The position numbers were made by a program, and so were the translations under genes. From NCBI RefSeq assembly GCF_030580955.1, contig NZ_JAUQON010000001.1, positions 806,001-870,000 on the forward strand: DNA of 64,000 nucleotides, in the 5' to 3' direction. Source of the stretch: Hymenobacter convexus (GTDB taxonomy: Bacteria > Bacteroidota > Bacteroidia > Cytophagales > Hymenobacteraceae). Numbering within the stretch: the stretch's first letter is position 1; each line of letters begins with the position of its first letter. The notes below the pieces were generated by a model, which was not told the DNA's origin, searched no databases, and saw only the letters and a list, made by a program, of their open reading frames with translations. Shown piece by piece: positions 1 through 64,000 of this stretch.

Positions 1-1586
1 TCCTTGCTCACGTCATCAATCGCCGAGAGGTAGTCCCGAATGGGCTGGCCGCCCCAGTCGCCCGAAATGGCGTCGTTCCACTCGCGGCCGAAGCCGGGCA
101 GCCCGCGCCGGTTGGGCGCCACCACAATGTAGCCGTTGGCCGCCATCAGCTGGAAATTCCAGCGGTAGCTCTGGCTCTGGGTGATAGGGCTTTGCGGCCC
201 GCCCTGGCAGTAGAGCAGTGTGGGATATTTCTTGCTGGCGTCGAAATCGGGCGGGTAAACGACGTACACCTGCATCTGCTTGCCGTCGGTGGTGGCCACG
301 CGGCGGTCTTCCACCTTGCCCATTTTGATGCCGGCCAGCTCCTGCTGGTTGATGGTGGTGAGCGGCGTTTCCTTGCCGGTTTTCAGGTCGAGCCGCACGA
401 TATCGGCAAACGATGAAAGCGTGGTGCGGTTGGCCACCGCCTGGTCGCGGCCCACCAATTCAAACGCGTTGTAATTCTGCGCGCCATTGGTAATCTGGCG
501 GATTTTACCGCCCTTACTGGGCACCGAAAACAGCTGCTCGGCGCCCGTCACCACGGCCACGAAGTAGATGGTTTTTCCATCGGCGCTCCAGCGCAAGTTG
601 GCCGCGCTCAGCTCCGAGCCTTTGGTGATGTCGACGCGCTTTTTGCTGGCGAAATCGTACACCATGATGCCGTTGCGGTCCGACTCGAAGCCGGGCGTGG
701 CCATGCTCAGCCAGGCCACCTGCTTGCCATCGGGCGAGAAAGCGGGCTCGGTGTCGTAGCCGCCCAAGCCCTCGCTCAGATTCACGGTTTGGGCGTTATG
801 GATGTCGTAGAGGTAGATGTCGGAGTTCGTGCTTTCGGCCTCGGCCTTGCCCGTGAGCTTGCGGCTGGTGTAGGCAATGCGGTAGCCATCGGGCGAAAAC
901 GCCAGCTGCTCCGAGCCGCCGTCGGGCATCAGCGGCGAGTCGAATTTCTCGCCGGGCATCAGGTCCTTGCCGTAGCCTTCGGGCTTGCCATCGGCCCCGA
1001 TGGGCTGGAAGAAGACGTGGCTGGCGAGGTGGTCGTCCCACACGTTCCAGTGACGGTAGTTCAGGTCGTCAATGACTTTGGCGTCGGCCTTGGGCAGGTC
1101 CGGAAACAGGTCCAGCGTGCTCGGGCTCGACTTCACGTCCTGCGTGTAGAGGATGAAATTGGCCTTCGGCGCGTATTTCAGGTTGCTCAGGCCCTGGTCG
1201 GGGAAGTCGCTGAGCCTGGTTTTGCCGGAGCCGTCGGCACTCATCACGTAGAGCTGGTCGGTGCCGCCTTCGCCTGAGATGAACGTGAGCTTGCCATCGG
1301 GCCGCCAGTTCAGGGTGTTTTCGGAGCCGGGCGTGTCGGTGAGCTTCTTCGGCTGCCCGCTGGCCACGGGCACCGTCCAGATGTCGGCGTTGCCTTTGTT
1401 GTCGGCCACGCTGTATTTGGTCACGGTGTAGGCCACGGTTTTGCCGTCGGGCGACACCTGCATTTCGCCCAGGCGGCCCAGCTGCCAGAGCTTTTCGGGC
1501 GTGAGCACGGTGGACGGTGGGGGAGGGGTTTGGGCGGCCGCCGCGAGTGGGAGCAAAGCCAGCGCGCCAAGAAAGAGCTTGTTCAT
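1..1586 (-). CDS. S9 family peptidase (prolyl oligopeptidase type), C-terminus cut by window edge
   Basis: About 528 codons are present, running off the left edge. The start at 1586 gives a Sec signal peptide (MNKLFLGALALLPLAAAAQ), so the enzyme is probably periplasmic or outer-membrane associated. The body shows repeated WD40/TolB-like propeller blades (VSPDGKTVAYT, NWRPDGKLTFIS, FSPDGYRIAYTS, FSPDGKQVAWLS). It then enters the alpha/beta-hydrolase half (YPTLLYCQGGPQS, NGYIVVAPNRRGLPGFG). The catalytic Ser/Asp/His would lie beyond position 1 and cannot be checked. Family members cleave oligopeptides, often as dipeptidyl or acylaminoacyl peptidases. The gene is divergent from the methyltransferase at 1703. 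Confidence 0.9.
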   Translation of the reverse strand, partial: MNKLFLGALALLPLAAAAQTPPPPSTVLTPEKLWQLGRLGEMQVSPDGKTVAYTVTKYSVADNKGNADIWTVPVASGQPKKLTDTPGSENTLNWRPDGKLTFISGEGGTDQLYVMSADGSGKTRLSDFPDQGLSNLKYAPKANFILYTQDVKSSPSTLDLFPDLPKADAKVIDDLNYRHWNVWDDHLASHVFFQPIGADGKPEGYGKDLMPGEKFDSPLMPDGGSEQLAFSPDGYRIAYTSRKLTGKAEAESTNSDIYLYDIHNAQTVNLSEGLGGYDTEPAFSPDGKQVAWLSMATPGFESDRNGIMVYDFASKKRVDITKGSELSAANLRWSADGKTIYFVAVVTGAEQLFSVPSKGGKIRQITNGAQNYNAFELVGRDQAVANRTTLSSFADIVRLDLKTGKETPLTTINQQELAGIKMGKVEDRRVATTDGKQMQVYVVYPPDFDASKKYPTLLYCQGGPQSPITQSQSYRWNFQLMAANGYIVVAPNRRGLPGFGREWNDAISGDWGGQPIRDYLSAIDDVSK

Positions 1587-1702
1587 GCCCGAAAATTACG
1601 GACGGCCACCGCATCGCCGCCAAGAGAGGTGTGGCATAAAGTATATAAATTTTTACTATTTATAGATTAAGTTTATGCTGAACTCTTTTCTCTGGACTCA
1701 CC

Positions 1703-2494
1703 ATGCACACAATGACTTTCCGTTTACTGGTGGCTGCCGGCCTGTTTATGTCCGCGCTGGCGGCCCGGGCGCAGCAGCCCGCCAGCCCCGCGCCCGCCAA
1801 GCGCAGCCTGCCGCCCATTCCCGGCCTCGGGCCCGAGCCGGTGCTGCCCGCCAACCCCACCGCCGCCCAGCTAGCCGAGCACAAGCGCCTGCTGGCCGAG
1901 CGAACCCGCATTCGCTGGAACTACATCCTCACCGATTCGCTGATGCGCGCGCGCACCCTCAACGAAAAGCCCAATGCGCTGCTGGTCGAAACCGTGCAGG
2001 GCTTGGAGCCCGGCACGGCCCTCGACGCCGACATGGGCGAGGGCCGCAATGCCATCTACCTGGCCCAGATGGGCTGGCAGGTGACGGGCGTCGACGTGGC
2101 CGAAAAAGCCCTGGCTTACGCCCAGGCCCGGGCCAAAAAGCTGGGCGTGCCCCTCACCACCGAAGTGGCCGACATGGCCAAATACGACTGGGGTACCAAC
2201 AAATGGGACCTCATCGTGCTGAGCTACGCCGGTGGCCGCGACTATGCCGCCCACGTGAAAAAAGCCCTAAAACCCGGCGGCATCGTGGTGCTAGAAGCCT
2301 TCCACATGGATGCCACCGAGAAAATACAGGTGGTGGACGGCGACTACCGCGTCTTCTTCAAAACCGACGAACTGCCAAAACTTTACCAGGCCGCCGGCCT
2401 CAAAATCGTGCGCTACGAAGAACCCATCGGCACCGCCGATTTCACCAAGCAGCAACTTCGGCTGGTAAAAATGGTGGCCCAGAAACCCCAGTAG
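1703..2494 (+). CDS. Exported class I SAM-dependent methyltransferase
   Basis: 263 aa. The core is a Rossmann-type methyltransferase. Motif I is LDADMGEGRNAIYL (about residues 107-120) and the acidic strand is VTGVDVAEKAL near residue 130, as in type 11/12 (TehB/UbiE-like) methyltransferases. Motif I has ADMGEG where DxGCGEG is usual. The N-terminus (MHTMTFRLLVAAGLFMSALAARAQ) reads as a Sec signal peptide, which is odd for an enzyme needing cytoplasmic SAM. A downstream start would have to remove about 25 residues to make it cytosolic. Substrate unknown. A palindromic repeat follows at 2517. Confidence 0.8.
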   Translation: MHTMTFRLLVAAGLFMSALAARAQQPASPAPAKRSLPPIPGLGPEPVLPANPTAAQLAEHKRLLAERTRIRWNYILTDSLMRARTLNEKPNALLVETVQGLEPGTALDADMGEGRNAIYLAQMGWQVTGVDVAEKALAYAQARAKKLGVPLTTEVADMAKYDWGTNKWDLIVLSYAGGRDYAAHVKKALKPGGIVVLEAFHMDATEKIQVVDGDYRVFFKTDELPKLYQAAGLKIVRYEEPIGTADFTKQQLRLVKMVAQKPQ

Positions 2495-2516
2495 CCGATG
2501 CCGAAGAATGAGAACG

Positions 2517-2675
2517 TCATGTCGAGCTTGCCTCTGTCATCCTGAGCGGAGCGAAGGACCTTATCACGTTCGCATTAGCTGAGTTACTGCCAAATGTTCT
2601 TCGGTGAGAAGGTCTTTCGCTCCGCTCAGGATAACAGAAGGCGCACTCGAAATGTCTCGGCAAGCTCGACATGAC
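2517..2675. repeat. Long nested palindromic element (MITE/REP-like)
   Basis: The outer arms GTCATGTCGAGCTTGCC (2517-2533) and GGCAAGCTCGACATGAC (2659-2675) are perfect reverse complements. Inside them is a second pair, CCTGAGCGGAGCGAAGGACC near 2540 against GGTCTTTCGCTCCGCTCAGG near 2611, with small mismatches. The inner core GAGCGgAGCGAAG resembles the arms of the repeats at 34371, 36169 and 62975. No ORF of interest lies within it. Confidence 0.8.
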
Positions 2676-2703
2676 CGGCTAAACCCTACAACCCTTTCAA
2701 TGC

Positions 2704-2740
2704 AAAAAAGGAAGGCCCGCCAACTCAGTTGGCGAGCCTT
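2704..2740 (-). terminator. Rho-independent terminator of the small gene at 2789-2977
   Basis: Hairpin with arms CCGCCAACT and AGTTGGCGAG around a 1-base centre, extended by AAGGC/GCCTT. An A-run at 2704-2709 becomes the U-run on the minus strand. Confidence 0.6.
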
Positions 2741-2788
2741 GCTTCTGTGGGGAAACAGCCACTTGCGGGCGCATAAGCGCCGGAAAAG

Positions 2789-2977
2789 TTACTTGCTGGC
2801 CTTTTTACGGCCCGAGCCGCCGGGAAGTTTCCCGCCGCCGTCTTGTTTGTTCACCGTGGCCCAGGCGCGGGCCTCGGCTTCTTCTTCCGACAGGCCCTTC
2901 TTCTCGTAGCTTTCTTCGATGTGCTCGGCCTGGCGCTTCTGCTTGTCGGTGTATTTCGACTTATCTCCCTGTGACAT
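2789..2977 (-). CDS. Small hydrophilic conserved-type protein (62 aa)
   Basis: Highly charged 62-residue protein. The N-terminal and central part (KYTDKQKRQAEHIEESYEKK, then LSEEEAEARAWATVNK) looks helical, and a Gly/Lys-rich tail (GGGKLPGGSGRKKASK) follows. Proteins of this pattern are widespread and are sometimes labelled plasmid stabilization protein on weak grounds; no toxin partner is adjacent here. It has its own terminator at 2704-2740. I cannot assign a function. A small nucleic-acid-binding or stress protein is possible given the basic tail. Confidence 0.7.
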   Translation of the reverse strand: MSQGDKSKYTDKQKRQAEHIEESYEKKGLSEEEAEARAWATVNKQDGGGKLPGGSGRKKASK

Positions 2978-3113
2978 GGCGGTGATGGACTGAAAGGTGG
3001 AAAGGAAACGGCCCGCAGCGCCGGGCCACGCGGGTTTTTACGAAGGCCGCCGGTGAGGAGTTAGGTGGAGCTTACTATCTTCGTCCCGGTTCTGGCCATT
3101 CTAAAATCAATTC

Positions 3114-3368
3114 ATGCGCCACGTCGCCGACATTCCGCACCCCGCCGTCAAAATCACGCTGCTGGCCTGGAACGGCAAGTTTCTGCTGAAGCTGGAGCAA
3201 GGCAACCTCGAGCAAACCTATAAAGTGGCCGAGCTCGACCTGCTCACCGGCTCCGACGCCGAAGCCCGCGAGTTGCTCGACGACGAGTTTCTGGCCGCCG
3301 CCATTGCCCGCTTCCAAGCCATGCGCGCCGACCTGCAGGCCGCCTTCGACCGCCACGAGCTGCGCTAG
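3114..3368 (+). CDS. Hypothetical protein (84 aa)
   Basis: 84 residues, mostly acidic and probably alpha/beta. An N-terminal beta-rich part (AVKITLLAWNGKFLLKLEQG) is followed by helices ending AAAIARFQAMRADLQAAFDR. No signal peptide, membrane segment or cysteine. A TATCTTCG box at about 3075 lies some 30 bases upstream and is a reasonable -7 element. The stop is 28 bases before the start of the next gene, so the two could be co-transcribed. Not a family I recognise by name. Confidence 0.6.
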   Translation: MRHVADIPHPAVKITLLAWNGKFLLKLEQGNLEQTYKVAELDLLTGSDAEARELLDDEFLAAAIARFQAMRADLQAAFDRHELR

Positions 3369-3396
3369 TTGCGCCGCCCCTCACCCCACCTTTCCC

Positions 3397-4125
3397 ATGC
3401 AAAAAATCCATCTCCTCCTGCTACTCCTGGCCGGCTGGCTGGCGCCCGCCCTCGCCACGGCCCAGCTCTACGACGTGCGCCCTGGCGAGGTGAACTACAA
3501 CAAGAAAGCCCGCCCCGCCCTCAAGGTGCAGGTCGATGGCAGGGCCACCGACGTGCGCGAATTCCTGCAGGATTGGATGAAATCGAGCTACAACGTAAAA
3601 TTCAAAACCGGCGGTGTGCTGGGCATGGGCAAAAGCGACGTGCTGATGGCCAAGCAAACGCCCGCCAGCACGGTTTCGGGCAAGCTTGTCGACCTTTATG
3701 CCACCATCGTAGCCCCGTCCGATTCGGTGTCGGAAGTCATGATTTTCGGTGGGTTTGATGACAATACCTTCTTCGACCCCAGCAGCACCAAAACCGAGTA
3801 CGAAGCCCTGCGCGCCATGACGCAAAACTTCGCGGGCGCCGTACGCCTCAAGGCCTACCGCGACATGATTGCCGAAGCCGAGAAGAAGCTCAAAGCCACC
3901 GAAAAGGAAAAAGAGCGCCTCGAGAAAGAGCAGGCCGCCCTCAAAAGCAACACCGAAGCCAACTTGGCCCGCATCGAAGAGTTGAAGAAAAAGAACATCG
4001 AAAACCTGGTGCAGGCCCGCGCCGACTCCGCGGCCCAAATCAAAAACAAGGTGCTGCTCGACGACAGCCGCCTACGCCTGCAGCGCCGCCGCGACCGCCT
4101 CTCGGCCCTCGACCGCAAAAACTAG
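3397..4125 (+). CDS. Secreted coiled-coil protein of unknown function
   Basis: 242 aa from the ATG at 3397. This start gives a clear signal peptide (MQKIHLLLLLLAGWLAPALATAQ); an in-frame upstream extension back to 3304 overlaps the preceding gene and looks non-coding. After a globular middle domain (about residues 30-150), residues 155-235 form a long charged coiled coil (EAEKKLKATEKEKERLEKEQ) ending in a very basic RRRDRLSALDRKN. Likely periplasmic. It sits 26 bases before the SHOCT-domain gene. No catalytic motif seen. Confidence 0.75.
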   Translation: MQKIHLLLLLLAGWLAPALATAQLYDVRPGEVNYNKKARPALKVQVDGRATDVREFLQDWMKSSYNVKFKTGGVLGMGKSDVLMAKQTPASTVSGKLVDLYATIVAPSDSVSEVMIFGGFDDNTFFDPSSTKTEYEALRAMTQNFAGAVRLKAYRDMIAEAEKKLKATEKEKERLEKEQAALKSNTEANLARIEELKKKNIENLVQARADSAAQIKNKVLLDDSRLRLQRRRDRLSALDRKN

Positions 4126-4151
4126 CCCCGCCCCCGGCCGTATTCAGGTCC

Positions 4152-4949
4152 ATGGATAACCCCAATTCCTCGCCCCTCGACACCCTGCGCCAGCTCAAGG
4201 AAATGCTCGATGCCGGCGCCCTCACGCCCACCGAGTTCGAAGCCCTGAAGCAGCGCCTCGTGTTTCACGATGGCGCTACTGCGTCGGCAGCCCCCACTGC
4301 GCCGGCGCCGGCCGACGCTGTGCCCGAGGCCCCCGTCGTGCTGCCGCCAGCCCCGGTTGCGGAAACGCCTTCGCCGATGTTTGAAGACCTCGGTTCGGTA
4401 GCCCTGCCCGTCGAGCAACCCGCCCCAGGTTCTTTCGCGCCAGCCATCGAATCGGAGTCTGCGCCCGAAGAACCCGCTTTCATCCCGCCCGCCGTGCGCC
4501 GTGCTCTCGCAGCCGAAGGCGCGGCGGCAACTCCTGCGCTGCCTCCACCTACGGCCCCATCCCCGGGGCTTGCCGCCGCCGATGCGGGCTACGTGGCCGA
4601 CGAATTCCCCGAAGGCGCGGCCCCAGCAGCTCGCAGCCCGCTGGCGCTCATTCTGTCCATCGGCGGCTTGCTGGCCCTGCTCGGGCTGGTGCTGTACCTC
4701 TCGCTCAACCGCCAGCCCTCGGAGCGCCTGTCCAGCACCAGCCTCACGCCCGCTGATACGCTGGCCGCGCCCATCGAAACCGGCCCGCAGGCCGAGCAAA
4801 TGGTCCAGCCTGTTGCCGTGCCCGAAACCATCCGCCTAGCGCCCACCAATCCGGCCCCGGCGTTGCCGACCCGCCCCGCCCCGGTAGTACGCGACTCGGT
4901 AGTTGCGCCAGCACCTTCCTCAGTTGCCGATTCAGCTGCCAACCAATAG
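4152..4949 (+). CDS. SHOCT-domain single-pass membrane protein with Pro/Ala-rich linker
   Basis: 265 aa. Residues 8-38 (LDTLRQLKEMLDAGALTPTE...) match the short SHOCT oligomerisation helix pair usually found at protein ends. Residues 45-150 are low-complexity Ala/Pro/Glu. One hydrophobic helix (LALILSIGGLLALLGLVLYL, about residues 158-178) crosses the membrane. The C-terminal part is again Pro/Ala-rich and polar. The topology is probably cytoplasmic SHOCT, TM helix, periplasmic disordered tail. The following hairpin terminator at 5015 ends the unit. Function unknown; a scaffold or envelope-tethering role is only a guess. Confidence 0.75.
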   Translation: MDNPNSSPLDTLRQLKEMLDAGALTPTEFEALKQRLVFHDGATASAAPTAPAPADAVPEAPVVLPPAPVAETPSPMFEDLGSVALPVEQPAPGSFAPAIESESAPEEPAFIPPAVRRALAAEGAAATPALPPPTAPSPGLAAADAGYVADEFPEGAAPAARSPLALILSIGGLLALLGLVLYLSLNRQPSERLSSTSLTPADTLAAPIETGPQAEQMVQPVAVPETIRLAPTNPAPALPTRPAPVVRDSVVAPAPSSVADSAANQ

Positions 4950-5014
4950 AAGCCATTTGCCACTGCCGAGGTTGAGCTGATTTGTCTCAACACGCGCATC
5001 TAACGGCCGTATGT

Positions 5015-5048
5015 AAAGCCTCAACCTATTCAGGTTGGGGCTTTTTCC
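5015..5048 (+). terminator. Rho-independent terminator
   Basis: AAGCCTCAACCT and AGGTTGGGGCTT pair across the loop ATTC, followed by a T-rich tract. It ends the 3114-4949 gene group and lies just ahead of the lipoprotein gene at 5071. Confidence 0.85.
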
Positions 5049-5070
5049 TTTCTATTACATCTGTTCTTTT

Positions 5071-6267
5071 ATGTTTGCTCACCGACTTTTCACCCTTGGC
5101 AGTGCCGCCGCGCTGGCGGCTGCTAGCTTGCTGGGCAGCTGTTCGTCGCCCTCCGGCAATGCCGACACAGCTGCTAACGGCGCTGCTGGGGCTGCCACCG
5201 CCGATTCATCAACGGCTAATTCAGCTGTTACTCCCACCAACTCGCCCCTCCAAGTCGTGGCCGAATTTAACGACCCTCAGATGGTGGGCGTGGCCGTGGC
5301 GCCCGGCGGGCAGGTGTTCGCCTGCTTTCCGCGCTGGGACTGGAATCCGTCGTTCCCCATCGCTAAAGTCGGCTCGAACAGCACCCTCACGCCCTATCCC
5401 AACGCCAGCTGGTGCACTTGGAACGACTCCGTAAAATCGGAGCCGCTCAAGCACTGGATTTGCCCGCAAAGTGTGTTCGCCGATAAGTCCGGTATGGTCT
5501 GGGTGCTCGACCCGGCTTCGCCCGGCCTGAAATTTACCGTGCCCGGCGGCCCCAAGCTGGTCAAAACCGACCCCAAAACCGGCCAGGTTCTGCTCACCAT
5601 TCCCTTCTCGGAGAGCGTAGCCCCGCGCAAGTCCTACCTCAACGACGTGCGCATCGACCTGCAGAACAACTACGCTTACATGACCGAATCGGGGATAGGC
5701 GCCTTGGTTGTCACCGATTTGAAAACGCTGAAATCGCGTCGCCTGCTGGCTAACCATCCGTCTACCAAAGCCGTGAAAGGCCTTGTCATCAAAGCCGAAG
5801 GCCACCCCATGCTCGACCTGCAGGGCAAACCCGCCCAGTTCAACGCCGACGGCATCGCTTTGAGCACCGACAACGCCTACCTCTACTACTGCCCACTCAC
5901 CGGCCACACCCTCTACCGCATCAAAACCGCTGCCCTGCGCGACGCCGCCCTTACGGAAGCTCAACTGGGCCAGCAGGTCGAAACCGTGGGCGAAATTCCC
6001 GGCACCGACGGCCTCGAAATCGACGCTGCCAACAACGTCTACCTCACGTCCTTCGAGCAAAGTGCCCTACTGCGCCGCACCCCGGCCGGCAAAATCGAAA
6101 CCTTGGTGAAGGACCCCGGCCTGCAATGGCCCGATACCTACAGCTTCGGCGCCGACGGCACGCTGTACGTCACCAATTCCGCCATCCACAAAACCCCCAA
6201 CTGGAATAAAGGCGTCGGTCAGCCCCGCCAGCCCTTCCGCATCTTCAAAATGGCCCTGCCCAAATAG
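5071..6267 (+). CDS. Yellow/major royal jelly (MRJP)-family lipoprotein
   Basis: 398 aa from the ATG at 5071, which begins a lipoprotein signal ending LAAASLLGSC (lipobox Cys about residue 27). An upstream in-frame start at 5035 would lie in the terminator. The rest is a beta-propeller of the MRJP/yellow type. Typical signatures are MVGVAVAPGGQVFACFPRW, CPQSVFADKSGMVWVLD, SYLNDVRIDLQNNYAYMTES, ADGIALSTDNAYLYYCPLTG and a C-terminal QWPDTYSFGADGTLYVTNS. Bacterial members resemble SMP-30/lactonase propellers; the substrate is unknown. It is expected to be anchored in the outer or inner membrane, facing the periplasm or the surface. Terminated at 6286-6320. Confidence 0.85.
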   Translation: MFAHRLFTLGSAAALAAASLLGSCSSPSGNADTAANGAAGAATADSSTANSAVTPTNSPLQVVAEFNDPQMVGVAVAPGGQVFACFPRWDWNPSFPIAKVGSNSTLTPYPNASWCTWNDSVKSEPLKHWICPQSVFADKSGMVWVLDPASPGLKFTVPGGPKLVKTDPKTGQVLLTIPFSESVAPRKSYLNDVRIDLQNNYAYMTESGIGALVVTDLKTLKSRRLLANHPSTKAVKGLVIKAEGHPMLDLQGKPAQFNADGIALSTDNAYLYYCPLTGHTLYRIKTAALRDAALTEAQLGQQVETVGEIPGTDGLEIDAANNVYLTSFEQSALLRRTPAGKIETLVKDPGLQWPDTYSFGADGTLYVTNSAIHKTPNWNKGVGQPRQPFRIFKMALPK

Positions 6268-6285
6268 GCATGGCCACCTGCCAAA

Positions 6286-6320
6286 CAAAAAAGCCGCTCC
6301 ATTATGGAGCGGCTTTTTTG
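6286..6320. terminator. Bidirectional hairpin terminator
   Basis: AAAAAAGCCGCTCC, loop ATTA, GGAGCGGCTTTTTT. It has A and T runs on both sides and lies between two convergent genes (5071-6267 + and 6364-6888 -), so it can serve both. Confidence 0.9.
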
Positions 6321-6363
6321 TTGTGCTTATATGATTGATAATAAGTTATAAAGAAGGCGACGC

Positions 6364-6888
6364 TTACAACTGCGCGACCTTTTGAATCTTTACGCCCTTG
6401 GTGAAAATGTCGAGTTTCTCGCTTGGGTGCGCCAGAATGTCCATGCAGTGGCGGTGGCGGCGGTTCATGGTGTCGTGCACCGTATAAACGCCATCAAGCT
6501 CGGGCGAGATGCCGCGGACGCGCACCTTGTCGCCGTAGTCAAAAATGCCGCCCCATTGCTTCAGCAAGTCTCGGGAAAGCGCCATCCAGTGCTTTTTGGT
6601 CCCGTAGTGGCGTTTAATGCGGGAGTTGTCGGCCGTTACAAAAGGCTCGTCGTCCGTTTGGCTGGGCACCGCTTCGTATATCGTGGCCGTCACGGTATAG
6701 GTAAGGCTGCGGGCTGCTGTTTTTTTCGCTTTCGCTGCGCCCGCCAGCGCTACGCGGCGGCTTTCTCCCCGGGATGCGATAAACGCGTGCATTCCGGATA
6801 CTGTGTTGAGTGGAGCAGCGCTGAAAAGAGGCGCTGCAAGTGTAGAAACTGCTAAGAATGCTTCTATAAATAGCCGTGCATTATACAT
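6364..6888 (-). CDS. 3D / RlpA-like double-psi beta-barrel secreted protein
   Basis: 174 aa with an N-terminal hydrophobic signal (LFIEAFLAVSTLAAPLFSAAP). The C-terminal half carries the 3D-type barrel: TVTATIYEAVPSQTDDEPFV, then DKVRVRGISPELDGVYTVHD, then RHRHCMDIL. The DGVYTVHDTMNRR and xxMDIL segments are where the conserved aspartates of 3D/MltA/RlpA-like barrels sit. Such domains act on or bind peptidoglycan. Length is normal for the small Bacteroidota members. It is transcribed away from odhA, with a 390-base AT-rich gap upstream. Confidence 0.75.
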   Translation of the reverse strand: MYNARLFIEAFLAVSTLAAPLFSAAPLNTVSGMHAFIASRGESRRVALAGAAKAKKTAARSLTYTVTATIYEAVPSQTDDEPFVTADNSRIKRHYGTKKHWMALSRDLLKQWGGIFDYGDKVRVRGISPELDGVYTVHDTMNRRHRHCMDILAHPSEKLDIFTKGVKIQKVAQL

Positions 6889-7278
6889 CTAATATGGGTT
6901 CATCCAGCCGCCATTCCAGCCCGGCAGTATAGGCAAAACCCTGCTTTCTAGGCAAGGGGGAAAAGTAGAACGGGAAAAGGCAGCTATAAGTTTGCTAAAA
7001 ATAAATTATCCAATTGCTAAAGGCTTTAGAAGGGGCTAAGGGTACATATATAGTAAAAACTTTATAGAAAAAGCACGAGTTAGCTATCCAGTTCCGAACT
7101 AGGGCTGCTACTCAAGGCAGCTTTCAGTCCTGACCAGTTGGTCGTGATACGCGTAAGAGCAAATCCGTACATCCCGCGAAATGTGATAAATTGACCACGC
7201 AAGCACCTCATTTAGTAAGATGAGTGCGAATGAATTTGGTTGATTGTCAATTTTATTCGTGAAACCGAATGTAGGTTT
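6889..7278. other. AT-rich intergenic region between divergent genes
   Basis: About 390 bases without a credible gene. It must hold the promoter of the 3D-domain gene (minus strand) and upstream control of odhA. I see short direct repeats of GCTAAA near 7000-7020 and the small dyad TTGA-ttg-TCAA near 7240, but no hairpin terminator, tRNA or strong operator. Confidence 0.4.
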
Positions 7279-7307
7279 TTGGCTGTGTATGAAGCCACTT
7301 ACATTTG
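7279..7307 (+). promoter_or_regulatory. Bacteroidota-type promoter of odhA
   Basis: TTG at 7279-7281 (inside TTTTTGG), an 18-base spacer, and TACATTTG at 7300-7307, an exact TAnnTTTG -7 box. The predicted transcript start near 7314 lies between the box and the ATG at 7335, which supports that start over an in-frame one at 7305 that would overlap the promoter. Confidence 0.6.
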
Positions 7308-7334
7308 TGTAGCCTTACCCAAGCTCCTTTATCC

Positions 7335-10268
7335 ATGGACGCATACTCGTATATCGCCAACGCCGACGCGGCGGCCATTGAAACCTTGTATCAAGCCTAC
7401 CAGCAGAACCCGGAATCGGTTGATTTCGGCTGGCGCAAGTTTTTTGAAGGTTTCGATTTCTCGCAGCAATTCCCCGAAGGCGCCTCCGTGCTGCCCGGCG
7501 CGGCCACTCCCGCCAATGGCACCGCCACCAACGGCGCGGCTCCCAAAGCGGCGCCCGGTCCCGCCACGGCCCCGCAGCCCGACGATTACGGCGTGCTCAA
7601 CACCCCGGCCTCGACCAACAACGCTCCCGCCGGCCTGAGCAGCGGCGAAGTATCGGCCGACAAAGAGACGGCCGTGCGCAACCTCATCCACGCCTTCCGC
7701 AGCCGCGGCCACCTGCGCGCCAAAACCAACCCGGTGCGCGAGCGCAAAGACCGCAAGCCCCGCCTCGACCTCGCCGATTTCGGCCTGGGCGAAGCCGATT
7801 TGGACACGGTATTTAAGAACGGCGAGGTGCTGGGCCTCGGCGGCCAGGCCAAGCTGCGCGACATTGTGGCGGCGCTGGAGAAAATTTATACCGGCGCAAT
7901 CGGTTTCGAATACATGTACATCCGCGACCCCGAGGTGCTGGACTGGTTCCGGGCCAAAGTGGAGCGCGACTCGCTGGCCTTCAACCCCGGCGTGGAGTAC
8001 AAGAAGCGCATTCTGAAGAAGCTGAACGAGGCCGTGGTGTTCGAGAACTTTCTGCACACCAAGTTTTTGGGGCAGAAACGCTTCTCACTCGAAGGCGGCG
8101 AAACGACCATTCCTGCGCTGGATGCCATCATCGGCAAGGGCGCGGAGCTGGGCGTGAAAGAGGTGATGATTGGCATGGCCCACCGCGGCCGCCTGAACGT
8201 GCTGGCCAACATCATGGGCAAGACCTATGAGCAGATTTTCAGCGAGTTCGAAGGCACGGCCGTGCCCGACCTCACGATGGGCGACGGCGACGTGAAGTAC
8301 CACATGGGCTACAGCTCAGAGGTGGAAGCCAGCGGCGGCCAGAAAGTCAACTTGAAGCTGGCTCCCAACCCCTCCCACCTGGAGGCGGTGAACCCGGTGG
8401 TGGAAGGCTTCGTGCGCGCCAAAATCGAGCACCAGTACGGTGGCGACTACCACCAGATTCTGCCCATCCTCATTCACGGCGACGCGGCGTTGGCTGGCCA
8501 GGGCATCGGCTACGAGCTGACCCAGATGTCGCAGCTGGAGGGCTACAAGACAGGCGGCACCATCCACTTCGTGATTAATAACCAGGTTGGTTTCACGACG
8601 GATTTCGAGGACGCCCGCTCATCGATTTACTCGACTGATTTGGCTAAAATCATTGATGCGCCGGTGGTACACGTGAACGGCGACGACCCCGAAGCTGTGG
8701 TGTTTGCCGTGCAGTTGGCCACCGAGTACCGCCAGCAGTTCCACGCCGATATCTTTATTGACATGGTGTGCTACCGCCGCCACGGCCACAACGAGTCGGA
8801 CGAGCCAAAGTTCACCCAGCCCACGCTCTACAACATCATCTCGAAGCACCAGAACCCGCGCGAGGTGTACAACGCCATGCTGGTGCAGCGCGGTGATGTG
8901 GACGCCGAACTGGCCAACCAGATGGACCGCGAATTCCGCGACACCCTGCAGGCCCGTCTCGACATGGTGAAGCAAAAAGCGCTTCCTTATAAGTACCAAG
9001 CCCTCGAAAACGAATGGCGGAGCCTGCGCCGCAGCACGCCGGAAGATTTCGAGCAGTCGCCTGAAACCGGCATTTCGGCCGAAACGGTGGAGAAGGTAGC
9101 CAAAGCCCTAACCACAATTCCCGAAGGTTTCAAGCCCATTAAGCAGATTGATAACCTGCTGAAGGAGCGCCGTAAGATGTTCTACGAAACCCGCGTGCTG
9201 AACTGGGCCGCTGGCGAATTGCTGGCCTATGGCTCGCTGCTGAGCGAGAAGCACATTGTGCGCGTGAGCGGCCAGGACGTGCAGCGCGGTACGTTCTCGC
9301 ACCGCCACGCGGTGTTGCACGATGCCGAAACGTCGGCCCCGTACAACTCGCTCAACTTTATGGAGGGCGAAAATGAGAAGCTGAGCATTTACAACTCGCT
9401 GCTGAGCGAGTACGCGGTGCTGGGCTTCGAATTTGGCTACGGCATGGCCAACCCCACGGCGCTGGTGATTTGGGAAGCGCAGTTTGGCGACTTCGCCAAC
9501 GGCGCCCAGACCATGATTGACCAGTTTGTGGTGAGCTCCGAGAGCAAGTGGCAGCGCATGAACGGCCTCGTGATGCAGCTGCCCCACGGCTACGAAGGCC
9601 AGGGCCCGGAACACTCCAACGCCCGCCCCGAGCGGTTCCTGCAGCTCGCGGCCGAGAACAACATCGTGGTGACCAACATCACCACGCCGGCCAACTTTTT
9701 CCACGCCCTGCGCCGCCAGCTGACGTGGAGCTTCCGCAAGCCGCTGGTGACGATGTCGCCGAAATCGATGCTACGCCACCCGCTGTGCGTGTCGCCGGTG
9801 GAAGAGTTCACCAGCGGCCGCTTCCGTGAGGTGCTGGGCGACGATTATGCCGAGGCCAAAAAGGTGAAGCGCGTGCTGCTGTGCTCGGGCAAGGTGTACT
9901 ACGACCTGCTGGAAGAGCAGCGCAATTCTGACCGCAAGGACGTGGCCATTGTGCGCCTCGAACAGCTGCACCCCTTCCCCAAAAAGCAGCTCGACGCTGA
10001 GTTGGCCAAGTACGGCAAAGCCAAAATCTACTGGGTGCAGGAAGAGCCGGAAAACATGGGCTACTGGAACTTCATGCTGCGCTACATGCGCCGCGAGCTG
10101 GAAGACGTGGTGGCCCGCAAGGCGTCGGCATCGCCGGCCACAGGCTATAACAAAATCCACGTGAAGGAGCAGAAGGACCTCGTGGCCCGCGCCTTCGACA
10201 AGCCCAAAGAGGCGGTGGCCGACAACAACATCGAAGCCACTGCCGAAATCGCCAAAAAGCAGGACTAA
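7335..10268 (+). CDS. sucA: 2-oxoglutarate dehydrogenase E1 component
   Basis: 977 aa, close to the family's usual 900-950 with a slightly longer linker. It decarboxylates 2-oxoglutarate with thiamine diphosphate and reductively succinylates the lipoyl group of E2 in the TCA cycle. The N-terminal segment (SYIANADAAAIETLYQAYQQ and VDFGWRKFFEGF) is the usual E2-contact region. A Pro/Ala linker (about residues 55-105) follows. Conserved E1o blocks include MAHRGRLNVLANIMGK, IHGDAALAGQGIGYE, DMVCYRRHGHNESDEPKFTQ, LEQLHPFP and the C-terminal WVQEEPENMGYWNFM. The start is set by the promoter at 7279-7307. E2 follows after 109 bases; E3 is probably the lpd gene at 26273. Confidence 0.97.
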   Translation: MDAYSYIANADAAAIETLYQAYQQNPESVDFGWRKFFEGFDFSQQFPEGASVLPGAATPANGTATNGAAPKAAPGPATAPQPDDYGVLNTPASTNNAPAGLSSGEVSADKETAVRNLIHAFRSRGHLRAKTNPVRERKDRKPRLDLADFGLGEADLDTVFKNGEVLGLGGQAKLRDIVAALEKIYTGAIGFEYMYIRDPEVLDWFRAKVERDSLAFNPGVEYKKRILKKLNEAVVFENFLHTKFLGQKRFSLEGGETTIPALDAIIGKGAELGVKEVMIGMAHRGRLNVLANIMGKTYEQIFSEFEGTAVPDLTMGDGDVKYHMGYSSEVEASGGQKVNLKLAPNPSHLEAVNPVVEGFVRAKIEHQYGGDYHQILPILIHGDAALAGQGIGYELTQMSQLEGYKTGGTIHFVINNQVGFTTDFEDARSSIYSTDLAKIIDAPVVHVNGDDPEAVVFAVQLATEYRQQFHADIFIDMVCYRRHGHNESDEPKFTQPTLYNIISKHQNPREVYNAMLVQRGDVDAELANQMDREFRDTLQARLDMVKQKALPYKYQALENEWRSLRRSTPEDFEQSPETGISAETVEKVAKALTTIPEGFKPIKQIDNLLKERRKMFYETRVLNWAAGELLAYGSLLSEKHIVRVSGQDVQRGTFSHRHAVLHDAETSAPYNSLNFMEGENEKLSIYNSLLSEYAVLGFEFGYGMANPTALVIWEAQFGDFANGAQTMIDQFVVSSESKWQRMNGLVMQLPHGYEGQGPEHSNARPERFLQLAAENNIVVTNITTPANFFHALRRQLTWSFRKPLVTMSPKSMLRHPLCVSPVEEFTSGRFREVLGDDYAEAKKVKRVLLCSGKVYYDLLEEQRNSDRKDVAIVRLEQLHPFPKKQLDAELAKYGKAKIYWVQEEPENMGYWNFMLRYMRRELEDVVARKASASPATGYNKIHVKEQKDLVARAFDKPKEAVADNNIEATAEIAKKQD

Positions 10269-10377
10269 CGGCTCTCCTTTGCCATAAGCAAAGCGCCTTC
10301 TTGCAGTCCGCATTCTATATATAATGGGCCGTGCTGCCCAGTCTTCTTAAAACTTCTCTCTCCGCCACCCCAGCTTT

Positions 10378-12045
10378 ATGGCCCTCGAAATCAAAATTCC
10401 CGCCGTTGGCGAATCCATCACCGAAGTCACCATTGCCAAGTGGCTCAAGCAAGACGGCGACGCCGTGAAGCGCGACGAGGTTATCGCCGAACTCGAATCG
10501 GACAAAGCCACGTTTGAGCTGCCGGCTGAAGCCGATGGCGTGCTGAAAATCCGCGTGGCCGAAGGCGAAACCATCGGTATTGGAACCGTAATCGCCGATT
10601 TGGACGGTGTTGCCGCTGGTGCTGCTCCAGCTCCGGCCGCTGCCCCGGCCGCCGCACCCGCTGCCGCCCCAGCCGCCGACCCCATCGCTAAGGGGGAAGA
10701 AAACCCCGCGGCCAGCGACCAGGCCGGCTACGGCGGCAAGCCGGAAGGTGGTGCAGCCCCGGCTGCAGCGCCCGATGCCGCTCCCGCCGCCGGCGGTGGC
10801 TCGGTAGAAATGAAAATCCCCGCCGTGGGCGAATCTATCACGGAAGTGACGGTGGCCAAATGGCTGAAAGAAGACGGTGCCCAGGTGAGCCGCGACGAGG
10901 TGATTGCCGAGTTGGAATCAGACAAAGCCACCTTCGAACTGCCCGCCGAAGCCGCCGGCACCCTGCGCCACGCCGTGAAGGAAGGCGAAACCATTAGCAT
11001 CGGCGCCGTGATTGCGCGCATCGAAGGCGGTAGCGGCGCGGCTGCTCCGGCTCCCGCTGCTGCCGCGCCCGCTGCTGCGGCTCCGGTTGCAGCGCTGGCC
11101 TCGGCCCCCGCCGCTGGTGGCGCCGCTACTTACGCCACGGGCGTGCCCTCGCCGGCTGCTGGCAAGATTCTCGGTGAGAAAGGCATTGCCGCTGGCGACG
11201 TAGCCGGCACTGGCCGCGACGGCCGCATTACCAAGGAGGATGCCCAGAACGCCCAAGCCAAGCCGGCCGCCCCGGCTCCGACTGCTGCCCCGGCCGCCGC
11301 TGCCCCTGCTGCATCTCCGGCCGCCGCGCCGGCTGCTGGTGGCAGCCGCGAAGTGCGCCGCGAGCGTATGAGCAACCTGCGCAAGACCGTGGCGCGCCGC
11401 CTTGTGACGGTGAAGAACGAGACGGCCATGCTCACCACCTTCAACGAGGTGAACATGCAGCCCATCATGGACCTGCGCAACAAGTTCAAAGACAAGTTCA
11501 AGGAGAAAAACGGCGTGGGCCTCGGCTTCATGTCCTTCTTCACCAAAGCCGTATGCATCGCCCTGAAAGAGTGGCCCGCCGTGAATGCCCAGATTGACGG
11601 CACCGACATCGTGTACTCGGACTTTGCCGACATCAGCATCGCCGTTTCGGCCCCGAAAGGCCTCGTGGTACCGGTGATTCGCAACGCTGAGCAGTTGAGC
11701 TTCGAAGGCATCGAAAAGGAAGTGATGCGCCTAGCTGGCCTGGCCCGCGACAACAAGCTCACTATTGAGCAGATGAGCGGCGGCACCTTCACCATCACCA
11801 ACGGCGGCGTCTTCGGCTCCATGCTCAGCACGCCCATCATCAATGCGCCGCAGTCGGCCATTCTGGGCATGCACAACATCATCCAGCGCCCCATCGCCGA
11901 AAACGGGCAGGTGGTGATTCGTCCCATGATGTACCTGGCCCTGAGCTACGACCACCGCATTATTGACGGGCGCGAGTCGGTTTCGTTCCTGGTGCGGGTG
12001 AAGGAGTTGCTCGAAGACCCGACGCGCATGATGTTCGGAGTATAA
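10378..12045 (+). CDS. sucB: Dihydrolipoyllysine succinyltransferase (E2 of 2-oxoglutarate dehydrogenase) with two lipoyl domains
   Basis: 555 aa. Two nearly identical lipoyl domains occupy residues 1-75 and 142-217. Each has the [15 protein letters not shown] swinging-arm motif, with lipoyl-lysines at K43 and K183. They are separated by Ala/Pro linkers. A peripheral subunit-binding domain follows ([20 protein letters not shown], about residues 256-291). The catalytic acyltransferase domain ends [17 protein letters not shown], with the active-site His at 526 and Asp at 530. E. coli SucB has one lipoyl domain, so this is a longer variant. Its place directly after E1o favours succinyltransferase over pyruvate dehydrogenase E2. 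Terminated at 12065-12099. Confidence 0.93.
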
Positions 12046-12064
12046 TTCCTGATTTAGGATTTTT

Positions 12065-12099
12065 AAAAGGCCGATTCCCGAATAGGGAATCGGCCTTTT
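12065..12099 (+). terminator. Rho-independent terminator after sucB
   Basis: AAAAGGCCGATTCCC, loop GAATA, GGGAATCGGCCTTTT with further T residues. A perfect 15-base stem. Confidence 0.92.
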
Positions 12100-12170
12100 T
12101 CATTTTTGGACGTTGGAATACCGGTATTGCTCGATGAACCTAATAAAATGCCCGTTGAAAAATATTATGC

Positions 12171-12202
12171 TTGCTATCGAATAATACAGCATACTATCTT
12201 TG
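12171..12202 (+). promoter_or_regulatory. Promoter of the Crp/Fnr regulator gene
   Basis: TTG at 12171-12173 and TATCTTTG (exact TAnnTTTG) at 12195-12202, spacing 21. This predicts a transcript start near 12209 and a short leader to the ATG at 12235. A 12-base perfect palindrome AATACCGGTATT at 12117-12128 lies upstream and might be an operator. Confidence 0.55.
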
Positions 12203-12234
12203 AGCCTTCAAAGGGAACGGTAGAATTATATTTT

Positions 12235-12942
12235 ATGGGAAAATTCATTACGCCAACGTGCCAGGACTGCCCTCACCGCAAAGGCCCGCTGATGGGTTGC
12301 TGTCAATTAGAGGAATTGGACTTTATCGCGACCAGCAAAATTTCCCAGAGCTACCAGAAGGGCCAGCGGATTTTCCATGAAGGCAGCCCGGCCCTCGGCT
12401 TGCATTGCGTGAGCCAGGGCAAAATCAAAGTGACCAAAGCCAGCGGCGACGGCAAAGAGCAGATTGTGCGGCTGGCCAAGGACGGCGACGTGCTGGGCTT
12501 CCAGTCGGTGCTGACCGAAAGCCGCTACAGCACCTCGGCCGTGGCGCTTGATGACTGCGTGGTGTGCTTCATTCCGCGCGCCGATTTTTTCCGGGTGTGG
12601 CAGTCGAACGTGCAGTTCTCAACCTCGCTCATGCAGATGATGGCCAAAGCCCTTGGCGCGGCCGAAGTGCAGATGTTGCACCTCGCCTACAAGCCCGTAC
12701 GCGAGCGGCTGGCCGAGGCTTTGCTTCTGCTCTACCACACCTTCCGCGAAGAAAGCGATGCCTTACCCTTCAGCATGTCCGTTTCGCGCGAAGACCTGGC
12801 TTCGCTGGTAGGCACGGCCAAAGAAACGGCCACGCGGCTGCTTTCTGATTTCAAAGAGGCGGGCATTATTGCCACCCGGGGCAGCCAAGTCACGATTTTG
12901 AAGCCGAACAGCCTCAGCGAAATTGCGTCGCTCTACGACTAA
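12235..12942 (+). CDS. Crp/Fnr-family transcriptional regulator with N-terminal cysteine cluster
   Basis: 235 aa from the ATG at 12235; an in-frame extension back to 12106 would read through the promoter and is rejected. Residues 9-23 read CQDCPHRKGPLMGCC, a Cys-X2-Cys-X9-CysCys cluster. Further cysteines lie in the beta-roll (C108 and C111 in LDDCVVCFI), reminiscent of the FNR 4Fe-4S ligands. The cyclic-nucleotide-type roll spans about residues 35-150 (GQRIFHEGSPALGLHCVSQG). The helix-turn-helix is at about 180-215 (SREDLASLVGTAKETATRLL). It probably senses oxygen or redox and binds a TGA-N6-TCA-type site. Two such dyads lie just downstream at 13124-13157, ahead of the Roadblock-like array. 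Confidence 0.9.
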   Translation: MGKFITPTCQDCPHRKGPLMGCCQLEELDFIATSKISQSYQKGQRIFHEGSPALGLHCVSQGKIKVTKASGDGKEQIVRLAKDGDVLGFQSVLTESRYSTSAVALDDCVVCFIPRADFFRVWQSNVQFSTSLMQMMAKALGAAEVQMLHLAYKPVRERLAEALLLLYHTFREESDALPFSMSVSREDLASLVGTAKETATRLLSDFKEAGIIATRGSQVTILKPNSLSEIASLYD

Positions 12943-13123
12943 AGCCAAGCGTGGCTGACAAGCCAACTACCTGTGGGATGCTACAACACTGCTACCATAC
13001 CACTAACAGCAATGGTATTTCTGTGGACTGGATAATGATAGTGTTAAATAAATAATTTATTTGATTAGTTATAAAATATGAAAACGTGCCGCTACGTATT
13101 TGGTCCCGTTTCGGTTTGCGGTT
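12943..13123. other. AT-rich gap downstream of the regulator
   Basis: No gene is seen. ATACCA (about 12997) and TGGTAT (about 13013) form a weak dyad without a T-tail. The composition changes from GC-rich to strongly AT-rich here and stays so into the first part of the next gene. Confidence 0.35.
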
Positions 13124-13157
13124 TGACTTAAATCATTGTCAAAAATGACGTAAGTCA
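13124..13157. promoter_or_regulatory. Tandem TGA-N6-TCA dyads, candidate Crp/Fnr operators
   Basis: TGACTTAAATCA (13124-13135) and TGACGTAAGTCA (13146-13157) have centres exactly 22 bases (two helical turns) apart. The second sits in the larger palindrome AAAAATGAC-gtaa-GTCATTTTT. They lie between the Crp/Fnr gene and the Roadblock-like array. The second dyad would be centred roughly 42-45 bases before a start served by the box at 13182-13189, close to the class II activator position. Confidence 0.55.
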
Positions 13158-13181
13158 TTTTTAAAGGGGTGGGCTAGTGCG

Positions 13182-13189
13182 GAGCTTTG
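13182..13189 (+). promoter_or_regulatory. Candidate -7 box of the Roadblock-like array
   Basis: GAGCTTTG differs from TAnnTTTG at the first position. No good -33 box is seen, as expected for an activator-dependent promoter. The predicted start is near 13193-13196, giving a leader of about 77 bases to 13273. Confidence 0.3.
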
Positions 13190-13272
13190 TAATAGAAAAT
13201 GAGTGATAGATAGTTTTAATAAAGTGTAATAAACGTGCACAATAGAATAAATTATTATTCAGCTTATCTGTA

Positions 13273-13728
13273 ATGAATGTGTCTGCTGCTGCCGACGTGC
13301 CGCTGAGAAAACGCGTCGGAAGTACGCGAATTATTGAGGGAAGACAAGCACTTGCTGCTTCTGAAATCAATCTTTCTAAAATTCAAAAAATAATAAAGCA
13401 GGCACTTGCCGATTTGCCCGCTCTCACAACCATTGCAGTGGTGGAAGTGACGACGGCAAACTGCCTGGCTCACGTCAGCCGTGCGCGGGGCTTCGACCCC
13501 GTGGCCACGGCTGCCCACCACGCCGAAACGGTGCGCCAGCAGCAACAGGCCCTGGCGGCCCTGTCGAAGCGCGGCGAACGCCTCGAAGACATCCTTATCC
13601 CGCTACGAAAACAACTGCATCTCATTCGCTTATCCAAGAACAGCCAGTGGTTCGTGTACCTGGCTGTGAAGGCGCAGGACACCAGTCTGGCCCTGGCCCG
13701 CGAAGTATTGAAATCAATCATTTTTTAA
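13273..13728 (+). CDS. Roadblock/LC7-like protein, paralogue 1
   Basis: 151 aa. An N-terminal basic extension of about 30 residues precedes the domain. The domain follows the order helix (KIIKQALADLPAL), strand (TIAVVEVTTANCLAHVS), long helix (HAETVRQQQQALAAL), strands (LEDILIPLRKQLHLIRL and WFVYLAVKAQDTSLALAREV). The last block corresponds to the Fxyl-V-NLaiAR part of Roadblock/LC7 and MglB-like proteins. Roadblock domains dimerise and usually regulate small Ras-like GTPases, or act in scaffolds. No GTPase gene is adjacent. It is the first gene of the array; the next starts 47 bases on. Its first 120 bases are unusually AT-rich. Confidence 0.7.
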   Translation: MNVSAAADVPLRKRVGSTRIIEGRQALAASEINLSKIQKIIKQALADLPALTTIAVVEVTTANCLAHVSRARGFDPVATAAHHAETVRQQQQALAALSKRGERLEDILIPLRKQLHLIRLSKNSQWFVYLAVKAQDTSLALAREVLKSIIF

Positions 13729-13775
13729 CAATTCATCAAACTCAACCCCTTCATCTTTTTACGCTTACCCTTATC

Positions 13776-14150
13776 ATGGCTTACTCAACGAATTCCCCCG
13801 CTGGCAAAGTAGTACAAGACGTGTTGAACGATTTGCCGGGCCTGGTGGCCGTGGCGGTGGTCGACATCACCTCGGGCATGGCCCTGGCCTCGCATTCCAA
13901 TTCGCCGTCTTTGAACCCCGAAACGGCCGCTGCTTACAACACCGAAGTGGTGAAACAGAAGCAGAAAGCCATGTCGGCGCTGAAACTGACCGGCGAGAAC
14001 ATCGAGGACATCCTCATTACCCTCACCAACCAGTTTCACCTCATCAAACTGGCCGGCAACAAGTTCATCTACCTGGTGGTGAATTCGCGCGAAACCAACC
14101 TGGCCATTGCCCGCGAGGTACTGCGCAGCACCGCTGACAACCTGAACTAG
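13776..14150 (+). CDS. Roadblock/LC7-like protein, paralogue 2
   Basis: 124 aa from the ATG at 13776, the same start as its close copy at 15698 (both begin MAYS-NSPAGK). It is a bare Roadblock-type domain: VAVAVVDITSGMALASHSNS (strand-turn-strand), the helix ETAAAYNTEVVKQKQKAMSA, IEDILITLTNQFHLIKL, and FIYLVVNSRETNLAIAREVL. No signal or membrane segment, so cytoplasmic. By hand alignment it differs from the 15698 copy at about 14 positions plus a two-residue insertion. The likely role is a dimeric adaptor; the partner is unknown. Confidence 0.75.
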   Translation: MAYSTNSPAGKVVQDVLNDLPGLVAVAVVDITSGMALASHSNSPSLNPETAAAYNTEVVKQKQKAMSALKLTGENIEDILITLTNQFHLIKLAGNKFIYLVVNSRETNLAIAREVLRSTADNLN

Positions 14151-14193
14151 TTTGGCTGACGGCGGCCCGGTAGCCGTCGGACCCACGCACCGC

Positions 14194-14224
14194 TGCCGCG
14201 CCCGGTCTGCCCCCGGGCGCGGCA
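14194..14224 (+). other. Strong GC hairpin between array genes
   Basis: TGCCGCGCCCGG and CCGGGCGCGGCA form a perfect 12-base stem around a 7-base loop. There is no T-run, so it is more likely an mRNA-stabilising or attenuating structure than a terminator. It sits between paralogues 2 and 3. Confidence 0.6.
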
Positions 14225-14252
14225 CCAGCCGGGACTACCCACCCCGCGCCCT

Positions 14253-14726
14253 ATGAAAATCCCTTTTCTCAAGCAGTTGCAGCGCCTGGCCGGCCCGGTG
14301 GCCCACGAAGTGGAATTGCTGGCCCCCACCGGCCCGGCCAGTGCGCCCATCGAACAGGCCATCCGGCACTTGCTGGCCGAGTTGCCCGATATGCTGATGG
14401 GGGCCGTGGTAGAAGTGGCCACCGGCAAGCCCCTGGCCACCTACACCACCGACCGGGACCTGCGGCCGGGCGTGGTAGCGGGCTTCAACGCCGAGGCGGT
14501 TCGGCAGGTGCAGGCGGCGGTGCGGGCCCAGGGCACGCCCGGCGAGCGGGTAGAAGAAATGCTGTTTACGCTGCCGTCGCAGCTGCATTTGCTGCGGCTG
14601 GAAGCCACGGGACGCTGGTTTATCTACCTGGCAGTGGAAACGCGCGACACCAATCTGGCCATTGCCCGCGAAGTGATGCGCGGCGCCATTGCGCTGCTGG
14701 ATGGGGCAGGAGGTAGCCGTAGTTAG
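14253..14726 (+). CDS. Roadblock/LC7-like protein, paralogue 3
   Basis: 157 aa, the most divergent copy. An N-terminal amphipathic extension (MKIPFLKQLQRLAGPVAHEV) may bind a partner or membrane. The domain then follows: LMGAVVEVATGKPLATYTTD, the helix AEAVRQVQAAVRAQGT, VEEMLFTLPSQLHLLRLEAT, WFIYLAVETRDTNLAIAREV. The key blocks match paralogues 1, 2 and 4 in order and spacing. The stop is 61 bases before the membrane protein gene at 14788, consistent with one transcript. Confidence 0.72.
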   Translation: MKIPFLKQLQRLAGPVAHEVELLAPTGPASAPIEQAIRHLLAELPDMLMGAVVEVATGKPLATYTTDRDLRPGVVAGFNAEAVRQVQAAVRAQGTPGERVEEMLFTLPSQLHLLRLEATGRWFIYLAVETRDTNLAIAREVMRGAIALLDGAGGSRS

Positions 14727-14787
14727 GCCCGTGGCTGGCCGGTAAGCCACATTCTTTATTTTCTCACCCTTTTTTTCTGTCACCCAA

Positions 14788-15486
14788 ATGAAGCTGACCG
14801 CTACCCCATTTGACGCGCAGACCGGCGAGTTGCTGCCCGTCTACCGCGACGCTTACCTGCGCGGCGACCTGGCCCGCTCCTCGGCCCGCGCCGTGGAGGA
14901 CTACCTGCGCAAGGACGCCACCCAAGCCCACACCACCGTCACGCGCTGGCACGAAATGTCGACCGTTGAGGCCGAGGCTGCTGCCCCCACCACCTGGGTG
15001 CAGAAGCAGATGCTGTTCATCCGCGAGCAGCCGCAGCGCTTCCGCCGCCGGGCGTTCTCGATGGTGGGCGTGGCCGCGCTGGTGGCCGGCGTATCGATGG
15101 CCGGCACCCGCTTGCCTTCGCACAGCACGCCGGCCGTGCCGGTGTCGCTGCCCGAAATGACGGCGCTGGCCTCGGCTAGCACCGCCGCTGCCGAAGCCAC
15201 CGCCAATGCCAACCGCATGGTGACCGTGAGCGGCCGCATTGTGAACGAAGCCGGCCAGCCGCTGGTGGGCGCCACCGTGCTGCGCAAAGGCACCGCCCAG
15301 GGCGTGAGTACCGACGCCAACGGCAACTACAGCCTGCGCATGACCGCCGGCACGGCCGCCACCACCACCCTGCAGTACGGGTACGCCGGCTACCACGACC
15401 AGGAGCTGAAGGCAACCGACGCCTCGGCTCAGGGCGTGACCCTGCAGCCCCGCGCCGCCAAGCACAAGCGCTGGCTGCTTTTTTAA
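14788..15486 (+). CDS. Single-pass membrane protein with CarboxypepD_reg-like periplasmic domain
   Basis: 232 aa. The N-terminal region (residues 1-90, including LPVYRDAYLRGDLARSSARA) resembles the helical layout of anti-sigma-factor cytoplasmic domains but lacks zinc-binding cysteines. A basic segment (QRFRRRAF) and one helix (MVGVAALVAGVSMAGT, about 91-108) cross the membrane. Residues 145-225 are a carboxypeptidase-regulatory-like beta-sandwich (VSGRIVNEAGQPLVGATVLR and GVSTDANGNYSLRMTAG), as found in TonB-receptor plugs and cell-surface proteins. Embedded in the Roadblock-like array, it could link the cytoplasmic paralogues to the envelope; that is inference. Confidence 0.75.
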   Translation: MKLTATPFDAQTGELLPVYRDAYLRGDLARSSARAVEDYLRKDATQAHTTVTRWHEMSTVEAEAAAPTTWVQKQMLFIREQPQRFRRRAFSMVGVAALVAGVSMAGTRLPSHSTPAVPVSLPEMTALASASTAAAEATANANRMVTVSGRIVNEAGQPLVGATVLRKGTAQGVSTDANGNYSLRMTAGTAATTTLQYGYAGYHDQELKATDASAQGVTLQPRAAKHKRWLLF

Positions 15487-15697
15487 CTAAATGACTTTTA
15501 GGTAGTAAGTGGCTGGAATCGGGGCCGAGACGCCTGTTGTCGAAACCTGCGATGCTGGCTGCTTACTGCTGAATTCTACCTACTTACTAGTTGCCGGCCC
15601 GCGTGGCCCTATCGTAGTGAAAGCGAGGACCTACCGTAAGCACGTTGCGAATAAGCTCAAAGAATCTTCTTTATCTAACTCCCTTCCTTTAGCCGAA

Positions 15698-16078
15698 ATG
15701 GCCTACTCCAAAAACAGTCCTGCCGGCAAGGCAGTCGACGGAATTATCAACGATTTGCCGAGCCTAGTGGCGGTGGCAGTAGTCGACATCACCTCGGGCA
15801 TGGCCCTGGCCTCGCACTCGAATTCGCCGTCTCTCAACCCGGAAACGGCCGCGGCCTACAACACCGAAGTGGTGAAGCAGAAACAGAAAGCCATGTCGGC
15901 CCTGAAGCTCGCGGGGGAAAAGATTGAGGACATTCTTATCACGCTGACCAACCAGTTTCACCTGCTGAAGCTGAATAATGCCGGCAACAAGTTTATCTAC
16001 CTGGTGGTGAATTCGCGCGAAACCAACCTGGCCATTGCCCGGGAAGTGCTGCGCACCCACGCCGACGAAATCAACTAA
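15698..16078 (+). CDS. Roadblock/LC7-like protein, paralogue 4 (near copy of paralogue 2)
   Basis: 126 aa, starting at the ATG that aligns with the start of paralogue 2. The central 55 residues, from VAVAVVDITSG through QKAMSALKL, are identical in the two proteins. The DNA differs mainly at third codon positions, so this is a fairly recent duplication under protein-level selection. The stretch between 15486 and 15698 (211 bases) is the longest gap within the array and may hold a separate promoter, though I see no good TAnnTTTG box. Terminated at 16098-16135. Confidence 0.75.
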   Translation: MAYSKNSPAGKAVDGIINDLPSLVAVAVVDITSGMALASHSNSPSLNPETAAAYNTEVVKQKQKAMSALKLAGEKIEDILITLTNQFHLLKLNNAGNKFIYLVVNSRETNLAIAREVLRTHADEIN

Positions 16079-16097
16079 GCAAGGCATATTGCCATTC

Positions 16098-16135
16098 AAA
16101 AAGGCCCGTCCACTATTGGACGGGCCTTTTTTTTT
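16098..16135 (+). terminator. Rho-independent terminator ending the array
   Basis: AAAAAGGCCCGTCCA, loop CTAT, TGGACGGGCCTTTTTTTTT. A long stem with strong A and T runs. Confidence 0.93.
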
Positions 16136-16140
16136 GTGGG

Positions 16141-16223
16141 GTAGAGACGCAATATTTTGCGTCTTGTCGTCAGCGCCTCTAGCGAATCGTTCAACGACGA
16201 GACGCAAAATATTGCGTCTCTAC
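16141..16223. repeat. Palindromic repeat, family C, overlapping the DUF2339 stop codon
   Basis: Arms GTAGAGACGCAATATTTTGC (16141-16160) and its complement GCAAAATATTGCGTCTCTAC (16204-16223), extended inward by GTCTTGTCGT/ACGACGAGAC with one gap. The arm end supplies the TAG stop (16220-16222) of the DUF2339 gene. Confidence 0.85.
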
Positions 16224-19200
16224 TCTGGCGCCACATGGGGCTCCTCATCGGCCGTGAAGTCGGGTAGGGAGAAATCGTCAGACTCTGGTTCAACTGCCTC
16301 GAAACGGGCTTTGAAGCGGGCGTAGAGCGCATTCATACCGAGCAGGAGCAGGCCCATCAGGATGAAAACGATGGCCCGCGTGATGGTGCCGCTCCGACTG
16401 AGGTCGAAGAAAACCAGGCGCACCAGGCAAGCCAACATGCCGGCCAGCGAAAGGTAGCGCAAGTCCTGCCGACGTAGCAACAGGCTGGTGCTGAATACGG
16501 CCACCACTTCCAGCATCAGCAGCACGGTGAGCACCGAGCGGTCGAAGGACTGGATGAGCAGCAGCGCGAGCGCGAGGAAAGCGGGGTAGAGTAGCCAGGC
16601 TTCGAGGGCGCGGCGCGGCGGCCGGGCCAGGATGTCCCAGGCCGGCGAGAGGCCCCGGAAGGCCTTTTCGCCCTGCGTGAGCGCCTGCCACACGTAGCCG
16701 AAGAGCAGCAAAACAGCCGCCGTGATTTCCCACCATTCGGTGCTGAGCAGCTGGTCAGGGTCGAGATGAATCAAGCTGACTGCGCCCGCCGTGCCGGCCG
16801 CCAACCAATAGTACAGGCGGCCATACACGCCCAGCCGGCGGAAGCGTTTCGGTAAGTAGGCTGATACGGAACCCAGCCCCAACGCTGCCGCCGCCCACAG
16901 CGGCGGCAGCCAGAAGGTGCGAACGTTGTGCCCCAGCGTGGCCGTGCCGAACAGCAGCGCTGCCTCGGCCAGCCACGGGTGCAGGCGTCGCCAGGAATTG
17001 TAGATGGGCGCCGTGGCCGGCGGGCGCACGGCAGCCCAGCCGGCCAGCACCGCGAAGAACAGGGCGGCCGTAAAATATTCGGCGGGCTGGCCAAAGAACA
17101 GTTCGTCGCGCGTCAGCAGCCACAGGTGCGTGAGCAGACCGCCGCTGAGCAGCCAGTAGCCAAGGTGCAGCAGATAGCGGTCGGGCTGGCCGGCGCGGAG
17201 CACGGCGGCGGCATCGGGTAAGGCGTGCCGCCAGAGTTGGGCTGCTAAGAGGGCTGTGGCGGCTATTGCCAGCAGGCCCAGTGAAAAGTAGGCCACGTGC
17301 CCGGCCGGCACGGCGGCCACCAGCGCCACCACGCCGTGAATACCGAGCAAATACACCCACGGCCAGCGCACAAACCGCTCGCCTGCCGCCCACCACGATG
17401 TGCGCAGGCCCGCAACGGGCACGGCCAGCGTGGGCAACAGGTAGAGCAGCACGTAGCTTGGGCTGTATACCTGGCCGTTGGCGGGAATCAGCACATGGCC
17501 CCACTGCAGCGAGAGGTAGCCGACGCCAGCCAGCACCAGCCCGGCCCACACGCCCGGCAAGTCCACGCGTGAACGCAGCCAGAGCAGGCTGCCGAGTAGG
17601 CCCACCGTAGCCCAGGCGGCCCACGGCAGCTCATACACCAGCGTGCCCGCGCCCAGCAGCAGCCATCCTACGGCGAGGCCCAGTATCGAAAGTTGCCGGG
17701 TGCCACCGAGGCGCAACGTGCCGTATTCTTCGGAATCTGCGGTGCGGAACCAGAACAGCCGGCGGGCCTGGTAGGCCACCGTGAGCAGGCCGGCGCCCGC
17801 CAGCAGCCCGGCGCGGGGCAATGCCCCCAACGTGCCGGGCCAGAGGCTATGCACCAGCAGCGGCAGTAGCAGCGCCTGCAGCACCAGCAGGTAGGTTTGG
17901 GTGTGTAGCAGGCCGTCTTCGCCGCGCCCCGTGAAGAGCAGGGCCACCAGCAGGTTTTCGGCGTAGAGCACCGTGAATACTGCCGGCCAGCTCAGGCCGG
18001 TTTCGTGCAGGCCGAAGACAGCCAGCACCGCAAAGTATTGCCCCAGCACTAACTGCTGGCGCCGCACCCAAACCGGCAGCACGCCATTGGTGCGAACCCA
18101 GGCAGCCAGCGCCACCGAGGCGCCTGCCAGGACCAACAGAGCTACCAGAAGCAGAAGTGTCGGCGCATTGTGCCAGGCAAATAAGGCCCGCGCCAGCCAT
18201 ACGCCAGTGCCCGCCTGCAGCAAGCCTGCCAGCGCGGCAAAGCCACCCAGCACTTCGAAAACAGACCGGCCAATTTCCGGCTGATTAGGTTGAAGCGCGG
18301 TGGGAGCGGAGTTGAATTGACGGTAAGTAAGCTGGGCGAAGATGATGCCAACCCAGCCGGTCAGCGCCAGCACCACGGCATCGCGGTAGAGGACGGCCGA
18401 AGTCGGAATGCCTTCTTGGCTGCCCACCAGCAACAGCAGGCCCGTGCCCGCGAGGAAGGCGCCGCCCAGTGTGAGGTGGTAGAGGAGCATTTCGCGCCGA
18501 CGAGCGGTGAACAGGGCTACACCCAGGTTTTCGAAGTAGAGCAAGCCCAGCACCAGCGGCCAGCTCAGGCCGGTTTCGTGCAGGCCTAGCAGGGCCAGCC
18601 CGGCAAAAAGCTGGGTCAACACCAATTGCTGCTGGCGCACCCAGCCGGGCACTCCTTGGGCTGTGCGCACCCAGGCCGACAAGCCGAGCGAGACGGCCGC
18701 CAGCCCCAGCAACGCCCCGATGAGTAGCCCCACCGGCACCGGCTGCCAGCCGAAAAGCACACGGGCCAGCAACGCGCCGGCGCCCACTTGTAGCAAACCG
18801 GCGAGGCCCGCCACGCCATTGCGTAAAGCGGTATCAAACTGGCCGGAGGTGGCGGTTTCGGCGGCTCTGCCATCGTTGGCCGATGCTGACCGCAGGCGGT
18901 GGACAAGCACCAGGAAGACAATGCCCGCCCAACCCGCCAGGGCCAGCCAAAGCGCATCGCGGTAGAGGACGGCCGGCACGCCGAAGCGGAGTTTACTGAT
19001 AGCTACTAGCAGCAGGCTACCGCCCGCTAGGTAGCCGCCGATAAGGCTAATGCGGTGCAATAGGTTTTCGTGCTGCCGAGCCGTTATCCAAGCCACCAAC
19101 AGGTTTTCGAGGTAGAGCAGGAGCAACACTACCGGCCAGCTTAGCTGCATTTCGTGCAACCCAACCACTGCCAGCAACGCGAAAAACTGCCCCAGAATTA

Positions 19201-21973
19201 GCTGCTGCTGCCGCACCCAGGCAGCGGATTGCTGCCCGGTGCGCAGCCAAGCGGCCAAGCCGACGGAAATGGCCGCCAAAGTTGCCAGGGCCACCAGCAG
19301 CCAGCCAACGGGCACGCCCTGCCAGGCAAACAGCGCCCGCGCCAGCAGCAGCCCGGCGCCCACTTGCAGCACGCCCGATAAGCCGGCCAACCCACTCAGA
19401 TAATCCTGCTCCGTTTTGCGGAAAATAACTTCATTGGTCGATTTCGACTCAGCCAGCCCGATAAGCAGTCGTTGCGCCCGATTAACGAAGAACAAGCCCA
19501 TCCAGCCGGTCAGGGCCAGCACCAGCGCATCGCGGTACAGCACTGCCGGATGGCCGTGGCCAGCCTGCACACCGGCTACGGCCAGCAGGCTCACGGCCGT
19601 AAGGTAGGTGCCCGTGAGGGTGACGTGGTAGAGCAGCTTCTCGCGCTGCCGGGCCAGCAGCAGGGCCGCCAGCAGGTTTTCGGCGTAAAGGATGCCCAGC
19701 ACGATGGGCCAGTTCATTCCCGTTTCGTGTAGTCCGAATACGGCCAGCACGGCGAAGAATTGAGCCAGAAGCAGTTGCTGTTGCCGCACCCAGCCGGGTG
19801 CCAGCCGCGCGGTGCGAACCCAGAAAGCCAGGCCCACGGAAACGGCCGCCAGCCCAGCTAACGCCCCAATAAGCCCGAAGACCGGTTGATTGGCATCGCC
19901 AAAAAGCACCCGCGCCAGCAGCAGGCCCGCGCCGGCCTGCAGCAGCCCGGCCAAGCCCGCAAAGCCACTCAACAGGTCGTGATGGGCCTTGTTTCGGCCG
20001 TCGGGAGTGGCGGCTAAGAGCGGCTGGCGGTAGATGAGCTGCGCGAAAGCCACGCCGGCCCAGCCGGCCAGGGCCAGTACCAGGGCGTCGCGGTAGAGCA
20101 GCGGCGGTAGGTTGCCCGCGCGGCCGGCCGCTACCAGCAGCAGGCCCACGCCGGCCAAACTAGCCCCGGCCAGCGCCACGCGGTACACCAGCGCCTCGCG
20201 TTGCCGGGCCATGATAAGCGTAATCAGCAGCGACTCCAGCAGCATAAACAGCAGAATAATCGGCGGCGTGGCGTGCCAGCCCTGCAGCGAAAAGGCCGTG
20301 GCCAGGGCCAGAATCAGCGAAATGATGGTATCGGTCTGGAACAGCCAGCCGATGCCCAGCTTCTTCGCCTGCCGCCCGGCCCAGAAGGTGAGCAGCGCGC
20401 CCAGCGCCAGCGGAATGGTTTTCCAGATGGAGCCCGTGCTGTGCAGGTAGAGGCTGATGCCGAGGGTGGTCCAGTTCAGGACGTGGGCCGTGAAGAGCAG
20501 CGGCTCGAACCGCCGCTTGGCGTACACACTGCGGTATTGTACCACGGCCGCCGCCGCGCCCACCAGCAGCACCAGGCCCATGGCCGTGAGGCGCAGCGTA
20601 TTCGAAACCGCGCCCGACTGCTGGTGCCAGTAGAGATGAAACGCAAAGAAGCTGGCAATGCTGAGCAGCAGCTGGTACTTCCACAATTGCCGGTAGGTGA
20701 TGGCAATGCTAAACGCCGTGACGCCCGCCGCCGCCGCCAGCGTGAGGGCCGTGGGCGGCAGCACCGCCAGTGCCACCAAACTCAACACCCCGTGCAAGGT
20801 GGCCACCGCCTCGCGGCTGGACCGCCAGGCCAAGTAAAGGTTGGCACTCACCCCGGCCAATAGCAACAGGTAATCAAAAGGTGAAACCGCCCAGCGCAGG
20901 CCCGCAATGCTGACCGAACCCACGCAGGCAAACAGGAAAATGGCCGCCGCGCTGCTCAGCAGCCAGGCGTTAAGCTGCTGCGCAAATGCCTTGTTGCGCA
21001 ACCCAAACCGCACGCCCAGCAAGCCTGCCGCGAAGCCGCAAATCAGCAAAAACCGATACGGCGGGGCCAGCCGCAGCGCCGCGTAGATGCCCAGAAAACC
21101 GACGCCCGTCACGAGCACCACGGCCCCGAGAATACCGGTCCAGTTTTCGAGCAGAATGGTGGCCGCCTTGTCCCACCAACTGGGCCCGGCAGGCACCGGC
21201 GCGGGCATGGGCCGGCGTGGTGGAGGCGGCGTGGGCGGCACCACGGGTGGGCGCTGCGCGGGTGTTGGAGTGGGGGCCGCCACGGGCCGCGGAACCGGGG
21301 CCGCTGTTGGCGCAGGAGTTAGCGCGGGCGCAGGCGTTGGTACCGAAGCCGGCTGTTCAACTACTGGTGGAAGCGTAGGTGCGGCCACAGGATGCGCCGT
21401 TGGAACCGGCGGCGTGGGCACTGGCGGCACTGGCACAGGAGCCGCTGGAGCAACCGGTTTGGTTTCTACCACCGGAGTTACCGCCAGAATCGGAGCCACC
21501 ACGGGCATCGGAGTAACCACTTGTGGCGCCTCTGTGACCGGGATAATAGCTGGGGGGGCAACGGGCGTAACGGCCGGCGCAGTTGCAGACGGTACCACCG
21601 CAGGTGCTGTCGGAATCACGGGTGCCGGCGCTACTACCGGCGCTTCGACCGGCGGCGCTGTTACTGGTGCAACAACGACGGGCGGCGCAACTGAGAAAGC
21701 CGCTGCCTTTGTTACGGCCACCGCCGAGGGCGCGGCCAAGGGTGCCGCTGCTGTCACGGGCGCCGTGGCGGGCGCGCTGGGCGGAGCCGCCAGGCTGGCA
21801 TCGCGCAGCACGGCCAGCTGGTCGCGCAGGCGGTGCAACTCGGCCCGCATTTCTTCCTGAATTTTATGACGCCGGTCCAGTTCGGCTTGCACCGCCGCCA
21901 GCTTCTTGGGCAGTTCCCAGACCCGGGCGAAGAGGACGACGGCGATAATGAGGGCAACCACGGATGCTTCCAT
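16220..21973 (-). CDS. Giant DUF2339-type polytopic membrane protein
   Basis: 1917 aa, far longer than typical DUF2339 proteins. The N-terminal helix is followed by a short coiled coil (AELDRRHKIQEEMRAELHRL) and about 230 residues of Pro/Ala/Val low complexity. From about residue 265 (PSWWDKAATILLENWTGILG) it is almost wholly hydrophobic, with dozens of predicted membrane helices. The middle holds four tandem copies of a unit of about 190 residues (described separately). The tail is a short acidic cytoplasmic segment (DDFSLPDFTADEEPHVAPE). DUF2339 proteins have no settled function; an envelope or transport role is inferred only from topology. It is convergent with the Roadblock-like array. 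Confidence 0.85.
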   Translation of the reverse strand: MEASVVALIIAVVLFARVWELPKKLAAVQAELDRRHKIQEEMRAELHRLRDQLAVLRDASLAAPPSAPATAPVTAAAPLAAPSAVAVTKAAAFSVAPPVVVAPVTAPPVEAPVVAPAPVIPTAPAVVPSATAPAVTPVAPPAIIPVTEAPQVVTPMPVVAPILAVTPVVETKPVAPAAPVPVPPVPTPPVPTAHPVAAPTLPPVVEQPASVPTPAPALTPAPTAAPVPRPVAAPTPTPAQRPPVVPPTPPPPRRPMPAPVPAGPSWWDKAATILLENWTGILGAVVLVTGVGFLGIYAALRLAPPYRFLLICGFAAGLLGVRFGLRNKAFAQQLNAWLLSSAAAIFLFACVGSVSIAGLRWAVSPFDYLLLLAGVSANLYLAWRSSREAVATLHGVLSLVALAVLPPTALTLAAAAGVTAFSIAITYRQLWKYQLLLSIASFFAFHLYWHQQSGAVSNTLRLTAMGLVLLVGAAAAVVQYRSVYAKRRFEPLLFTAHVLNWTTLGISLYLHSTGSIWKTIPLALGALLTFWAGRQAKKLGIGWLFQTDTIISLILALATAFSLQGWHATPPIILLFMLLESLLITLIMARQREALVYRVALAGASLAGVGLLLVAAGRAGNLPPLLYRDALVLALAGWAGVAFAQLIYRQPLLAATPDGRNKAHHDLLSGFAGLAGLLQAGAGLLLARVLFGDANQPVFGLIGALAGLAAVSVGLAFWVRTARLAPGWVRQQQLLLAQFFAVLAVFGLHETGMNWPIVLGILYAENLLAALLLARQREKLLYHVTLTGTYLTAVSLLAVAGVQAGHGHPAVLYRDALVLALTGWMGLFFVNRAQRLLIGLAESKSTNEVIFRKTEQDYLSGLAGLSGVLQVGAGLLLARALFAWQGVPVGWLLVALATLAAISVGLAAWLRTGQQSAAWVRQQQLILGQFFALLAVVGLHEMQLSWPVVLLLLYLENLLVAWITARQHENLLHRISLIGGYLAGGSLLLVAISKLRFGVPAVLYRDALWLALAGWAGIVFLVLVHRLRSASANDGRAAETATSGQFDTALRNGVAGLAGLLQVGAGALLARVLFGWQPVPVGLLIGALLGLAAVSLGLSAWVRTAQGVPGWVRQQQLVLTQLFAGLALLGLHETGLSWPLVLGLLYFENLGVALFTARRREMLLYHLTLGGAFLAGTGLLLLVGSQEGIPTSAVLYRDAVVLALTGWVGIIFAQLTYRQFNSAPTALQPNQPEIGRSVFEVLGGFAALAGLLQAGTGVWLARALFAWHNAPTLLLLVALLVLAGASVALAAWVRTNGVLPVWVRRQQLVLGQYFAVLAVFGLHETGLSWPAVFTVLYAENLLVALLFTGRGEDGLLHTQTYLLVLQALLLPLLVHSLWPGTLGALPRAGLLAGAGLLTVAYQARRLFWFRTADSEEYGTLRLGGTRQLSILGLAVGWLLLGAGTLVYELPWAAWATVGLLGSLLWLRSRVDLPGVWAGLVLAGVGYLSLQWGHVLIPANGQVYSPSYVLLYLLPTLAVPVAGLRTSWWAAGERFVRWPWVYLLGIHGVVALVAAVPAGHVAYFSLGLLAIAATALLAAQLWRHALPDAAAVLRAGQPDRYLLHLGYWLLSGGLLTHLWLLTRDELFFGQPAEYFTAALFFAVLAGWAAVRPPATAPIYNSWRRLHPWLAEAALLFGTATLGHNVRTFWLPPLWAAAALGLGSVSAYLPKRFRRLGVYGRLYYWLAAGTAGAVSLIHLDPDQLLSTEWWEITAAVLLLFGYVWQALTQGEKAFRGLSPAWDILARPPRRALEAWLLYPAFLALALLLIQSFDRSVLTVLLMLEVVAVFSTSLLLRRQDLRYLSLAGMLACLVRLVFFDLSRSGTITRAIVFILMGLLLLGMNALYARFKARFEAVEPESDDFSLPDFTADEEPHVAPE
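17800..20110 (-). repeat. Four tandem in-frame repeats within the DUF2339 gene
   Basis: Each unit opens with LLYRDA or VLYRDA (near 20100, 19540, 18970 and 18390), so the period is about 560-580 bases (187-193 residues). Each then runs through LALxGWxG, LAGLLQxGAG, LARxLF, AWVRT, WVRQQQL, FAxLAxxGLHE, SWPxVLxxLYxENL. The last unit is more divergent at its end. Boundaries are approximate. Confidence 0.85.
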
Positions 21974-22142
21974 GCGCAGGGCAAGCTTACGGGGTGGATG
22001 AAAGCCCGCCAGGCGCGGGCCGATGCCGTCGGAGCAGGGGGTAAGGGTGTGCGGTGCAGCGGTTGGGGATGAATATTTTTTGAAGCAGCCGATGACCTTG
22101 GCGTGCCCGACACCGTTAAACTGTGCACATCCCTATTTTAGT

Positions 22143-22679
22143 ATGAAATCATCCAAATCATTGGCTCGCCGTCCGCACCCGGCCAAATTCTGGCCCACCG
22201 TAGGCTTCGCCACCCTGGCCGGCATGCGCAGCATGAGCGCGCCCGCATTCCTGAGCCATTATTTTTCGCATCAGCCCACCAGTGGGCTAGCGGGCTCGTC
22301 GTTGCGCTTGCTGCAAAAGCCCTTCACCGCCGGCTTGCTCAAAGCCGTGGCCGCCGGCGAAATGGTGGGCGACAAGCTGCCCAACGCTCCCGACCGCATT
22401 GCCCTGCCCGTGCTCACGGGCCGGCTGCTGTCCGGGGCGCTGGTGGGGGCGGCCTGGTACCGTTCGCGCCACGGCAGCGCGCTGGGCGGCGGACTGCTGG
22501 GCGCCGCGGTGGCATTTGCTTCCACCATCGTGAGTTATGCTCTGCGCACGGGCATCAGCGAAAAATCGGGCGTGCCCAGCGCGCTGGTGGGCGTGGGCGA
22601 AGACGCCCTGGTGCTGGCCAGCGGCAAGGCGCTGATTAGCGCCCAGCGCCCGGCCGCCAGCGAGTGGCACCCCATGTAG
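22143..22679 (+). CDS. DUF4126-type membrane protein
   Basis: 178 aa from the ATG at 22143. The N-terminus KFWPTVGFATLAGMRSMSAPAF matches the conserved GxRxxxxPA start of DUF4126 proteins. KAVAAGEMVGDKLPNAPDRI is the family's other hallmark, a charged GE-xxDKxPxxPxR loop. Three or four further Gly/Ala-rich hydrophobic helices follow (LLSGALVGAAWY, LLGAAVAFASTIVSY, ALVLASGKALI). Predicted inner-membrane protein of unknown role. A palindromic repeat begins 6 bases after its stop. Confidence 0.8.
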   Translation: MKSSKSLARRPHPAKFWPTVGFATLAGMRSMSAPAFLSHYFSHQPTSGLAGSSLRLLQKPFTAGLLKAVAAGEMVGDKLPNAPDRIALPVLTGRLLSGALVGAAWYRSRHGSALGGGLLGAAVAFASTIVSYALRTGISEKSGVPSALVGVGEDALVLASGKALISAQRPAASEWHPM

Positions 22680-22685
22680 CGCGAT

Positions 22686-22752
22686 AGTAGCGCGGACTTT
22701 GTAGTCCGCGATTTAGACGCTTGCACTCGCGGACTACAAAGTCCGCGCTACT
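22686..22752. repeat. Palindromic repeat, family B
   Basis: AGTAGCGCGGACTTTGTAGT... (22686-22710) and its perfect complement (22728-22752), 25-base arms, 17-base centre. Each arm is itself a small dyad (GCGGACttTGTaGTCCGC). It lies between two convergent genes, 3 bases from the hemoglobin stop. Related copies: 26127, 39691, 52724, 58113. Confidence 0.88.
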
Positions 22753-22755
22753 GAG

Positions 22756-23148
22756 CTACAGCAGCGACAGCGGATTGGTATTCATGCGGTGCTCAAACAT
22801 GGCCCCAATACTCTGCGCCCGCAGCTTGGCATCGTCAGCTTTCGGGCCGGCAAACAGCTCGTCGACGCTGGCTCGAAACAGCGTCAGCCACTGCTGGAAG
22901 TGCTCGGCTTTGATGGGCAGCGGGAAATGCCGGGCCATCGGCCGGCCCTTGTAGCGGCTGGTTCCCAGCAGCACGCTGCTCCAGAAATCGTACATCGTGG
23001 GCAGATGATGCGCCCAATCCACCTGCGCCACGTCGTTGAAGATGGGACGCAACAGGTGGTCCTCGTTCACACGGCCGTAAAACGTGTCGACCAGCCGAAT
23101 GATGTCGGCTTCGGTTTCGAGGTCGGGGAGGGGCGCGGGAGCATTCAT
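22756..23148 (-). CDS. Group III truncated hemoglobin
   Basis: 130 aa from the ATG at 23148; a 26-residue in-frame extension overlaps the palindromic repeat upstream and is rejected. The sequence has the short globin layout of group III (ctb-like): IIRLVDTFYGRVNEDHLLRP (A/B/E helices with the B10 Tyr region), YDFWSSVLLGTSRYKGRPMA, then RHFPLPIKAEHFQQWLTLF. HFPLP.. and AEHFQQW hold candidate haem-contact histidines. These bind O2 or NO and are thought to help in respiration or nitrosative stress. Palindromic repeats lie on both sides. Confidence 0.85.
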   Translation of the reverse strand: MNAPAPLPDLETEADIIRLVDTFYGRVNEDHLLRPIFNDVAQVDWAHHLPTMYDFWSSVLLGTSRYKGRPMARHFPLPIKAEHFQQWLTLFRASVDELFAGPKADDAKLRAQSIGAMFEHRMNTNPLSLL

Positions 23149-23184
23149 AGCAAGTTGTTTAATTGATAGCACAGAAATAGAGAA

Positions 23185-23293
23185 GCACGTCATGCTGAGC
23201 GCAGTCGAAGCATCTCTACCGCGCAATGCAATCCAATCGAAAGGATATTAGTTGCGCGGTAGAGATGCTTCGACTGCGCTCAGCATGACGTGC
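23185..23293. repeat. Palindromic repeat, family A
   Basis: Arms begin GCACGTCATGCTGAGCGCAG and continue TCGAAGCATCTCTACCGCGCAA; the right arm is the perfect complement. The centre holds CCAATCGAAAGG, close to the centre of the copy at 49977. Confidence 0.9.
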
Positions 23294-23311
23294 TTTCAAC
23301 ATGACGTTCGT

Positions 23312-24244
23312 TTAATTCTTGACTGAAACCCTTCGCCCGCCCAGCACCACCAGCACCACGGCCAGCACGATGAGCGCCGCCCCGCCCAGCATCTGCGGGT
23401 TCAGCACTTCGCCGGCGAAGGCCCAGCCCAGCAGCACGGCCACCACGGGGTTCACGAAGGCATAGGTGCCGGCCAGCGCCGGCTCCACCACGCGCAGCAG
23501 CCAGATGTAGGCCGTGAACGCCACGATGGACCCTAATGTGACCAGATACGCATACGCTACCCAGGACTTGGCCGTGATTTGTGCGAATTCAAACCCGGCC
23601 GCTTCGCCCTTCAGCAAACCCACCGCCAGCATAGCCACACCGCCGCACAGCATCTGCATGCCGCCGGAAAGGAAGGGCGAGGCCGCCGGCCGGTGGTTCT
23701 TGGCATAGAGCGAGCCAATGGACCACACCAGCGAGGCCAGCAGTACCGCCAGCACGCCCAGGCCGGTGTGGCCGGGCTGCTTCACCGCGCCGCCCGTGGT
23801 GTGGGCCACCAGCAGGTACATGCCCGCCATGCCGGCGCCCAGGCCCAGCGTCACCCACTTGGTGGGGCGGGGCGAAATGCCGCTGGCCCACCCCAGCACC
23901 GCCAGAAACATGGGCACCGTGGCCACCAGCAGCGCCGTAATGCTGCTGGGCAGATACACCACGCCCAGGGTGGTGCCGCCATTGCCAAACCCCAGCAAAC
24001 AGATACCGATAACGGCCGCGAAGCCCCAGCCCTTCAGCGTGGGCGCCGGCTCGCCCTTCCAGCGCATGTAGGCGTAGAGCAGCCCGCCCGCCAGCCCGTA
24101 GCGCGTGCCGGCCATGAGCAGCGGCGGCATGCTGGCCACGGCAAACTTCATCACCACATAAGTAGAGCCCCAGATGAGGTAGACCAGCGCAAAGGCCGTG
24201 AGCAGCGCGGCCCGCGAAGGCGCGGCCGGAGTAGAATCAGACAT
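23312..24244 (-). CDS. EamA/DMT-family transporter
   Basis: 310 aa from the ATG at 24244 (MSDSTPAAPSR); an extension to 24268 is less likely. Ten hydrophobic helices fall in two EamA halves. The first starts AFALVYLIWGSTYVVMKFAV, the family hallmark, and the second starts GLGVLAVLLASLVWSIGSLY. It ends with a basic cytoplasmic tail (GGRRVSVKN). Length is exactly that of YedA/RhaT-like exporters of metabolites or amino acids. Substrate unknown. It is flanked on both sides by family A palindromes and divergent from the M1 peptidase gene. Confidence 0.88.
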   Translation of the reverse strand: MSDSTPAAPSRAALLTAFALVYLIWGSTYVVMKFAVASMPPLLMAGTRYGLAGGLLYAYMRWKGEPAPTLKGWGFAAVIGICLLGFGNGGTTLGVVYLPSSITALLVATVPMFLAVLGWASGISPRPTKWVTLGLGAGMAGMYLLVAHTTGGAVKQPGHTGLGVLAVLLASLVWSIGSLYAKNHRPAASPFLSGGMQMLCGGVAMLAVGLLKGEAAGFEFAQITAKSWVAYAYLVTLGSIVAFTAYIWLLRVVEPALAGTYAFVNPVVAVLLGWAFAGEVLNPQMLGGAALIVLAVVLVVLGGRRVSVKN

Positions 24245-24300
24245 GGGAATCGTAAGGAATGGCTGCAAAACTACGAGGGGAAGAAAGGGCAGAATAAACG

Positions 24301-24395
24301 GTCATGCTGAGCGCAGTCGAAGCATCTCTACCGCTTCGTTGCAATAGTCTTGATTAGTTGCACAGTAGAGATGCTTCGACTGCGCTCAGCATGAC
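24301..24395. repeat. Palindromic repeat, family A
   Basis: GTCATGCTGAGCGCAGTCGA... on the left and its complement ending at 24395, in the divergent gap between the transporter and the M1 peptidase genes. Centre unrelated to the 23185 copy. Confidence 0.9.
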
Positions 24396-24461
24396 GGCCT
24401 GATTTTTTCGGTTCCAGCCGGGCCGGGCGCTTATTTCTGCCGCCCGTTGTTGCTTTGTGTC

Positions 24462-26126
24462 ATGAAGAAGAAACTCCTTTTGGTGCTGCTCTTGCTGGCG
24501 GGCGCGCTCCGGCCGGCCACCGCGCAGCTCCTGCAGCCCAAGCCCGCCGCTTACACCCGCGCCGACTCGCTGCGCGGCGGCAACGGCCCGCTCCGCGCCT
24601 GCTACGACCTCAACTACTACCACCTCGACGTGAAGATGGACCCGGCCCAGCGCTTCATCAGCGGCTCCAACCTCTTCCGTTTCACCGCCACGCAGGATTT
24701 CACGCGGCTGCAGTTCGACCTCTTTGCCAATCTAAAAGTGGAGAAGGTGCTCTACAAAGGCAAGGATGTACCCTTCACCCGCGAAGCCAACGCGGTGTTC
24801 GTCACCTTCCCCAAAACCATTGCCAAGGGCAGCCGCGACGAGTTCACGGTGCAGTACTCCGGCAACCCCACGGTGGCTAAAAAAGCCCCTTGGGACGGCG
24901 GTATGGTTTTCACGCAGGATGCCGCCGGCAAGCCCTGGGTGGCCACTGCCTGCCAGGGCACGGGCGCCAGTATCTGGTGGCCCACTAAAGACCAGCAGGC
25001 CGACGAGGTGGACTCCATGCTCATCAGCATCAGCGTGCCCAACGGCCTGAAGGACGTTTCGAACGGCCGCCTGCGCAAAACCACCAAGCTGAAAGATGGC
25101 TATACCCGCTTCGACTGGGCCGTGCGCAACCCCATCAACAACTACGACGTGGCGCTGAACGTGGGCGACTACCAGCACTTCTCGGATTTCTATCAGGGCG
25201 AGAAAGGGCCGCTCACGCTTGACTATTGGGTTTTGCCCGAGAACCTGGCCAAAGCCAAAAGTCAGTTCGCCGCCAACGTGAAGCCCATGCTGAAATCGAT
25301 GGAAGCCTGGTTTGGCCCTTACCCATGGTACCAGGATGGCTACAAATTGGTGGATGCACCGCACCTCGGCATGGAGCACCAGAGCGCCGTGGCCTACGGC
25401 AACAAATACCAGAACGGCTACCTCGGCCGCGACCGCAGTAACACCGGCTGGGGCACCAAATGGGACTTCATCATCATCCACGAAAGCGGCCACGAGTGGT
25501 TCGGCAACAACATCACCACGAAGGACATTGCCGATATGTGGGTGCACGAAAGCTTCACCACCTACTCCGAAGCCCTGTTCGTGGAAACCCAATTCGGCAA
25601 AACTGCCGGCCAGGAATACATCCACGGCCAGCGCCGCAATATCCAGAACGATGAGCCCATCATCGGCCCCTACGGCGTGAACAAGGAAGGCTCGGGCGAT
25701 ATGTACGACAAGGGCAGCGCCATGCTCAACACCCTGCGCATTGTGCTGAACGACGACGCCAAGTGGCGCCAAATCCTGCGCGGCCTCTCCAGCACCTTCT
25801 ACCACCAGACCGTCACCGGCCAGCAAATCATCGACTACATCAACCGCGAAAGCGGCCGGGATTTCACCAAAATATTCGACCAATACCTGCGCCACGCCAG
25901 CATCCCCACGCTGGAAATCCGCTTCGAAGATGGCAAAACCTTGGCCCGTTGGGTGAGCGAGGTGGAGAAGTTTGATATGCCGGTGCGCGTGCGGCTGAAA
26001 GGCGGCGAGTACCAGTTCATCAAGCCCACCGCCCGTTGGGCAGAGATGAAGGAGCTGGCCGGCGCTACCCGCGAAACGCTGGAAGTCGACACCTTCAACT
26101 ACTACATCGGCGTGCTGGTTGACTGA
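24462..26126 (+). CDS. M1-family zinc metallopeptidase, secreted
   Basis: 554 aa with a signal peptide (MKKKLLLVLLLLAGALRPATAQ). The M1 N-terminal beta domain is followed by LVDAPHLGMEHQSAVAY (in place of GAMEN). The zinc site HESGHEWFGNN has ligands H340 and H344, and E363 lies in WVHESFTTYSE, exactly 18 residues on. It lacks the C-terminal ERAP-like half of large aminopeptidases, as in other short bacterial M1 enzymes. It probably trims peptides in the periplasm. A TTGCTTTG box ends only 4 bases before the ATG. Its stop abuts the palindrome at 26127. Confidence 0.93.
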   Translation: MKKKLLLVLLLLAGALRPATAQLLQPKPAAYTRADSLRGGNGPLRACYDLNYYHLDVKMDPAQRFISGSNLFRFTATQDFTRLQFDLFANLKVEKVLYKGKDVPFTREANAVFVTFPKTIAKGSRDEFTVQYSGNPTVAKKAPWDGGMVFTQDAAGKPWVATACQGTGASIWWPTKDQQADEVDSMLISISVPNGLKDVSNGRLRKTTKLKDGYTRFDWAVRNPINNYDVALNVGDYQHFSDFYQGEKGPLTLDYWVLPENLAKAKSQFAANVKPMLKSMEAWFGPYPWYQDGYKLVDAPHLGMEHQSAVAYGNKYQNGYLGRDRSNTGWGTKWDFIIIHESGHEWFGNNITTKDIADMWVHESFTTYSEALFVETQFGKTAGQEYIHGQRRNIQNDEPIIGPYGVNKEGSGDMYDKGSAMLNTLRIVLNDDAKWRQILRGLSSTFYHQTVTGQQIIDYINRESGRDFTKIFDQYLRHASIPTLEIRFEDGKTLARWVSEVEKFDMPVRVRLKGGEYQFIKPTARWAEMKELAGATRETLEVDTFNYYIGVLVD

Positions 26127-26203
26127 TGTAGCATGGACTCTGCGAGTCCGCGCATCGTTAGGGCCGCCTCGCCCGGGCGCGGACTCGCAGAGTCCACGCT
26201 ACA
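26127..26203. repeat. Palindromic repeat, family B variant
   Basis: TGTAGCATGGACTCTGCGAG... (26127-26152) pairs with its near-complement at 26178-26203. It begins at the base after the peptidase stop codon and may act as its terminator. Confidence 0.85.
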
Positions 26204-26272
26204 AAAAACCACCGCACCCGCCGCCGCTGTGCCGTACCTTCGCCCGAGCGTACAATCATCGAATACTTCCTC

Positions 26273-27679
26273 ATGAATCAATACGACGTCACCGTCATCG
26301 GCTCCGGCCCGGGCGGCTATGTAGCGGCCATCCGCTGCGCCCAGCTCGGCCTCAAAACGGCCCTCATCGAGAAATACCCCACCCTGGGCGGCACCTGCCT
26401 CAACGTGGGCTGCATCCCCAGCAAGGCCCTGCTCGACTCGTCCGAGCACTACCACAACGCCCATTCGGTGTTTGCTGAGCACGGCATCGGGCTGGAAAAC
26501 CTGACCGTCGACATGAACCGCATGATTGACCGCAAGGCCGGCGTGGTAAAGGCCAACGTGGACGGCATTGCCTACCTTATGAAGAAGAACAAAATCGACG
26601 TCATCACCGGCGTGGGCTCGTTCATCGACAAAACGCACATCAGCATCGCGCCCACCGCCGGCGGCGAGGCCCAGCAGATTGAAACCAAAAACGTCATCAT
26701 CGCCACCGGCTCCAAGCCCACGGTGCTGCCGTTCATCGCCCAGGACAAGGAGCGCATCATCACCAGCACCGAGGCCCTGAACATCCGCGAAGTGCCCCGG
26801 CACATGATTGTGATTGGCGGCGGCGTAATTGGCCTTGAAATGGCTTCCGTGTACGCCCGCCTCGGCGCGAAAGTCTCGGTCATTGAATTCCTCGATTCGC
26901 TCATCCCGACCATGGACCGTGGCTTGGGTAAGGAGCTGAAGCGCGTGCTGGGCAAAATCGGCATCGAGTTTTTCCTGAGCCACAAAGTGACCGGCGCCAC
27001 CCGCGAGGGCGACAGCGTGACCGTGACCGCCACCAACCCGAAAGGCGAGGAGGTGAAATTCGAAGGCGACTACTGCCTCGTGGCCGTGGGCCGCGTGCCC
27101 TACACTGCCGGCCTCAACCTGGAAGCCGCGGGCGTGGAAATGGAAGAGCGCGGCCGCATTAAGGTCGATGCCCACCTGCAAACCAACGTGCCCGGCATCT
27201 ACGCCATCGGCGACGTGATTCGCGGCGCCATGCTGGCCCACAAGGCCGAAGAAGAAGGCGTGTTTGTGGCCGAAACCATCGTGGGCCAGAAGCCGCACAT
27301 CAACTACCTGCTCATCCCCGGCGTGGTGTACACCTGGCCCGAAGTGGCCGGCGTGGGCTATACCGAAGAGCAGCTCAAGGAGCAGGGTAAGGCCTACAAA
27401 ATCGGCAGCTTTCCCTTCAAAGCCAGCGGCCGGGCCCGCGCCAGCGGCGACACCGACGGCTTCGTGAAAGTGCTGGCCGACAAAACCACCGACGAAATCC
27501 TGGGCGTGCACATGATTGGGCCGCGCATCGCCGACCTCATCGCCGAAGCCGTGACCGCCATGGAGTTCCGCGCCTCCGCCGAGGACGTGGCCCGCATGAG
27601 CCACTCGCACCCCACCTACGCCGAGGCCATGAAAGAGGCTTGCCTGGCGGCGACGGAGAACCGGGCCATCCACATGTAA
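26273..27679 (+). CDS. lpdA: Dihydrolipoyl dehydrogenase (E3)
   Basis: 468 aa, standard length. FAD site VTVIGSGPGGYVAAIRCAQL; redox-active disulfide GGTCLNVGCIPSK (C42, C47); NAD site MIVIGGGVIGLEMASVYARL; second FAD block YAIGDVIRGAMLAHKAEEEG; catalytic C-terminal HPTYAE (H446, E451). It reoxidises the lipoyl arm of 2-oxoacid dehydrogenases and the glycine cleavage system. It is unlinked to sucAB (14 kb away), so it probably serves several complexes. A TACCTTCG box near 26234 is a plausible -7 element. Terminated at 27698-27742. Confidence 0.97.
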   Translation: MNQYDVTVIGSGPGGYVAAIRCAQLGLKTALIEKYPTLGGTCLNVGCIPSKALLDSSEHYHNAHSVFAEHGIGLENLTVDMNRMIDRKAGVVKANVDGIAYLMKKNKIDVITGVGSFIDKTHISIAPTAGGEAQQIETKNVIIATGSKPTVLPFIAQDKERIITSTEALNIREVPRHMIVIGGGVIGLEMASVYARLGAKVSVIEFLDSLIPTMDRGLGKELKRVLGKIGIEFFLSHKVTGATREGDSVTVTATNPKGEEVKFEGDYCLVAVGRVPYTAGLNLEAAGVEMEERGRIKVDAHLQTNVPGIYAIGDVIRGAMLAHKAEEEGVFVAETIVGQKPHINYLLIPGVVYTWPEVAGVGYTEEQLKEQGKAYKIGSFPFKASGRARASGDTDGFVKVLADKTTDEILGVHMIGPRIADLIAEAVTAMEFRASAEDVARMSHSHPTYAEAMKEACLAATENRAIHM

Positions 27680-27697
27680 TGCCCATCTTCATTTTAA

Positions 27698-27742
27698 AAC
27701 AAACCGCCGTAGCTACCTTGGTCGCTACGGCGGTTCGTTTTT
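27698..27742 (+). terminator. Rho-independent terminator after lpdA
   Basis: AACCGCCGTAGC and GCTACGGCGGTT form a perfect 12-base stem with a 10-base loop, followed by CGTTTTT. The next small gene starts at 27743. Confidence 0.88.
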
Positions 27743-27973
27743 ATGACAGGGATAACTAAAATATTCTTAGCGTTGGCGCTATTCACCGCCAGCTTCGGTA
27801 GCTATCAATGGAACCGCTACCACAGTACACAATGTGAGCCGTGTTTGGCCAAATCGAAGCCGTGCCCGCTCTGTCCTTCCGAATATGCCAAGCCGATAGC
27901 ATTGGCTACTATTAGAACGGAAGCGTTTCTGCTGCTCTTTTGGGCAGTGGCTCGGCGCAAACGCAAGTTTTGA
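27743..27973 (+). CDS. Small cysteine-rich membrane protein (tentative)
   Basis: 76 aa. A first hydrophobic segment (IFLALALFTASFGSY) is followed by a loop CEPCLAKSKPCPLC with two Cys-X2-Cys pairs, then a second hydrophobic segment (ATIRTEAFLLLFWAVARR) and a basic end. The paired cysteines suggest metal binding or a disulfide loop. It lies alone between two terminators, which favours a real gene, but the codon use is less GC-rich than that of its neighbours and no start signal is obvious. I do not recognise the family. Confidence 0.45.
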   Translation: MTGITKIFLALALFTASFGSYQWNRYHSTQCEPCLAKSKPCPLCPSEYAKPIALATIRTEAFLLLFWAVARRKRKF

Positions 27974-27993
27974 TTTTCTGCCCTGCACCAGAA

Positions 27994-28040
27994 ATGCAAA
28001 AAGAGGCTGAAGCTATAGGAGTTTCAGCCTCTTTTTGCAT
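27994..28040. terminator. Long bidirectional terminator hairpin
   Basis: ATGCAAAAAGAGGCTGAA and TTCAGCCTCTTTTTGCAT are perfect 18-base arms around a 10- to 11-base loop, lying between convergent genes. Confidence 0.9.
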
Positions 28041-28118
28041 CAGAACATTGTTTTTAGCTGCCTATCGCCTCCCAAGCAACGTCAGCGGCTTCTGGACGCC
28101 CGCCACACAAACCTTCCC

Positions 28119-28631
28119 TCAGTGGTCGTAGCTCACGACGCGGGTGATTTTCCAGGTGCCGGCCTGCTGCTGCCATATCATCACGAACTTGGAGTTGCCG
28201 CAGTCGTTGCGGCCGTTTTCGACGTGGCAGAAGCGTTGCGTGGCAATGTGCAAGGCCCCGTAGTTTTTCACGGGGTACACCTCCAGGGTGCCCGGCACCA
28301 GCGTGCGGGCGATGTCGGGGCTTTGAGCAAACAGGCGGGTGAAGCCTTCTTGGGTCTGGGCAAAGTTGCTCAGGCCGCCTTTGTCGTGGTAAAACTCTAC
28401 GTTATCGGCGAAGTAGGCCATGAGCTTGTTCACATCGTGGGCATTGAAGGCAGCAAACATTTCCGTGTCCAGCCGGGCCACCGTTTGGTATAGCTCGTCC
28501 TTGACGACCGGTTCCGAAGCGGGGGTGGTGGTTGGCGGGGGCAGCCCGGCCTTACGCGGGGTGCTTTGAGCGCGGGCGGTGGCGCCGGTAAAGGCCGAAA
28601 GCAATAAGAGCAGGGCGAGGATGCGACGCAT
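28119..28631 (-). CDS. Secreted SnoaL/DUF4440-like (NTF2-fold) protein
   Basis: 170 aa with a signal peptide (MRRILALLLLLSAFTGATARAQ). The NTF2-like cone fold is indicated by LDTEMFAAFNAHDVNKLMAY, FADNVEFYHDKGGLSNFAQT, the central strands and the final WKITRVVSYDH. The FNAHDxxxLxxYFADNVEFYHD pattern is the standard DUF4440 opening. Such domains bind small hydrophobic ligands or act as isomerases; no specific function can be assigned. Monocistronic, convergent with the small gene at 27743. Confidence 0.82.
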   Translation of the reverse strand: MRRILALLLLLSAFTGATARAQSTPRKAGLPPPTTTPASEPVVKDELYQTVARLDTEMFAAFNAHDVNKLMAYFADNVEFYHDKGGLSNFAQTQEGFTRLFAQSPDIARTLVPGTLEVYPVKNYGALHIATQRFCHVENGRNDCGNSKFVMIWQQQAGTWKITRVVSYDH

Positions 28632-28743
28632 AAAAGATGGTAATTGTCGGACTAAATATAGCCGCGCCTGCCGGCTGTAAACAGAAAATAGACATCTTGC
28701 ATTGCCACTCCCACCGGCCGCTTCTGCCCATACAACTCCTCCA

Positions 28744-29331
28744 ATGCCCAGCCCCGACGCTCACCCCCAGTTCCAGCCCGCCAGCCGCGCCGAGTGGCGG
28801 CAATGGCTGGCCGCGCACCACGCCAGCGCCCCCGGCGTATGGCTGGTGTACGGCAAAAAAGGCAGCGGCCTGCCCAGCCTGAGCTACGCCGAAGCCGTGG
28901 AGGAAGCCCTCTGTTTCGGCTGGATTGACTCGCACCCGCGCAAGCTCGATGCCGCACGGTCGCAGCAGCTTTACACGCCGCGCCGGCCCCGCAGCGGCTG
29001 GAGCAAGGTGAACAAGGAGCGGCTGGCGCGCCTCGAAGCCGCCGGCCAGCTCATGCCCGCTGGCCGCGCCGCCATTGCCCGCGCCAAGCAGAACGGTGCT
29101 TGGGAAAGCCTCGACGCCGCCGAAGCCGGTGAGGTGCCCGAGGACCTGGCCGCTGCTTTGGCGACTAATGAGGCCGCGCAAGCCAGTTTCGCCGCCTTCT
29201 CGCCCTCCGCCCGCAAGCAGATTCTGACCTGGGTACTAAGCGCCAAGCAGCCCGAAACCCGCGCCCGCCGCGTGGCCGAAACCGTGCGCATGGCGGCGCT
29301 GGGCAAGCGGGCGAATTTCGACCGGGAATAA
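28744..29331 (+). CDS. YdeI/OmpD-associated-family protein
   Basis: 195 aa, cytoplasmic. The block YAEAVEEALCFGWIDSHPRK followed by YTPRRPRSGWSKVNKERLAR is the hallmark of the YdeI/YyaQ-type family. The C-terminal helices (ARKQILTWVLSAKQPETRAR, then VAETVRMAALGK) match the family's second half. The start at 28744 (MPSPDAHPQFQ) is preferred; an in-frame start at 28702 adds a low-complexity stretch. Bacterial homologues are linked to polymyxin or cationic peptide tolerance, but the biochemical role is unclear. Confidence 0.88.
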   Translation: MPSPDAHPQFQPASRAEWRQWLAAHHASAPGVWLVYGKKGSGLPSLSYAEAVEEALCFGWIDSHPRKLDAARSQQLYTPRRPRSGWSKVNKERLARLEAAGQLMPAGRAAIARAKQNGAWESLDAAEAGEVPEDLAAALATNEAAQASFAAFSPSARKQILTWVLSAKQPETRARRVAETVRMAALGKRANFDRE

Positions 29332-29362
29332 CCAAAACCCCTGAAACCGTGCGGTACGGGGC

Positions 29363-30208
29363 TTACTTGAGCACGTCCTTAAGCTCTTTCAACCGGAATT
29401 GTTGGTCCGCGGCGATGAACTCGCGCATCATGGCGGCGTGGCCCGCACCCACCAGCACCAGCGCCTTGCCGTCCGGGGCCGTCATATTTTTCTGCACCAA
29501 CGAATACATGTATAGGTTGCGTCGGTACCACTCCGACACCAGGAACGCGCCCGCGAAATTATCGGGGTTGCCGGCCCGGTTGAGGATTTCGAGGTAGAGG
29601 CCCTTGTTCCGGGCCAACTCCCCGGGGCTGTTGGCGTCGAGCAGCAGCTGCGTGAGGCTGTAGGTTTCGAGCTTCTGATTCTGGCTGGTTTCGTATTGCT
29701 TGATGGCATCCTGCGACTTTTGCAGCAAGGCCGTCTGCTTGGCCGTCTGCATGGCCTTCAGCACGCTGTCGAACGGGAAGGTGGTTTTGGTGTAGTCGAG
29801 GGCGTAAACCCGGGTGAGACGGGCCTTTTTGCCCGCCCGGAAAGCGAGCTGCACAATTTCATTTTTCAGAAAGAAATTCTGGCGCTTCGCGGGGTAGGTG
29901 GTGCTCACGAACGACTCGTAGCTGCCGCCGAGGTAGGCGGTGTAGAGCTTGTCCAGCTCCGGCTGCTCATCCCAGGGCCACTCCACGAAGATTTTATCGG
30001 GGTGAAAAACGTTGATTTTTTGGGCGATGGTTTCCAGCTCCGCCTGCACCTTGGGGGTCATCACGTCGAAGGTCTTGGTTTTGGCGACGTCCGCGCCGGG
30101 GTTGTGAAAGTGGAAGGTGCCCAGCAGCAGAATGTCGCTGGGCCGGGTTTGGGCCGCGCCGGTAGCCGCAGCGAGGCAGGCGAGCAGCAAAAAGAAAACG
30201 TGTTTCAT
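29363..30208 (-). CDS. DUF5694-type secreted protein
   Basis: 281 aa with a signal peptide (MKHVFFLLLACLAAATGAAQ). The mature start DILLLGTFHFHNPGADVAKT and the end ALVLVGAGHAAMMREFIAAD frame a TraB/GumN-like fold. The GTFHFHNPG and GAGHA motifs carry the conserved histidines that suggest a metal-dependent hydrolase. PDKIFVEWPWDEQ adds acidic residues. The start at 30208 is chosen for the signal peptide; a 40-residue upstream extension is out of character. Function unproven. Confidence 0.8.
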   Translation of the reverse strand: MKHVFFLLLACLAAATGAAQTRPSDILLLGTFHFHNPGADVAKTKTFDVMTPKVQAELETIAQKINVFHPDKIFVEWPWDEQPELDKLYTAYLGGSYESFVSTTYPAKRQNFFLKNEIVQLAFRAGKKARLTRVYALDYTKTTFPFDSVLKAMQTAKQTALLQKSQDAIKQYETSQNQKLETYSLTQLLLDANSPGELARNKGLYLEILNRAGNPDNFAGAFLVSEWYRRNLYMYSLVQKNMTAPDGKALVLVGAGHAAMMREFIAADQQFRLKELKDVLK

Positions 30209-30350
30209 GGGGCAGTGAAAAGGAAGGAGGAAATGGGGGGCGCGGCTGCGGGCAAAACTATTGCGCCGGGCAAACAGTCTTCCGGGGCCAAACCTACCGC
30301 CTGGGCCGGTAAATGCCGCAACGCGCAACCCGGTTGCTTTGCCCAGTAAA

Positions 30351-30358
30351 TACTTTTG
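30351..30358 (+). promoter_or_regulatory. -7 box (TACTTTTG) immediately before the cyclase-like gene
   Basis: Exact TAnnTTTG ending 5 bases before the ATG at 30364. If used, the message would be leaderless or nearly so. No well-spaced -33 TTG; the nearest TTG (30334) gives a spacer of only 14. Confidence 0.4.
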
Positions 30359-30363
30359 TCCTT

Positions 30364-31497
30364 ATGCTCTCCGAACCCACCTACCTCACGGCCCGCATGG
30401 CGGCCCCCATGGTCGAAGCCCACTTTGCGCGGCACCGCGCCGCCAGTGTGGAGGACGAAAAGCGCCTGGCCTCGCCGCCCGAAGCGCAGTGGGTGGAAGC
30501 CGTGATTGACGTGGCGTTCTGGGCCAGCCTGGGGCGTGAGGAAGGCTACTCGCCGCGCATCTCGCTGGCGCTGCTGCCGCTGGAGCAGGCCCGGCAGCCG
30601 CTGGTATTTGGCCAGCGCCGCCGCCTCACGCCCGCCAACCTGCTCAAACTGGCGCCCGCCGTGGAGCAGCCCGGCCTGCACCTGGGCGTGTGGCACGACG
30701 CCGACGGCCTCTACGTGTGGGGCACGGCCACGCGGGTGCCGCCGCTGTGCTTCGTGCTCGAAGTGGTGGAGCCCGGCCTGCTGGTGGTGAAGCACCGACG
30801 CGCCGGCGGCTTCGGCAAGTTTGTGAACGTAGCCGTGCTCCGCGGCGACCACCTCCAACTCATCGACGAAACCGACGGCGGCCTGAGCGACTGCGCGGCC
30901 CTGCGCGCCTTTTTGCCCGGCCGCAGCCTGCCCGCGCCCGACACCGGCGAAACCGACAACGTGCTGCTGGAGCTGGCCGCCGCCATGCGCGCCCACGGCC
31001 GCGGCGGCCTGGTGCTGGTGGTGCCGCCTGGCTCGGAGCGGTGGCAAACCTCCATTGTGCAGCCCCTAAACTATCCCGTGGCCCCGGCCTACACCGGCAT
31101 CCGGGCGGTGCAGCGGCCGGGGCAGTCCAGGCGCAAGTGGCAGGCCAGCCTGCGGCGCAACATCGGCATCGTGGGCGGCTTCACGGCCGTGGACGGGGCC
31201 ACGGTCATCACCCGTGAATACACGCTGCTGGCCTTCGGAGCCAAAGTAGCGCGGGCCGACACCAGCACGCCCGTCGAGCAAATGGTGCTCACGGAGCCAG
31301 TGGTGGGCAGCGAGCCCCGGCACCTGCACCCGGCCCGCAACGGCGGCACCCGCCATCTGGCCGCCGCCCAGTTCGTGCACGACCAGCACGACGCCATTGC
31401 GCTGGTCGCGTCGGTGGATGGGTTTTTCACGGTCTTCGCGTGGTCCGATGACTTGCAACTGGTCCATGCCCACCGCATCGACGTGCTGCTGCTGTGA
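30364..31497 (+). CDS. Probable diadenylate cyclase (DAC/DisA_N-type) with N-terminal DACNV-like sensor
   Basis: 377 aa, soluble. The C-terminal third matches the DAC fold. VDGATVITREYTLLAFGAKV (D277-G278-A279) corresponds to the catalytic DGA motif. GGTRHLAAAQFVHDQHDAIA (T329-R330-H331) corresponds to the RHR motif, with Leu replacing the second Arg. VASVDGFFTVFAW is the usual end. The first 250 residues (PRISLALLPLEQARQPLVFG, GLHLGVWHDADGLYVWGTAT) look like the probable sensor domain called DACNV that precedes some DAC domains. The product would be c-di-AMP made from two ATP. The RHL change could reduce or alter activity. Terminated at 31502-31536. Confidence 0.72.
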   Translation: MLSEPTYLTARMAAPMVEAHFARHRAASVEDEKRLASPPEAQWVEAVIDVAFWASLGREEGYSPRISLALLPLEQARQPLVFGQRRRLTPANLLKLAPAVEQPGLHLGVWHDADGLYVWGTATRVPPLCFVLEVVEPGLLVVKHRRAGGFGKFVNVAVLRGDHLQLIDETDGGLSDCAALRAFLPGRSLPAPDTGETDNVLLELAAAMRAHGRGGLVLVVPPGSERWQTSIVQPLNYPVAPAYTGIRAVQRPGQSRRKWQASLRRNIGIVGGFTAVDGATVITREYTLLAFGAKVARADTSTPVEQMVLTEPVVGSEPRHLHPARNGGTRHLAAAQFVHDQHDAIALVASVDGFFTVFAWSDDLQLVHAHRIDVLLL

Positions 31498-31501
31498 CGT
31501 A

Positions 31502-31536
31502 AAAAAGGCCGAAGCTCAACGAGCTTCGGCCTTTTT
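31502..31536. terminator. Bidirectional terminator
   Basis: AAAAAGGCCGAAGCTC, loop AAC, GAGCTTCGGCCTTTTT. It lies between convergent genes. Confidence 0.93.
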
Positions 31537-31556
31537 GCCGATGGTTAAATCGTGGT

Positions 31557-31931
31557 TTAGTAGGCCAGCTCCATTGCTTTGGGGTCGGGGCCGTAGTCGT
31601 TGTCGCCCCGCGTGCCCTCGGTCACGTCGAGCACCAGCAGCCAGATGGCGCCCACCAGCGGCACCAGCGCAATGAGCAAAAACCAGCCGCTCTTGTTCAC
31701 GTCGTGCAGCCGGCGTACCGACACCGCCAGCCCGGGCACAAGCAGGGCCAGCCCAAGCAGAATGGAAAGGACGCCCGTGCCCACTCCAACCGACGAGCCC
31801 ATCATGCCGTCGATGACCGCGGCGGCAATGCTGAGCAGGAACTGAAACAGCACGAACATCCAGTATTCCTTGCGGCGGGCGCGGCCGCTGAACACGGCGT
31901 ATTTCTTTAAGGCAAGTAAAAAATAATCCAT
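31557..31931 (-). CDS. DUF805 family membrane protein
   Basis: 124 aa from the ATG at 31931. The opening MDYFLLALKKYAVFSGRARR, then KEYWMFVLFQ, is the DUF805 signature. Three or four membrane helices follow, with VRRLHDVNKSGWFLL, the other hallmark, in the middle, and TEGTRGDNDYGPDPKA near the end. Small inner-membrane protein of unknown function, common in Bacteroidota. An upstream in-frame start at 31952 is less likely. It is convergent with the cyclase-like gene. Confidence 0.92.
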   Translation of the reverse strand: MDYFLLALKKYAVFSGRARRKEYWMFVLFQFLLSIAAAVIDGMMGSSVGVGTGVLSILLGLALLVPGLAVSVRRLHDVNKSGWFLLIALVPLVGAIWLLVLDVTEGTRGDNDYGPDPKAMELAY

Positions 31932-32278
31932 GGAAAAAATGAGGGTAGGCATTTCCTACTCGTAAGGCTTTTCGGTGACGCCCCGTTTTTTCAAGTGGGT
32001 TCTGGACTCCACCCATCAGGCTTGGGCGAAGCCACGGTTGAGTGTCGGCGCCAGGCAAATGGCCCACAAGGTAATGAGTGAATGATGGGTGCCAAGACCC
32101 TGATTGGGGAAAATTTGATGCGGCCGTCGGGGGAACAGATGCCGGGTTGACGTGCCTATTCAACAGGTCCGATTCGCCGTTTGACCCGCGCTGGCTGCAC
32201 AACTGCGGGCGTTGCTGCTGAGCGATATTTAAGTAGCTTAGCCCCCCCTTGCCTTCACTTCTTTCCAATTCCTGCCCA
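31932..32278. other. Unassigned intergenic region
   Basis: About 350 bases between divergent genes, without a convincing gene. It contains small dyads such as GTAGG-catttc-CCTAC near 31945. Its composition and the absence of coding bias suggest decayed or mobile sequence. A minus-strand reading frame crosses it but has no start, homologue or codon pattern I trust. Confidence 0.35.
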
Positions 32279-33487
32279 ATGCTTTTCTTCATACGATTTG
32301 CGTGGTTTGTGGCCCTGGTGCTGCTAGCCCAACCAGCGCTGAGCCAAGCCGTCACACCAGCCGCTGCCCTGGCCCAGGCCGCCAAGCTGGAGGCAGAGAA
32401 AAAATACGAATCGGCCTACCAGATTCTCGACAAAGCCGACCCCAAAAACCAGCAGCCCGAGGTGGTGCTCCAAAAGGAAAAGCTGCTGCTCCGGTACTAC
32501 CTCATTGCCATAAACTTCCAAGCCTTCGGGCTGAAGGACCTGGCACCCGGCGAAACCGTGGAGCGGCTGCGCGGCAAAGAAGGCCAGTACAGCACGCATC
32601 TGCTCGACATCCCTAAAACGCTGACGCAGCTGCAGAAGCGCTTCCCCCAGGACTACCGCCTCAGCCAGGGCCTCGGCGACTATTATTACCGGGCCGTGCT
32701 CTGCCACTGCGGCGAGCAGGATAAAACCGAAGCCCAACTGCTCGACCTCGTGATTGCGCACTACAGCCAGGCCCACGCGCACCAGCTCGGCGATTTCATG
32801 ACCTACTACGCCGTGGGCTACGCGCACCTGGCGCAGGGGCGGGCCCAGCCCAGCGTCGCGCCGTTCGAGAAGTCCATTGCCCTGAACGCGCAGTACCCCG
32901 ATTCGCCCTACAACCTGGCCTACGCCCTCATGCTGCTCAAGGAGCCGGCCCGGGCCATTCCCTACGCGCAAACGTCGTTGCGGCTCTACACCGACCCCGA
33001 AATGAAGGCCGATGCCGCCCGCCTGCTCGGCACGCTTTACCAGCGCACCCAGCGGCCCGCCGAAGCCAAAAAAGCCCTGCTGCAAAGCCTGGACCTGCAG
33101 CCGCAGCACTACGCCACCCTGCGCAACCTGCTGGAGCTGGCCGTGAGCACCCACGCCCCGGACGCCCCCACCTGGGCCGCCCGGCTCTACCAGCTCAATC
33201 CGGCCGATGACCAGATGTTTTCCGACATCATGGACATCTACCAGGCCCAAAATCAGTGGGCCGAAGCCGAGGCCTTTTTCAGCAGCCAGCTGCCCACGGC
33301 CCCAGCCAAGCCCAGCGCCCAGGGCCTGCTGCATTTCTACGTGGCCATCCTCAACATGCAGCTCCGGCGCCCGCAGCTGGCGCGGCCCCACTTTCTGGCC
33401 GCCCAGCGCGAGCTGAAAAAAGTGGCAAAGCCGGATAACCCGATGTTTCAGCTGATTGATAAGGGCCTGGCCGAGAGCAAGCCCTAA
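32279..33487 (+). CDS. Secreted tetratricopeptide-repeat protein
   Basis: 402 aa from the ATG at 32279, which gives a signal peptide (MLFFIRFAWFVALVLLAQPALSQ). A TTG at 32249 in the same frame is rejected. TPR-like helix pairs run through the protein, for example AKLEAEKKYESAYQILDKAD, PFEKSIALNAQYPDSPYNLA and LLGTLYQRTQRPAEAKKALL. One region, YYYRAVLCHCGEQDKTEAQL, has a CHC pair. Likely a periplasmic scaffold or chaperone; the partner is unknown. It has no close downstream partner, since the next gene begins 200 bases later. Confidence 0.85.
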   Translation: MLFFIRFAWFVALVLLAQPALSQAVTPAAALAQAAKLEAEKKYESAYQILDKADPKNQQPEVVLQKEKLLLRYYLIAINFQAFGLKDLAPGETVERLRGKEGQYSTHLLDIPKTLTQLQKRFPQDYRLSQGLGDYYYRAVLCHCGEQDKTEAQLLDLVIAHYSQAHAHQLGDFMTYYAVGYAHLAQGRAQPSVAPFEKSIALNAQYPDSPYNLAYALMLLKEPARAIPYAQTSLRLYTDPEMKADAARLLGTLYQRTQRPAEAKKALLQSLDLQPQHYATLRNLLELAVSTHAPDAPTWAARLYQLNPADDQMFSDIMDIYQAQNQWAEAEAFFSSQLPTAPAKPSAQGLLHFYVAILNMQLRRPQLARPHFLAAQRELKKVAKPDNPMFQLIDKGLAESKP

Positions 33488-33686
33488 GCCAAGACGCACA
33501 AGCCCAGGAGCAGCCGGTGAGCGCGGCTAAGCGGAACCACCAAAAATAAAACGGCAACATTCTGGCCGCAGCTTGCGAATACCCTAGTTCGCCGGCCGCG
33601 CCAGTGCCCCGGTATGCCTCCGCACACCCGCCATGGCCTTCCCGCTGCAGTTCTTCCTCGAAACCGTTGTTTTACCCCACCTCCTC

Positions 33687-34031
33687 ATGGCCAAAGACAA
33701 AAAGAAGAAGCACAAGAAGGGCGATGCTTCGGAAGATATTCTGGACGTTGCCGCCTTGTCCATCAAGAAATTCCGCAAGGTGACCAGGGAAATCGGCAAG
33801 CTCAGCACCGGCCAGAAGCTGGTGGGCGGCATTGCGCTGGTAGCCGCCGGCCTCACCTACCTGGCCACCCAGGATTCGTCCGAAGCGCCCGACTCCGCGT
33901 CCAACTCCGACGAGCCGGGTCCGCTCAAGCGCTTGGCTGATAGTTTCTTGGGTGAAACGGAAGACACCCCGGCCCACCGCAAGCCCCGCAAGATTCCCAA
34001 ATTCAAGCCAGCCCCCGATTCCGAATCCTAA
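33687..34031 (+). CDS. Small basic membrane protein, pair member 1
   Basis: 114 aa from the ATG at 33687 (MAKDKKKKHKKG); an in-frame start at 33633 adds a hydrophobic leader and is less likely. Layout: Lys-rich N-terminus, amphipathic stretch (LSIKKFRKVTREI), then GKLSTGQKLVGGIALVAAGLTYLA, a membrane helix preceded by a motif it shares with the next gene, then an acidic/proline tail. Unknown function. Its neighbour starts 51 bases after the stop, so the two probably form an operon. Confidence 0.65.
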   Translation: MAKDKKKKHKKGDASEDILDVAALSIKKFRKVTREIGKLSTGQKLVGGIALVAAGLTYLATQDSSEAPDSASNSDEPGPLKRLADSFLGETEDTPAHRKPRKIPKFKPAPDSES

Positions 34032-34082
34032 ACGCCCGGAACTCATCCGGCGCGTCCACTTCCTTCAAACCAACCAGGCACC

Positions 34083-34358
34083 ATGAAAAAGACCAAGAAA
34101 AACAAAGCCGCCAAGAAAACCTCCCTGCTCGGCGGCGCTACCAAGTCGCTCAAGAAATTGGGCAAAGGCAAAGCCCTCGGCAAGCTCAGCACCACCCAGA
34201 AAGTAGTGGGCGGCGCGGCCCTGGTGGCCTTGGGCCTGAGCTACCTCTCCAAGCGCCGCGCCGCCAAAGCCATCGATGCCACGCCTCCCGCCACCAGCGC
34301 CACCTCCAACGCGCTGGCCGCCGAAGAAAGCTTGGCCGCCATGGACGGCAACGCTTAA
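34083..34358 (+). CDS. Small basic membrane protein, pair member 2
   Basis: 91 aa. A very Lys-rich N-terminus (MKKTKKNKAAKKT) precedes GKLSTTQKVVGGAALVALGLSYLS, matching pair member 1 in sequence and position. A short polar Ala/Thr tail follows. This points to tandem duplication. The basic segment could contact nucleic acid or membrane phospholipid on the cytoplasmic side. No named family recognised. A palindromic repeat starts 12 bases after the stop. Confidence 0.65.
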   Translation: MKKTKKNKAAKKTSLLGGATKSLKKLGKGKALGKLSTTQKVVGGAALVALGLSYLSKRRAAKAIDATPPATSATSNALAAEESLAAMDGNA

Positions 34359-34370
34359 ATAATATTTAGA

Positions 34371-34459
34371 ACGTCCTGCAGAGCGCAGCGAAGCATCTCG
34401 CGTGCATGAGCTAATTAAGTTGAAGCACGCGAGATGCTTCGCTGCGCTCTGCAGGACGT
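34371..34459. repeat. Palindromic repeat, family A (CAGCG variant)
   Basis: ACGTCCTGCAGAGCGCAGCG... pairs perfectly with the right arm ending CTGCAGGACGT. Compared with other copies the outer GTCATGC is GTCCTGC, and the other arm carries the matching change. Confidence 0.9.
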
Positions 34460-34488
34460 GCCACTTCTTTCCAGCCAACATAAACACG

Positions 34489-34526
34489 AAAAAAGGCTGA
34501 CGCTCTGGGAGCGTCAGCCTTTTTTT
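34489..34526. terminator. Bidirectional terminator
   Basis: AAAAAAGGCTGACGCTC, short loop, GAGCGTCAGCCTTTTTTT. It lies between convergent genes. Confidence 0.92.
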
Positions 34527-34542
34527 GTGTTCTCAAATTTCG

Positions 34543-35043
34543 TTATTCGGCGGCAGGAGCAGATGGCGCGGCAGCGGGCGGCGTGGGGCTGCCCAGGCGT
34601 ACGCGCACAGCATTAGGGCCTTTGGGACCCATTTCTACCTCAAACGTCACCTTGTCATTCTCATTAATCGTGATGCCGCCCAAGGCGTTGGCATGCACGA
34701 AAATGCTTTCCTGGCTCTGCGCGTCGCGGATGAAGCCGTAGCCTTTCGAGCTGTTGAAGAACGTGACGGAGCCGGAGCGCATCGTGTCTTCGGGCTCCCG
34801 GTCTTCCTGCTTGGCCACGCTGATGCGAATGTCCTCGTCCTTGATGACGCGCTTCTTGGTGGGGTCGGGCGGGGTGGAGGTGATGTTGCCGTTTTCGTCA
34901 ACGTAGGCAAACATTTCTTCCAGCGCTGCGCCGGATTTGGCGTTGGCCTGGCGCTCGGCTTTGCGCTCTTCCTTTTCGGTTTTCTTCTTGGCGCGCTTTT
35001 TCTCGTTGTCTTTCTTACCAAATGTCTCTTGAGACCTACCCAT
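34543..35043 (-). CDS. Cold-shock domain protein with basic N-terminal extension
   Basis: 166 aa from the ATG at 35043 (MGRSQETFGKKDNEKKRAKK); a longer in-frame reading back to 35559 overlaps rlmF and is not coding. A charged Lys/Glu coiled segment covers residues 10-40. The cold-shock barrel occupies about residues 88-150, with both RNA-binding motifs present (SKGYGFIRD and SIFVHANAL). A Pro/Ala tail ends the protein. It is a typical Bacteroidota single-CSD protein, probably an RNA chaperone. The leader to rlmF is about 116 bases. Confidence 0.93.
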   Translation of the reverse strand: MGRSQETFGKKDNEKKRAKKKTEKEERKAERQANAKSGAALEEMFAYVDENGNITSTPPDPTKKRVIKDEDIRISVAKQEDREPEDTMRSGSVTFFNSSKGYGFIRDAQSQESIFVHANALGGITINENDKVTFEVEMGPKGPNAVRVRLGSPTPPAAAPSAPAAE

Positions 35044-35159
35044 AGTATTTGTTTTGTTGCTAATTCGGTGGTGCGGCGGGGCTTGGTGGGGGAAAGGCGG
35101 CCCCGCTGCGGAGTGGATTATCACGAAGATACGCAATATTCGGAGCCTTTCCGCGGGGC

Positions 35160-36149
35160 TTAGTCGCGGGCCTCGCTCCAGCGCGTTTTTCGCCAGGCTT
35201 CCCGCTGCTGCGGCTTGAGGAAAGTCCAGGCCACGAGGCGGCTTTTCTTCTGGCCCTGAGCCATTTCGATGGTGCGCACGTCGGTGGCGCCGGCCGTTTG
35301 CAGAGCGCGGTACACGCCGGGCAGCGTTTCTTTTTTCGACACCAGCGAGGTGTACCAGTAAGCTGAAGTGGGCCGCCGGCCGCTTTCCTGCACCATGCGC
35401 CGGATGAAGCCGGCCTCGCCACCCTCGCACCACAGCTCGTTGTTCTGGCCGCCGAAATTTAGGGTGGGGCGCGGGCCGCGCTGTGTGCCCAGGGCCGCTG
35501 TTTTGCGCTGCGTGCCGGCCGCCGCCTCGGCCGCCGAGGCGTGGAAGGGCGGGTTGCACATCGTCAGGTCGAACACCTCGCCGGCCTGAATGAGGCCGTC
35601 GAAAATGCGGGTGCGGGCCGGCTGCAGGCGTGCCTCGATGGCGCCGGCTAGGCTGGGGTTGGCAGCTTCAATCTGCTGGGCGGCGCGCACGGCCACGCCG
35701 TCCACATCGGAGCCCACGAAGTGCCAGCCGTATGCGCGCCGGCCGATGATGGGGTAGATGCAGTTGGCGCCCACGCCCACGTCGAGCACCGTGATGTCCT
35801 CGCCGGGCGGCAGGGTGCCGCCGTTGCTTTCGGCCAGCAAATCGGCCAGGTAATGCACGTAATCGGCCCGGCCGGGGATGGGCGGGCACAGGTAGCCTTT
35901 CGGAATATCCCAGTGCTCGATGCCGTAGAACTGCTTCAGCAAGGCCCGGTTGAGGGCTTTCACGGCGGCCGGGTCGGCAAAATCAATCGACAGGTTGCCG
36001 AATTTGTTTGGCTGCACAAAGGCCGCCAGCGCCGGGCTGGCCTGGCTGAGCTGCGGAAAATCATAGGGCGCGCGGTGCGGGTTGCGCGGGTGCAGCTGCT
36101 CCTTTTCGGTGGGGGCGATGGGAGCGGGGGCGGGGTTGGGTTTTTTCAT
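35160..36149 (-). CDS. rlmF: 23S rRNA (adenine(1618)-N6)-methyltransferase
   Basis: 329 aa from the ATG at 36149. RlmF blocks are clear: HPRNPHRAPYDFPQLSQ at the N-terminus; GYLCPPIPGRADYVHYLADL; SAM site VLDVGVGANCIYPIIGRRAY; catalytic NPPF in DLTMCNPPFHASAAEA; then NFGGQNNELWCEGGEAGFI and YTSLVSKKETLPGVYRAL. It methylates A1618 of 23S rRNA in late ribosome assembly. Length and motif order fit the family. Same strand as the cold-shock gene downstream. Confidence 0.95.
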   Translation of the reverse strand: MKKPNPAPAPIAPTEKEQLHPRNPHRAPYDFPQLSQASPALAAFVQPNKFGNLSIDFADPAAVKALNRALLKQFYGIEHWDIPKGYLCPPIPGRADYVHYLADLLAESNGGTLPPGEDITVLDVGVGANCIYPIIGRRAYGWHFVGSDVDGVAVRAAQQIEAANPSLAGAIEARLQPARTRIFDGLIQAGEVFDLTMCNPPFHASAAEAAAGTQRKTAALGTQRGPRPTLNFGGQNNELWCEGGEAGFIRRMVQESGRRPTSAYWYTSLVSKKETLPGVYRALQTAGATDVRTIEMAQGQKKSRLVAWTFLKPQQREAWRKTRWSEARD

Positions 36150-36168
36150 GAGAGAACACACAATAGAG

Positions 36169-36278
36169 CGTCATGCAGAGCGCAGCGAAGCATCTTGCCC
36201 GCCACCACTAATCAGTGACGACTACACGAATTGAGTTACTTGTGGCGGTAAAGATGCTTCGCTGCGCTCTGCATGACG
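36169..36278. repeat. Palindromic repeat, family A (CAGCG variant)
   Basis: CGTCATGCAGAGCGCAGCGA... and its complement, with inner arms CCGCCAC (36209)/GTGGCGG (36242) interrupted by small mismatches. It lies just upstream of rlmF, in its promoter region. Confidence 0.9.
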
Positions 36279-36297
36279 TTCCAGCGACACATTACTG

Positions 36298-37125
36298 CTA
36301 CGTCGTCTTATACAAATACCAACCATCGCCGAGCGGCTTGAGCACGATGAGGTGCTCGGGCGTCATGGCCGGCAGTTGGGCGCGGTCGGCCTGATAGAGC
36401 AGGCCCACCGTGCTGTTCACCTTGCCGCCGATGACGAACTCCAGGCAGCTCGCGCAGCCGGTTTCGCGGCGCGTCACGCGGCTCAGAAACAGCTTGCGGA
36501 GCAGGGCGTGCACGGCGGGGTTGGCATTGGCGGCTTTTTCGCCGGTGGCCGCGCTGTCGGGTGTAAAGTACTTTCCTGCCTGCACCAAGCGTAGCACCTT
36601 GCGGAAATCGGCCCGGTTTTTCCGGAAGTGGGCGGCAATGTCGGCGTCGGCGGCCGTCCACAGGCGCAGGTTGCCCACGGTGAAGGCGTGGCTGGCGTCG
36701 GGGTGCTTGCGGTCGTAGTCGGCCACTTCGGCTGGCGGCAAATTCGAAAGCAGCTCCACCATGGGCGGCCCGAGGTGCGTCATGGCCAGGTTGCGGATGG
36801 CCTGCAGCTTCCAGGCGTCGCCTGCTTTGGCGAAGTGCAGGTAGAAGTCGCGGCGCTCGGCGGGCCCCAGCAACTCCACGGCTACCACGGCGGTGCTGTC
36901 GCCCTGCGCCACCAGCTGGCAGGTGCGCTGCAATTGGGGCGGAATCTGCTGGCCCAGGGTTTCGCGCTTGGCCTGGCCGGCGGCCTCGCAGCAGAGGTAG
37001 TCCTTCATCTCGGCCCAGCCCGTGGGCGCCACAAACCGCTCGGCAATCTGGAGCGGCGCGAGGGGCGGGGCCGTGGCGGCGGCGGCCGGCAGCCACAGGC
37101 AAAGAAGCAGGAACAGGTATTTCAT
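36298..37125 (-). CDS. Secreted hypothetical protein
   Basis: 275 aa with a signal peptide (MKYLFLLLCLWLPAAAATAP). The mature part is mixed alpha/beta, with cysteine pairs at KDYLCCEAAG and TGCASCLEF. The CCxxxG and CASC elements hint at disulfides or a metal site. The opening QIAERFVAPTGWAEMKDYLC and the closing LIVLKPLGDGWYLYKT recall the SnoaL/NTF2-like lumped families, but I cannot place it. Divergent from the S41 peptidase gene by 80 bases. Confidence 0.7.
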   Translation of the reverse strand: MKYLFLLLCLWLPAAAATAPPLAPLQIAERFVAPTGWAEMKDYLCCEAAGQAKRETLGQQIPPQLQRTCQLVAQGDSTAVVAVELLGPAERRDFYLHFAKAGDAWKLQAIRNLAMTHLGPPMVELLSNLPPAEVADYDRKHPDASHAFTVGNLRLWTAADADIAAHFRKNRADFRKVLRLVQAGKYFTPDSAATGEKAANANPAVHALLRKLFLSRVTRRETGCASCLEFVIGGKVNSTVGLLYQADRAQLPAMTPEHLIVLKPLGDGWYLYKTT

Positions 37126-37205
37126 TCGGAAGCTAACGGCAAAACAGCCGGCTTAAATTCCGGAATGCCCGCGCAATATGGGGCCCGGGCGCGTTTCTTT
37201 GCCGC

Positions 37206-38489
37206 ATGAAGCGTTGGCGGTTCCGGTTTGGGCTAGGGGTGCTGGTGCTGCTGATGGCCGCCGGATTGGCCGCCCAAACGCCGCCGCTCACCCACGAGCA
37301 ATACCTGGAGGACTTCGATTTTTTCTGGGAAACCGTCCGGGACCATTACGGCTACTTCAACCAGAAGCAAACCGACTGGCCGCGGGTGCGCACCATCTAC
37401 CGGGCCCAAGCCGACACCGTGCGCAGCCGCCGCGCCTTCGTGCGCTTGCTCGAAAATGCCCTGGCCGAACTCTACGACAACCACGCCAGCCTGAACACCA
37501 ACCGGCCCGACTCGCGCCGCCTCGTGCCCACCGGCACCGATGTGTGGGCCACCTTCGTGAACGGCCAGGCCGTGGTGCAGCAAGTCCGGGCCGGCTACGG
37601 GGCCGAGAAAGTGGGCGTGAAGCCCGGCGCCGTCATCGAAGCCGTAAACGGCGTGCCCGTAGCCGAAGCCCTGCGCCCCTTGCTGGCCCAAACGCTGCAC
37701 CGGCCCGACCCCGCCGCCCGCAATTTTGCCCTGGGCCAACTGCTGGCCGGCGACCACCGCACTCCCCGCACCTGGACCATGCGCCTGGGCACCCGCACCT
37801 TCACGGCCCAGCCCGACGTGCCGGTATCGCTGCTCGAAACCACGCCCTACCGAGGTTTGCTGGCAGCGAAGCGCCTGGGCGACAAAGGCACCATTGGCTA
37901 TATCAAACTCAACAACAGCCTGGGCGACAACCGCCTCATTGCCAAATTCGACAGCGCCCTGACGGCGCTCAAAGGCACTGAAAGACTCATTCTTGACCTG
38001 CGCGAAACGCCCAGCGGCGGCAACACCACCGTGGCTCGCGCCATCATGGGGCGCTTCATCGAGAAGGAAATGCCCTACCAACGCCACGAGCTGCCCAACG
38101 AGGAAGCCGAAACCGGCATCCCGCGCCGGTGGCTGGAACTGGTGGCCCCGCGCGGCCCGCGCTACCCCAAGCCAGTGGTAGTGCTGGAGGGCCGCTGGAC
38201 GGGCAGCATGGGCGAGGGCCTGGCCATCGGCTTCGACGCCCTGCACCGCGCCACCCTCGTCGGCACCGAAATGGCCCAGCTCCGAGGGGCCATCTATTCC
38301 TATAAATTGCCGCACTCCGGCATCGGGTTCAGCTTCCCCGTCGAGCGCCTTTATCACATCAACGGCCGCCCCCGCGAAAACTATCAGCCGCCTTTTACGG
38401 TGGATTTAGTCAAGGCCGCGCAGCAGCCCAAGCCCAGCCCCGACCCTGTGATGAAGCAGGCGCTCAGTATACTGGAACACAAGAACTAG
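37206..38489 (+). CDS. S41 family (C-terminal processing) peptidase, secreted
   Basis: 427 aa with a signal peptide (RFGLGVLVLLMAAGLAAQ). The N-terminal helical part (YLEDFDFFWETVRDHYGYFN) is typical of tricorn/IRBP-like S41 members. A degenerate PDZ-like segment follows (AEKVGVKPGAVIEAVNGVPV). The protease core has IGYIKLNNSL, LILDLRETPSGGNT and the nucleophile S334 in WTGSMGEGLAIGFDAL. The expected Lys base is not obvious, so the Ser/His/Glu or Ser/Lys arrangement is uncertain. Presumed periplasmic protein processing. A TTTCTTTG box ends 4 bases before the ATG. Confidence 0.88.
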   Translation: MKRWRFRFGLGVLVLLMAAGLAAQTPPLTHEQYLEDFDFFWETVRDHYGYFNQKQTDWPRVRTIYRAQADTVRSRRAFVRLLENALAELYDNHASLNTNRPDSRRLVPTGTDVWATFVNGQAVVQQVRAGYGAEKVGVKPGAVIEAVNGVPVAEALRPLLAQTLHRPDPAARNFALGQLLAGDHRTPRTWTMRLGTRTFTAQPDVPVSLLETTPYRGLLAAKRLGDKGTIGYIKLNNSLGDNRLIAKFDSALTALKGTERLILDLRETPSGGNTTVARAIMGRFIEKEMPYQRHELPNEEAETGIPRRWLELVAPRGPRYPKPVVVLEGRWTGSMGEGLAIGFDALHRATLVGTEMAQLRGAIYSYKLPHSGIGFSFPVERLYHINGRPRENYQPPFTVDLVKAAQQPKPSPDPVMKQALSILEHKN

Positions 38490-38501
38490 CGCCGGTTGGC
38501 G

Positions 38502-39608
38502 TTAGCGTGGGCGCGCCGGGCCACGTCCGCCGCTTTTGCCCGCGCCCGAAGGCCGGCTGCCGGTACTGCCGGGCCGGCTTTTCTGCGGCCGGGCAGTACC
38601 GCCGGGGCCGACGCTTTTGGGCCGCTGGGGTGATGGGGCCGAGCTTTTGGGCCGCGATGAGCCGCCGGGACCAGCCTTGGCGGGGCGCTTGCTGCCGGGC
38701 GTGATTTTGCCAGTGGCGGGGTCCTTTTCGGGGCGTGGGCCCCACCAGCCGGTGCCCGAGGGGTTGAACATCGACGGCGGGCCGGGCTTGCGCGGCTTGG
38801 GTTTGCCGGCCTGGCCATCGGCGGCGTCGCCTGCGGCTTTGCGGGCCGGCGCTTTGCGGCTGCGGCCGCCGGACGCTTCCTCGGTGCCGCTCGATTTGGC
38901 CACCATCTTCATGATGCCGGCCAGCTCCTCGGGCGTCAGCTCGCGCCAGTCGCCCACGGGCAGGCCTTTCAGCGTCACGTTCATGATGCGGACGCGTTCC
39001 AGCTTCAGCACTTCGTAGCCGAAATGCTCCACCATGCGCCGAATCTGACGATTGAGGCCCTGCACCAGCGTGATGCGGAAGATGTAGGGCGTTTCCTTCT
39101 GGATGACGCACTTTTTGGTGACGGTGCCCAGCATCGGGATGCCGTTGGCCATTTCGTCGAGCATGCGGTCGGTGAGAATGCGGTCCACCGTCACCACGTA
39201 CTCCTTTTCGTGCTGGTTGCCGGCCCGCAGAATCTTGTTCACGATGTCGCCGTCGCTGGTCAGGAAAATCAGGCCTGACGAATCTTTATCCAATCGCCCG
39301 ATGGGGAACACACGGGCGGCGTGGTTCACGTAGTCCACGATGTTGCCGCGCACGCCCGGCTCCGAGGTACTCGTCACGCCCACCGGCTTGTTGAAGGCCA
39401 GGTACACGGCATCTTCGGCCTGCTTGGGCTCCAGCTTGTGGCCGTTCACGCTCACCCGGTCGCGCGGACCCACCTGGTCGCCGATTTTGGCGGGCTTGCC
39501 GTTGAGCAGCACGGCACCCTCGGCGATGTAGCGGTCGGCCTCGCGGCGCGAGCACAGGCCGCTTTCGCTGATGAATTTGTTGAGGCGGGTGGCGGAGCTG
39601 GACGGCAT
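38502..39608 (-). CDS. rluF: 23S rRNA pseudouridine(2604) synthase, with long basic tail
   Basis: 368 aa from the ATG at 39608 ([20 protein letters not shown]); a reading back to 39752 crosses the promoter and repeats. Residues 5-60 are an S4 RNA-binding domain ([20 protein letters not shown]). The synthase core has [20 protein letters not shown] with the catalytic Asp, then [49 protein letters not shown] and [20 protein letters not shown], which is RluF rather than RsuA/RluB/RluE. The last about 110 residues are Arg/Lys/Gly/Pro-rich, disordered and absent from E. coli RluF. Convergent with the S41 gene, 12 bases apart. Confidence 0.93.
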
Positions 39609-39672
39609 ACGAAGCGGCGAATTGGTTGAAAACGAAACGCGGCAGCTAAAGCAACGAACGTCTCGGAGGGCA

Positions 39673-39680
39673 CAAAGGTA
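39673..39680 (-). promoter_or_regulatory. -7 box (TACCTTTG) of rluF
   Basis: Minus-strand TACCTTTG, exact TAnnTTTG, 65 bases before the rluF start. It supports the start at 39608. No clear -33 box. Confidence 0.5.
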
Positions 39681-39690
39681 CGCCCGAGGG

Positions 39691-39756
39691 TAGCGCGGAC
39701 TTTTAGTCCGCGAAGGGGATAGGAGAACGTCATGCAGAGCGCAGCGAAGCATCTCG
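39691..39756. repeat. Partial palindromic repeats of families B and A side by side
   Basis: TAGCGCGGACTTTTAGTCCG... (39691-39712, a single-arm family B hairpin) is followed by a lone left arm of family A, ACGTCATGCAGAGCGCAGCG... (39727-39756), with no right arm. It appears to be a degraded composite. Confidence 0.75.
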
Positions 39757-39855
39757 GGTTTACGCCACTAGCGGTGCTATTATATAGAAGAACAACCTGC
39801 GCCCGCGCCGCCCGTTAGCCCAACCATACTATCCAATAATCACTGAATTACCCAG

Positions 39856-40725
39856 ATGTCTGACAAACCCACTATTTTCCCGCCCCAGAGCCAGGACGCG
39901 GGCGCCGGCAAGCCCGGCCTCGAATACAAGATGACGCCCGAGCCTGAGTACATCCGCGACGGCTACAAGGGCGCCGATAAACTGAAGGGTAAAGTGGCCC
40001 TCATCACGGGCGGCGACTCCGGCATCGGGCGCGCCGTGGCCGTGCATTTCGCCGTGGAAGGCGCCGACGTGGCCATTTGCTACTTCCCCACCGAGCAACA
40101 GGACGCCGAAAAGGTGCAGGAACTGGTGCAGGCCCACGGCCGCCGCTGCCTGCTGCTGCCCGGCGACCTGAAGTCGCCCGCCTTCTGCCAGGAAATCGTG
40201 GACCGCACTGTGGCCGAACTGGGCGGCCTCAACATTCTGGTGAACAACGCCGCCGAGCAAAACTGGCACGACTCGTTGGAAGATATTAAGGATGAGGAAC
40301 TGGACAGTATTTTCAACCTGAACATCATCGCCATGTTCCGCATTTCGCGGGCCGCGCTCAAGCACCTCACAGAAGGCGATTCCATCATCAACACCGCCTC
40401 GGTGAACGGCTTCAAGGGCAATGAGATGCTGCTGGACTACACTTCCACCAAGGGCGCCATCACGGCCTTCACGCGGGCGCTGTCGCTGCAGCTCATCAAG
40501 AAAGGCATTCGGGTAAACTCGGTGGCGCCGGGCCCTATCTGGACGCCCTTCATCACCGGCGTGGGCTTGCTGAAGCTGCCTCTGTTTGGGCACGACGTGC
40601 CGATGGGCCGCGCCGGGCAACCGTCGGAAGTGGCACCGGCCTATGTGTTTCTGGCGTCGGAAGATGCCTCGTACTTCTCGGGCCAGACCTTGCACCCGAA
40701 CGGCGGCTCGGTGGTGAACGCCTAA
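39856..40725 (+). CDS. SDR-family oxidoreductase (general stress protein 39/YghA-like)
   Basis: 289 aa. The long N-terminal segment before the Rossmann fold (PQSQDAGAGKPGLEYKMTPE, then PEYIRDGYKGADKLKGK) is characteristic of the GSP39/YghA group. NAD(P) site VALITGGDSGIGRAVAVHFA; NNAAEQ; catalytic Ser in IINTASVNGFKG and Tyr-X3-Lys in DYTSTKGAITAF; end FLASEDASYFSGQTLHPNGG. Predicted NAD(P)-dependent reductase or dehydrogenase of small carbonyls, stress-linked in other bacteria. Single gene. Confidence 0.94.
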   Translation: MSDKPTIFPPQSQDAGAGKPGLEYKMTPEPEYIRDGYKGADKLKGKVALITGGDSGIGRAVAVHFAVEGADVAICYFPTEQQDAEKVQELVQAHGRRCLLLPGDLKSPAFCQEIVDRTVAELGGLNILVNNAAEQNWHDSLEDIKDEELDSIFNLNIIAMFRISRAALKHLTEGDSIINTASVNGFKGNEMLLDYTSTKGAITAFTRALSLQLIKKGIRVNSVAPGPIWTPFITGVGLLKLPLFGHDVPMGRAGQPSEVAPAYVFLASEDASYFSGQTLHPNGGSVVNA

Positions 40726-40822
40726 GGCCCGTGACCGGTGGGGAATAACCCCGCCCCAAGCGCTACCGTATCAGCCCCTAAAAATGGCTACATCGCCGTT
40801 TACAATTTCTTAACCGCTTCCC

Positions 40823-41491
40823 ATGAACACGAAACTGCTCGGCCTGCTGGCCGCCGCCTCGCTGGCTACCGCCGCCTGCCAACAGGACAAAAAAGTGGAA
40901 ACCACCACCACGACCACTCCCGACGCCACGACGACCACGACTACCACTACGGTCGACACCGTGGCCCTGCACGACGACGCCCGCCGCATGGCCGCCCGCG
41001 TAGCCGAAGACCTCAAGCTGAGCGACCCGGCCGTGACCACGCGCATCGAGCGCACCTACTATACCCGCGGCCGCCGTCTCAACGAGCTCGAAACGCAGTA
41101 CGCCAACGACACCACCGGCCGCTACGCCGCCATCCGCCAGGCCAACGATATGGCCGATGAGCAAATCCGGACCGACCTCAACAACCCCGGCTACTACAAC
41201 ACCTACTCCTCGAACCGCGCCAACTACGGCGACGGCCCCTACTCGCTGGCGCCCGTGGCCGTGACGACCACCACGACTTCGACGACCACGCGCACTGGCA
41301 GCGTGGGCCAAGGCTCGGGCGTGAAGAAGATTGACAACGAGAAAGACGGCGACCACAAAACCAAGTTCGAGAACGGCGCAAAAATCAAGCGCAGCGACGA
41401 CGGCTCGGTAAAAATCAAGCGGGCCGACGGCACGAAAATCAAAATCGACGAAAACGGCAACCGCACCGTGAAAAAGGGCTTGTTCAAATAA
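40823..41491 (+). CDS. Thr-rich lipoprotein with repeat-type basic C-terminus
   Basis: 222 aa with a lipoprotein signal (LLGLLAAASLATAAC, lipobox TAAC). Two poly-Thr tracts occur (about residues 27-43, TTTTTTPDATTTTTTTT, and about 147-157). A helical middle (VAEDLKLSDPAVTTRIERTY) lies between them. The end has short imperfect repeats of GAKIKRSDDGSVKIKRADGT type. D-T/S-rich stretches are typical O-glycosylation targets in Bacteroidota. Envelope-anchored; function unknown. Terminated at 41505-41541. Confidence 0.8.
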   Translation: MNTKLLGLLAAASLATAACQQDKKVETTTTTTPDATTTTTTTTVDTVALHDDARRMAARVAEDLKLSDPAVTTRIERTYYTRGRRLNELETQYANDTTGRYAAIRQANDMADEQIRTDLNNPGYYNTYSSNRANYGDGPYSLAPVAVTTTTTSTTTRTGSVGQGSGVKKIDNEKDGDHKTKFENGAKIKRSDDGSVKIKRADGTKIKIDENGNRTVKKGLFK

Positions 41492-41504
41492 GCCTTTGCT
41501 AAAG

Positions 41505-41541
41505 CAAAAAAGCCCGCTCCTGGCCAGGAGCGGGCTTTTTT
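41505..41541. terminator. Bidirectional terminator
   Basis: AAAAAAGCCCGCTCCTGG directly followed by its complement CCAGGAGCGGGCTTTTTT, lying between convergent genes. Confidence 0.93.
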
Positions 41542-41553
41542 GTTGGGAAAACT

Positions 41554-42756
41554 CTACCAGTGCAACGACCACGAGGCGCCGGTGAACGGGCCGTAGTTGT
41601 AGGGCGAAAAGTGTCCCTGCCGAAACCATGGTTTCGGCTTGCGCGGCGGGGCCATGCCGGTGCCGTGGGCGGCGGCGCCGTCGGGCGCGGTTTCGACGCG
41701 GGTGCGGCCGTTGCGGACGGCAATTTTGGCGAAGGCGTAGCCGATGGCGATGCCGATGGGGTAGTCCGAGGCCCAGTGTACGCCGTTATTGAGCATGGAA
41801 TAGCCCAGCAGGCCCATCAGCGAGTAGCCCACGGGGCGAATGAAGCGGTATTCGGGGTAGTTGTCGGCGATGACCGTGACGGTGGCCATGGCCGTGGCCA
41901 GGTGGCCGGTGGGGAAGGCGTCGTAGTTGGGCACGAAGCTCTGGTAGCGGCTGTAGGACGGAAACAGATGCCACTCGCCGCGGTCCTGGGTGGCCACGTA
42001 GGGGCTCTGGCGGCCGGTGAGGCGCTTGAGCGTCTGGATGACGAGGCCGGTGCTGAGAATGGCCTCACCAAGCTGGCTGGAGGTTTGCAGGGCGCGGTTG
42101 TCCTTCTTGATGCCGCCGTAAATCCAGAAGCTGCTGGCCACGGTGAGGTGCGTCCAGCCATCGCCAAGGAAGTAGAACGTGCTGTTGAGGTTATCGGGTA
42201 CGTTGAACTCGAAGGGCAGGTTGGCCGAACCCACGCGGAAGGGGATATAGACCAGGGTTTTCTGGGTGCTGGCCGCTTTCAGGCCAATGAACCGGCCGAA
42301 ATCCTGGCTCCAGTCGATGATGGCCTGGTCGGCCACCCACAGCGCCACCGAGGCCGTGGCTAGGCCGATGAACGTCTCCTTGTTTTCCTTGCGGAAAATG
42401 TAGCCGGGCGCCTGGCCCAGGTCGCGCGGGATGTGCAGGAGCCAGCGAAACGGCTTGGTGTTTTCGTAGTGCCACATCACACCGGGCGCCACGGTGTAGT
42501 CGCTGATGCGGCCATCGGCGCCGCGCGGGTGGATGTGCACCAGCGAGTCAGAAACGGCCGTTTTGGCGGAGCCGGGGCGGGTTTGGGTGGTGTCGGAAGC
42601 TGTTGGAAGTGCCAACGAGTCGGCAGCGAGGCCGGTAGAATCTGAGGCAACAGGGGTGAAATTAGCAGTGTGAGCGGAGCTACTGGCGGCAAAACTCAAA
42701 CTAAAAAACAGCGCAACGAATAGCCGCAGGGCGCGGCGAGGGTAATAAGAGTTCAC
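41554..42756 (-). CDS. PAP2-family phosphatase, exported
   Basis: 400 aa, starting with GTG at 42756 (codon reads MNSYYPRRALRLFVALFFSL), which gives a signal peptide. The PAP2 motifs are in order: KRLTGRQSP (variant KX6RP region), FPTGHLATAMATVT (PSGH motif with Thr), and NNGVHWASDYPIGIAIGYAF (SRx5Hx3D region, with His and Asp kept and no Arg at the usual site). Some bacterial PAP2 enzymes dephosphorylate undecaprenyl pyrophosphate or lipid phosphates in the envelope. A Ser/Thr-rich linker covers residues 30-70. An exact -7 box lies at 42860. Confidence 0.85.
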   Translation of the reverse strand: MNSYYPRRALRLFVALFFSLSFAASSSAHTANFTPVASDSTGLAADSLALPTASDTTQTRPGSAKTAVSDSLVHIHPRGADGRISDYTVAPGVMWHYENTKPFRWLLHIPRDLGQAPGYIFRKENKETFIGLATASVALWVADQAIIDWSQDFGRFIGLKAASTQKTLVYIPFRVGSANLPFEFNVPDNLNSTFYFLGDGWTHLTVASSFWIYGGIKKDNRALQTSSQLGEAILSTGLVIQTLKRLTGRQSPYVATQDRGEWHLFPSYSRYQSFVPNYDAFPTGHLATAMATVTVIADNYPEYRFIRPVGYSLMGLLGYSMLNNGVHWASDYPIGIAIGYAFAKIAVRNGRTRVETAPDGAAAHGTGMAPPRKPKPWFRQGHFSPYNYGPFTGASWSLHW

Positions 42757-42859
42757 GAAAAAAGGAATAGCTAATAACGCGGTGCGGCCTCGCGGCAGGG
42801 GTGGGGCGAGGGGGCACCAAATGGGAAAACAGGCAAGCCGTGGCTCGCATAACGGACCA

Positions 42860-42867
42860 CAAAGGTA
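42860..42867 (-). promoter_or_regulatory. -7 box (TACCTTTG) of the PAP2 gene
   Basis: Exact TAnnTTTG on the minus strand, 104 bases before the GTG start. No convincing -33 partner. The surrounding 42757-43011 has no gene. Confidence 0.45.
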
Positions 42868-43011
42868 ACACCGGCGTCACGTTGGGCTAACCACCGGGGC
42901 ACCGGCTTGCGCTGACGAATGGCGTGGCAGAATATTTTAGGCAAGCCGCGTATCTTTCTGCGAGCCCCGGCCGGCGTCGCAACAACGACGCTACTTAGCA
43001 AGCCATGAGGC

Positions 43012-43101
43012 CGTCATGCTGAGCGCAGTCGAAGCATCTCTACCGCAGTAGTAATCATTTACTTTCTCGGTAGAGATGCTTCGACTGCGCTCAGCATGAC
43101 G
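43012..43101. repeat. Palindromic repeat, family A
   Basis: CGTCATGCTGAGCGCAGTCG... and its perfect complement ending at 43101; centre GCAGTAGTAATCATTTACTT. It lies between the divergent PAP2 and ALDH genes, 44 bases before the ALDH start. Confidence 0.92.
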
Positions 43102-43144
43102 TTTAGGAAGCGTTTTAATCTGTTTCTCTTAATTCACCCACCCA

Positions 43145-44611
43145 ATGTCTGAAACTGCTGCCGCGCCCCTGGAGGGCTTTGTTTCACCCACCACGGCCGT
43201 GGCGGCCAATCGGTACGGGGCAGCCTTTGAGGCTCTGTGCCAGCGTACGCCGGCCCTGCGCCAGGAGGACGTGGCCGCCCGCCGGGCCCGCCTGCAAAAG
43301 CTCAGCAACTGGCTGCACGCCCACCGGACCGATATCCAGCAGGCCTTGCTGGCCGATTTCCGCAAGCCCGCCGCCGAAACCGACCTCACCGAAATCTGGA
43401 CCTCACTGGTCGAACTTAAGCACACGATGAGCCACCTGAAAAAGTGGATGGCGCCGCGCCGGGTGGCCGCTCCCATGGCCCTGCTGGGCACCCGCGCCTG
43501 GGTGCAGGTCGAGCCCAAGGGCGTGGTGCTGATTATTTCGCCCTGGAACTACCCGTTTTACCTAGCGGTAGGCCCGCTAATTTCGGCCATTGCCGCCGGC
43601 AACGCCGTGGTGATAAAGCCGGCCGAGCAGACGCCCGCCACCGCCGCGCTGCTGCAAAAGCTGTGCGAAGAGTTGTTTCGGTCTGATGAGGTGCTGCTGC
43701 TGCAAGGCGACAAGGAAGTGGCCACTGAGCTGCTAAAGCTGCCCTGGGACCATATTTTCTTCACCGGCAGCCCCGAGGTAGGCAAGATTGTGATGCGCGC
43801 CGCCGCCGAGCACCTCTCGGGCCTCACCCTGGAGCTGGGCGGCAAAAACCCGGCCGTGGTGGACGAAACCGCCAACCTGCGCGACGCGGCCGAGAAAATT
43901 GTGTGGGGCAAATTCCTCAACAACGGTCAAACCTGCGTGGCCCCCGACTACCTGCTGGTGCAGGAAAGCGTGCAGCCCGCGCTGCTGCGGGAGCTCACCG
44001 CCGCCATCCAGCGGGCCTACAACCCCGCCGGGGCCGGCATCGAGCGCTCCGAGTCGCTGGCCCGCATCGTGAACCAGCACCACTTTGCCCGCCTCGCCGG
44101 CCTGCTCGAAGATGCCCAGACCCGGGGTGCCACCGTGGCCGCCGGCGGCACCGTCGATGCCCTGCAGAACTACATCGAGCCCACCATTCTGACCAACGTG
44201 CCGGCCAGCGCCCGCGTGCTGGAAGAAGAAATCTTCGGCCCGCTGCTGCCCGTGCTTACCTTCAAAACCCTGCCCGAAACCACGGCTTACATCAACGCCC
44301 GCCTCAAGCCGCTGGCGCAGTATGTTTTCAGCACCAATGCTGAAAACCGCCGTTACCTGCTCGAAAACGTGTCGGCCGGCGGCGCGGGCGTGAACGAAAC
44401 GGTGCTGCACTTTGCCCACCCCGAGCTGCCCACCGGCGGCGTGGGCAACTCCGGCCTCGGCAAGGCACACGGGCACTCCGGTTTCCTGGCTTTCAGCAAT
44501 GAAAAGGGCGTGCTGCGGCAGCGCGTGGGCTTCACCGGCATCAAGGCCATGTACCCGCCCTACACCAGCCGGGTGCAGAAGCTGATTGGGCTGCTGGTGA
44601 AGTATCTGTAG
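43145..44611 (+). CDS. NAD(P)-dependent aldehyde dehydrogenase (ALDH3-like)
   Basis: 488 aa, somewhat longer than most ALDH3 members (about 450). Blocks: VLIISPWNYPFYLAVGPLIS, GNAVVIKPAEQTPATAALL, FFTGSPEVGKIVMRAAAEHL, the catalytic Glu in LTLELGGKNPAVVDETA, the nucleophile Cys in NNGQTCVAPDYLLV, and EEEIFGPLLPVLTFK. Absence of the extra N-terminal domain and the FTGS..VG motif point to the ALDH3/coniferyl aldehyde group, oxidising medium- or long-chain or aromatic aldehydes. The start follows a family A palindrome. Single gene. Confidence 0.94.
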   Translation: MSETAAAPLEGFVSPTTAVAANRYGAAFEALCQRTPALRQEDVAARRARLQKLSNWLHAHRTDIQQALLADFRKPAAETDLTEIWTSLVELKHTMSHLKKWMAPRRVAAPMALLGTRAWVQVEPKGVVLIISPWNYPFYLAVGPLISAIAAGNAVVIKPAEQTPATAALLQKLCEELFRSDEVLLLQGDKEVATELLKLPWDHIFFTGSPEVGKIVMRAAAEHLSGLTLELGGKNPAVVDETANLRDAAEKIVWGKFLNNGQTCVAPDYLLVQESVQPALLRELTAAIQRAYNPAGAGIERSESLARIVNQHHFARLAGLLEDAQTRGATVAAGGTVDALQNYIEPTILTNVPASARVLEEEIFGPLLPVLTFKTLPETTAYINARLKPLAQYVFSTNAENRRYLLENVSAGGAGVNETVLHFAHPELPTGGVGNSGLGKAHGHSGFLAFSNEKGVLRQRVGFTGIKAMYPPYTSRVQKLIGLLVKYL

Positions 44612-44667
44612 CCGTTGAACTGGGGGCGAAGGGGGTTACTTTTCAGGCTGAAGCCGCATGAAAGCCC

Positions 44668-45354
44668 ATGACGACCACACAACGATTGCGCGGCTGGTGC
44701 CTGGGGGCCGCTGGCCTGCTGCTCACGGCCTGCGACGACGGCCTGGAGGTGCGCTTCGCGCAGCCATTTCTGGCGGAGGTGGCCGATATGGCGGCTTTTC
44801 CGGTCCGGCACCAGGGCGTGTACACCGCCGCCGATTCGGGCAAGTCGCTGTGCGTCGGTCGCACGGCGGTGTGGCGGCAGGAGTTGCAGCAGGTGCTGGC
44901 CAGTCGTCGGGAAGTCGATTCTCTCCTGCTTCATCATTTGCGGGCTGATACCACGTACGCGCAAGGCGGGCACCTGCACTACGTGCACCTGCTGAGCCGC
45001 GACTCGGTGCGCGACAGCTGGCTGTGGACCGATACGGTTTTCACGCTCGCGGGCCCGGGACCGGGCGTGCTGCGCCGGTTTCAGGGCCGCTACTACCTCA
45101 ACACGCCCAACGACAACAGGGACAAATGGTACGTGCAGCGCCTCGAAATCGAGGGTCCGGGCCTGCGCTGGCAAACCTTCGGCACCGATACCCTGCGCCT
45201 GCTGGCCCTAGACCCGGCCACCGTATACTACCACCGCGAAAATGGCCGCCTGACTTCCTTTCAACTTATGCCCGCCACCGCCCAGCAAACGCGCCGCCTG
45301 GGCCGCTACGACGGCCTCTGGGATACCCAGGAGGCATACCGCCGCCGCCATTAG
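44668..45354 (+). CDS. Hypothetical lipoprotein
   Basis: 228 aa with a lipoprotein signal ending AAGLLLTAC (about residue 22). The rest is mixed, with repeated aromatic strands (HLHYVHLLSRDSVRD, FQGRYYLNTPNDNRDKWYVQ, YYHRENGRLTSFQLMP), reminiscent of small beta-sandwich lipoproteins. It is transcribed the same way as the ALDH gene but 57 bases further on. Convergent with the Spy-like gene at 45363. Not a family I can name. Confidence 0.72.
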   Translation: MTTTQRLRGWCLGAAGLLLTACDDGLEVRFAQPFLAEVADMAAFPVRHQGVYTAADSGKSLCVGRTAVWRQELQQVLASRREVDSLLLHHLRADTTYAQGGHLHYVHLLSRDSVRDSWLWTDTVFTLAGPGPGVLRRFQGRYYLNTPNDNRDKWYVQRLEIEGPGLRWQTFGTDTLRLLALDPATVYYHRENGRLTSFQLMPATAQQTRRLGRYDGLWDTQEAYRRRH

Positions 45355-45362
45355 CTCCTGTG

Positions 45363-45767
45363 TTACTTCTGCCGCTGCTGCATCTCAGCCGCTATTTTCT
45401 GCTGCGTGGCTTTGGTTTGAAGGAGTTTAAACTTCTCGGGGCCAACGACGGCGCGCAGTTCTTTTTGGGAGTTGATGTTGATGCGTTTCAGCTCGGCCAG
45501 GAGCTGCGGCGATTTGGCGGGCAGCTTTTCCTTGGCAGCGTTGGATTGGGTGAGCGTGCCGTTGAGGATGGTGCGGACGCGGCCGGTTTGGTCGGGGGTG
45601 AGCTTGAGCTCGGTGCCCATCACGTCGGCTAGGTCGCGGGCGGCGGTAGGCGGCGCCGGCGAGTCGGCGGTGCGCACGGTTTCAACCACCGGGGCGGGCT
45701 TGTCGCGGCGAAAGATGGAACAGCTGGCCAGAAAGGGCAGCAGGAGCAGGGCGTAGCGGGTTTTCAT
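45363..45767 (-). CDS. Spy/CpxP-like (LTXXQ-type) small lipoprotein
   Basis: 134 aa with a lipobox (LLLPFLASCS). The mature helical part has LKLTPDQTGRVRTILNGTLT, a close relative of the LTxxQ motif of Spy/CpxP chaperones, and a second helical hairpin (LLAELKRININSQKELRAVV). Such proteins are periplasmic chaperones or stress sensors. A second LTPKQ-type gene lies 60 bases upstream on the same strand, so the two probably form a pair. Confidence 0.72.
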   Translation of the reverse strand: MKTRYALLLLPFLASCSIFRRDKPAPVVETVRTADSPAPPTAARDLADVMGTELKLTPDQTGRVRTILNGTLTQSNAAKEKLPAKSPQLLAELKRININSQKELRAVVGPEKFKLLQTKATQQKIAAEMQQRQK

Positions 45768-45826
45768 GAAATAAGCGGGTAAGAATTTGCTTTACGCAGA
45801 AGCAGGGTTGCGGGGCTATCCAGCGG

Positions 45827-46201
45827 TTAATTCCCGTTGATATGACCGGGCGAGATTCCCAGCCGACGCGCTATTTTGGCCCGGTTCTGGCGCAGGTGCC
45901 GGCGCTGCTTAGGCGTTAGAAAACCAGCGAGTTGGATTGCTGTACTTGCCTTGATGCGTTTGATTTCTTCCCGTTGCTCAGCCGGCTGACTGGCATATTT
46001 TTGGGTAGCTTCCTGGCACAACTCCTGTTCCAGTTGGAGGGCTGCGCGCAGGCGTGTGAGCTGGTCGGGCTTTATCTCACCTCCCAATAATTGATAGGCA
46101 GTGCGTTGGGTAAGCATTTTCTCCACCTGCGCGCAGTTGCCAAACAGCAGCACGGCCAGTAGCGGCAGCAACAGCAGATAGGGCAGGGCCAGGCGTTTCA
46201 T
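45827..46201 (-). CDS. Spy/CpxP-like (LTXXQ-type) small exported protein
   Basis: 124 aa from the ATG at 46201 (MKRLALPYLLLLPLLAVLLF); the ATG at 46213 is an alternative. After the signal, all-helical: EIKPDQLTRLRAALQLEQEL and GFLTPKQRRHLRQNRAKIAR, with two LTxxQ/DQLTxL-type segments. FGNCAQ could be a lipobox. Downstream on the same strand lies the 45363 gene. Upstream is the GT39-like gene, 35 bases away, so a four-gene minus-strand transcript (49872 to 45363) is possible. Confidence 0.7.
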   Translation of the reverse strand: MKRLALPYLLLLPLLAVLLFGNCAQVEKMLTQRTAYQLLGGEIKPDQLTRLRAALQLEQELCQEATQKYASQPAEQREEIKRIKASTAIQLAGFLTPKQRRHLRQNRAKIARRLGISPGHINGN

Positions 46202-46235
46202 TACCCCAAACATACCACGCCGTGAGCTGATTGGC

Positions 46236-47852
46236 TCAGCGCCGAAACACCGTCAGAATCGGCATTCCATCTACCCAAATATGATGCACCGGCGTGCCAA
46301 ACCGGGCCTCGTAGGGCCAGGGGTGCCAGCGGTAGATGCCCAGAAAATACCGGGCCTGGGCGTGGGGCACAAAGCGCAGCCGGGCACTGGCCGTCGTGGG
46401 CAGCAGCAGGGCGTTGTTGTGCAGCACATCGCGCTGCGTGAGCGTGTCGCTGATGGCCACGGTGGCGCTGGCATCGTGGGCCAGCACCCAGCTCAAGCCC
46501 TGCCGGGCCGAGATGCCCCAGTAGTCGCGCTCGAACAGCTGGGCCGCCACCGGACCGGGCAGAAAACTGAAGTACACGTACTGATGTGGGTGGTCGTGCA
46601 CTTGCCGGTAGGCCGTGTGGGCTACGCCCAGCGCCAGCAGCACGCCCGCCGCCGTGCCCAGCCGCCGCCACGCCGAAGTCGCCGGAGCCGCCCGCCAGAC
46701 GTGCACGCCCGCCCGCAGCCCCCGCATCGCCAGCAGCAAAAAGGCCGGATAAATGAAGTAAACGTGCCGCCAGCCGTCGTACACGACCGAATTCAGGGCC
46801 ACGATGAGCACCAGCGGCCCCACGCACCAGGCCCCGAAAAGCAGGTCGCGCCGGCCGGCTGTGCGGCGCAGCAGCGCCAGCGGCCGTTGCACCAAGTCGC
46901 GCATCACCCCAGCCGCCCCGGCCACAAACAGCACCGAATAGGCCACGGGCGTGGTGGCCAGCAGCCACACCGGCAGGTAGTGCCACGGCAACTCCCGGCA
47001 CGAGCGCAGCTGGCCCAGGTAAAACACCCGCATGGTTTGGCGGAAGTAGCGGAAGTTGCCGAAGCACTCCCACAGCCGCGCCACCGGCGCCTCCCACAGG
47101 TAGGGCCAGAACACCACCACCAGCGCCATGGTGGCCACGCCGCACAGCGCCAGCGCCCGCAGCAGCGCCATCCGGCGCAGGGGCCGCGCCCACATCTCCA
47201 GCGCTACAAAAGCGGCCGTGAGCACCGGCAGCAGCAGGCCCATAATGCGCACATCAGTAGCCAGGGCCATCACCAACGCGTGTAGCACGGCCCGCCCCGC
47301 CGTGGGCCGGCGCAGCAGCCGCGTGAGCGTGAACCCGCCCAGCACGAACAGGTTCATGAAGACCAAATCCTTGTGGTTGTAAAACGCCTCAGCAAAAATC
47401 CGGGGCGAGAGCACCAGCGCCGCCGCGCCCACCAGCCCCCAGCGCCAGCTGCCAAACCGCTCGGTGCCCAGCCGGAACAGCGCCCATGCCCCCAGCACAA
47501 ACGTGGCAAAAACCAGGAAATGCCGCATCCAGTAAGCGCCCGGCAAGTCATCAGGGTAAAAAACTTCTTCCAGCGCCGCCAGGAGTAGGGTGAAGGCCAC
47601 GCCATGGTCGGCCTCGCGGTAGGTGCGCAGCGCGGGCAAGTGGGCCAGGTGCTCGCGGGCCAGCAGACTGGGGGCCAGGCGCTGGGCCACATAGCGCAGG
47701 CTGATGTAGCCGCCCTCGCGGTCGGTGGGCTCGTCCCAGCCCATGCCGTAGCTGCTGGTGAGGAACAGGCCCAGCAGCAACAAGCCGCCAAAAAACAAAG
47801 TTGTAATCAGCCGGCGCGGGGCGCGGAAATTCTCAGATAGTAGTCGCAGCAT
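46236..47852 (-). CDS. GT39-like membrane glycosyltransferase (PMT/ArnT superfamily)
   Basis: 538 aa with about 11 hydrophobic helices. The first periplasmic loop starts SSYGMGWDEPTDREGGYISL, where the DE pair is the catalytic acidic motif of GT39/ArnT-like enzymes. AFYNHKDLVFMNLFVLGGF is the second hallmark loop. The C-terminal 130 residues form a soluble periplasmic domain. These enzymes move a sugar from a polyprenyl-phosphate donor to protein or lipid. The acceptor is unknown. The first 20 bases overlap the end of the GMC gene, so translation may be coupled. Confidence 0.82.
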   Translation of the reverse strand: MLRLLSENFRAPRRLITTLFFGGLLLLGLFLTSSYGMGWDEPTDREGGYISLRYVAQRLAPSLLAREHLAHLPALRTYREADHGVAFTLLLAALEEVFYPDDLPGAYWMRHFLVFATFVLGAWALFRLGTERFGSWRWGLVGAAALVLSPRIFAEAFYNHKDLVFMNLFVLGGFTLTRLLRRPTAGRAVLHALVMALATDVRIMGLLLPVLTAAFVALEMWARPLRRMALLRALALCGVATMALVVVFWPYLWEAPVARLWECFGNFRYFRQTMRVFYLGQLRSCRELPWHYLPVWLLATTPVAYSVLFVAGAAGVMRDLVQRPLALLRRTAGRRDLLFGAWCVGPLVLIVALNSVVYDGWRHVYFIYPAFLLLAMRGLRAGVHVWRAAPATSAWRRLGTAAGVLLALGVAHTAYRQVHDHPHQYVYFSFLPGPVAAQLFERDYWGISARQGLSWVLAHDASATVAISDTLTQRDVLHNNALLLPTTASARLRFVPHAQARYFLGIYRWHPWPYEARFGTPVHHIWVDGMPILTVFRR

Positions 47853-49872
47853 GGTGGCCCAAAGTCGAGGCCAAAGGTAGCGGGCGGCGGGAGGGGATTT
47901 CCGTCGTCTTCATGCCTTGTGCCGTGAAGTGGGCCAGCGCCATGATGGTGAGCATGGGGTTCACGCCGCTGCAGGCGGGGAAGGCCGAGCCATCGGCCAC
48001 GAAGAGGTTTTGCACTTCCACCGTCTCGCCGTTGAGCTTGAGCGGGTGGGTGGCGGCGTCGCCGCCCATGCGGCAGGTGCTCATCTGGTGGGCGCTGTAG
48101 AGGCCGAACTGGTTGGGCTTCCAGCTCAGGTGCGGCAGCTTGTCGAGCACTTCGGGGTTGAGCAGCACGCCGTCTTTGGCCTCCAGCGTGGGCAGCGTGC
48201 CGTGGGGCAGATATACTTTCTCGGCCCCGGCGGCAATGTGGATTTGCGCCGCGGCGCGCACGCCTTCGAGCATGTTGGCGCGGTCGAAATCCGACAGCAC
48301 GTAGTCAATCAGCGGCGCGCCATTTTTATCGATGCTCACCCGTCCGCCGTCGCGGTCGCGGGTGAGGACGATGAAGGAACCCAGGTGGCTGGCGTCGCGC
48401 AGCAGCTCGTGGTGCTGCCGGCCCGAGCGCCAGGGCAGCACCATGCTTAGTAGGCCGGGGTGGGTGGGGGGCGTTTCGAGCTTGGCGCCGAAGTTGGTGC
48501 CGTGCAATTGCGTGTAGGTATCGTTCACCACGCTCATGCTGGGGCCGTGCCAGGAGTTCATGGCCTGCGGGTAGCGGGCGCCCACCACCACCGTGGGGTG
48601 CAGGTGCAGGTGGCGGCCCAGGTGCGGGTGCTTCAGGCCGGAGCGCAGCAGCAGCGCAGGCGTCTGGATGGCGCCGCCGGTCACCACCACGCGCTTGGCT
48701 CGCACCGTGATGGGAATTTGCTGGCCGTCGGCAGTAGTGTACACGGCCTCGGCGCCGGTAGCGCGGCCCTGGCTGATGGTGACTCTGTCAACTTTGGTAT
48801 CGGCCAGAATGCGGGCGCCGTGCTCGAAAGCGGTGAGCAGATACGTGTTCAACGTGCCCTGCTTGATGCCGTGGGCATCGCCCAGCGTGGTGTAGCCCAG
48901 GCTACGAAAGTGGCTGTCGGAATCGGTCAGGCCCTTTTCGTTGCGCGGAATCAGCTTCACCTCCTGGCCGAGCTTGGTGGAGCCGTCCCACAAGGCTTGG
49001 TTCTGGCCGTTGTGGCGGGTATAGTTGGTGTTCACGCCGATGGTGCGGGCCACGGCGTTTAGGCTTTCCTTAAACTCCAGGGTGGTGAAGTGGGGAGCGG
49101 CGTGCTCGCGGGCCCATTCCTGCAGCACGTAATCGGGGGTGCGGAAGGCGCCGGCCCAGTTCACGGTGGTGCCGCCGCCCAGGCAGGCCCCGGCCAGGAT
49201 GCCGATGCTGCCGTCCTGGGTGCAGAGGGTGCCTTTGGCGTCGTAGAGCTTGCCCAGCATGTCCACCTCGCGCTGGGTAAAGTCGCAGCCGTGGCAGTAG
49301 GGGCCTTTTTCGATGACCAACACATCGAAGCCGGCCTCGGCCAACTCGCCGGCTACCACGCCGCCGCCCGCGCCGCTGCCAATCACCAGCACATCGCACT
49401 CGTACGTAGTGGCATCGGTCGGCTTAAGGGTGCGAATGGGCTTAGGCGAATCCACCGGCTTCTCGTCGGGGCCGGGGTAGCCGAGGCGTCCCCAGACGGC
49501 CGGCACCTCCGCCATGCTGCCGCCGTAGTACAGCAGCGTGCACAGCTTGCGCAGCGCCTGAAAGCCCTTGCGCAGCTGCGGCACGTTGCTGGCGGCCCAG
49601 CTTTGCAGCAGCTGCTCACGGTGCGCCGCATCGAGCTTGCGGAAGGGCTTGAGCGGCCCGAACCACGTCAAACCCAGCAGCGGCTTCTCTAACAAATCAA
49701 GCAACTGGCCGAACTCATTCTGCGCGCCCTCAGGCTGCTCCCGGATGGCCGCTTCCAGCTTCTCCAGGTTCACGCCGGCCGCGCCGGGCGGGCTGCCGTC
49801 GGGCAGGGCGGGAATAAAGGTGTCGGCGAGGGCCTGGAGGAGGAGCGAGCGGGCGGGCGTGAGCGAAAACAT
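47833..49872 (-). CDS. GMC-family oxidoreductase (long-chain alcohol oxidase-like)
   Basis: 679 aa. The N-terminal about 150 residues (LLQALADTFIPALPDGSPPG, then a helical part) resemble gluconate 2-dehydrogenase subunit 3 or the N-terminus of fatty-alcohol oxidases. The FAD site is CDVLVIGSGAGGGVVAGELA, followed by VLVIEKG and GACLGGGTTVNWAGAFR. The C-terminal substrate part has HQMSTCRMGGDAATHP and FVADGSAFPACSGVNPMLTI with the GMC catalytic end. No secretion signal, so probably cytoplasmic or membrane-associated. A TACCTTTT box lies at 49894-49901. Confidence 0.9.
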   Translation of the reverse strand: MFSLTPARSLLLQALADTFIPALPDGSPPGAAGVNLEKLEAAIREQPEGAQNEFGQLLDLLEKPLLGLTWFGPLKPFRKLDAAHREQLLQSWAASNVPQLRKGFQALRKLCTLLYYGGSMAEVPAVWGRLGYPGPDEKPVDSPKPIRTLKPTDATTYECDVLVIGSGAGGGVVAGELAEAGFDVLVIEKGPYCHGCDFTQREVDMLGKLYDAKGTLCTQDGSIGILAGACLGGGTTVNWAGAFRTPDYVLQEWAREHAAPHFTTLEFKESLNAVARTIGVNTNYTRHNGQNQALWDGSTKLGQEVKLIPRNEKGLTDSDSHFRSLGYTTLGDAHGIKQGTLNTYLLTAFEHGARILADTKVDRVTISQGRATGAEAVYTTADGQQIPITVRAKRVVVTGGAIQTPALLLRSGLKHPHLGRHLHLHPTVVVGARYPQAMNSWHGPSMSVVNDTYTQLHGTNFGAKLETPPTHPGLLSMVLPWRSGRQHHELLRDASHLGSFIVLTRDRDGGRVSIDKNGAPLIDYVLSDFDRANMLEGVRAAAQIHIAAGAEKVYLPHGTLPTLEAKDGVLLNPEVLDKLPHLSWKPNQFGLYSAHQMSTCRMGGDAATHPLKLNGETVEVQNLFVADGSAFPACSGVNPMLTIMALAHFTAQGMKTTEIPSRRPLPLASTLGHHAATTI
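47872..47879 (-). promoter_or_regulatory. Possible internal -7 box (TACCTTTG) before the GT39-like gene
   Basis: Exact TAnnTTTG on the minus strand, 19 bases before the start at 47852, but inside the 3' end of the GMC gene and without a -33 box. It may allow independent expression or be chance. Confidence 0.3.
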
Positions 49873-49976
49873 GCGGCGGGAATTTTGGATGGTAAAAGGT
49901 AGGGAATTTTCCGCAATATGTTAGGCGTGCCGAGTAGTTTTTCAGGTAAGAACGGCGTTGTAACAATAAAAAAGCA

Positions 49977-50078
49977 CGTCATGCTGAGCGCCGCCGAAGC
50001 ATCTCTACCGCGCAACTAATTCCAATCGATAGGAATAGTGTTGCGGTAGAGATGCTTCGGCGGCGCTCAGCATGACGT
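49977..50078. repeat. Palindromic repeat, family A (GCCGCCG variant)
   Basis: ACGTCATGCTGAGCGCCGCC... pairs with GGCGGCGCTCAGCATGACGT. Both arms carry the compensating change relative to GCAGTCG in other copies. The centre CCAATCGATAGG resembles that of the 23185 copy. Lies between divergent genes. Confidence 0.92.
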
Positions 50079-50119
50079 TCTGCCGGCGAACTTTGCCTTC
50101 CCTAATTCACCCGCATACC

Positions 50120-50632
50120 ATGCCCCGCCTCATTCAAACGCCCGAAACCACCTACCGCGTCCACTTTCAGGAGTGCGACATGCTGGGCCACCTCAACAAC
50201 GCCCGCTACCTCGACTACTTCCTCAACGCCCGCGAAGACCACACCACCGAGCATTACCAGCTGAACATGGGCGAAATCGCCCGCGAGCAAAAGGCCGGCT
50301 GGGTCATCACTAAGCACCACATCAGCTACCTCAAGCCGGCGCGGCAGGGCGCCACGGTCCGCATCCTGAGCCAGCTCATTCACTTCGACAACTCCAACCT
50401 GGTGCTCGAAATGCAGATGCGCAGCGACGACGGCCTGCGCCTGCTGGCCCTGCTGTGGTCGGAAATGACCTTCGTGAGCATGCCCGCCGGCACCCGCACC
50501 GACCACTCCAACGCCATGATGGACCTGCTCGAACAACTCGACGTGGACGCCGTGAGTTACGACCCCGACGGCTTCGATGAGCGCGTGAAGGAGGTGCGCC
50601 AGGAGCTGAAGAAGCTGAGGCGGGAAGGCTGA
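50120..50632 (+). CDS. Acyl-CoA thioesterase-like hotdog-fold protein (4HBT type)
   Basis: 170 aa from the ATG at 50120. The opening YRVHFQECDMLGHLNNARYL, then DYFLNARE, is the 4-hydroxybenzoyl-CoA thioesterase signature, with D-M-x-G-H-x-N as catalytic centre. The strands VITKHHISYLKPARQGATV and LVLEMQMRSDDGLRLLALLW complete a single hotdog domain. A charged helical C-terminus follows (RVKEVRQELKKLR). Predicted hydrolysis of acyl-CoA; chain length unknown. An upstream in-frame start at 50072 reads into the palindrome and is rejected. Confidence 0.88.
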   Translation: MPRLIQTPETTYRVHFQECDMLGHLNNARYLDYFLNAREDHTTEHYQLNMGEIAREQKAGWVITKHHISYLKPARQGATVRILSQLIHFDNSNLVLEMQMRSDDGLRLLALLWSEMTFVSMPAGTRTDHSNAMMDLLEQLDVDAVSYDPDGFDERVKEVRQELKKLRREG

Positions 50633-50640
50633 AAAGTCGC

Positions 50641-50819
50641 CTGTCATTGCGAGCGAAGCGCGGCAATCCGTCCTCTTAGTGTAACTAGCCTTGGGTTATA
50701 GCAAGGTTTTTTTAACAACAGAAAAGCCCCGGCACTGCATAGTGTCGGGGCTTTTTCACATTTTTTTGACTGGTCGCACTGGGCGGATGCATTGCTTCGG
50801 CTGCGCCTCGCAATGACAG
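50641..50819. repeat. Palindromic repeat, family D, split around a terminator
   Basis: CTGTCATTGCGAGCGAAGCG... (from 50641) pairs imperfectly with CGCAATGACAG (to 50819). Between the arms is the hairpin at 50721. The right arm reads GCTTCGGCTGCGCCTCGCAA, with mismatches to the left. Confidence 0.7.
50721..50756. terminator. Bidirectional terminator inside the family D repeat
   Basis: GAAAAGCCCCGGCACT, loop GCAT, AGTGTCGGGGCTTTTT. One G-T pair; T-run after. It lies between convergent genes. Confidence 0.88.
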
Positions 50820-50823
50820 TTTT

Positions 50824-52686
50824 CTACCCCCCGAACGAATTATCCCGCTCGTTGGCATCCATAAAAATTCCGCCGTCGAGCTTCACCGATTTTACGGCTT
50901 TGGGCGTGGTAATGACGGCCTGCTGCTGGTTGGCGCGCCACACGGCCGCGGTTTGGTGCAGGGTTTCTTTGGTGCCGTCGGCGTATTCGAGCTGCATATC
51001 AAAGGGCACCACGAAACCGCCGATGTTATTCACCGTGACGCTGCTGCCGGATACGGACCCAACGGCCAGGTCGATGTAGCCATTGGTGAAGAACCAGTTG
51101 TGGAAAAACCAGTTCAAATCCTGGCCGCTGGCGCTGCTCATCGAGTTGAAATAATCCCACGGAATGGGGTGCTTGCCGTGCCAGCGGTCCATGTACTCGT
51201 GCAGGGATTTCTTGAACAGCGCATCGCCGAGCATGTCTTTCAGGGCGAAGTAGCTGAGCGAAGGCTTGCCGTAGGCGTTGTTGCCGTAGCCCGACTTCAA
51301 CTCGCTGCTGGGCGTGATGATGGGCAGGTCCTGGGGCGTGGCGATGTTGTGAATCCAGCCATTTATACGGAATTGCTTGTAGAACTTATCGGCCGTTTCG
51401 GCGCCGTTTTCGGCCGTGTTGATGAGGCGCTCGAACGTGGTGGCCCAGCCCTCGTCCATGTAGGCGTAGCGGCTTTCATTGATGCCCATGTAGAAGGGGA
51501 AGTAGGTGTGCGCGATTTCGTGGTCCTGCACGAACTGCGCGAACTTGGGGTCCTTCTGCGGGCTGTCGTTCACCATCATCGGGTATTCCATGTCGGCAAA
51601 GCCCTGGAAAGCCGTCATTTTGGGAAACGGATAAGCCACGCCGGGCCAGTTATTCGGGTTCGAGAACCAGCCCAGCGCAAACTGCGCGTTCTTCACCGAC
51701 TCGCGGAAATCCACCGTGGAATCGGCGTAGGCGGCCTGCACGCTGGCGCGGCGCTTGGCCTTGGCATCGACGATGACGCTGGCGGCGTCCCACACGTAAT
51801 GGTCGCTCAGGCCCAAGGTCACGTCGGAAATATCCCGGGCGGTCCAGACCCAGGTGTTCATAGGCTGCTGGGCGGTGATGTTCTTCTTCGCCAAATCGGC
51901 CGCCGTGGCCACGTGGATAACCGCGTCGCTGGTCATCGACTGCTTGAGGCGCTTGGCGGCGGCCTTCTGCAGCACCTGGTCGGGGTTTTGCAGCGTGCCG
52001 GTGGCCCACACAATGTAGTTGGCGGGCGCTTTCACGCGCAGGGTGTAGTCGTTGAAATCGTTGTAAAACTCCTTGCTGTCGACGAAGGGCAGGCGGTCCC
52101 AGCCGGCGTAGTCGTCATACACCGCCACGCGGGGGTAGAAGTAGGCCAGGAAATAGGTGGTGGGGTCAATCATGCCCTCGCGGCCGCTTTCGATGGAAAT
52201 GGGAAAGTGCCAGGACACCGCGAATTTCACCGAATCGTGCGGGGCCAGCGGGCGGGGCAGGCGCACGCCCGGCGCGGTGCCCAGGTTCTGCGGCAGAGGC
52301 TTCAACTGGCCCGCCACCAGGAAGGTGTCAATCACCACCCCGCTGGTGAGGTAGTCCGGAGAGGCGTCGCCGTCGCGGCTGGCGCCGGGCTTGTGGATGT
52401 TCTGAATGATGCGCAGCACCACCTGGCGCAGCGTGTCGGGGCTGTTGTTGAAGTAGGTGATGGTTTCGTGGCCCCTAATGTCGCGGGCCGGCGGCGCGGC
52501 CTGCACGGTGATGCTGTAGCGGGCGCGGTTTTGCCAGTACTTGGGGCCGGGGCGGCCGTCGGGGCTGCGGGTGCCTTTGGCGAAGGCGGCTTTGATGTCG
52601 CGCGGCATATAAAGCGGCTGCGTCTGGGCAGCGGCCGTGTCGGCGAGGCCGGCGAGCAGGAGGAAGGTCAGGAGGGGTTTAATCAT
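50824..52686 (-). CDS. M1-family metallopeptidase, second copy type
   Basis: 620 aa from the ATG at 52686, with a signal peptide (MIKPLLTFLLLAGLADTAAAQ). Zinc site DHEIAHTYFPF (H389, E390, H393) and third ligand E412 in AYMDEGWATTF, 18 residues after H393. GAMEN is replaced by FADMEYPMMV. The C-terminal part (ALFKKSLHEYMDRWHGKHPI, then FFHNWFFTNGYIDLAVGSV) is of the Bacteroidota M1 type. It is related to, but distinct from, the 24462 enzyme, which lacks this tail. Periplasmic peptide degradation is likely. Confidence 0.9.
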   Translation of the reverse strand: MIKPLLTFLLLAGLADTAAAQTQPLYMPRDIKAAFAKGTRSPDGRPGPKYWQNRARYSITVQAAPPARDIRGHETITYFNNSPDTLRQVVLRIIQNIHKPGASRDGDASPDYLTSGVVIDTFLVAGQLKPLPQNLGTAPGVRLPRPLAPHDSVKFAVSWHFPISIESGREGMIDPTTYFLAYFYPRVAVYDDYAGWDRLPFVDSKEFYNDFNDYTLRVKAPANYIVWATGTLQNPDQVLQKAAAKRLKQSMTSDAVIHVATAADLAKKNITAQQPMNTWVWTARDISDVTLGLSDHYVWDAASVIVDAKAKRRASVQAAYADSTVDFRESVKNAQFALGWFSNPNNWPGVAYPFPKMTAFQGFADMEYPMMVNDSPQKDPKFAQFVQDHEIAHTYFPFYMGINESRYAYMDEGWATTFERLINTAENGAETADKFYKQFRINGWIHNIATPQDLPIITPSSELKSGYGNNAYGKPSLSYFALKDMLGDALFKKSLHEYMDRWHGKHPIPWDYFNSMSSASGQDLNWFFHNWFFTNGYIDLAVGSVSGSSVTVNNIGGFVVPFDMQLEYADGTKETLHQTAAVWRANQQQAVITTPKAVKSVKLDGGIFMDANERDNSFGG

Positions 52687-52723
52687 AGCAGAGACAGACG
52701 GAATAACAAGTCGAGCGTTGCAA

Positions 52724-52750
52724 TGTAGCGCGGACACAGCGAGTCCGCGC
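52724..52750. repeat. Single-arm palindrome, family B-like
   Basis: TGTAGCGCGGACACAGCGAG... forms a short hairpin GCGGAC/GTCCGC with a 7-base loop. It is related to the 22686 and 26127 arms and lies upstream of the M1 gene. Confidence 0.6.
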
Positions 52751-52811
52751 CTGGGCATGATGTCTCGGGTCTGAATCAGAAGTTTTCGTCGCCCAAACCA
52801 GCCGCCTCCGC

Positions 52812-55331
52812 TTACACGCCTGCCGGCCCGCGCCGCGTCAGGCGCAGGAGCCAGTCGCACAGTTCGGCTTCCTCGAAGGGCTTGGTGACGCAGCCATTCA
52901 TGCCGGCGTTGAGGTAAGCGGCGCGGTCATTGTCGAAGGCGTTAGCCGTGAGGGCGATGAGCGGCGTAGCGGCGCGCTTGAAGTGGGCGTCCCGGCGCAG
53001 GGCCAGGGCCACTTCCACGCCGCTCAGGCCGGGCATGTGGATGTCGAGCAGGGCCGCATCGAAATCCTGGCTGGTGAGCTGGGCCAGGGCCTCGGTGCCG
53101 GTGTTGGCGGTGTGCACTTCCACGCCCCAGTATTCGAGCAGGGCCCGCGCTATTAGTTGGTTCACCACGTTGTCTTCGGCCAGCAGCACGCGCAGGCCGC
53201 GCAGGGCCTCGTAGGTGACGGGCGCTTCGGTGGGCGCGGCCGTGGGCGCGGCGGGCGGCGCCAGCGGCAGGGTGAGCACGAAGGAAAAAGTGGAGCCCGC
53301 GCCGGGCTGGCTGCACAGCAGGAGCATGCCGCCCATCTGCCGCACCAGCTGCTCGGTGATGGCCAGCCCCAGGCCCGTGCCGTCGAACCGGCCGTTGGTA
53401 TCGGAAGAAGCCTGAGCGAACGATTCGAAAATGCGTTCCTGCTGCTCGGGGGCAATGCCGGCGCCGGTGTCCTGCACCCAGAAGCGCAGGCGCCGGGCCG
53501 CGGGCGGGCCGGGCAGCAGGGCCACGCCCAGGCGCACGCTGCCCCGCGCGGTGAACTTGATGGCGTTCGAGAGCAGGTTGAGCAGGATTTGTTGCAGCCG
53601 GTAGGCATCGCCCAACAGGGGCTGGCCGGGGGCCGGCGGGGGCTCCAGCATCAGCGACAGCCCTTTCTGCTCGGCCAGTGAGGCCACGATTTCGCTGGCC
53701 CCCTGCAGCAGCGCATCCAGGTCGAAGGGCGCGGCATCAAGGGCCAGGTGGTGGGCCGTGATTTTGGCCAGGTCGAGCACGTCGTTTATCAGGGCCAGCA
53801 GGTGGCGGCCCGAACGCTGCATGATGCTCAAATACTCGTGCTGCACCGGCGTGAGCGGCATTTTGCGCAGCAGCTGCACCATGCCCAGCATGCCGTTGAG
53901 CGGCGTGCGAATTTCGTGGCTCATGCGCGCCAGGAAGGCTTCTTTGGCCTGTGCATTGGCTTCGGCCGCCTGGTTGGCCTCCTTGAGGGCAGTGATGTCG
54001 GTGCTCACCACCAGCACGTCGGTGCCGCCTTCGGCCTGCGGAAACGGCGACATGTGCACCCGCAGGTGGCAGATGCTGCCGGAGCTGAGCTGCAGCGCCA
54101 GCTCCGCGTCGAGGGACTGGCCGGTGGTGAACACCCAATTGCGCCAGGCGGCAATTTTTGCCATTTGCGCCCGCACCGCGTCGTTCTGTTCGGCCGGAGG
54201 CCGCATGTGCTGGCTTTGAGCGGCCAGCGCGGTGAAAGCCGCATTGCGAAACTTGACCTCGCCCGCAACCGTGATGACGTACACCACGTTGGGCAGGGCG
54301 TCCACAATCAGCCGGATAAACTGCTGCTGGGTACGCAGTTGGGTTTCGCTCCGGCGGTGCTGCTCCTCGGCCTCGTAGCGCTCCGTAATGTCGATGCTGG
54401 AGCCCACTACCAGCAGCACCTCCCCGTCGGCATCGTACACGGCTTTGAGGCCGCGCAGCATGCGCCGCTGGCCCTCGTTGGTGGTGGCATCTTCCTCCCA
54501 ACTGATGGACTCGCCGGTTTGCACGGCGCGGCGGAAGTGCGCCGCGCGCGCTGCCAGCTGCGCCGGGGGGCGGCCGCTTAGGGCCAGAAACTCGGCGTGC
54601 GTGATGCCCAGCATCTGCTGGCGGAAGGCGGGGCTGGCCACGGCCGCCGGGTTCACAAAGAGGAAGCGCTGCTCGGCATCGAACACCACAAGCTGCACCG
54701 GCAGGTGGTTGAGGATGGCCTCGTAGAACTCGCGCTGGCGGGCCACCTGCTCCTCGGCCTGCTTGCGCGCCGTGATGTCGAGGCCGGTCATGATGAAGTA
54801 CTGCGGCTGGTTATCGGCGCCCAGTATCGGGGCGATGTTAATCAGCATGCTGTGCTGGTGGTCGGCCTGCTCCATGGTTTCTTCCCAGCTCAGGGCGCGC
54901 TGCCCGGCCCGGGCCTGCTCCAGGTAGCCCTGACGGCGCGCCACAATGTGGGCCGGGCGCTGCAGCAGCTCGCTCAGGGCCTGCACCGTCTGGCCCCGGT
55001 ACTGCTGCCGGGCCACGGGGTCGGCCACGCCCAGCTGGTTGGCAAACACGTAGCGAAATTCGGTGTCGATAACCGCCACCGACACCGGCAAATGCTCCAG
55101 CACCAGCTCATAAAAAGCGCACTGGTCGGCCTGTTGCTGCTCGGCCCGGGTGCGGGCCGCGAGCTGCTGTTCGAGGTGCTCGGCCCGGGCGCTGGCAGCG
55201 GCCAGCTGCTCAGTCAGGGCCGCTGCCCGCGCTTCGGCGGCGGCCAGCGCGTCCCGTAGCTGCGCCTCGCCTGCGGGGCCTATTGGGGCAGGGGCTGGGG
55301 CAGCAGAAGCGGGCGGGCGGGGAGGCTGCAT
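52812..55331 (-). CDS. Hybrid histidine kinase (PAS-PAS-PAS-HisKA-HATPase-REC)
   Basis: 839 aa from the ATG at 55331; upstream in-frame sequence is poor in coding signal. An Ala-rich coiled coil (residues 15-70) is followed by three PAS-type sensors (FYELVLEHLPVSVAVIDTEF, FYEAILNHLPVQLVVFDAEQ, FIRLIVDALPNVVYVITVAG). The kinase has H472 in RMSHEIRTPLNGMLGM, N-box NLLSNAIKFTARG, G1 box DTGAGIAPEQQE, and G2 GTGLGLAI. A receiver domain ends the protein with D763 in ALLDIHMPGLSG. No membrane helix, so cytoplasmic. An output regulator is not adjacent. Confidence 0.95.
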   Translation of the reverse strand: MQPPRPPASAAPAPAPIGPAGEAQLRDALAAAEARAAALTEQLAAASARAEHLEQQLAARTRAEQQQADQCAFYELVLEHLPVSVAVIDTEFRYVFANQLGVADPVARQQYRGQTVQALSELLQRPAHIVARRQGYLEQARAGQRALSWEETMEQADHQHSMLINIAPILGADNQPQYFIMTGLDITARKQAEEQVARQREFYEAILNHLPVQLVVFDAEQRFLFVNPAAVASPAFRQQMLGITHAEFLALSGRPPAQLAARAAHFRRAVQTGESISWEEDATTNEGQRRMLRGLKAVYDADGEVLLVVGSSIDITERYEAEEQHRRSETQLRTQQQFIRLIVDALPNVVYVITVAGEVKFRNAAFTALAAQSQHMRPPAEQNDAVRAQMAKIAAWRNWVFTTGQSLDAELALQLSSGSICHLRVHMSPFPQAEGGTDVLVVSTDITALKEANQAAEANAQAKEAFLARMSHEIRTPLNGMLGMVQLLRKMPLTPVQHEYLSIMQRSGRHLLALINDVLDLAKITAHHLALDAAPFDLDALLQGASEIVASLAEQKGLSLMLEPPPAPGQPLLGDAYRLQQILLNLLSNAIKFTARGSVRLGVALLPGPPAARRLRFWVQDTGAGIAPEQQERIFESFAQASSDTNGRFDGTGLGLAITEQLVRQMGGMLLLCSQPGAGSTFSFVLTLPLAPPAAPTAAPTEAPVTYEALRGLRVLLAEDNVVNQLIARALLEYWGVEVHTANTGTEALAQLTSQDFDAALLDIHMPGLSGVEVALALRRDAHFKRAATPLIALTANAFDNDRAAYLNAGMNGCVTKPFEEAELCDWLLRLTRRGPAGV

Positions 55332-55748
55332 CAAACAAACTGAGTGGAAAGGACCCGGGCGGCACAACCTGCTGCAACCGATACTGTGCGTATGAAAGCG
55401 GTAGTCGGCAAGGCAGCGCAGGGCTAAAACTAATAAATACGGGGTGAACTCACGGAATTGGCTGGTGAATGGTGTCGAATGCTCGTTGAACACCGGTGCC
55501 CCTTGCAGCCGGTTTGCACGGTTTTACTGGCCGTATCGTGCCGTCCAGCGCTTCTGACGCCGGTAACGTCCAAGTGCCCTCGCTGCTTATCCCGGAAGGG
55601 AAAGTCGCGTCAGCATCGAATCCGGGCGTCTTCCCGGTCGATGCAATGCCCCCTTTCAGCGGCAGAACGCCCGGCTCCATCTTTTGCCTAAATCGGAACC
55701 TGCTTTTCCCGACCTGCGGCGCGTACTTTTCCAGTCTAAAGCTCCTGT
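55332..55748. other. Intergenic region with an unexplained ORF-like stretch
   Basis: 417 bases between divergent genes. A minus-strand frame at 55450-55680 could encode a 76-residue peptide (MEPGVLPLKGGIASTGKTPG...), and a plus-strand frame also crosses it, without a good start context. TACTTTTC at 55724 is a likely -7 box of the channel gene. No palindrome of the dispersed families. Confidence 0.35.
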
Positions 55749-58109
55749 ATGCCCGTTCTAAATTCCTTGCCGGCTTTCACCAAGCCATTGAAAACAACCT
55801 GGCTAAGCCTGCTTTTTTCGGTGCTGCTCCTGGCCTCTGCTCAGGCGCAAACGCTGACTGCCAAAGAAGACACCATGGCCGTGGACACCACCGCGGCCCG
55901 CGACGATTCCTACCGCCTCGAAGTGGGCTACACCACGCTCAGCAGCATCTCGGGGCAGGTGCGCAAGGTGTTCGACACGCGCGGCCTGGCTGAGGAGCTG
56001 CCCGACGTGGTGGAAAACCTCAAGGCCATTCAGTATACGCTCAAGCAAAAAGGGCAGGTGGTCGACATCAAGCAGCTGCAGATGTGCCAGCTCATGCTCA
56101 GCACCCTGCAGGACGAGCTGGGCGACTGGCGCACCGCCCTGGCGGGGGCCAACCAGCAGCTGGCGGCCATGCAGGCGAAGCTCCAAAGCATTGCCCCGCC
56201 GCCCCCGCGCCTGGCCAGCGCCGACGCCACCACGCTGGCCTTGGAACGCTCCGATTCGGCGCTGTGGGCACGGCAGCAGCGCATCGGCGGCTTGCTGGCC
56301 AAGCGGTTTTTGAAGGTGAAGCAACTGCAGACGCAGGTGGCCGCCAGCTACATCCAGGGCATGGAGCTGCAGGACGAGGTGGGCGACCAGATGCGCCGCT
56401 ACAGCCGCACCAGCGCCCAGCTCAACTACCCGCCGCTGTGGGATGCCGAGTCGATTCCGCCCGTTCCGGCCGACCCCAAGGCCCGCAAAGCCGGCCAGTA
56501 CCGCCGCGAAATCATCAACTTCTACTTCGCTCACAACTGGGACAACTGGGCCTATATGGCCCTCATCGGGCTGGTATTTTATGGCTGGGTGTCGTTCAAC
56601 TACCGACGGGCGAAGGCACAGGAGTTGGCCATTACGGAACCCTTTCGCTACCTGCGGCCGGGGCCGGTGGCGGCCACGCTGGTGGTGATGTTCAGCCTGG
56701 CGCCGGCCCTGGAGTTGCACCCGCCGCCCATCTACCTGGCGCTGTTGCAGCTGTTGCTGCTGGTGGCGCTCACGGCGGTGTTTGCGCGGAGCTGGCCGCG
56801 GCGGCTGTTTCTGGGGTGGCTGGGGCTGGTGGCGTTTTTCGTGTGGCTGAGCTTCACCAACGCCAACGCCACCACCGGCCTGGGAGCGCGCTGGGGGCTG
56901 CTGGGGCTCAATGCGCTGGCGGTGGGCGTGGGTGCGTTTCTGCTGTGGCGGCTGCGCGAAACGCTGGCCCAGATGCGCTTTTTGATTCCCGTGACGTGGC
57001 TGTTCATCGGGCTCAATGGCCTGGCCATCGTGTGCAACGTGGTGGGGCGGCTGAGCCTGGCCAAGATGTTCAGCACGGCGGCCATTTTCGGGCTCACGCA
57101 GGGCATCGGGCTGGCCGTGTTCATCGAGTCGTTCACCGAAGCCTTCCACCTCCAAATTCTGTGCAGCCGGGGCAGCGAGGGCGGCACGGCGGCCTTCGAC
57201 TACGACAAAATCGAGCCCCAACTCATGCGCCTGCTCACGGTGCTGGCCGGCGCGCTGTGGCTGATGGTGTTCACCTCGAACCTGAACGTGTACAACGCCA
57301 TCTACGGCTTCTTCGACCACTTCCTGACCGCGCCGCACCTCATTGGCAGCACTGAATTCACGTTCGGCAACGTGCTGCTGTTCTTCCTCATTCTCTACAT
57401 TTCGGCCTTGTTGCAGCGCTACATCGGCTACTTCTTCGGCGAGGTGGGCGACGACGATTCCGAGGCGCGCAAGCGGGGCTCGTGGCTGGTGGCGCTGCGG
57501 CTGCTGCTGGTGCTGGTGGGTTTTGCGCTGGCCACGGCCGCCACGGGACTGCCGCTGAGCAAAATCGCCATCGTGTTCGGCGCGCTCAGCGTGGGCATCG
57601 GCCTGGGTTTGCAGAGCATCGTGAATAACCTGGTGTCGGGCATTATCCTGATTTTCGAGCGGCCCTTCCACGTCGGCGACTTTATTGAGGTGGCCGGCAA
57701 GGCGGGCCGCGTGCAGGACATCGGCATCCGCTCCAGCAAGCTCACGTCCGTCACAGGCTCCGAAATCATCGTGCCCAACGGCGACCTGCTGTCCAACCAC
57801 GTCATCAACTGGACGCGCACCAACGACCACATCCGCGTGGACCTCGTGCTGAAAATGACCTCCGCCACCGACGACCTGCAAACCAACCTGCAGCAGGCCC
57901 GCGAACTGATTCAGGAGGAAATCAAAACCAGCCCCTACACCATGCACAACCTACCGCCCGAAATCCTGCTCAGCAGCATCAACGGCCAAGTCTACGAGCT
58001 CAAAGTACTGTTCTGGATTACCAACATCCGCCAGGAGCAGCTCACCAAGAGCGAGATTCTGGCGGGGATATACCGGCGGTTTACGGCGGAGGGGCTGACG
58101 TTGAGCTAG
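55749..58109 (+). CDS. MscS-family mechanosensitive channel, large (MscK/MscM-like)
   Basis: 786 aa. A signal-like N-terminus and a periplasmic coiled-coil region (residues 60-230, for example LADEL/LQDELGDWRTALAGAN) precede about 11 membrane helices. The conserved MscS core starts LPLSKIAIVFGALSVGIGLG, then LQSIVNNLVSGIILIFERPF, then VGDFIEVAGKAGRVQDIGIR, with the pore-lining Gly/Ala helix and the beta domain (GSEIIVPNGDLLSNHVINW). The cytoplasmic end is short. Predicted osmotic safety valve in the inner membrane. Single gene. Confidence 0.93.
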   Translation: MPVLNSLPAFTKPLKTTWLSLLFSVLLLASAQAQTLTAKEDTMAVDTTAARDDSYRLEVGYTTLSSISGQVRKVFDTRGLAEELPDVVENLKAIQYTLKQKGQVVDIKQLQMCQLMLSTLQDELGDWRTALAGANQQLAAMQAKLQSIAPPPPRLASADATTLALERSDSALWARQQRIGGLLAKRFLKVKQLQTQVAASYIQGMELQDEVGDQMRRYSRTSAQLNYPPLWDAESIPPVPADPKARKAGQYRREIINFYFAHNWDNWAYMALIGLVFYGWVSFNYRRAKAQELAITEPFRYLRPGPVAATLVVMFSLAPALELHPPPIYLALLQLLLLVALTAVFARSWPRRLFLGWLGLVAFFVWLSFTNANATTGLGARWGLLGLNALAVGVGAFLLWRLRETLAQMRFLIPVTWLFIGLNGLAIVCNVVGRLSLAKMFSTAAIFGLTQGIGLAVFIESFTEAFHLQILCSRGSEGGTAAFDYDKIEPQLMRLLTVLAGALWLMVFTSNLNVYNAIYGFFDHFLTAPHLIGSTEFTFGNVLLFFLILYISALLQRYIGYFFGEVGDDDSEARKRGSWLVALRLLLVLVGFALATAATGLPLSKIAIVFGALSVGIGLGLQSIVNNLVSGIILIFERPFHVGDFIEVAGKAGRVQDIGIRSSKLTSVTGSEIIVPNGDLLSNHVINWTRTNDHIRVDLVLKMTSATDDLQTNLQQARELIQEEIKTSPYTMHNLPPEILLSSINGQVYELKVLFWITNIRQEQLTKSEILAGIYRRFTAEGLTLS

Positions 58110-58112
58110 GCA

Positions 58113-58135
58113 GTAGCGCGGACTTTGTAGTCCAT
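58113..58135. repeat. Partial family B repeat (one arm)
   Basis: AGTAGCGCGGACTTTGTAGT... matches the left arm at 22686 but has no complementary right arm. It lies between the channel stop and the receptor gene. Confidence 0.6.
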
Positions 58136-58220
58136 GTCTCTGCCCCGTATGGTTAAAAAACTGATTTGCGGAAACAACCCTGGCCGGCGCAGGCGTGCCT
58201 TTGGGAGCAAATCAGTTTCT

Positions 58221-60830
58221 ATGCTCCCACGAATTACTACCGCTACCTTGTTCGCCAGCATGGCTGTCGGAAGCATTTATTCCCGCGCTTATGCCCAGCA
58301 GGCGCCGGCCCAGCCCACGATTGACCGGCTGGGCCCGGCGGCCCGGGCCGCCGGCCGCCTCACCGGCACCGTGACCGATGCCGGCACTGGCAAGCCCATT
58401 GCGTACGCTTCCGTGGCGGTGCTCAACGCCGCCGGGAGCCCGGTGAGCGGGGCCGTGTGCGGCGACGACGGTGCCTTCGTGCTGCCGGGCCTCGCGCCGG
58501 GCACGTATGCGTTGCGCATCAGCTTTTTGGGTTATCAGGACCTTACCCGGGCGGGCATCGTGGTGCCTGAAACCGGCGGGACGCTGCCGCTGGGCGCGTT
58601 GCCGCTCACGCCCACCACCCAGAAGCTGGGCGAAGTGGTGGTGACGGCCCGCAAGCCGCTGATTGAGGAAAAGGTGGACCGCACGGTGTACAATGCCGAA
58701 AACGACGAGACGACCCGCGGCGGCGACGCCACCGACGTGCTCAAGCGCGTACCGCTGCTGAGCGTGGACCTGGACGGCAACGTGAGCTTGCGCGGCAGCC
58801 AGAACATTCGGGTGCTGATTAACAACAAGCCCTCGACCATCATGGCCAACAGCATTGCCGATGGGCTGCGGCAGCTGCCGGCCGACCAGATTAAGGCCGT
58901 GGAAGTCATCACCTCGCCCTCGGCGAAGTACGACGCCGAGGGCTCGGGCGGCATCATCAACATCGTCACCAAAACCAACACCCTGCGCGGCGGCCAGCTG
59001 AGTGTGGACGGCAGCGGCGGCACCCGCTCGGGCACGCTGAACCTGAGCGGCGGCTACCGCACCGGCCGGATGGGCTTTGCGCTGGGCGGCTTCGGGCGGG
59101 CCGGCTACAACACGCCGGGCAGTTTCACCAACACCCAGCTGACCACCAACCCCGCCACAGGTCTGCAAACCCGCACCACCCAGGCCGCCGCCACGCGCCA
59201 GCAGCAGTTGTTCGGCCGCTACACCCTGGGCTGGGACTACGACCTGAACGCCCGCAACTCCCTGGCCGCCTCGCTGGCCTACGGCACCCGCAATGCCACC
59301 ACCTACCAGGACGACCTGGCCACCAGCACCATACCCCTGGCCCCGGGCGCCGCCGCCACCTCGCTGCGCAACGTGAAAACCAGCGACGAATCGGGCACCG
59401 TGGACGCCAGCCTGAGCTACACCCACACCTACGAAACGGCCCAGCGCGAGCTGAGCGTGCTGGCCTTGTTCAGCCGCAACAACCGCACCTACGACTTCAC
59501 CAACGACATCTACGCCGCCAGCGATGCCCGCACCATTGGTGTTTCGGGCAACGCCAACCCCAGCGCCAACCAGGAGGTGACGGCGCAAGTGGACTACCAG
59601 ACGCCGACGGGCAAAAACCAGCTGCTGGAGCTGGGGGCGAAGGAAATCCGGCGGACCGTGCAGAGCGACTACCGCTACTTCGGCCAACTGGCGCTTTCGC
59701 AAGCCAACAATTCGTTTGATTATAACCAGAACGTGGCGTCGGGGTACGCGGCCTACACCCTGGCCCTGCCCCACAGCATCACCCTGAAACCGGGCCTGCG
59801 CTACGAATACACCGACATTACGGCCGATTTCGGCACCGGCACGGTGGAAGAAATTCCCAGCTACGGGGTGCTGGTGCCCAGCCTGAACCTGCTGCACAAA
59901 CTGGCCAACGGCAACGCCCTGCGCTTGGCCTACAACCGTCGTATCCAGCGCCCCTCGCTGCAGTTTTTGAACCCCAACCTGCAAGCTGCCAATCCCTTGC
60001 TGCAAACGCAGGGCAACCCCGTGCTGCGCCCCGAGTACACCAACAACTACGAACTGGGCTACAGCACGCTGCTCAAGCAGGCCAGCCTGAATTTCAGCGC
60101 TTTCGTGCGCAATACCACGGGCTCCATCCAGTCGGTGCGCACGCCGCTGGGCGACGCCAACTACCCCGGCGCCGTGCTGGTCACCTACCAAAACATCGGG
60201 CAGGAAACCGCCTCAGGCGGCAGCGTGTACGCCGGGCTGGATATCGGCGACAAGCTCAGCTTCAGCGGTGGCGTGGACACCTACTATTTGGTGCTGCGCA
60301 ACAACGTGGCCGACCCCGTTTATGCCGCCCGCAATGCGGGCCTGGTGGTGGCCGGCCGCCTCTACGGCAGCTACGCGCTACCCAGGCACTGGGGGCTGCA
60401 GGTGTTCGGCTTCTACCGGGGCCAGCAGGTGCAGCTGCAGGGCGACCAAAACAACTTCTTCGTCTATAGCTTCAGCCTGAAGCGCGAGTTTGCCGATAAA
60501 AAGGGCGCCTTGGGTTTTGGAGCTGAGAATTTCTTTTCGCCGAGCAACACCGTGCGCAGCGAAATCATCAGCCCGCTGCTCCGCCAAAACAGCAGCACCA
60601 TCCAGCATATCACCAGCTTCAAAGTCTATTTCAGCTACCGCATCGGCAAGCTGACCGCCGAACCCCGCCCGCACCGCAACGTGCAAAACAACGATCTCAA
60701 AACCGAGGAGAATGGCGGGGGCAGCCAGGGCACCGGCCGCACCCCCGATGCCGTCCGTCCCGCTCCGGCGCCGGCACCGGCGCCCGTTCCAACTTCTGCG
60801 CCGGCCACCACCCCCGCCGGCCGGCCCTAA
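58221..60830 (+). CDS. Outer-membrane beta-barrel receptor (TonB-dependent receptor-like, CarboxypepD_reg plug)
   Basis: 869 aa from the ATG at 58221, which gives a signal peptide (LFASMAVGSIYSRAYAQ); starts at 58134 or 58149 are possible. Residues 45-120 are a carboxypeptidase-regulatory-like domain (LTGTVTDAGTGKPIAYASVA). The plug follows (ATDVLKRVPLLSVDLDGNVS, LRGSQNIRVLINNKPSTIMA, SGGIINIVTKTN), then a long barrel of the OMP_b-brl_3 type. It ends with a linker and Pro/Ala tail (PAPAPAPAPVPTSAPATTP). No SusD partner is next to it, so the ligand is unknown. No TonB box is visible. Confidence 0.9.
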   Translation: MLPRITTATLFASMAVGSIYSRAYAQQAPAQPTIDRLGPAARAAGRLTGTVTDAGTGKPIAYASVAVLNAAGSPVSGAVCGDDGAFVLPGLAPGTYALRISFLGYQDLTRAGIVVPETGGTLPLGALPLTPTTQKLGEVVVTARKPLIEEKVDRTVYNAENDETTRGGDATDVLKRVPLLSVDLDGNVSLRGSQNIRVLINNKPSTIMANSIADGLRQLPADQIKAVEVITSPSAKYDAEGSGGIINIVTKTNTLRGGQLSVDGSGGTRSGTLNLSGGYRTGRMGFALGGFGRAGYNTPGSFTNTQLTTNPATGLQTRTTQAAATRQQQLFGRYTLGWDYDLNARNSLAASLAYGTRNATTYQDDLATSTIPLAPGAAATSLRNVKTSDESGTVDASLSYTHTYETAQRELSVLALFSRNNRTYDFTNDIYAASDARTIGVSGNANPSANQEVTAQVDYQTPTGKNQLLELGAKEIRRTVQSDYRYFGQLALSQANNSFDYNQNVASGYAAYTLALPHSITLKPGLRYEYTDITADFGTGTVEEIPSYGVLVPSLNLLHKLANGNALRLAYNRRIQRPSLQFLNPNLQAANPLLQTQGNPVLRPEYTNNYELGYSTLLKQASLNFSAFVRNTTGSIQSVRTPLGDANYPGAVLVTYQNIGQETASGGSVYAGLDIGDKLSFSGGVDTYYLVLRNNVADPVYAARNAGLVVAGRLYGSYALPRHWGLQVFGFYRGQQVQLQGDQNNFFVYSFSLKREFADKKGALGFGAENFFSPSNTVRSEIISPLLRQNSSTIQHITSFKVYFSYRIGKLTAEPRPHRNVQNNDLKTEENGGGSQGTGRTPDAVRPAPAPAPAPVPTSAPATTPAGRP

Positions 60831-60901
60831 GAAGCTTTCTTGTGCTGACTCCAGGCCAAGCTGAAAGGCCCGCCTACCTTGCAAGCCGAATCAAATGGGA
60901 C

Positions 60902-61840
60902 ATGGATAAAGGTGCTTTGCTAAGGCGTTTCGCCAGAATACTGGGGTGGTGCCTATTCTTCCTAAGTGCCTGCCAGCGGCCCGACGACGCCGTAGTCACC
61001 CTCAAAAACCGGCAGTACCACCGCACGCCGGCCCAATTGGCTCAAGGCCAAATCACGCCCACCTTACAAGATGCCGACTACCAGTTGGTGAGCGACATGG
61101 CCATGCTCAGCGCCATCGTGTATTCAGGTGTGAAGGTGCCCAACCACCGCCCCGACTACCGCCAGGACACCGCCAAGTACGCCGTGGAGCGGCGCGAGCT
61201 GGCCCGGCGCGGCTGGCGTCCGTTTCCCTTTGCTTATCCGTTGAAGGCGGCGCCGGGCCAGAAACTGCTGGGCGGACTGGTGTACGATGTGTGGGTGCAG
61301 GCGCGGCCCGGCGCCCGGCCGCTGGCGGTGCTGGTGTTTCGGGGCACCAACTACCTGGAGTTTGCCGACTGGGTGGCCAACACCCGGCCCGTGACGAATT
61401 GGCCCGGCCTGTGGGACCAATACGAGCAGGCCCGCGCCCTCACGCCCGCCGTGGTCGCCCGGCTCGATTCGGCTTACGGCGGCCGGGAGCGGATTTTTGC
61501 CGCCGGCCATTCGCTGGGCGGCGGGCTGGCCCAGCACGCCGGCTACACCTGCCCGCGCATCGAGAAGGTGTTCGCCTTCAACTCCTCGCCGCTCACGGGC
61601 TACTTCGACCTGGCCAGAAAGGAGCGGCTGTTTCATGGCAGTCGGCGCCGCACCTTTCTCGTGTACGAGAGCTACGAAGTGCTGGCCCTGTTTCGGGCTG
61701 TGCCGTCGTATCTGGACCGTTTTCGCAACCTGGATATTGTGGCGGTGCGCTACAACTTCACCACCGGCCTCGATTCGCCTTCGCCCTTCCGGCAGCACGC
61801 CATGCAGCGCCTGGTGGCGGGGTTGAACGCGCAGCAATAG
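60902..61840 (+). CDS. Lipase-family (class 3-like) lipoprotein
   Basis: 312 aa from the ATG at 60902 (MDKGALLRRFARILGWCLFF), with a probable lipobox LFFLSAC. The alpha/beta-hydrolase part has VLVFRGTNYLEFADWVANTR (oxyanion region), FAAGHSLGGGLAQHAGY with the nucleophile S204, and later an Asp/His-containing end (NLDIVAVRYNFTTGLDSPSP). Class 3-like lipases act on acylglycerols or esters. An upstream in-frame start at 60842 is possible. A weak, imperfect hairpin follows near 61850. Confidence 0.85.
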   Translation: MDKGALLRRFARILGWCLFFLSACQRPDDAVVTLKNRQYHRTPAQLAQGQITPTLQDADYQLVSDMAMLSAIVYSGVKVPNHRPDYRQDTAKYAVERRELARRGWRPFPFAYPLKAAPGQKLLGGLVYDVWVQARPGARPLAVLVFRGTNYLEFADWVANTRPVTNWPGLWDQYEQARALTPAVVARLDSAYGGRERIFAAGHSLGGGLAQHAGYTCPRIEKVFAFNSSPLTGYFDLARKERLFHGSRRRTFLVYESYEVLALFRAVPSYLDRFRNLDIVAVRYNFTTGLDSPSPFRQHAMQRLVAGLNAQQ

Positions 61841-61928
61841 CCCAAAAAAAGAGGCCGGCCGTGGGAGCGACCAGCCTCGGGCTCAGCAGCACGGTTCAAC
61901 TGCACAACGGGGCGAAGGCGCCTTCGCC

Positions 61929-62918
61929 TTAATTCTTCAGCAGCAGCTGCGACTGCGTGAACGTGCCCGACAGGTTGGCCACCTTCACGGTGGTCACGTA
62001 GCTGCCGGCGGCCAGCGCCGACACGTCCAAATCAATCATCTTTTCGCCGGCGCTCAGCGTGCCCAGCACCTGCCGGAGCACCTGCTGGCCGGTCATCGAC
62101 ACAACGGTGACCTGCACCTCGGAAGGCGTGCGCAGCACCACCGGAATCCGGGTCAGGTCGCTGGCCGGGTTCGGGAAATTCTGGCGAATCTGGAACTGGG
62201 TTTCGGCCGCGGCGCTCTTGGTGGCCAACGCCGTGGACGACACAAACGCGTCCCAACTGAGCACGTAGCCCGCCGTCAGGCTGCCCGTGATGGTGCCCAT
62301 CTCGGTGGCCGTGCCGTCCGAAAACACGTTGTCGCTGGCGTTGTAGGTGTAGCCGCTCATGCCCTTGGTGTAGCCATAGGCCGTGGCCGCGTTCACCGTC
62401 GCCACGGCGCTGGTGGCGCTTTCCGGAAAGGCAATTTGGGAGATGAGCAGGCTGGTGCCCGAGGCGGTGTAGATGTGCACGTGGATGTGCGTGGCGCGGC
62501 TTTGGTACCAGCCGGGAAAGATGCTGGTGAAGCTCACCAGGCCGTTGGCGTCGGTGGTTTGGCGGCCGCGCAGGAAATCCTGCGTGGTGTAATTGGTGGG
62601 CTGCATGGTGGAGCCGCCGTACTGCGAGTAGTTGCCGTCTTTGTCGCAGTGCCAGATGTCGACCAGCAGTCCGGCCACGGCCGCGCAGTTGCTGAGCACG
62701 TTTTTCACCGAGATGTTGATGGTGAACGGCACGCCCGTGCGGGTGCCGACGATGTTATTGCGCACGTAGCTGGCCGGGTTGATGGTGGGGAACGGCCCGG
62801 CCGTTTCGGTGCTGGCCACCGTGCAGGCCTCGGCTTCGCTGCCGCCCAGCAAAGACGGGCCCACCACCGCCATGCCCAGAAAGCCAAAGCTTTTTTTCAG
62901 GAAGTCGATTCTGTTCAT
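61929..62918 (-). CDS. Intradiol ring-cleavage dioxygenase with T9SS sorting tail
   Basis: 329 aa. The N-terminus (MNRIDFLKKSFGFLGMAVVG) is a signal peptide. The dioxygenase domain (residues 30-205) has VDIWHCDKDGNYSQYGG and FPGWYQSRATHIHVHIYTAS. These contain the expected Tyr, Tyr, His and His Fe(III) ligands of catechol/protocatechuate-type enzymes. The last about 85 residues (FQIRQNFPNPASDLTRIPVV, ending SGTFTQSQLLLKN) are a type IX secretion C-terminal domain. The enzyme would be exported to the surface or medium to open catechol-like rings. It is a single-chain form; no alpha partner is adjacent. Confidence 0.9.
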   Translation of the reverse strand: MNRIDFLKKSFGFLGMAVVGPSLLGGSEAEACTVASTETAGPFPTINPASYVRNNIVGTRTGVPFTINISVKNVLSNCAAVAGLLVDIWHCDKDGNYSQYGGSTMQPTNYTTQDFLRGRQTTDANGLVSFTSIFPGWYQSRATHIHVHIYTASGTSLLISQIAFPESATSAVATVNAATAYGYTKGMSGYTYNASDNVFSDGTATEMGTITGSLTAGYVLSWDAFVSSTALATKSAAAETQFQIRQNFPNPASDLTRIPVVLRTPSEVQVTVVSMTGQQVLRQVLGTLSAGEKMIDLDVSALAAGSYVTTVKVANLSGTFTQSQLLLKN

Positions 62919-62974
62919 AAACGGAAAAATTGAAGCATGCGTTGGGGTGAAGGATTAAAGGAAGTGGCCTTTTA

Positions 62975-63077
62975 AACGTCATGCAGAGCGCAGCGAAGCA
63001 TCTTTACCGCAGCAGTAAATCAATCGATTTGATTGCGTTGAGCGGGCAAGATGCTTCGCTGCGCTCTGCATGACGTT
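62975..63077. repeat. Palindromic repeat, family A (CAGCG variant)
   Basis: AACGTCATGCAGAGCGCAGC... with complementary right arm to 63077, centre AATCAATCGATTTGATT itself a dyad. It lies between two minus-strand genes. Confidence 0.9.
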
Positions 63078-63092
63078 CTGATTTGCAAAGTA

Positions 63093-63752
63093 TTATAGAC
63101 TAAATTCCAGGTAAAGCAGCATGGCCGTTTCAGCCAGCGCCTCAAAGTCAATTCCGGGCGTTTCCCAGAGCAGCAGTGCGTCGCGGTGTTCGGCCAGCCG
63201 GTCTTCGATTTCAAACGAGCCATTGAGGACGTAGCACAGCGAATAGCCGGTCGGGTCGAGGACCGGAATGCGGCCCTTCACCCGGCTGTCGTACAGGCCC
63301 ACCCGCACCGGCAACGGGTGGTCGGCGGGGCCCACCAGGGCATTCTTTGCCGTCAGCGGCAGCTCCAGTTCCTGCACCGCCCGCGCGGCGGCCAGTGGCA
63401 CCGACGCCGCTATCAGCAGGAGGTTGACCGTTTCTTTTTCAAAGGGATTGGTGAGCGTGAGCGGAGCATCTGCGACCGGAACGGCATAAATGTAGCCCGG
63501 TCGCAGCACGCTTTCCGTTTCCTGGCGCGTGGCCAGCAGCGCCCCACCCACAATGGGCAGCACCAATAACTGGCCGCCCAGGCCGGCCGCCTCCACCTGC
63601 ACCGAAGCGCCAGGCCGGATGAACACATCATCGAGCCGGACCAAATGCTCGACGCTGGTCCGGTACGTTTGGCTGCCTGCTGCTTTGAGTACGGTGCGGC
63701 GGTCGGCCTTCAAAAACCGGGATTTATAAACGGGCGGCGGCGCAATGGTCAT
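63093..63752 (-). CDS. Pirin/cupin-like protein (tentative)
   Basis: 219 aa, soluble, no signal. All-beta with two cupin-like halves: LVRLDDVFIRPGASVQVEAA with LRPGYIYAVPVADAPLTLTN, then VRVGLYDSRVKGRIPVLDPT with SLCYVLNGSFEIEDRLAEHR. This layout, and the closing ALLLWETPGIDFEALAETAM, resemble the pirin/bicupin type. The metal-binding histidines of pirin are not obvious. Function unknown; a redox or metabolite-sensing role would be speculative. Confidence 0.6.
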   Translation of the reverse strand: MTIAPPPVYKSRFLKADRRTVLKAAGSQTYRTSVEHLVRLDDVFIRPGASVQVEAAGLGGQLLVLPIVGGALLATRQETESVLRPGYIYAVPVADAPLTLTNPFEKETVNLLLIAASVPLAAARAVQELELPLTAKNALVGPADHPLPVRVGLYDSRVKGRIPVLDPTGYSLCYVLNGSFEIEDRLAEHRDALLLWETPGIDFEALAETAMLLYLEFSL

Positions 63753-63902
63753 GAGGGAGATGCAGCGGTGGGAGGGCCAGGGGTTGGTGTTTCAAAAATC
63801 CGCAATGCGCTGGAAGCCTACCCGTCGCAATCGACGGTTGGCGCCCTGCACTCGCCCAATGGACCGCCCGCACCCGTCGCAACCCTACCTGGCCGGGCGC
63901 CA

Positions 63903-63940
63903 AAACGCCCCGCCCGGCAAGAACCCGGACGGGGCGTTTC
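63903..63940 (-). terminator. Terminator of the gene entering from the right edge
   Basis: AAACGCCCCGCCCGG, loop, CCGGACGGGGCGTTT with one mismatch. It lies just after the stop codon at 63958 (minus strand). Confidence 0.8.
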
Positions 63941-63957
63941 AGCGAAGGCAATTCGGA

Positions 63958-64000
63958 TTACTGCAGCGTCACGCGCTGCGTCACGGCCGGGTTGGCATCG
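63958..64000 (-). CDS. C-terminal end of a further gene, cut by the window edge
   Basis: The minus strand reads ...DANPAVTQRVTLQ then TAA (63958-63960), followed by the terminator at 63903. Only 13 residues plus a partial codon are visible. No family can be assigned. Between this and 63752 I see no gene. Confidence 0.5.
   Translation of the reverse strand, partial: DANPAVTQRVTLQ

Follow-up and report, generated by a model that had tools for sequence, protein, structure and literature searches.

What does a Roadblock array do when no small GTPase can be found for it to serve? Roadblock proteins are commonly viewed as regulators of, or platforms for, GTPases, and they generally form dimers; MglB and MglC, for example, are Roadblock proteins that regulate the small GTPase MglA, for which MglB is the GAP. 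The question is raised by a locus in Hymenobacter convexus, lying within the 64,000-nucleotide stretch of DNA analysed here (the window), where four Roadblock-fold paralogues are joined to a membrane protein, C, and to an FNR-like regulator. No published account of the array or of its family was found in the open-access literature searched. The reading that we prefer, and to which we give an even chance, is that the locus encodes a redox-regulated Roadblock scaffold that is anchored in the membrane and functions in the absence of a Ras-like GTPase.

The open reading frames of the window place all five array genes on the plus strand, where an earlier note on this DNA, made from the sequence, had located them. 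The four paralogues, starting at 13273, 13776, 14253 and 15698, align over their length and fall into two types: copy 1 (13273..13728, 151 amino acids) and copy 3 (14253..14726, 157 amino acids) are of a divergent 'B' type, while copy 2 (13776..14150, 124 amino acids) and copy 4 (15698..16078, 126 amino acids) are of a conserved 'A' type. Copy 4 is 89% identical to copy 2, compared with 43% for copy 1 and 40% for copy 3. The middle portion of the copy 2 and copy 4 proteins is identical, which brought gene conversion into consideration, but 48 of 124 third codon positions differ between the two genes and constraint is thus the better explanation. Measured against the orthologues in two other loci, L039 and L041, most changes in each of the five genes fall on third codon positions (for copy 2 versus L041 there are 10, 6 and 47 differences at first, second and third positions over 124 codons), and this excess marks them as constrained genes. 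A terminator-like hairpin of 15 pairs with a T run lies 3' of copy 4 (16098..16131, plus strand), in a scan that returned 5 sites in total against a shuffle mean of 4.1. Two genes that flank the array were scanned: one encodes a Crp-type regulator, the other a large protein that matches DUF2339 weakly and below the cut-off.

The Roadblock identity of these proteins is visible in structure far more than in sequence. Pfam and NCBIfam leave all four copies unrecognised; Robl_LC7 (PF03259) finds none of them above its cut-off, nor any other protein genome-wide, and it does not appear among the best 25 of 30 Pfam families for 139 family members. The closing motif that had been described as typical of Roadblock proteins is accordingly specific to the array's own family. 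Matches of the copies to DYN1_lid, DUF6981 and DUF1678 (E 0.02-0.04) were put down to chance; DUF6981 matches 21 of the 139 family members, with a best E of 0.0017. Sequence-only searches of solved structures, with alignments of 4 and of 139 rows, gave nothing meaningful, and the fold search alone worked. The AlphaFold2 model of copy 2, built on an alignment of 139 relatives (pLDDT 93.9, pTM 0.88), has the element order a-b-b-a-b-b-b-a, the order given for a typical Roadblock fold in passages of PMC5680233. Its top Foldseek match is MglB of M. xanthus (E 9.1e-8), and VIA-align scores Asgard Roadblock3 at Z 16.7, MglB at 16.2 and a chain from the MP1-p14 complex at 15.3; MglB and Ragulator chains match the model over nearly its entire length. 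Copy 2 is therefore confidently predicted to adopt the Roadblock/LC7 fold, as had been proposed from motif reading, and copies 1, 3 and 4 probably share it by homology, copy 1 being a member of the alignment (A2) that underlies the model. A profile-profile comparison also links the family to three canonical Roadblock proteins (probability 73.6%, E 2.9e-5).

The family at first seemed to be confined to Hymenobacter, an impression that arose because the query was narrow and that was overturned by a broader profile and by tblastn. The broader profile places it in at least 12 of the 170 genera of a phylum sample, and tblastn finds relatives, annotated as 'hypothetical protein', in other phyla and on plasmids of several phyla; no relatives were found in a phage collection, or in IMG/VR with one short pattern. 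The distant relatives often adjoin a canonical Roadblock (Robl_LC7) gene and sometimes a small GTPase, judging from non-Hymenobacter loci hand-picked among the matches (four from genome G365 and two from G425) and from neighbour profiles of 7 canonical Roadblock proteins and 4 GTPases taken from the same loci scanned. Small Ras-like GTPases stand next to family members in G043, G317, G425 and on an Agarilytica plasmid, those of the three genomes carrying GTPGQ; one family member has both a small GTPase and a BLUF photoreceptor as neighbours. Since such relatives occur in other phyla near canonical Roadblock and GTPase genes, the Hymenobacter array represents a GTPase-free branch of a Roadblock family that is widespread and has no name.

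The absence of a GTPase gene beside the array, which the earlier note had pointed out, holds for the array itself in the open reading frame list and Pfam, and extends well beyond it. Arf, Roc and linked-GTPase profiles, the set used for the organism's own genome, detect no Ras-like small GTPase there. The five Arf matches are IF-2, MnmE, HflX, an ABC-F ATPase and a YchF-like protein; together with the six of ten Roc matches that were read, the list comprises IF-2, MnmE, Era, Der, HflX, YchF-like, FeoB-like and ABC-F proteins, and the other four Roc matches lie in frames of 508-879 codons, against a length of 168-178 residues in the linked GTPases from loci L157 and L141. Nor do the Arf and Roc profiles yield a candidate in this genome for a Rag-type GTPase with a C-terminal Roadblock domain. 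The MglA-like GTPase that might have been encoded elsewhere was sought with the linked-GTPase profile in 25 Hymenobacter genomes, this one and 24 others, and found in none (all candidates scored). In the phylum sample, 4 of at least 26 Roadblock-positive genomes are among at least 10 with a GTPase match (up to 10 Roadblock and 8 GTPase candidates scored per genome), an overlap which indicates that the lack of a GTPase is not peculiar to Hymenobacter.

These searches bear most directly on the possibility that the array proteins regulate a GTPase or another NTPase encoded in trans, with C merely localising them. The idea draws on the GTPases beside the distant relatives and on uncoupled MglB proteins, which may act in this way and whose genes passages of PMC4316618 describe as common (328 of 749), but the empty profile searches in this and the 24 other Hymenobacter genomes speak against it, and we regard it as unlikely, if the least unlikely of the alternatives. 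The comparison with MglB and MglC cuts both ways. The array proteins have the same fold and a similar length, MglB is their best Foldseek match, and their distant kin adjoin canonical Robl_LC7 genes and GTPGQ small GTPases; unlike MglB and MglC, however, they escape Robl_LC7, come as an array of paralogues together with a membrane protein and a regulator resembling FNR, and have no MglA-like GTPase in any of the 25 genomes, a coupled MglA-type GTPase being present just in the distant relatives.

The membrane protein C (14788..15486, plus strand, 232 residues) sits between copies 3 and 4 and is, as had been described, a single-pass protein with a CarboxypepD_reg-like domain. A conserved N-terminal part (residues 1-88), presumably cytosolic, is followed by the single hydrophobic segment (about 89-106), a linker and a probably periplasmic CarboxypepD_reg/SusC-NTE-like domain spanning about 144-220 (PF13715, residues 147-215, E 4e-13 in Pfam); a Trp and a Phe at or near the C-terminus are conserved. 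For C the structural model is of low quality (pLDDT 68.1, pTM 0.35), too weak to say anything about the N-terminus, and what is used is the match of the C-terminal domain to the SusCdex NTE (9hfj, E 8.7e-8). In contrast to SusC, the domain is C-terminal in C, and the protein is single-pass and devoid of the SusC barrel. The function of the NTE is stated as unknown in the portion of PMC7782687 consulted.

This architecture, one membrane segment and an NTE-like domain, could also suit an anti-sigma-like signaller, with the Roadblock proteins as adaptors in a cell-surface pathway leading from an outer-membrane transporter to transcription. The anti-sigma zinc finger zf-HC2 gives weak matches in 5 of 56 C members (best E 0.0064), but none in P0004 itself; neither of the two flanking genes scanned is a sigma factor, and passages of PMC7782687 assign the anti-sigma role to STN rather than NTE domains. 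Such a signaller is thus unlikely as well, and we place it below an NTPase in trans.

C is tied to the Roadblock array. Of 39 genomes, 18 have a Roadblock match of some kind, and among the matches listed for C (up to 73 of 112 candidates scored per genome) 17 of these 18 have a full-length copy, the exception being G012, where the Roadblock match is just a remnant of 55 codons; in the 21 genomes that lack a Roadblock match there is no full-length C. None of the 28 full-length C genes among these matches is more than 456 bp away from a Roadblock gene, and every one of the 39 genomes has partial matches to the C-terminal domain of C, which is a common one. These co-occurrence counts treat related genomes as independent. 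C is also a genus-specific protein: its N-terminal part was found in at least 2 of 395 phylum genomes (up to 11 candidates scored per genome), the organism's own and G204, and of the four Hymenobacter genomes in that sample these two have C and Roadblock genes and the others, G110 and G424, have neither. Across the genus the gene order is kept, as the suggested comparison with related genomes showed. Neither of the two outcomes that the earlier note had named as refuting its reading, an unrelated fold or an unconserved gene order, came about. C is present in 58 of 77 named loci, and 57 of these also have an A copy and a divergent copy, a count to which L085 was restored since one of its copies had been removed as identical (the only one of 190 domains so removed). 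The four-copy arrangement stands for this locus but is not fixed: the BABCA layout, four Roadblock genes plus C, recurs in 7 of the 77 named loci besides the window, elsewhere one to three Roadblock genes stand beside C, and overall C has between one and four of them within 1.5 kb. Any Roadblock match is missing from 7 of 25 Hymenobacter genomes (all candidates scored).

Roadblock copies can exist without C, as shown by 12 of 40 Roadblock clusters and 19 of the 77 named loci, and these loci point to a third alternative, in which the Roadblock proteins form a polarity or two-component adaptor module acting on sensor kinases. The precedent is the Streptomyces conservon (Cvn), which consists of a kinase, the Roadblock protein CvnB, CvnC and the GTPase CvnD (PMC4316618, in part). 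In seven of the 19 C-free loci (L073, L084, L087, L089, L092, L095 and L111) the gene upstream of the Roadblock copies, in divergent orientation, encodes a related hybrid histidine kinase, with domains checked for five of the seven; one distant relative exists as a fusion with a receiver domain (L141:7680-8498), and PAS-domain genes flank a module on an H. canadensis plasmid. Some family Roadblock genes are near sensor kinases, and distant relatives are near small GTPases, much as in conservons. However, the kinase linkage is found mostly among copies without C, neither the window's open reading frames nor the Pfam scan reveals a kinase gene beside the array, whose Roadblock genes adjoin a membrane protein without kinase domains, and no CvnD-like GTPase was found in Hymenobacter. 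Kinase adaptors at this array are accordingly more doubtful than an anti-sigma-like role. That the array is a set of neutral tandem duplicates without joint function is highly improbable, since a copy number that differs between species and the broken copies (the G012 remnant, and copy 1 of L064, split across two frames) are set against the third-position bias of all five genes, the conservation of a gene order that includes C and the regulator, and the co-occurrence of C with Roadblock genes, and codon-position bias and synteny already contradict it.

The preferred reading, a regulated scaffold on C, further draws on the upstream regulator. The Crp/FNR-type gene (12235..12942, plus strand; cNMP_binding and HTH_Crp_2) has an open frame beginning at 12106, with the ATG at 12235 as the start backed by relatives, and in 46 of 77 loci an orthologue precedes the array. 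Cysteines 52, 55, 66, 101 and 154, numbered from 12106, are conserved in 47 of 47 sequences and are candidate ligands of a redox-sensing iron-sulfur cluster; their spacing presumably differs from that of E. coli FNR. Between regulator and array, at 13141..13162, lies the palindrome AAAAATGAC-GTAA-GTCATTTTT, the predicted operator of the adjacent regulator. It is the sole match in the window with up to two mismatches (none in 100 shuffles) and the single match in the organism's own genome. Of the 46 arrays that have the regulator, 17 carry TGAC-N4-GTCA upstream, and none of the 30 that lack it does; this count covers 76 of the 77 loci, the exception being L078, in which the first copy lies on the opposite strand, and does not include the window. 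In part of the genus the palindrome is degenerate or escapes detection: in a held-out test based on 17 related training sites, 9 of 29 loci failed to beat all of their own shuffles (20 mononucleotide shuffles for each), and the exact 22-base pattern is missing from 21 of 25 Hymenobacter genomes. G015 has a regulator relative at 55%, yet no Roadblock match. The domains, the conserved cysteines and the TGAC/TGAT half-sites of the predicted operators resemble those of FNR and CRP regulators, whereas the single exact predicted site in the genome sets this regulator apart. On these patterns the palindrome is probably a dedicated regulator site of the array.

In the scaffold that we propose, the regulator would sense redox state through its conserved cysteines and switch the array through the palindrome. 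A and B proteins would pair as homo- or heterodimers and dock on the strongly conserved, putatively cytosolic N-terminus of C, which would span the inner membrane and display its SusC-NTE-like Ig domain in the periplasm. Since C would reach from one side to the other, the platform may link what assembles in the cytosol to what happens at the envelope, where TonB-dependent outer-membrane transport is one possible target. The cytoplasm-to-envelope signalling or scaffold role that the earlier note had suggested is one that we likewise infer, strengthened by the strict pairing with C and the probable dedicated regulator site.

In layout, the proposed scaffold resembles a eukaryotic system. Human Ragulator consists of p18, MP1-p14 and C7orf59-HBXIP (PMC5680233, in part), and like Ragulator/LAMTOR and the yeast EGO-TC the array would combine Roadblock dimers with a single protein anchored in the membrane; among solved structures, entries for MP1-p14 and Ragulator rank with the best matches of copy 2. 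The differences lie in the anchor, p18 being lipidated and C transmembrane with an Ig-like domain, in the number of Roadblock genes, which varies from one to four, and in the lack of any Ras-like GTPase found with the array. A bacterial Ragulator-like device, in which Roadblock homo- or heterodimers sit on a dedicated transmembrane anchor as a Ras-like-GTPase-free platform, belonging to an unnamed multi-phylum family and here placed under a redox regulator and bearing a SusC-NTE-like domain in the periplasm, is a tentative proposal, less probable than the scaffold itself. Naming the family would reveal Roadblock systems that are now invisible to Pfam and NCBIfam. The unit is suited to study, with few genes, a probable unique operator and a natural absence in part of the genus, and a conserved Roadblock and anchor unit with which no GTPase has been found lets one ask what a Roadblock platform does alone.

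The four small proteins of the array are recognised by none of the Pfam or NCBIfam models, and no protein of this 5.98 Mb Hymenobacter convexus genome (G000, in which the window lies on contig C10, 806001-870000) passes the cut-off of the Robl_LC7 profile, which has matches in 3 of 14 control genomes. The AlphaFold2 model of copy 2, built on a 139-sequence alignment, reaches a pLDDT of 93.9 and a pTM of 0.88, and its element order, H-E-E-H-E-E-E-H, equals that of the typical Roadblock fold as set out in an excerpt of PMC5680233. With an E limit of 0.001, Foldseek found 145 matches in the PDB, of which the best 50 comprise MglB, MglC, bacterial and Asgard Roadblock and Ragulator-type chains. 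VIA-align gave Z scores of 16.7 (9jue), 16.2 (6hjm) and 15.3 (2zl1, MP1-p14), the top matches superposing at 1.8-2.5 Å over 114-115 residues, with profilins and Rag GTPase entries next at a Z of about 11-12. Profile-profile comparison of the family with three canonical Roadblock proteins yielded a probability of 73.6% (E 2.9e-5). Together, model, structure matches, element order and profile comparison make the predicted Roadblock fold of copy 2 a solid assignment, which copies 1, 3 and 4 (43%, 40% and 89% identical to copy 2) probably share by homology; the earlier note, reading the sequence alone, was right in its view of the array.

The locus runs along the plus strand. Genes for 2-oxoglutarate dehydrogenase E1 and E2, assigned by reading their translations, precede a Crp/FNR-type regulator gene found by domain search (12235-12942, ATG at 12235). 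There follow Roadblock copies 1 (13273), 2 (13776-14150, the modelled reference copy) and 3 (14253), the gene for a single-pass membrane protein, C (14788), copy 4 (15698-16078) and a terminator-like hairpin (16098-16131). The gap that separates the array from the next gene has two copies of the palindrome GAGACGCAAAATATTGCGTCTC (16144-16220), the only ones in the window at up to 3 mismatches. Contig C12 carries two further Roadblock copies and a second C gene. The protein core of copies 2 and 4 is identical and their third codon positions differ at 48 of 124 overall, which fits constraint better than recent gene conversion.

The earlier note saw no GTPase next to the array; the search was extended to the whole genome. 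Five proteins of the genome match the Arf profile and were rejected as small GTPases, being IF-2, MnmE and HflX (NCBIfam), an ABC-F ATPase and, by eye, a YchF-like protein. Six of the ten Roc matches were likewise rejected (IF-2, Era, Der twice, HflX and, by eye, a FeoB-like protein), and the remaining four lie in frames of 508-879 codons. A profile of three small GTPases adjoining distant Roadblock relatives matched in none of 25 Hymenobacter genomes, gave four weak matches (E 0.002-0.007) in 14 genomes of other genera, and at E 1e-10 matched in at least 10 of the 395 genomes of a phylum sample, three of which are its own sources. Neither a small GTPase (by the Arf, Roc and linked-GTPase profiles) nor a canonical Roadblock partner (by Robl_LC7) was found in the H. 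convexus genome.

Among the matches listed, C aligns in full length, from residue 1, at 28 places in 17 of 39 genomes. All 28 have a Roadblock gene within 456 bp, and 28 of 40 Roadblock clusters include C; its common C-terminal domain gives partial matches in 39/39 genomes. The only Roadblock-positive genome of the 39 without C, G012, holds a 55-codon Roadblock remnant. Fisher's test of C against Roadblock over 25 congeners gives p values, uncorrected for kinship, of 9e-7 (G012 scored Roadblock-negative) and 2e-5 (scored Roadblock-positive). The N-terminal part of C is present in at least 2 of the 395 phylum genomes, H. convexus and G204, both with Roadblock genes, and neither it nor Roadblock genes were found in the Hymenobacter genomes G110 and G424 of that sample. 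Of residues 1-28, 22 show no or almost no variation (consensus MKLTASPFDPQTGELLPVYRDAYLRGDLS). A basic flank of a membrane segment marks its cytosolic side (the positive-inside rule), and because a basic stretch precedes the one hydrophobic segment of C, its N-terminus is probably inside. A variable linker and a domain matching PF13715 and the SusC NTE structure follow, with a Phe at or near the C-terminus invariant in 56 sequences; the predicted structure of whole C is a weak model.

The narrower family profile A1 places the family in 18 of 39 genomes (18/25 Hymenobacter, 0/14 other genera), and a broader one in at least 26 of 395 genomes and 12 of 170 genera of the phylum sample. The family profile was used to fetch 77 loci by name, all of them from Hymenobacter or the family Hymenobacteraceae, to which the single Solirubrum record presumably belongs. 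C stands with Roadblock copies in 58 and is missing from 19, which bears out conserved synteny, though layouts vary. With A (conserved type, copies 2 and 4), a, and B (divergent type, copies 1 and 3) as classes by identity set in this analysis, loci with C read A-B-C-a (17), B-C-A (8), pairs then C (8), B-A-B-C-A as in the window (7), A-B-C-B (6), A-B-C-A (5) or one of seven single forms. L085 is A-B-C once an identical copy dropped by de-duplication is counted back, and L045 alone among the 77 has C and two A copies without B. In L064 (4398-4839) copy 1 is split over two reading frames and so looks broken, the other copies being open. A Hymenobacter canadensis plasmid (L169; 377,776 bp, typed non-mobilizable) carries a C-Roadblock-Roadblock module in the neighbourhood of PAS-domain genes and a transposase. 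Of the 19 loci without C, 7 (L073, L084, L087, L089, L092, L095, L111) have a related hybrid histidine kinase gene, upstream of the Roadblock copies and in divergent orientation; kinase domains were checked in 5/7.

An orthologue of the regulator, with five cysteines kept in 47/47 sequences, precedes the array in 46 of 77 loci, also where genes farther upstream differ. TGAC-N4-GTCA lies no more than 450 bp ahead of the first copy in 17 of the 46 loci with the regulator and in none of 30 arrays without (background 0.012 per 480 bp); with a weight matrix built from the 17 sites, 20 of 29 held-out loci outscored all 20 of their shuffles and the other 9 did not. Window and genome each have a single match to the 22-base palindrome, at 13141-13162. 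G005, G014 and G024 have exactly one match each, about 110-260 bp upstream of their own arrays; the exact pattern is absent from the other 21 congeners and occurs in three other genera. The palindrome is the predicted binding site of the regulator. A 55% relative in G015, which has no array, and a second relative in H. convexus (56%, G000:C14:249537-250250) count against an exclusive pairing. In G012 the Roadblock remnant (L024, G012:C1:3919221-3919385) lies about 65 bp after an unbroken 69% regulator relative; apparently the array was lost and the switch gene retained.

Of the relatives in the phylum sample, those in G317, G043 and G425 have as neighbours both a Ras-like small GTPase with GTPGQ and a canonical Roadblock gene. 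GTPGQ belongs to MglA groups 2-5 according to an excerpt of PMC4316618, which also puts uncoupled MglB genes at 328 of 749. G317 and G043 fall next to the Hymenobacter copies in a quick tree that has few outgroups and is weakly rooted. In f20, a family belonging to the same class, the gene has in most cases a second Roadblock-like gene as its partner and no GTPase, on weak matches (E 1e-4 to 1e-10). Plasmids carry the family in 28 records, including Streptomyces, Deinococcus, Comamonas, Acinetobacter and Agarilytica; members outside Hymenobacter show 41-49% identity among the 20 of 28 records listed, and are annotated 'hypothetical protein' wherever the gene is listed. Among 38 loci outside Hymenobacter, 20 of the phylum and 18 on plasmids and not independent of one another, a canonical Roadblock gene is near in 20, together with a small GTPase in 4 of these; the other 18 have neither. 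These neighbourhoods mark the family as an unnamed branch of Roadblock proteins, with a canonical Roadblock companion in about half of the 38 loci. On Agarilytica rhodophyticola plasmid pSU2 (L170:4992-7063) a family member, a BLUF photoreceptor, a Ras-like small GTPase and an annotated roadblock/LC7 protein share one strand, possibly a light-controlled Roadblock-GTPase switch. At L141:7680-8498 a response-regulator receiver domain is fused before a family relative in one protein, whose gene adjoins a canonical Roadblock gene with a small GTPase near. Family members also neighbour a DUF4388-annotated gene on a Deinococcus plasmid (L178:4393-4905) and a weak DUF4388 match on a Streptomyces plasmid (L171:3631-4407).

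The array is not classed as MglB, since the searches turned up no coupled GTPase. Nor is it classed as Ragulator, which array and C resemble in layout, because the composition of the unit is not fixed. Beside the fold, the conserved unit, the failure to find a GTPase and the unique palindrome, which are established here, we give an even chance to a GTPase-free membrane scaffold under redox control. The Roadblock proteins would dimerise and dock on C, which, with its N-terminus inside, would serve as a scaffold at the envelope, and the regulator would sense redox state. In H. convexus, divergent paralogues and C stand in place of the GTPase or canonical partner.
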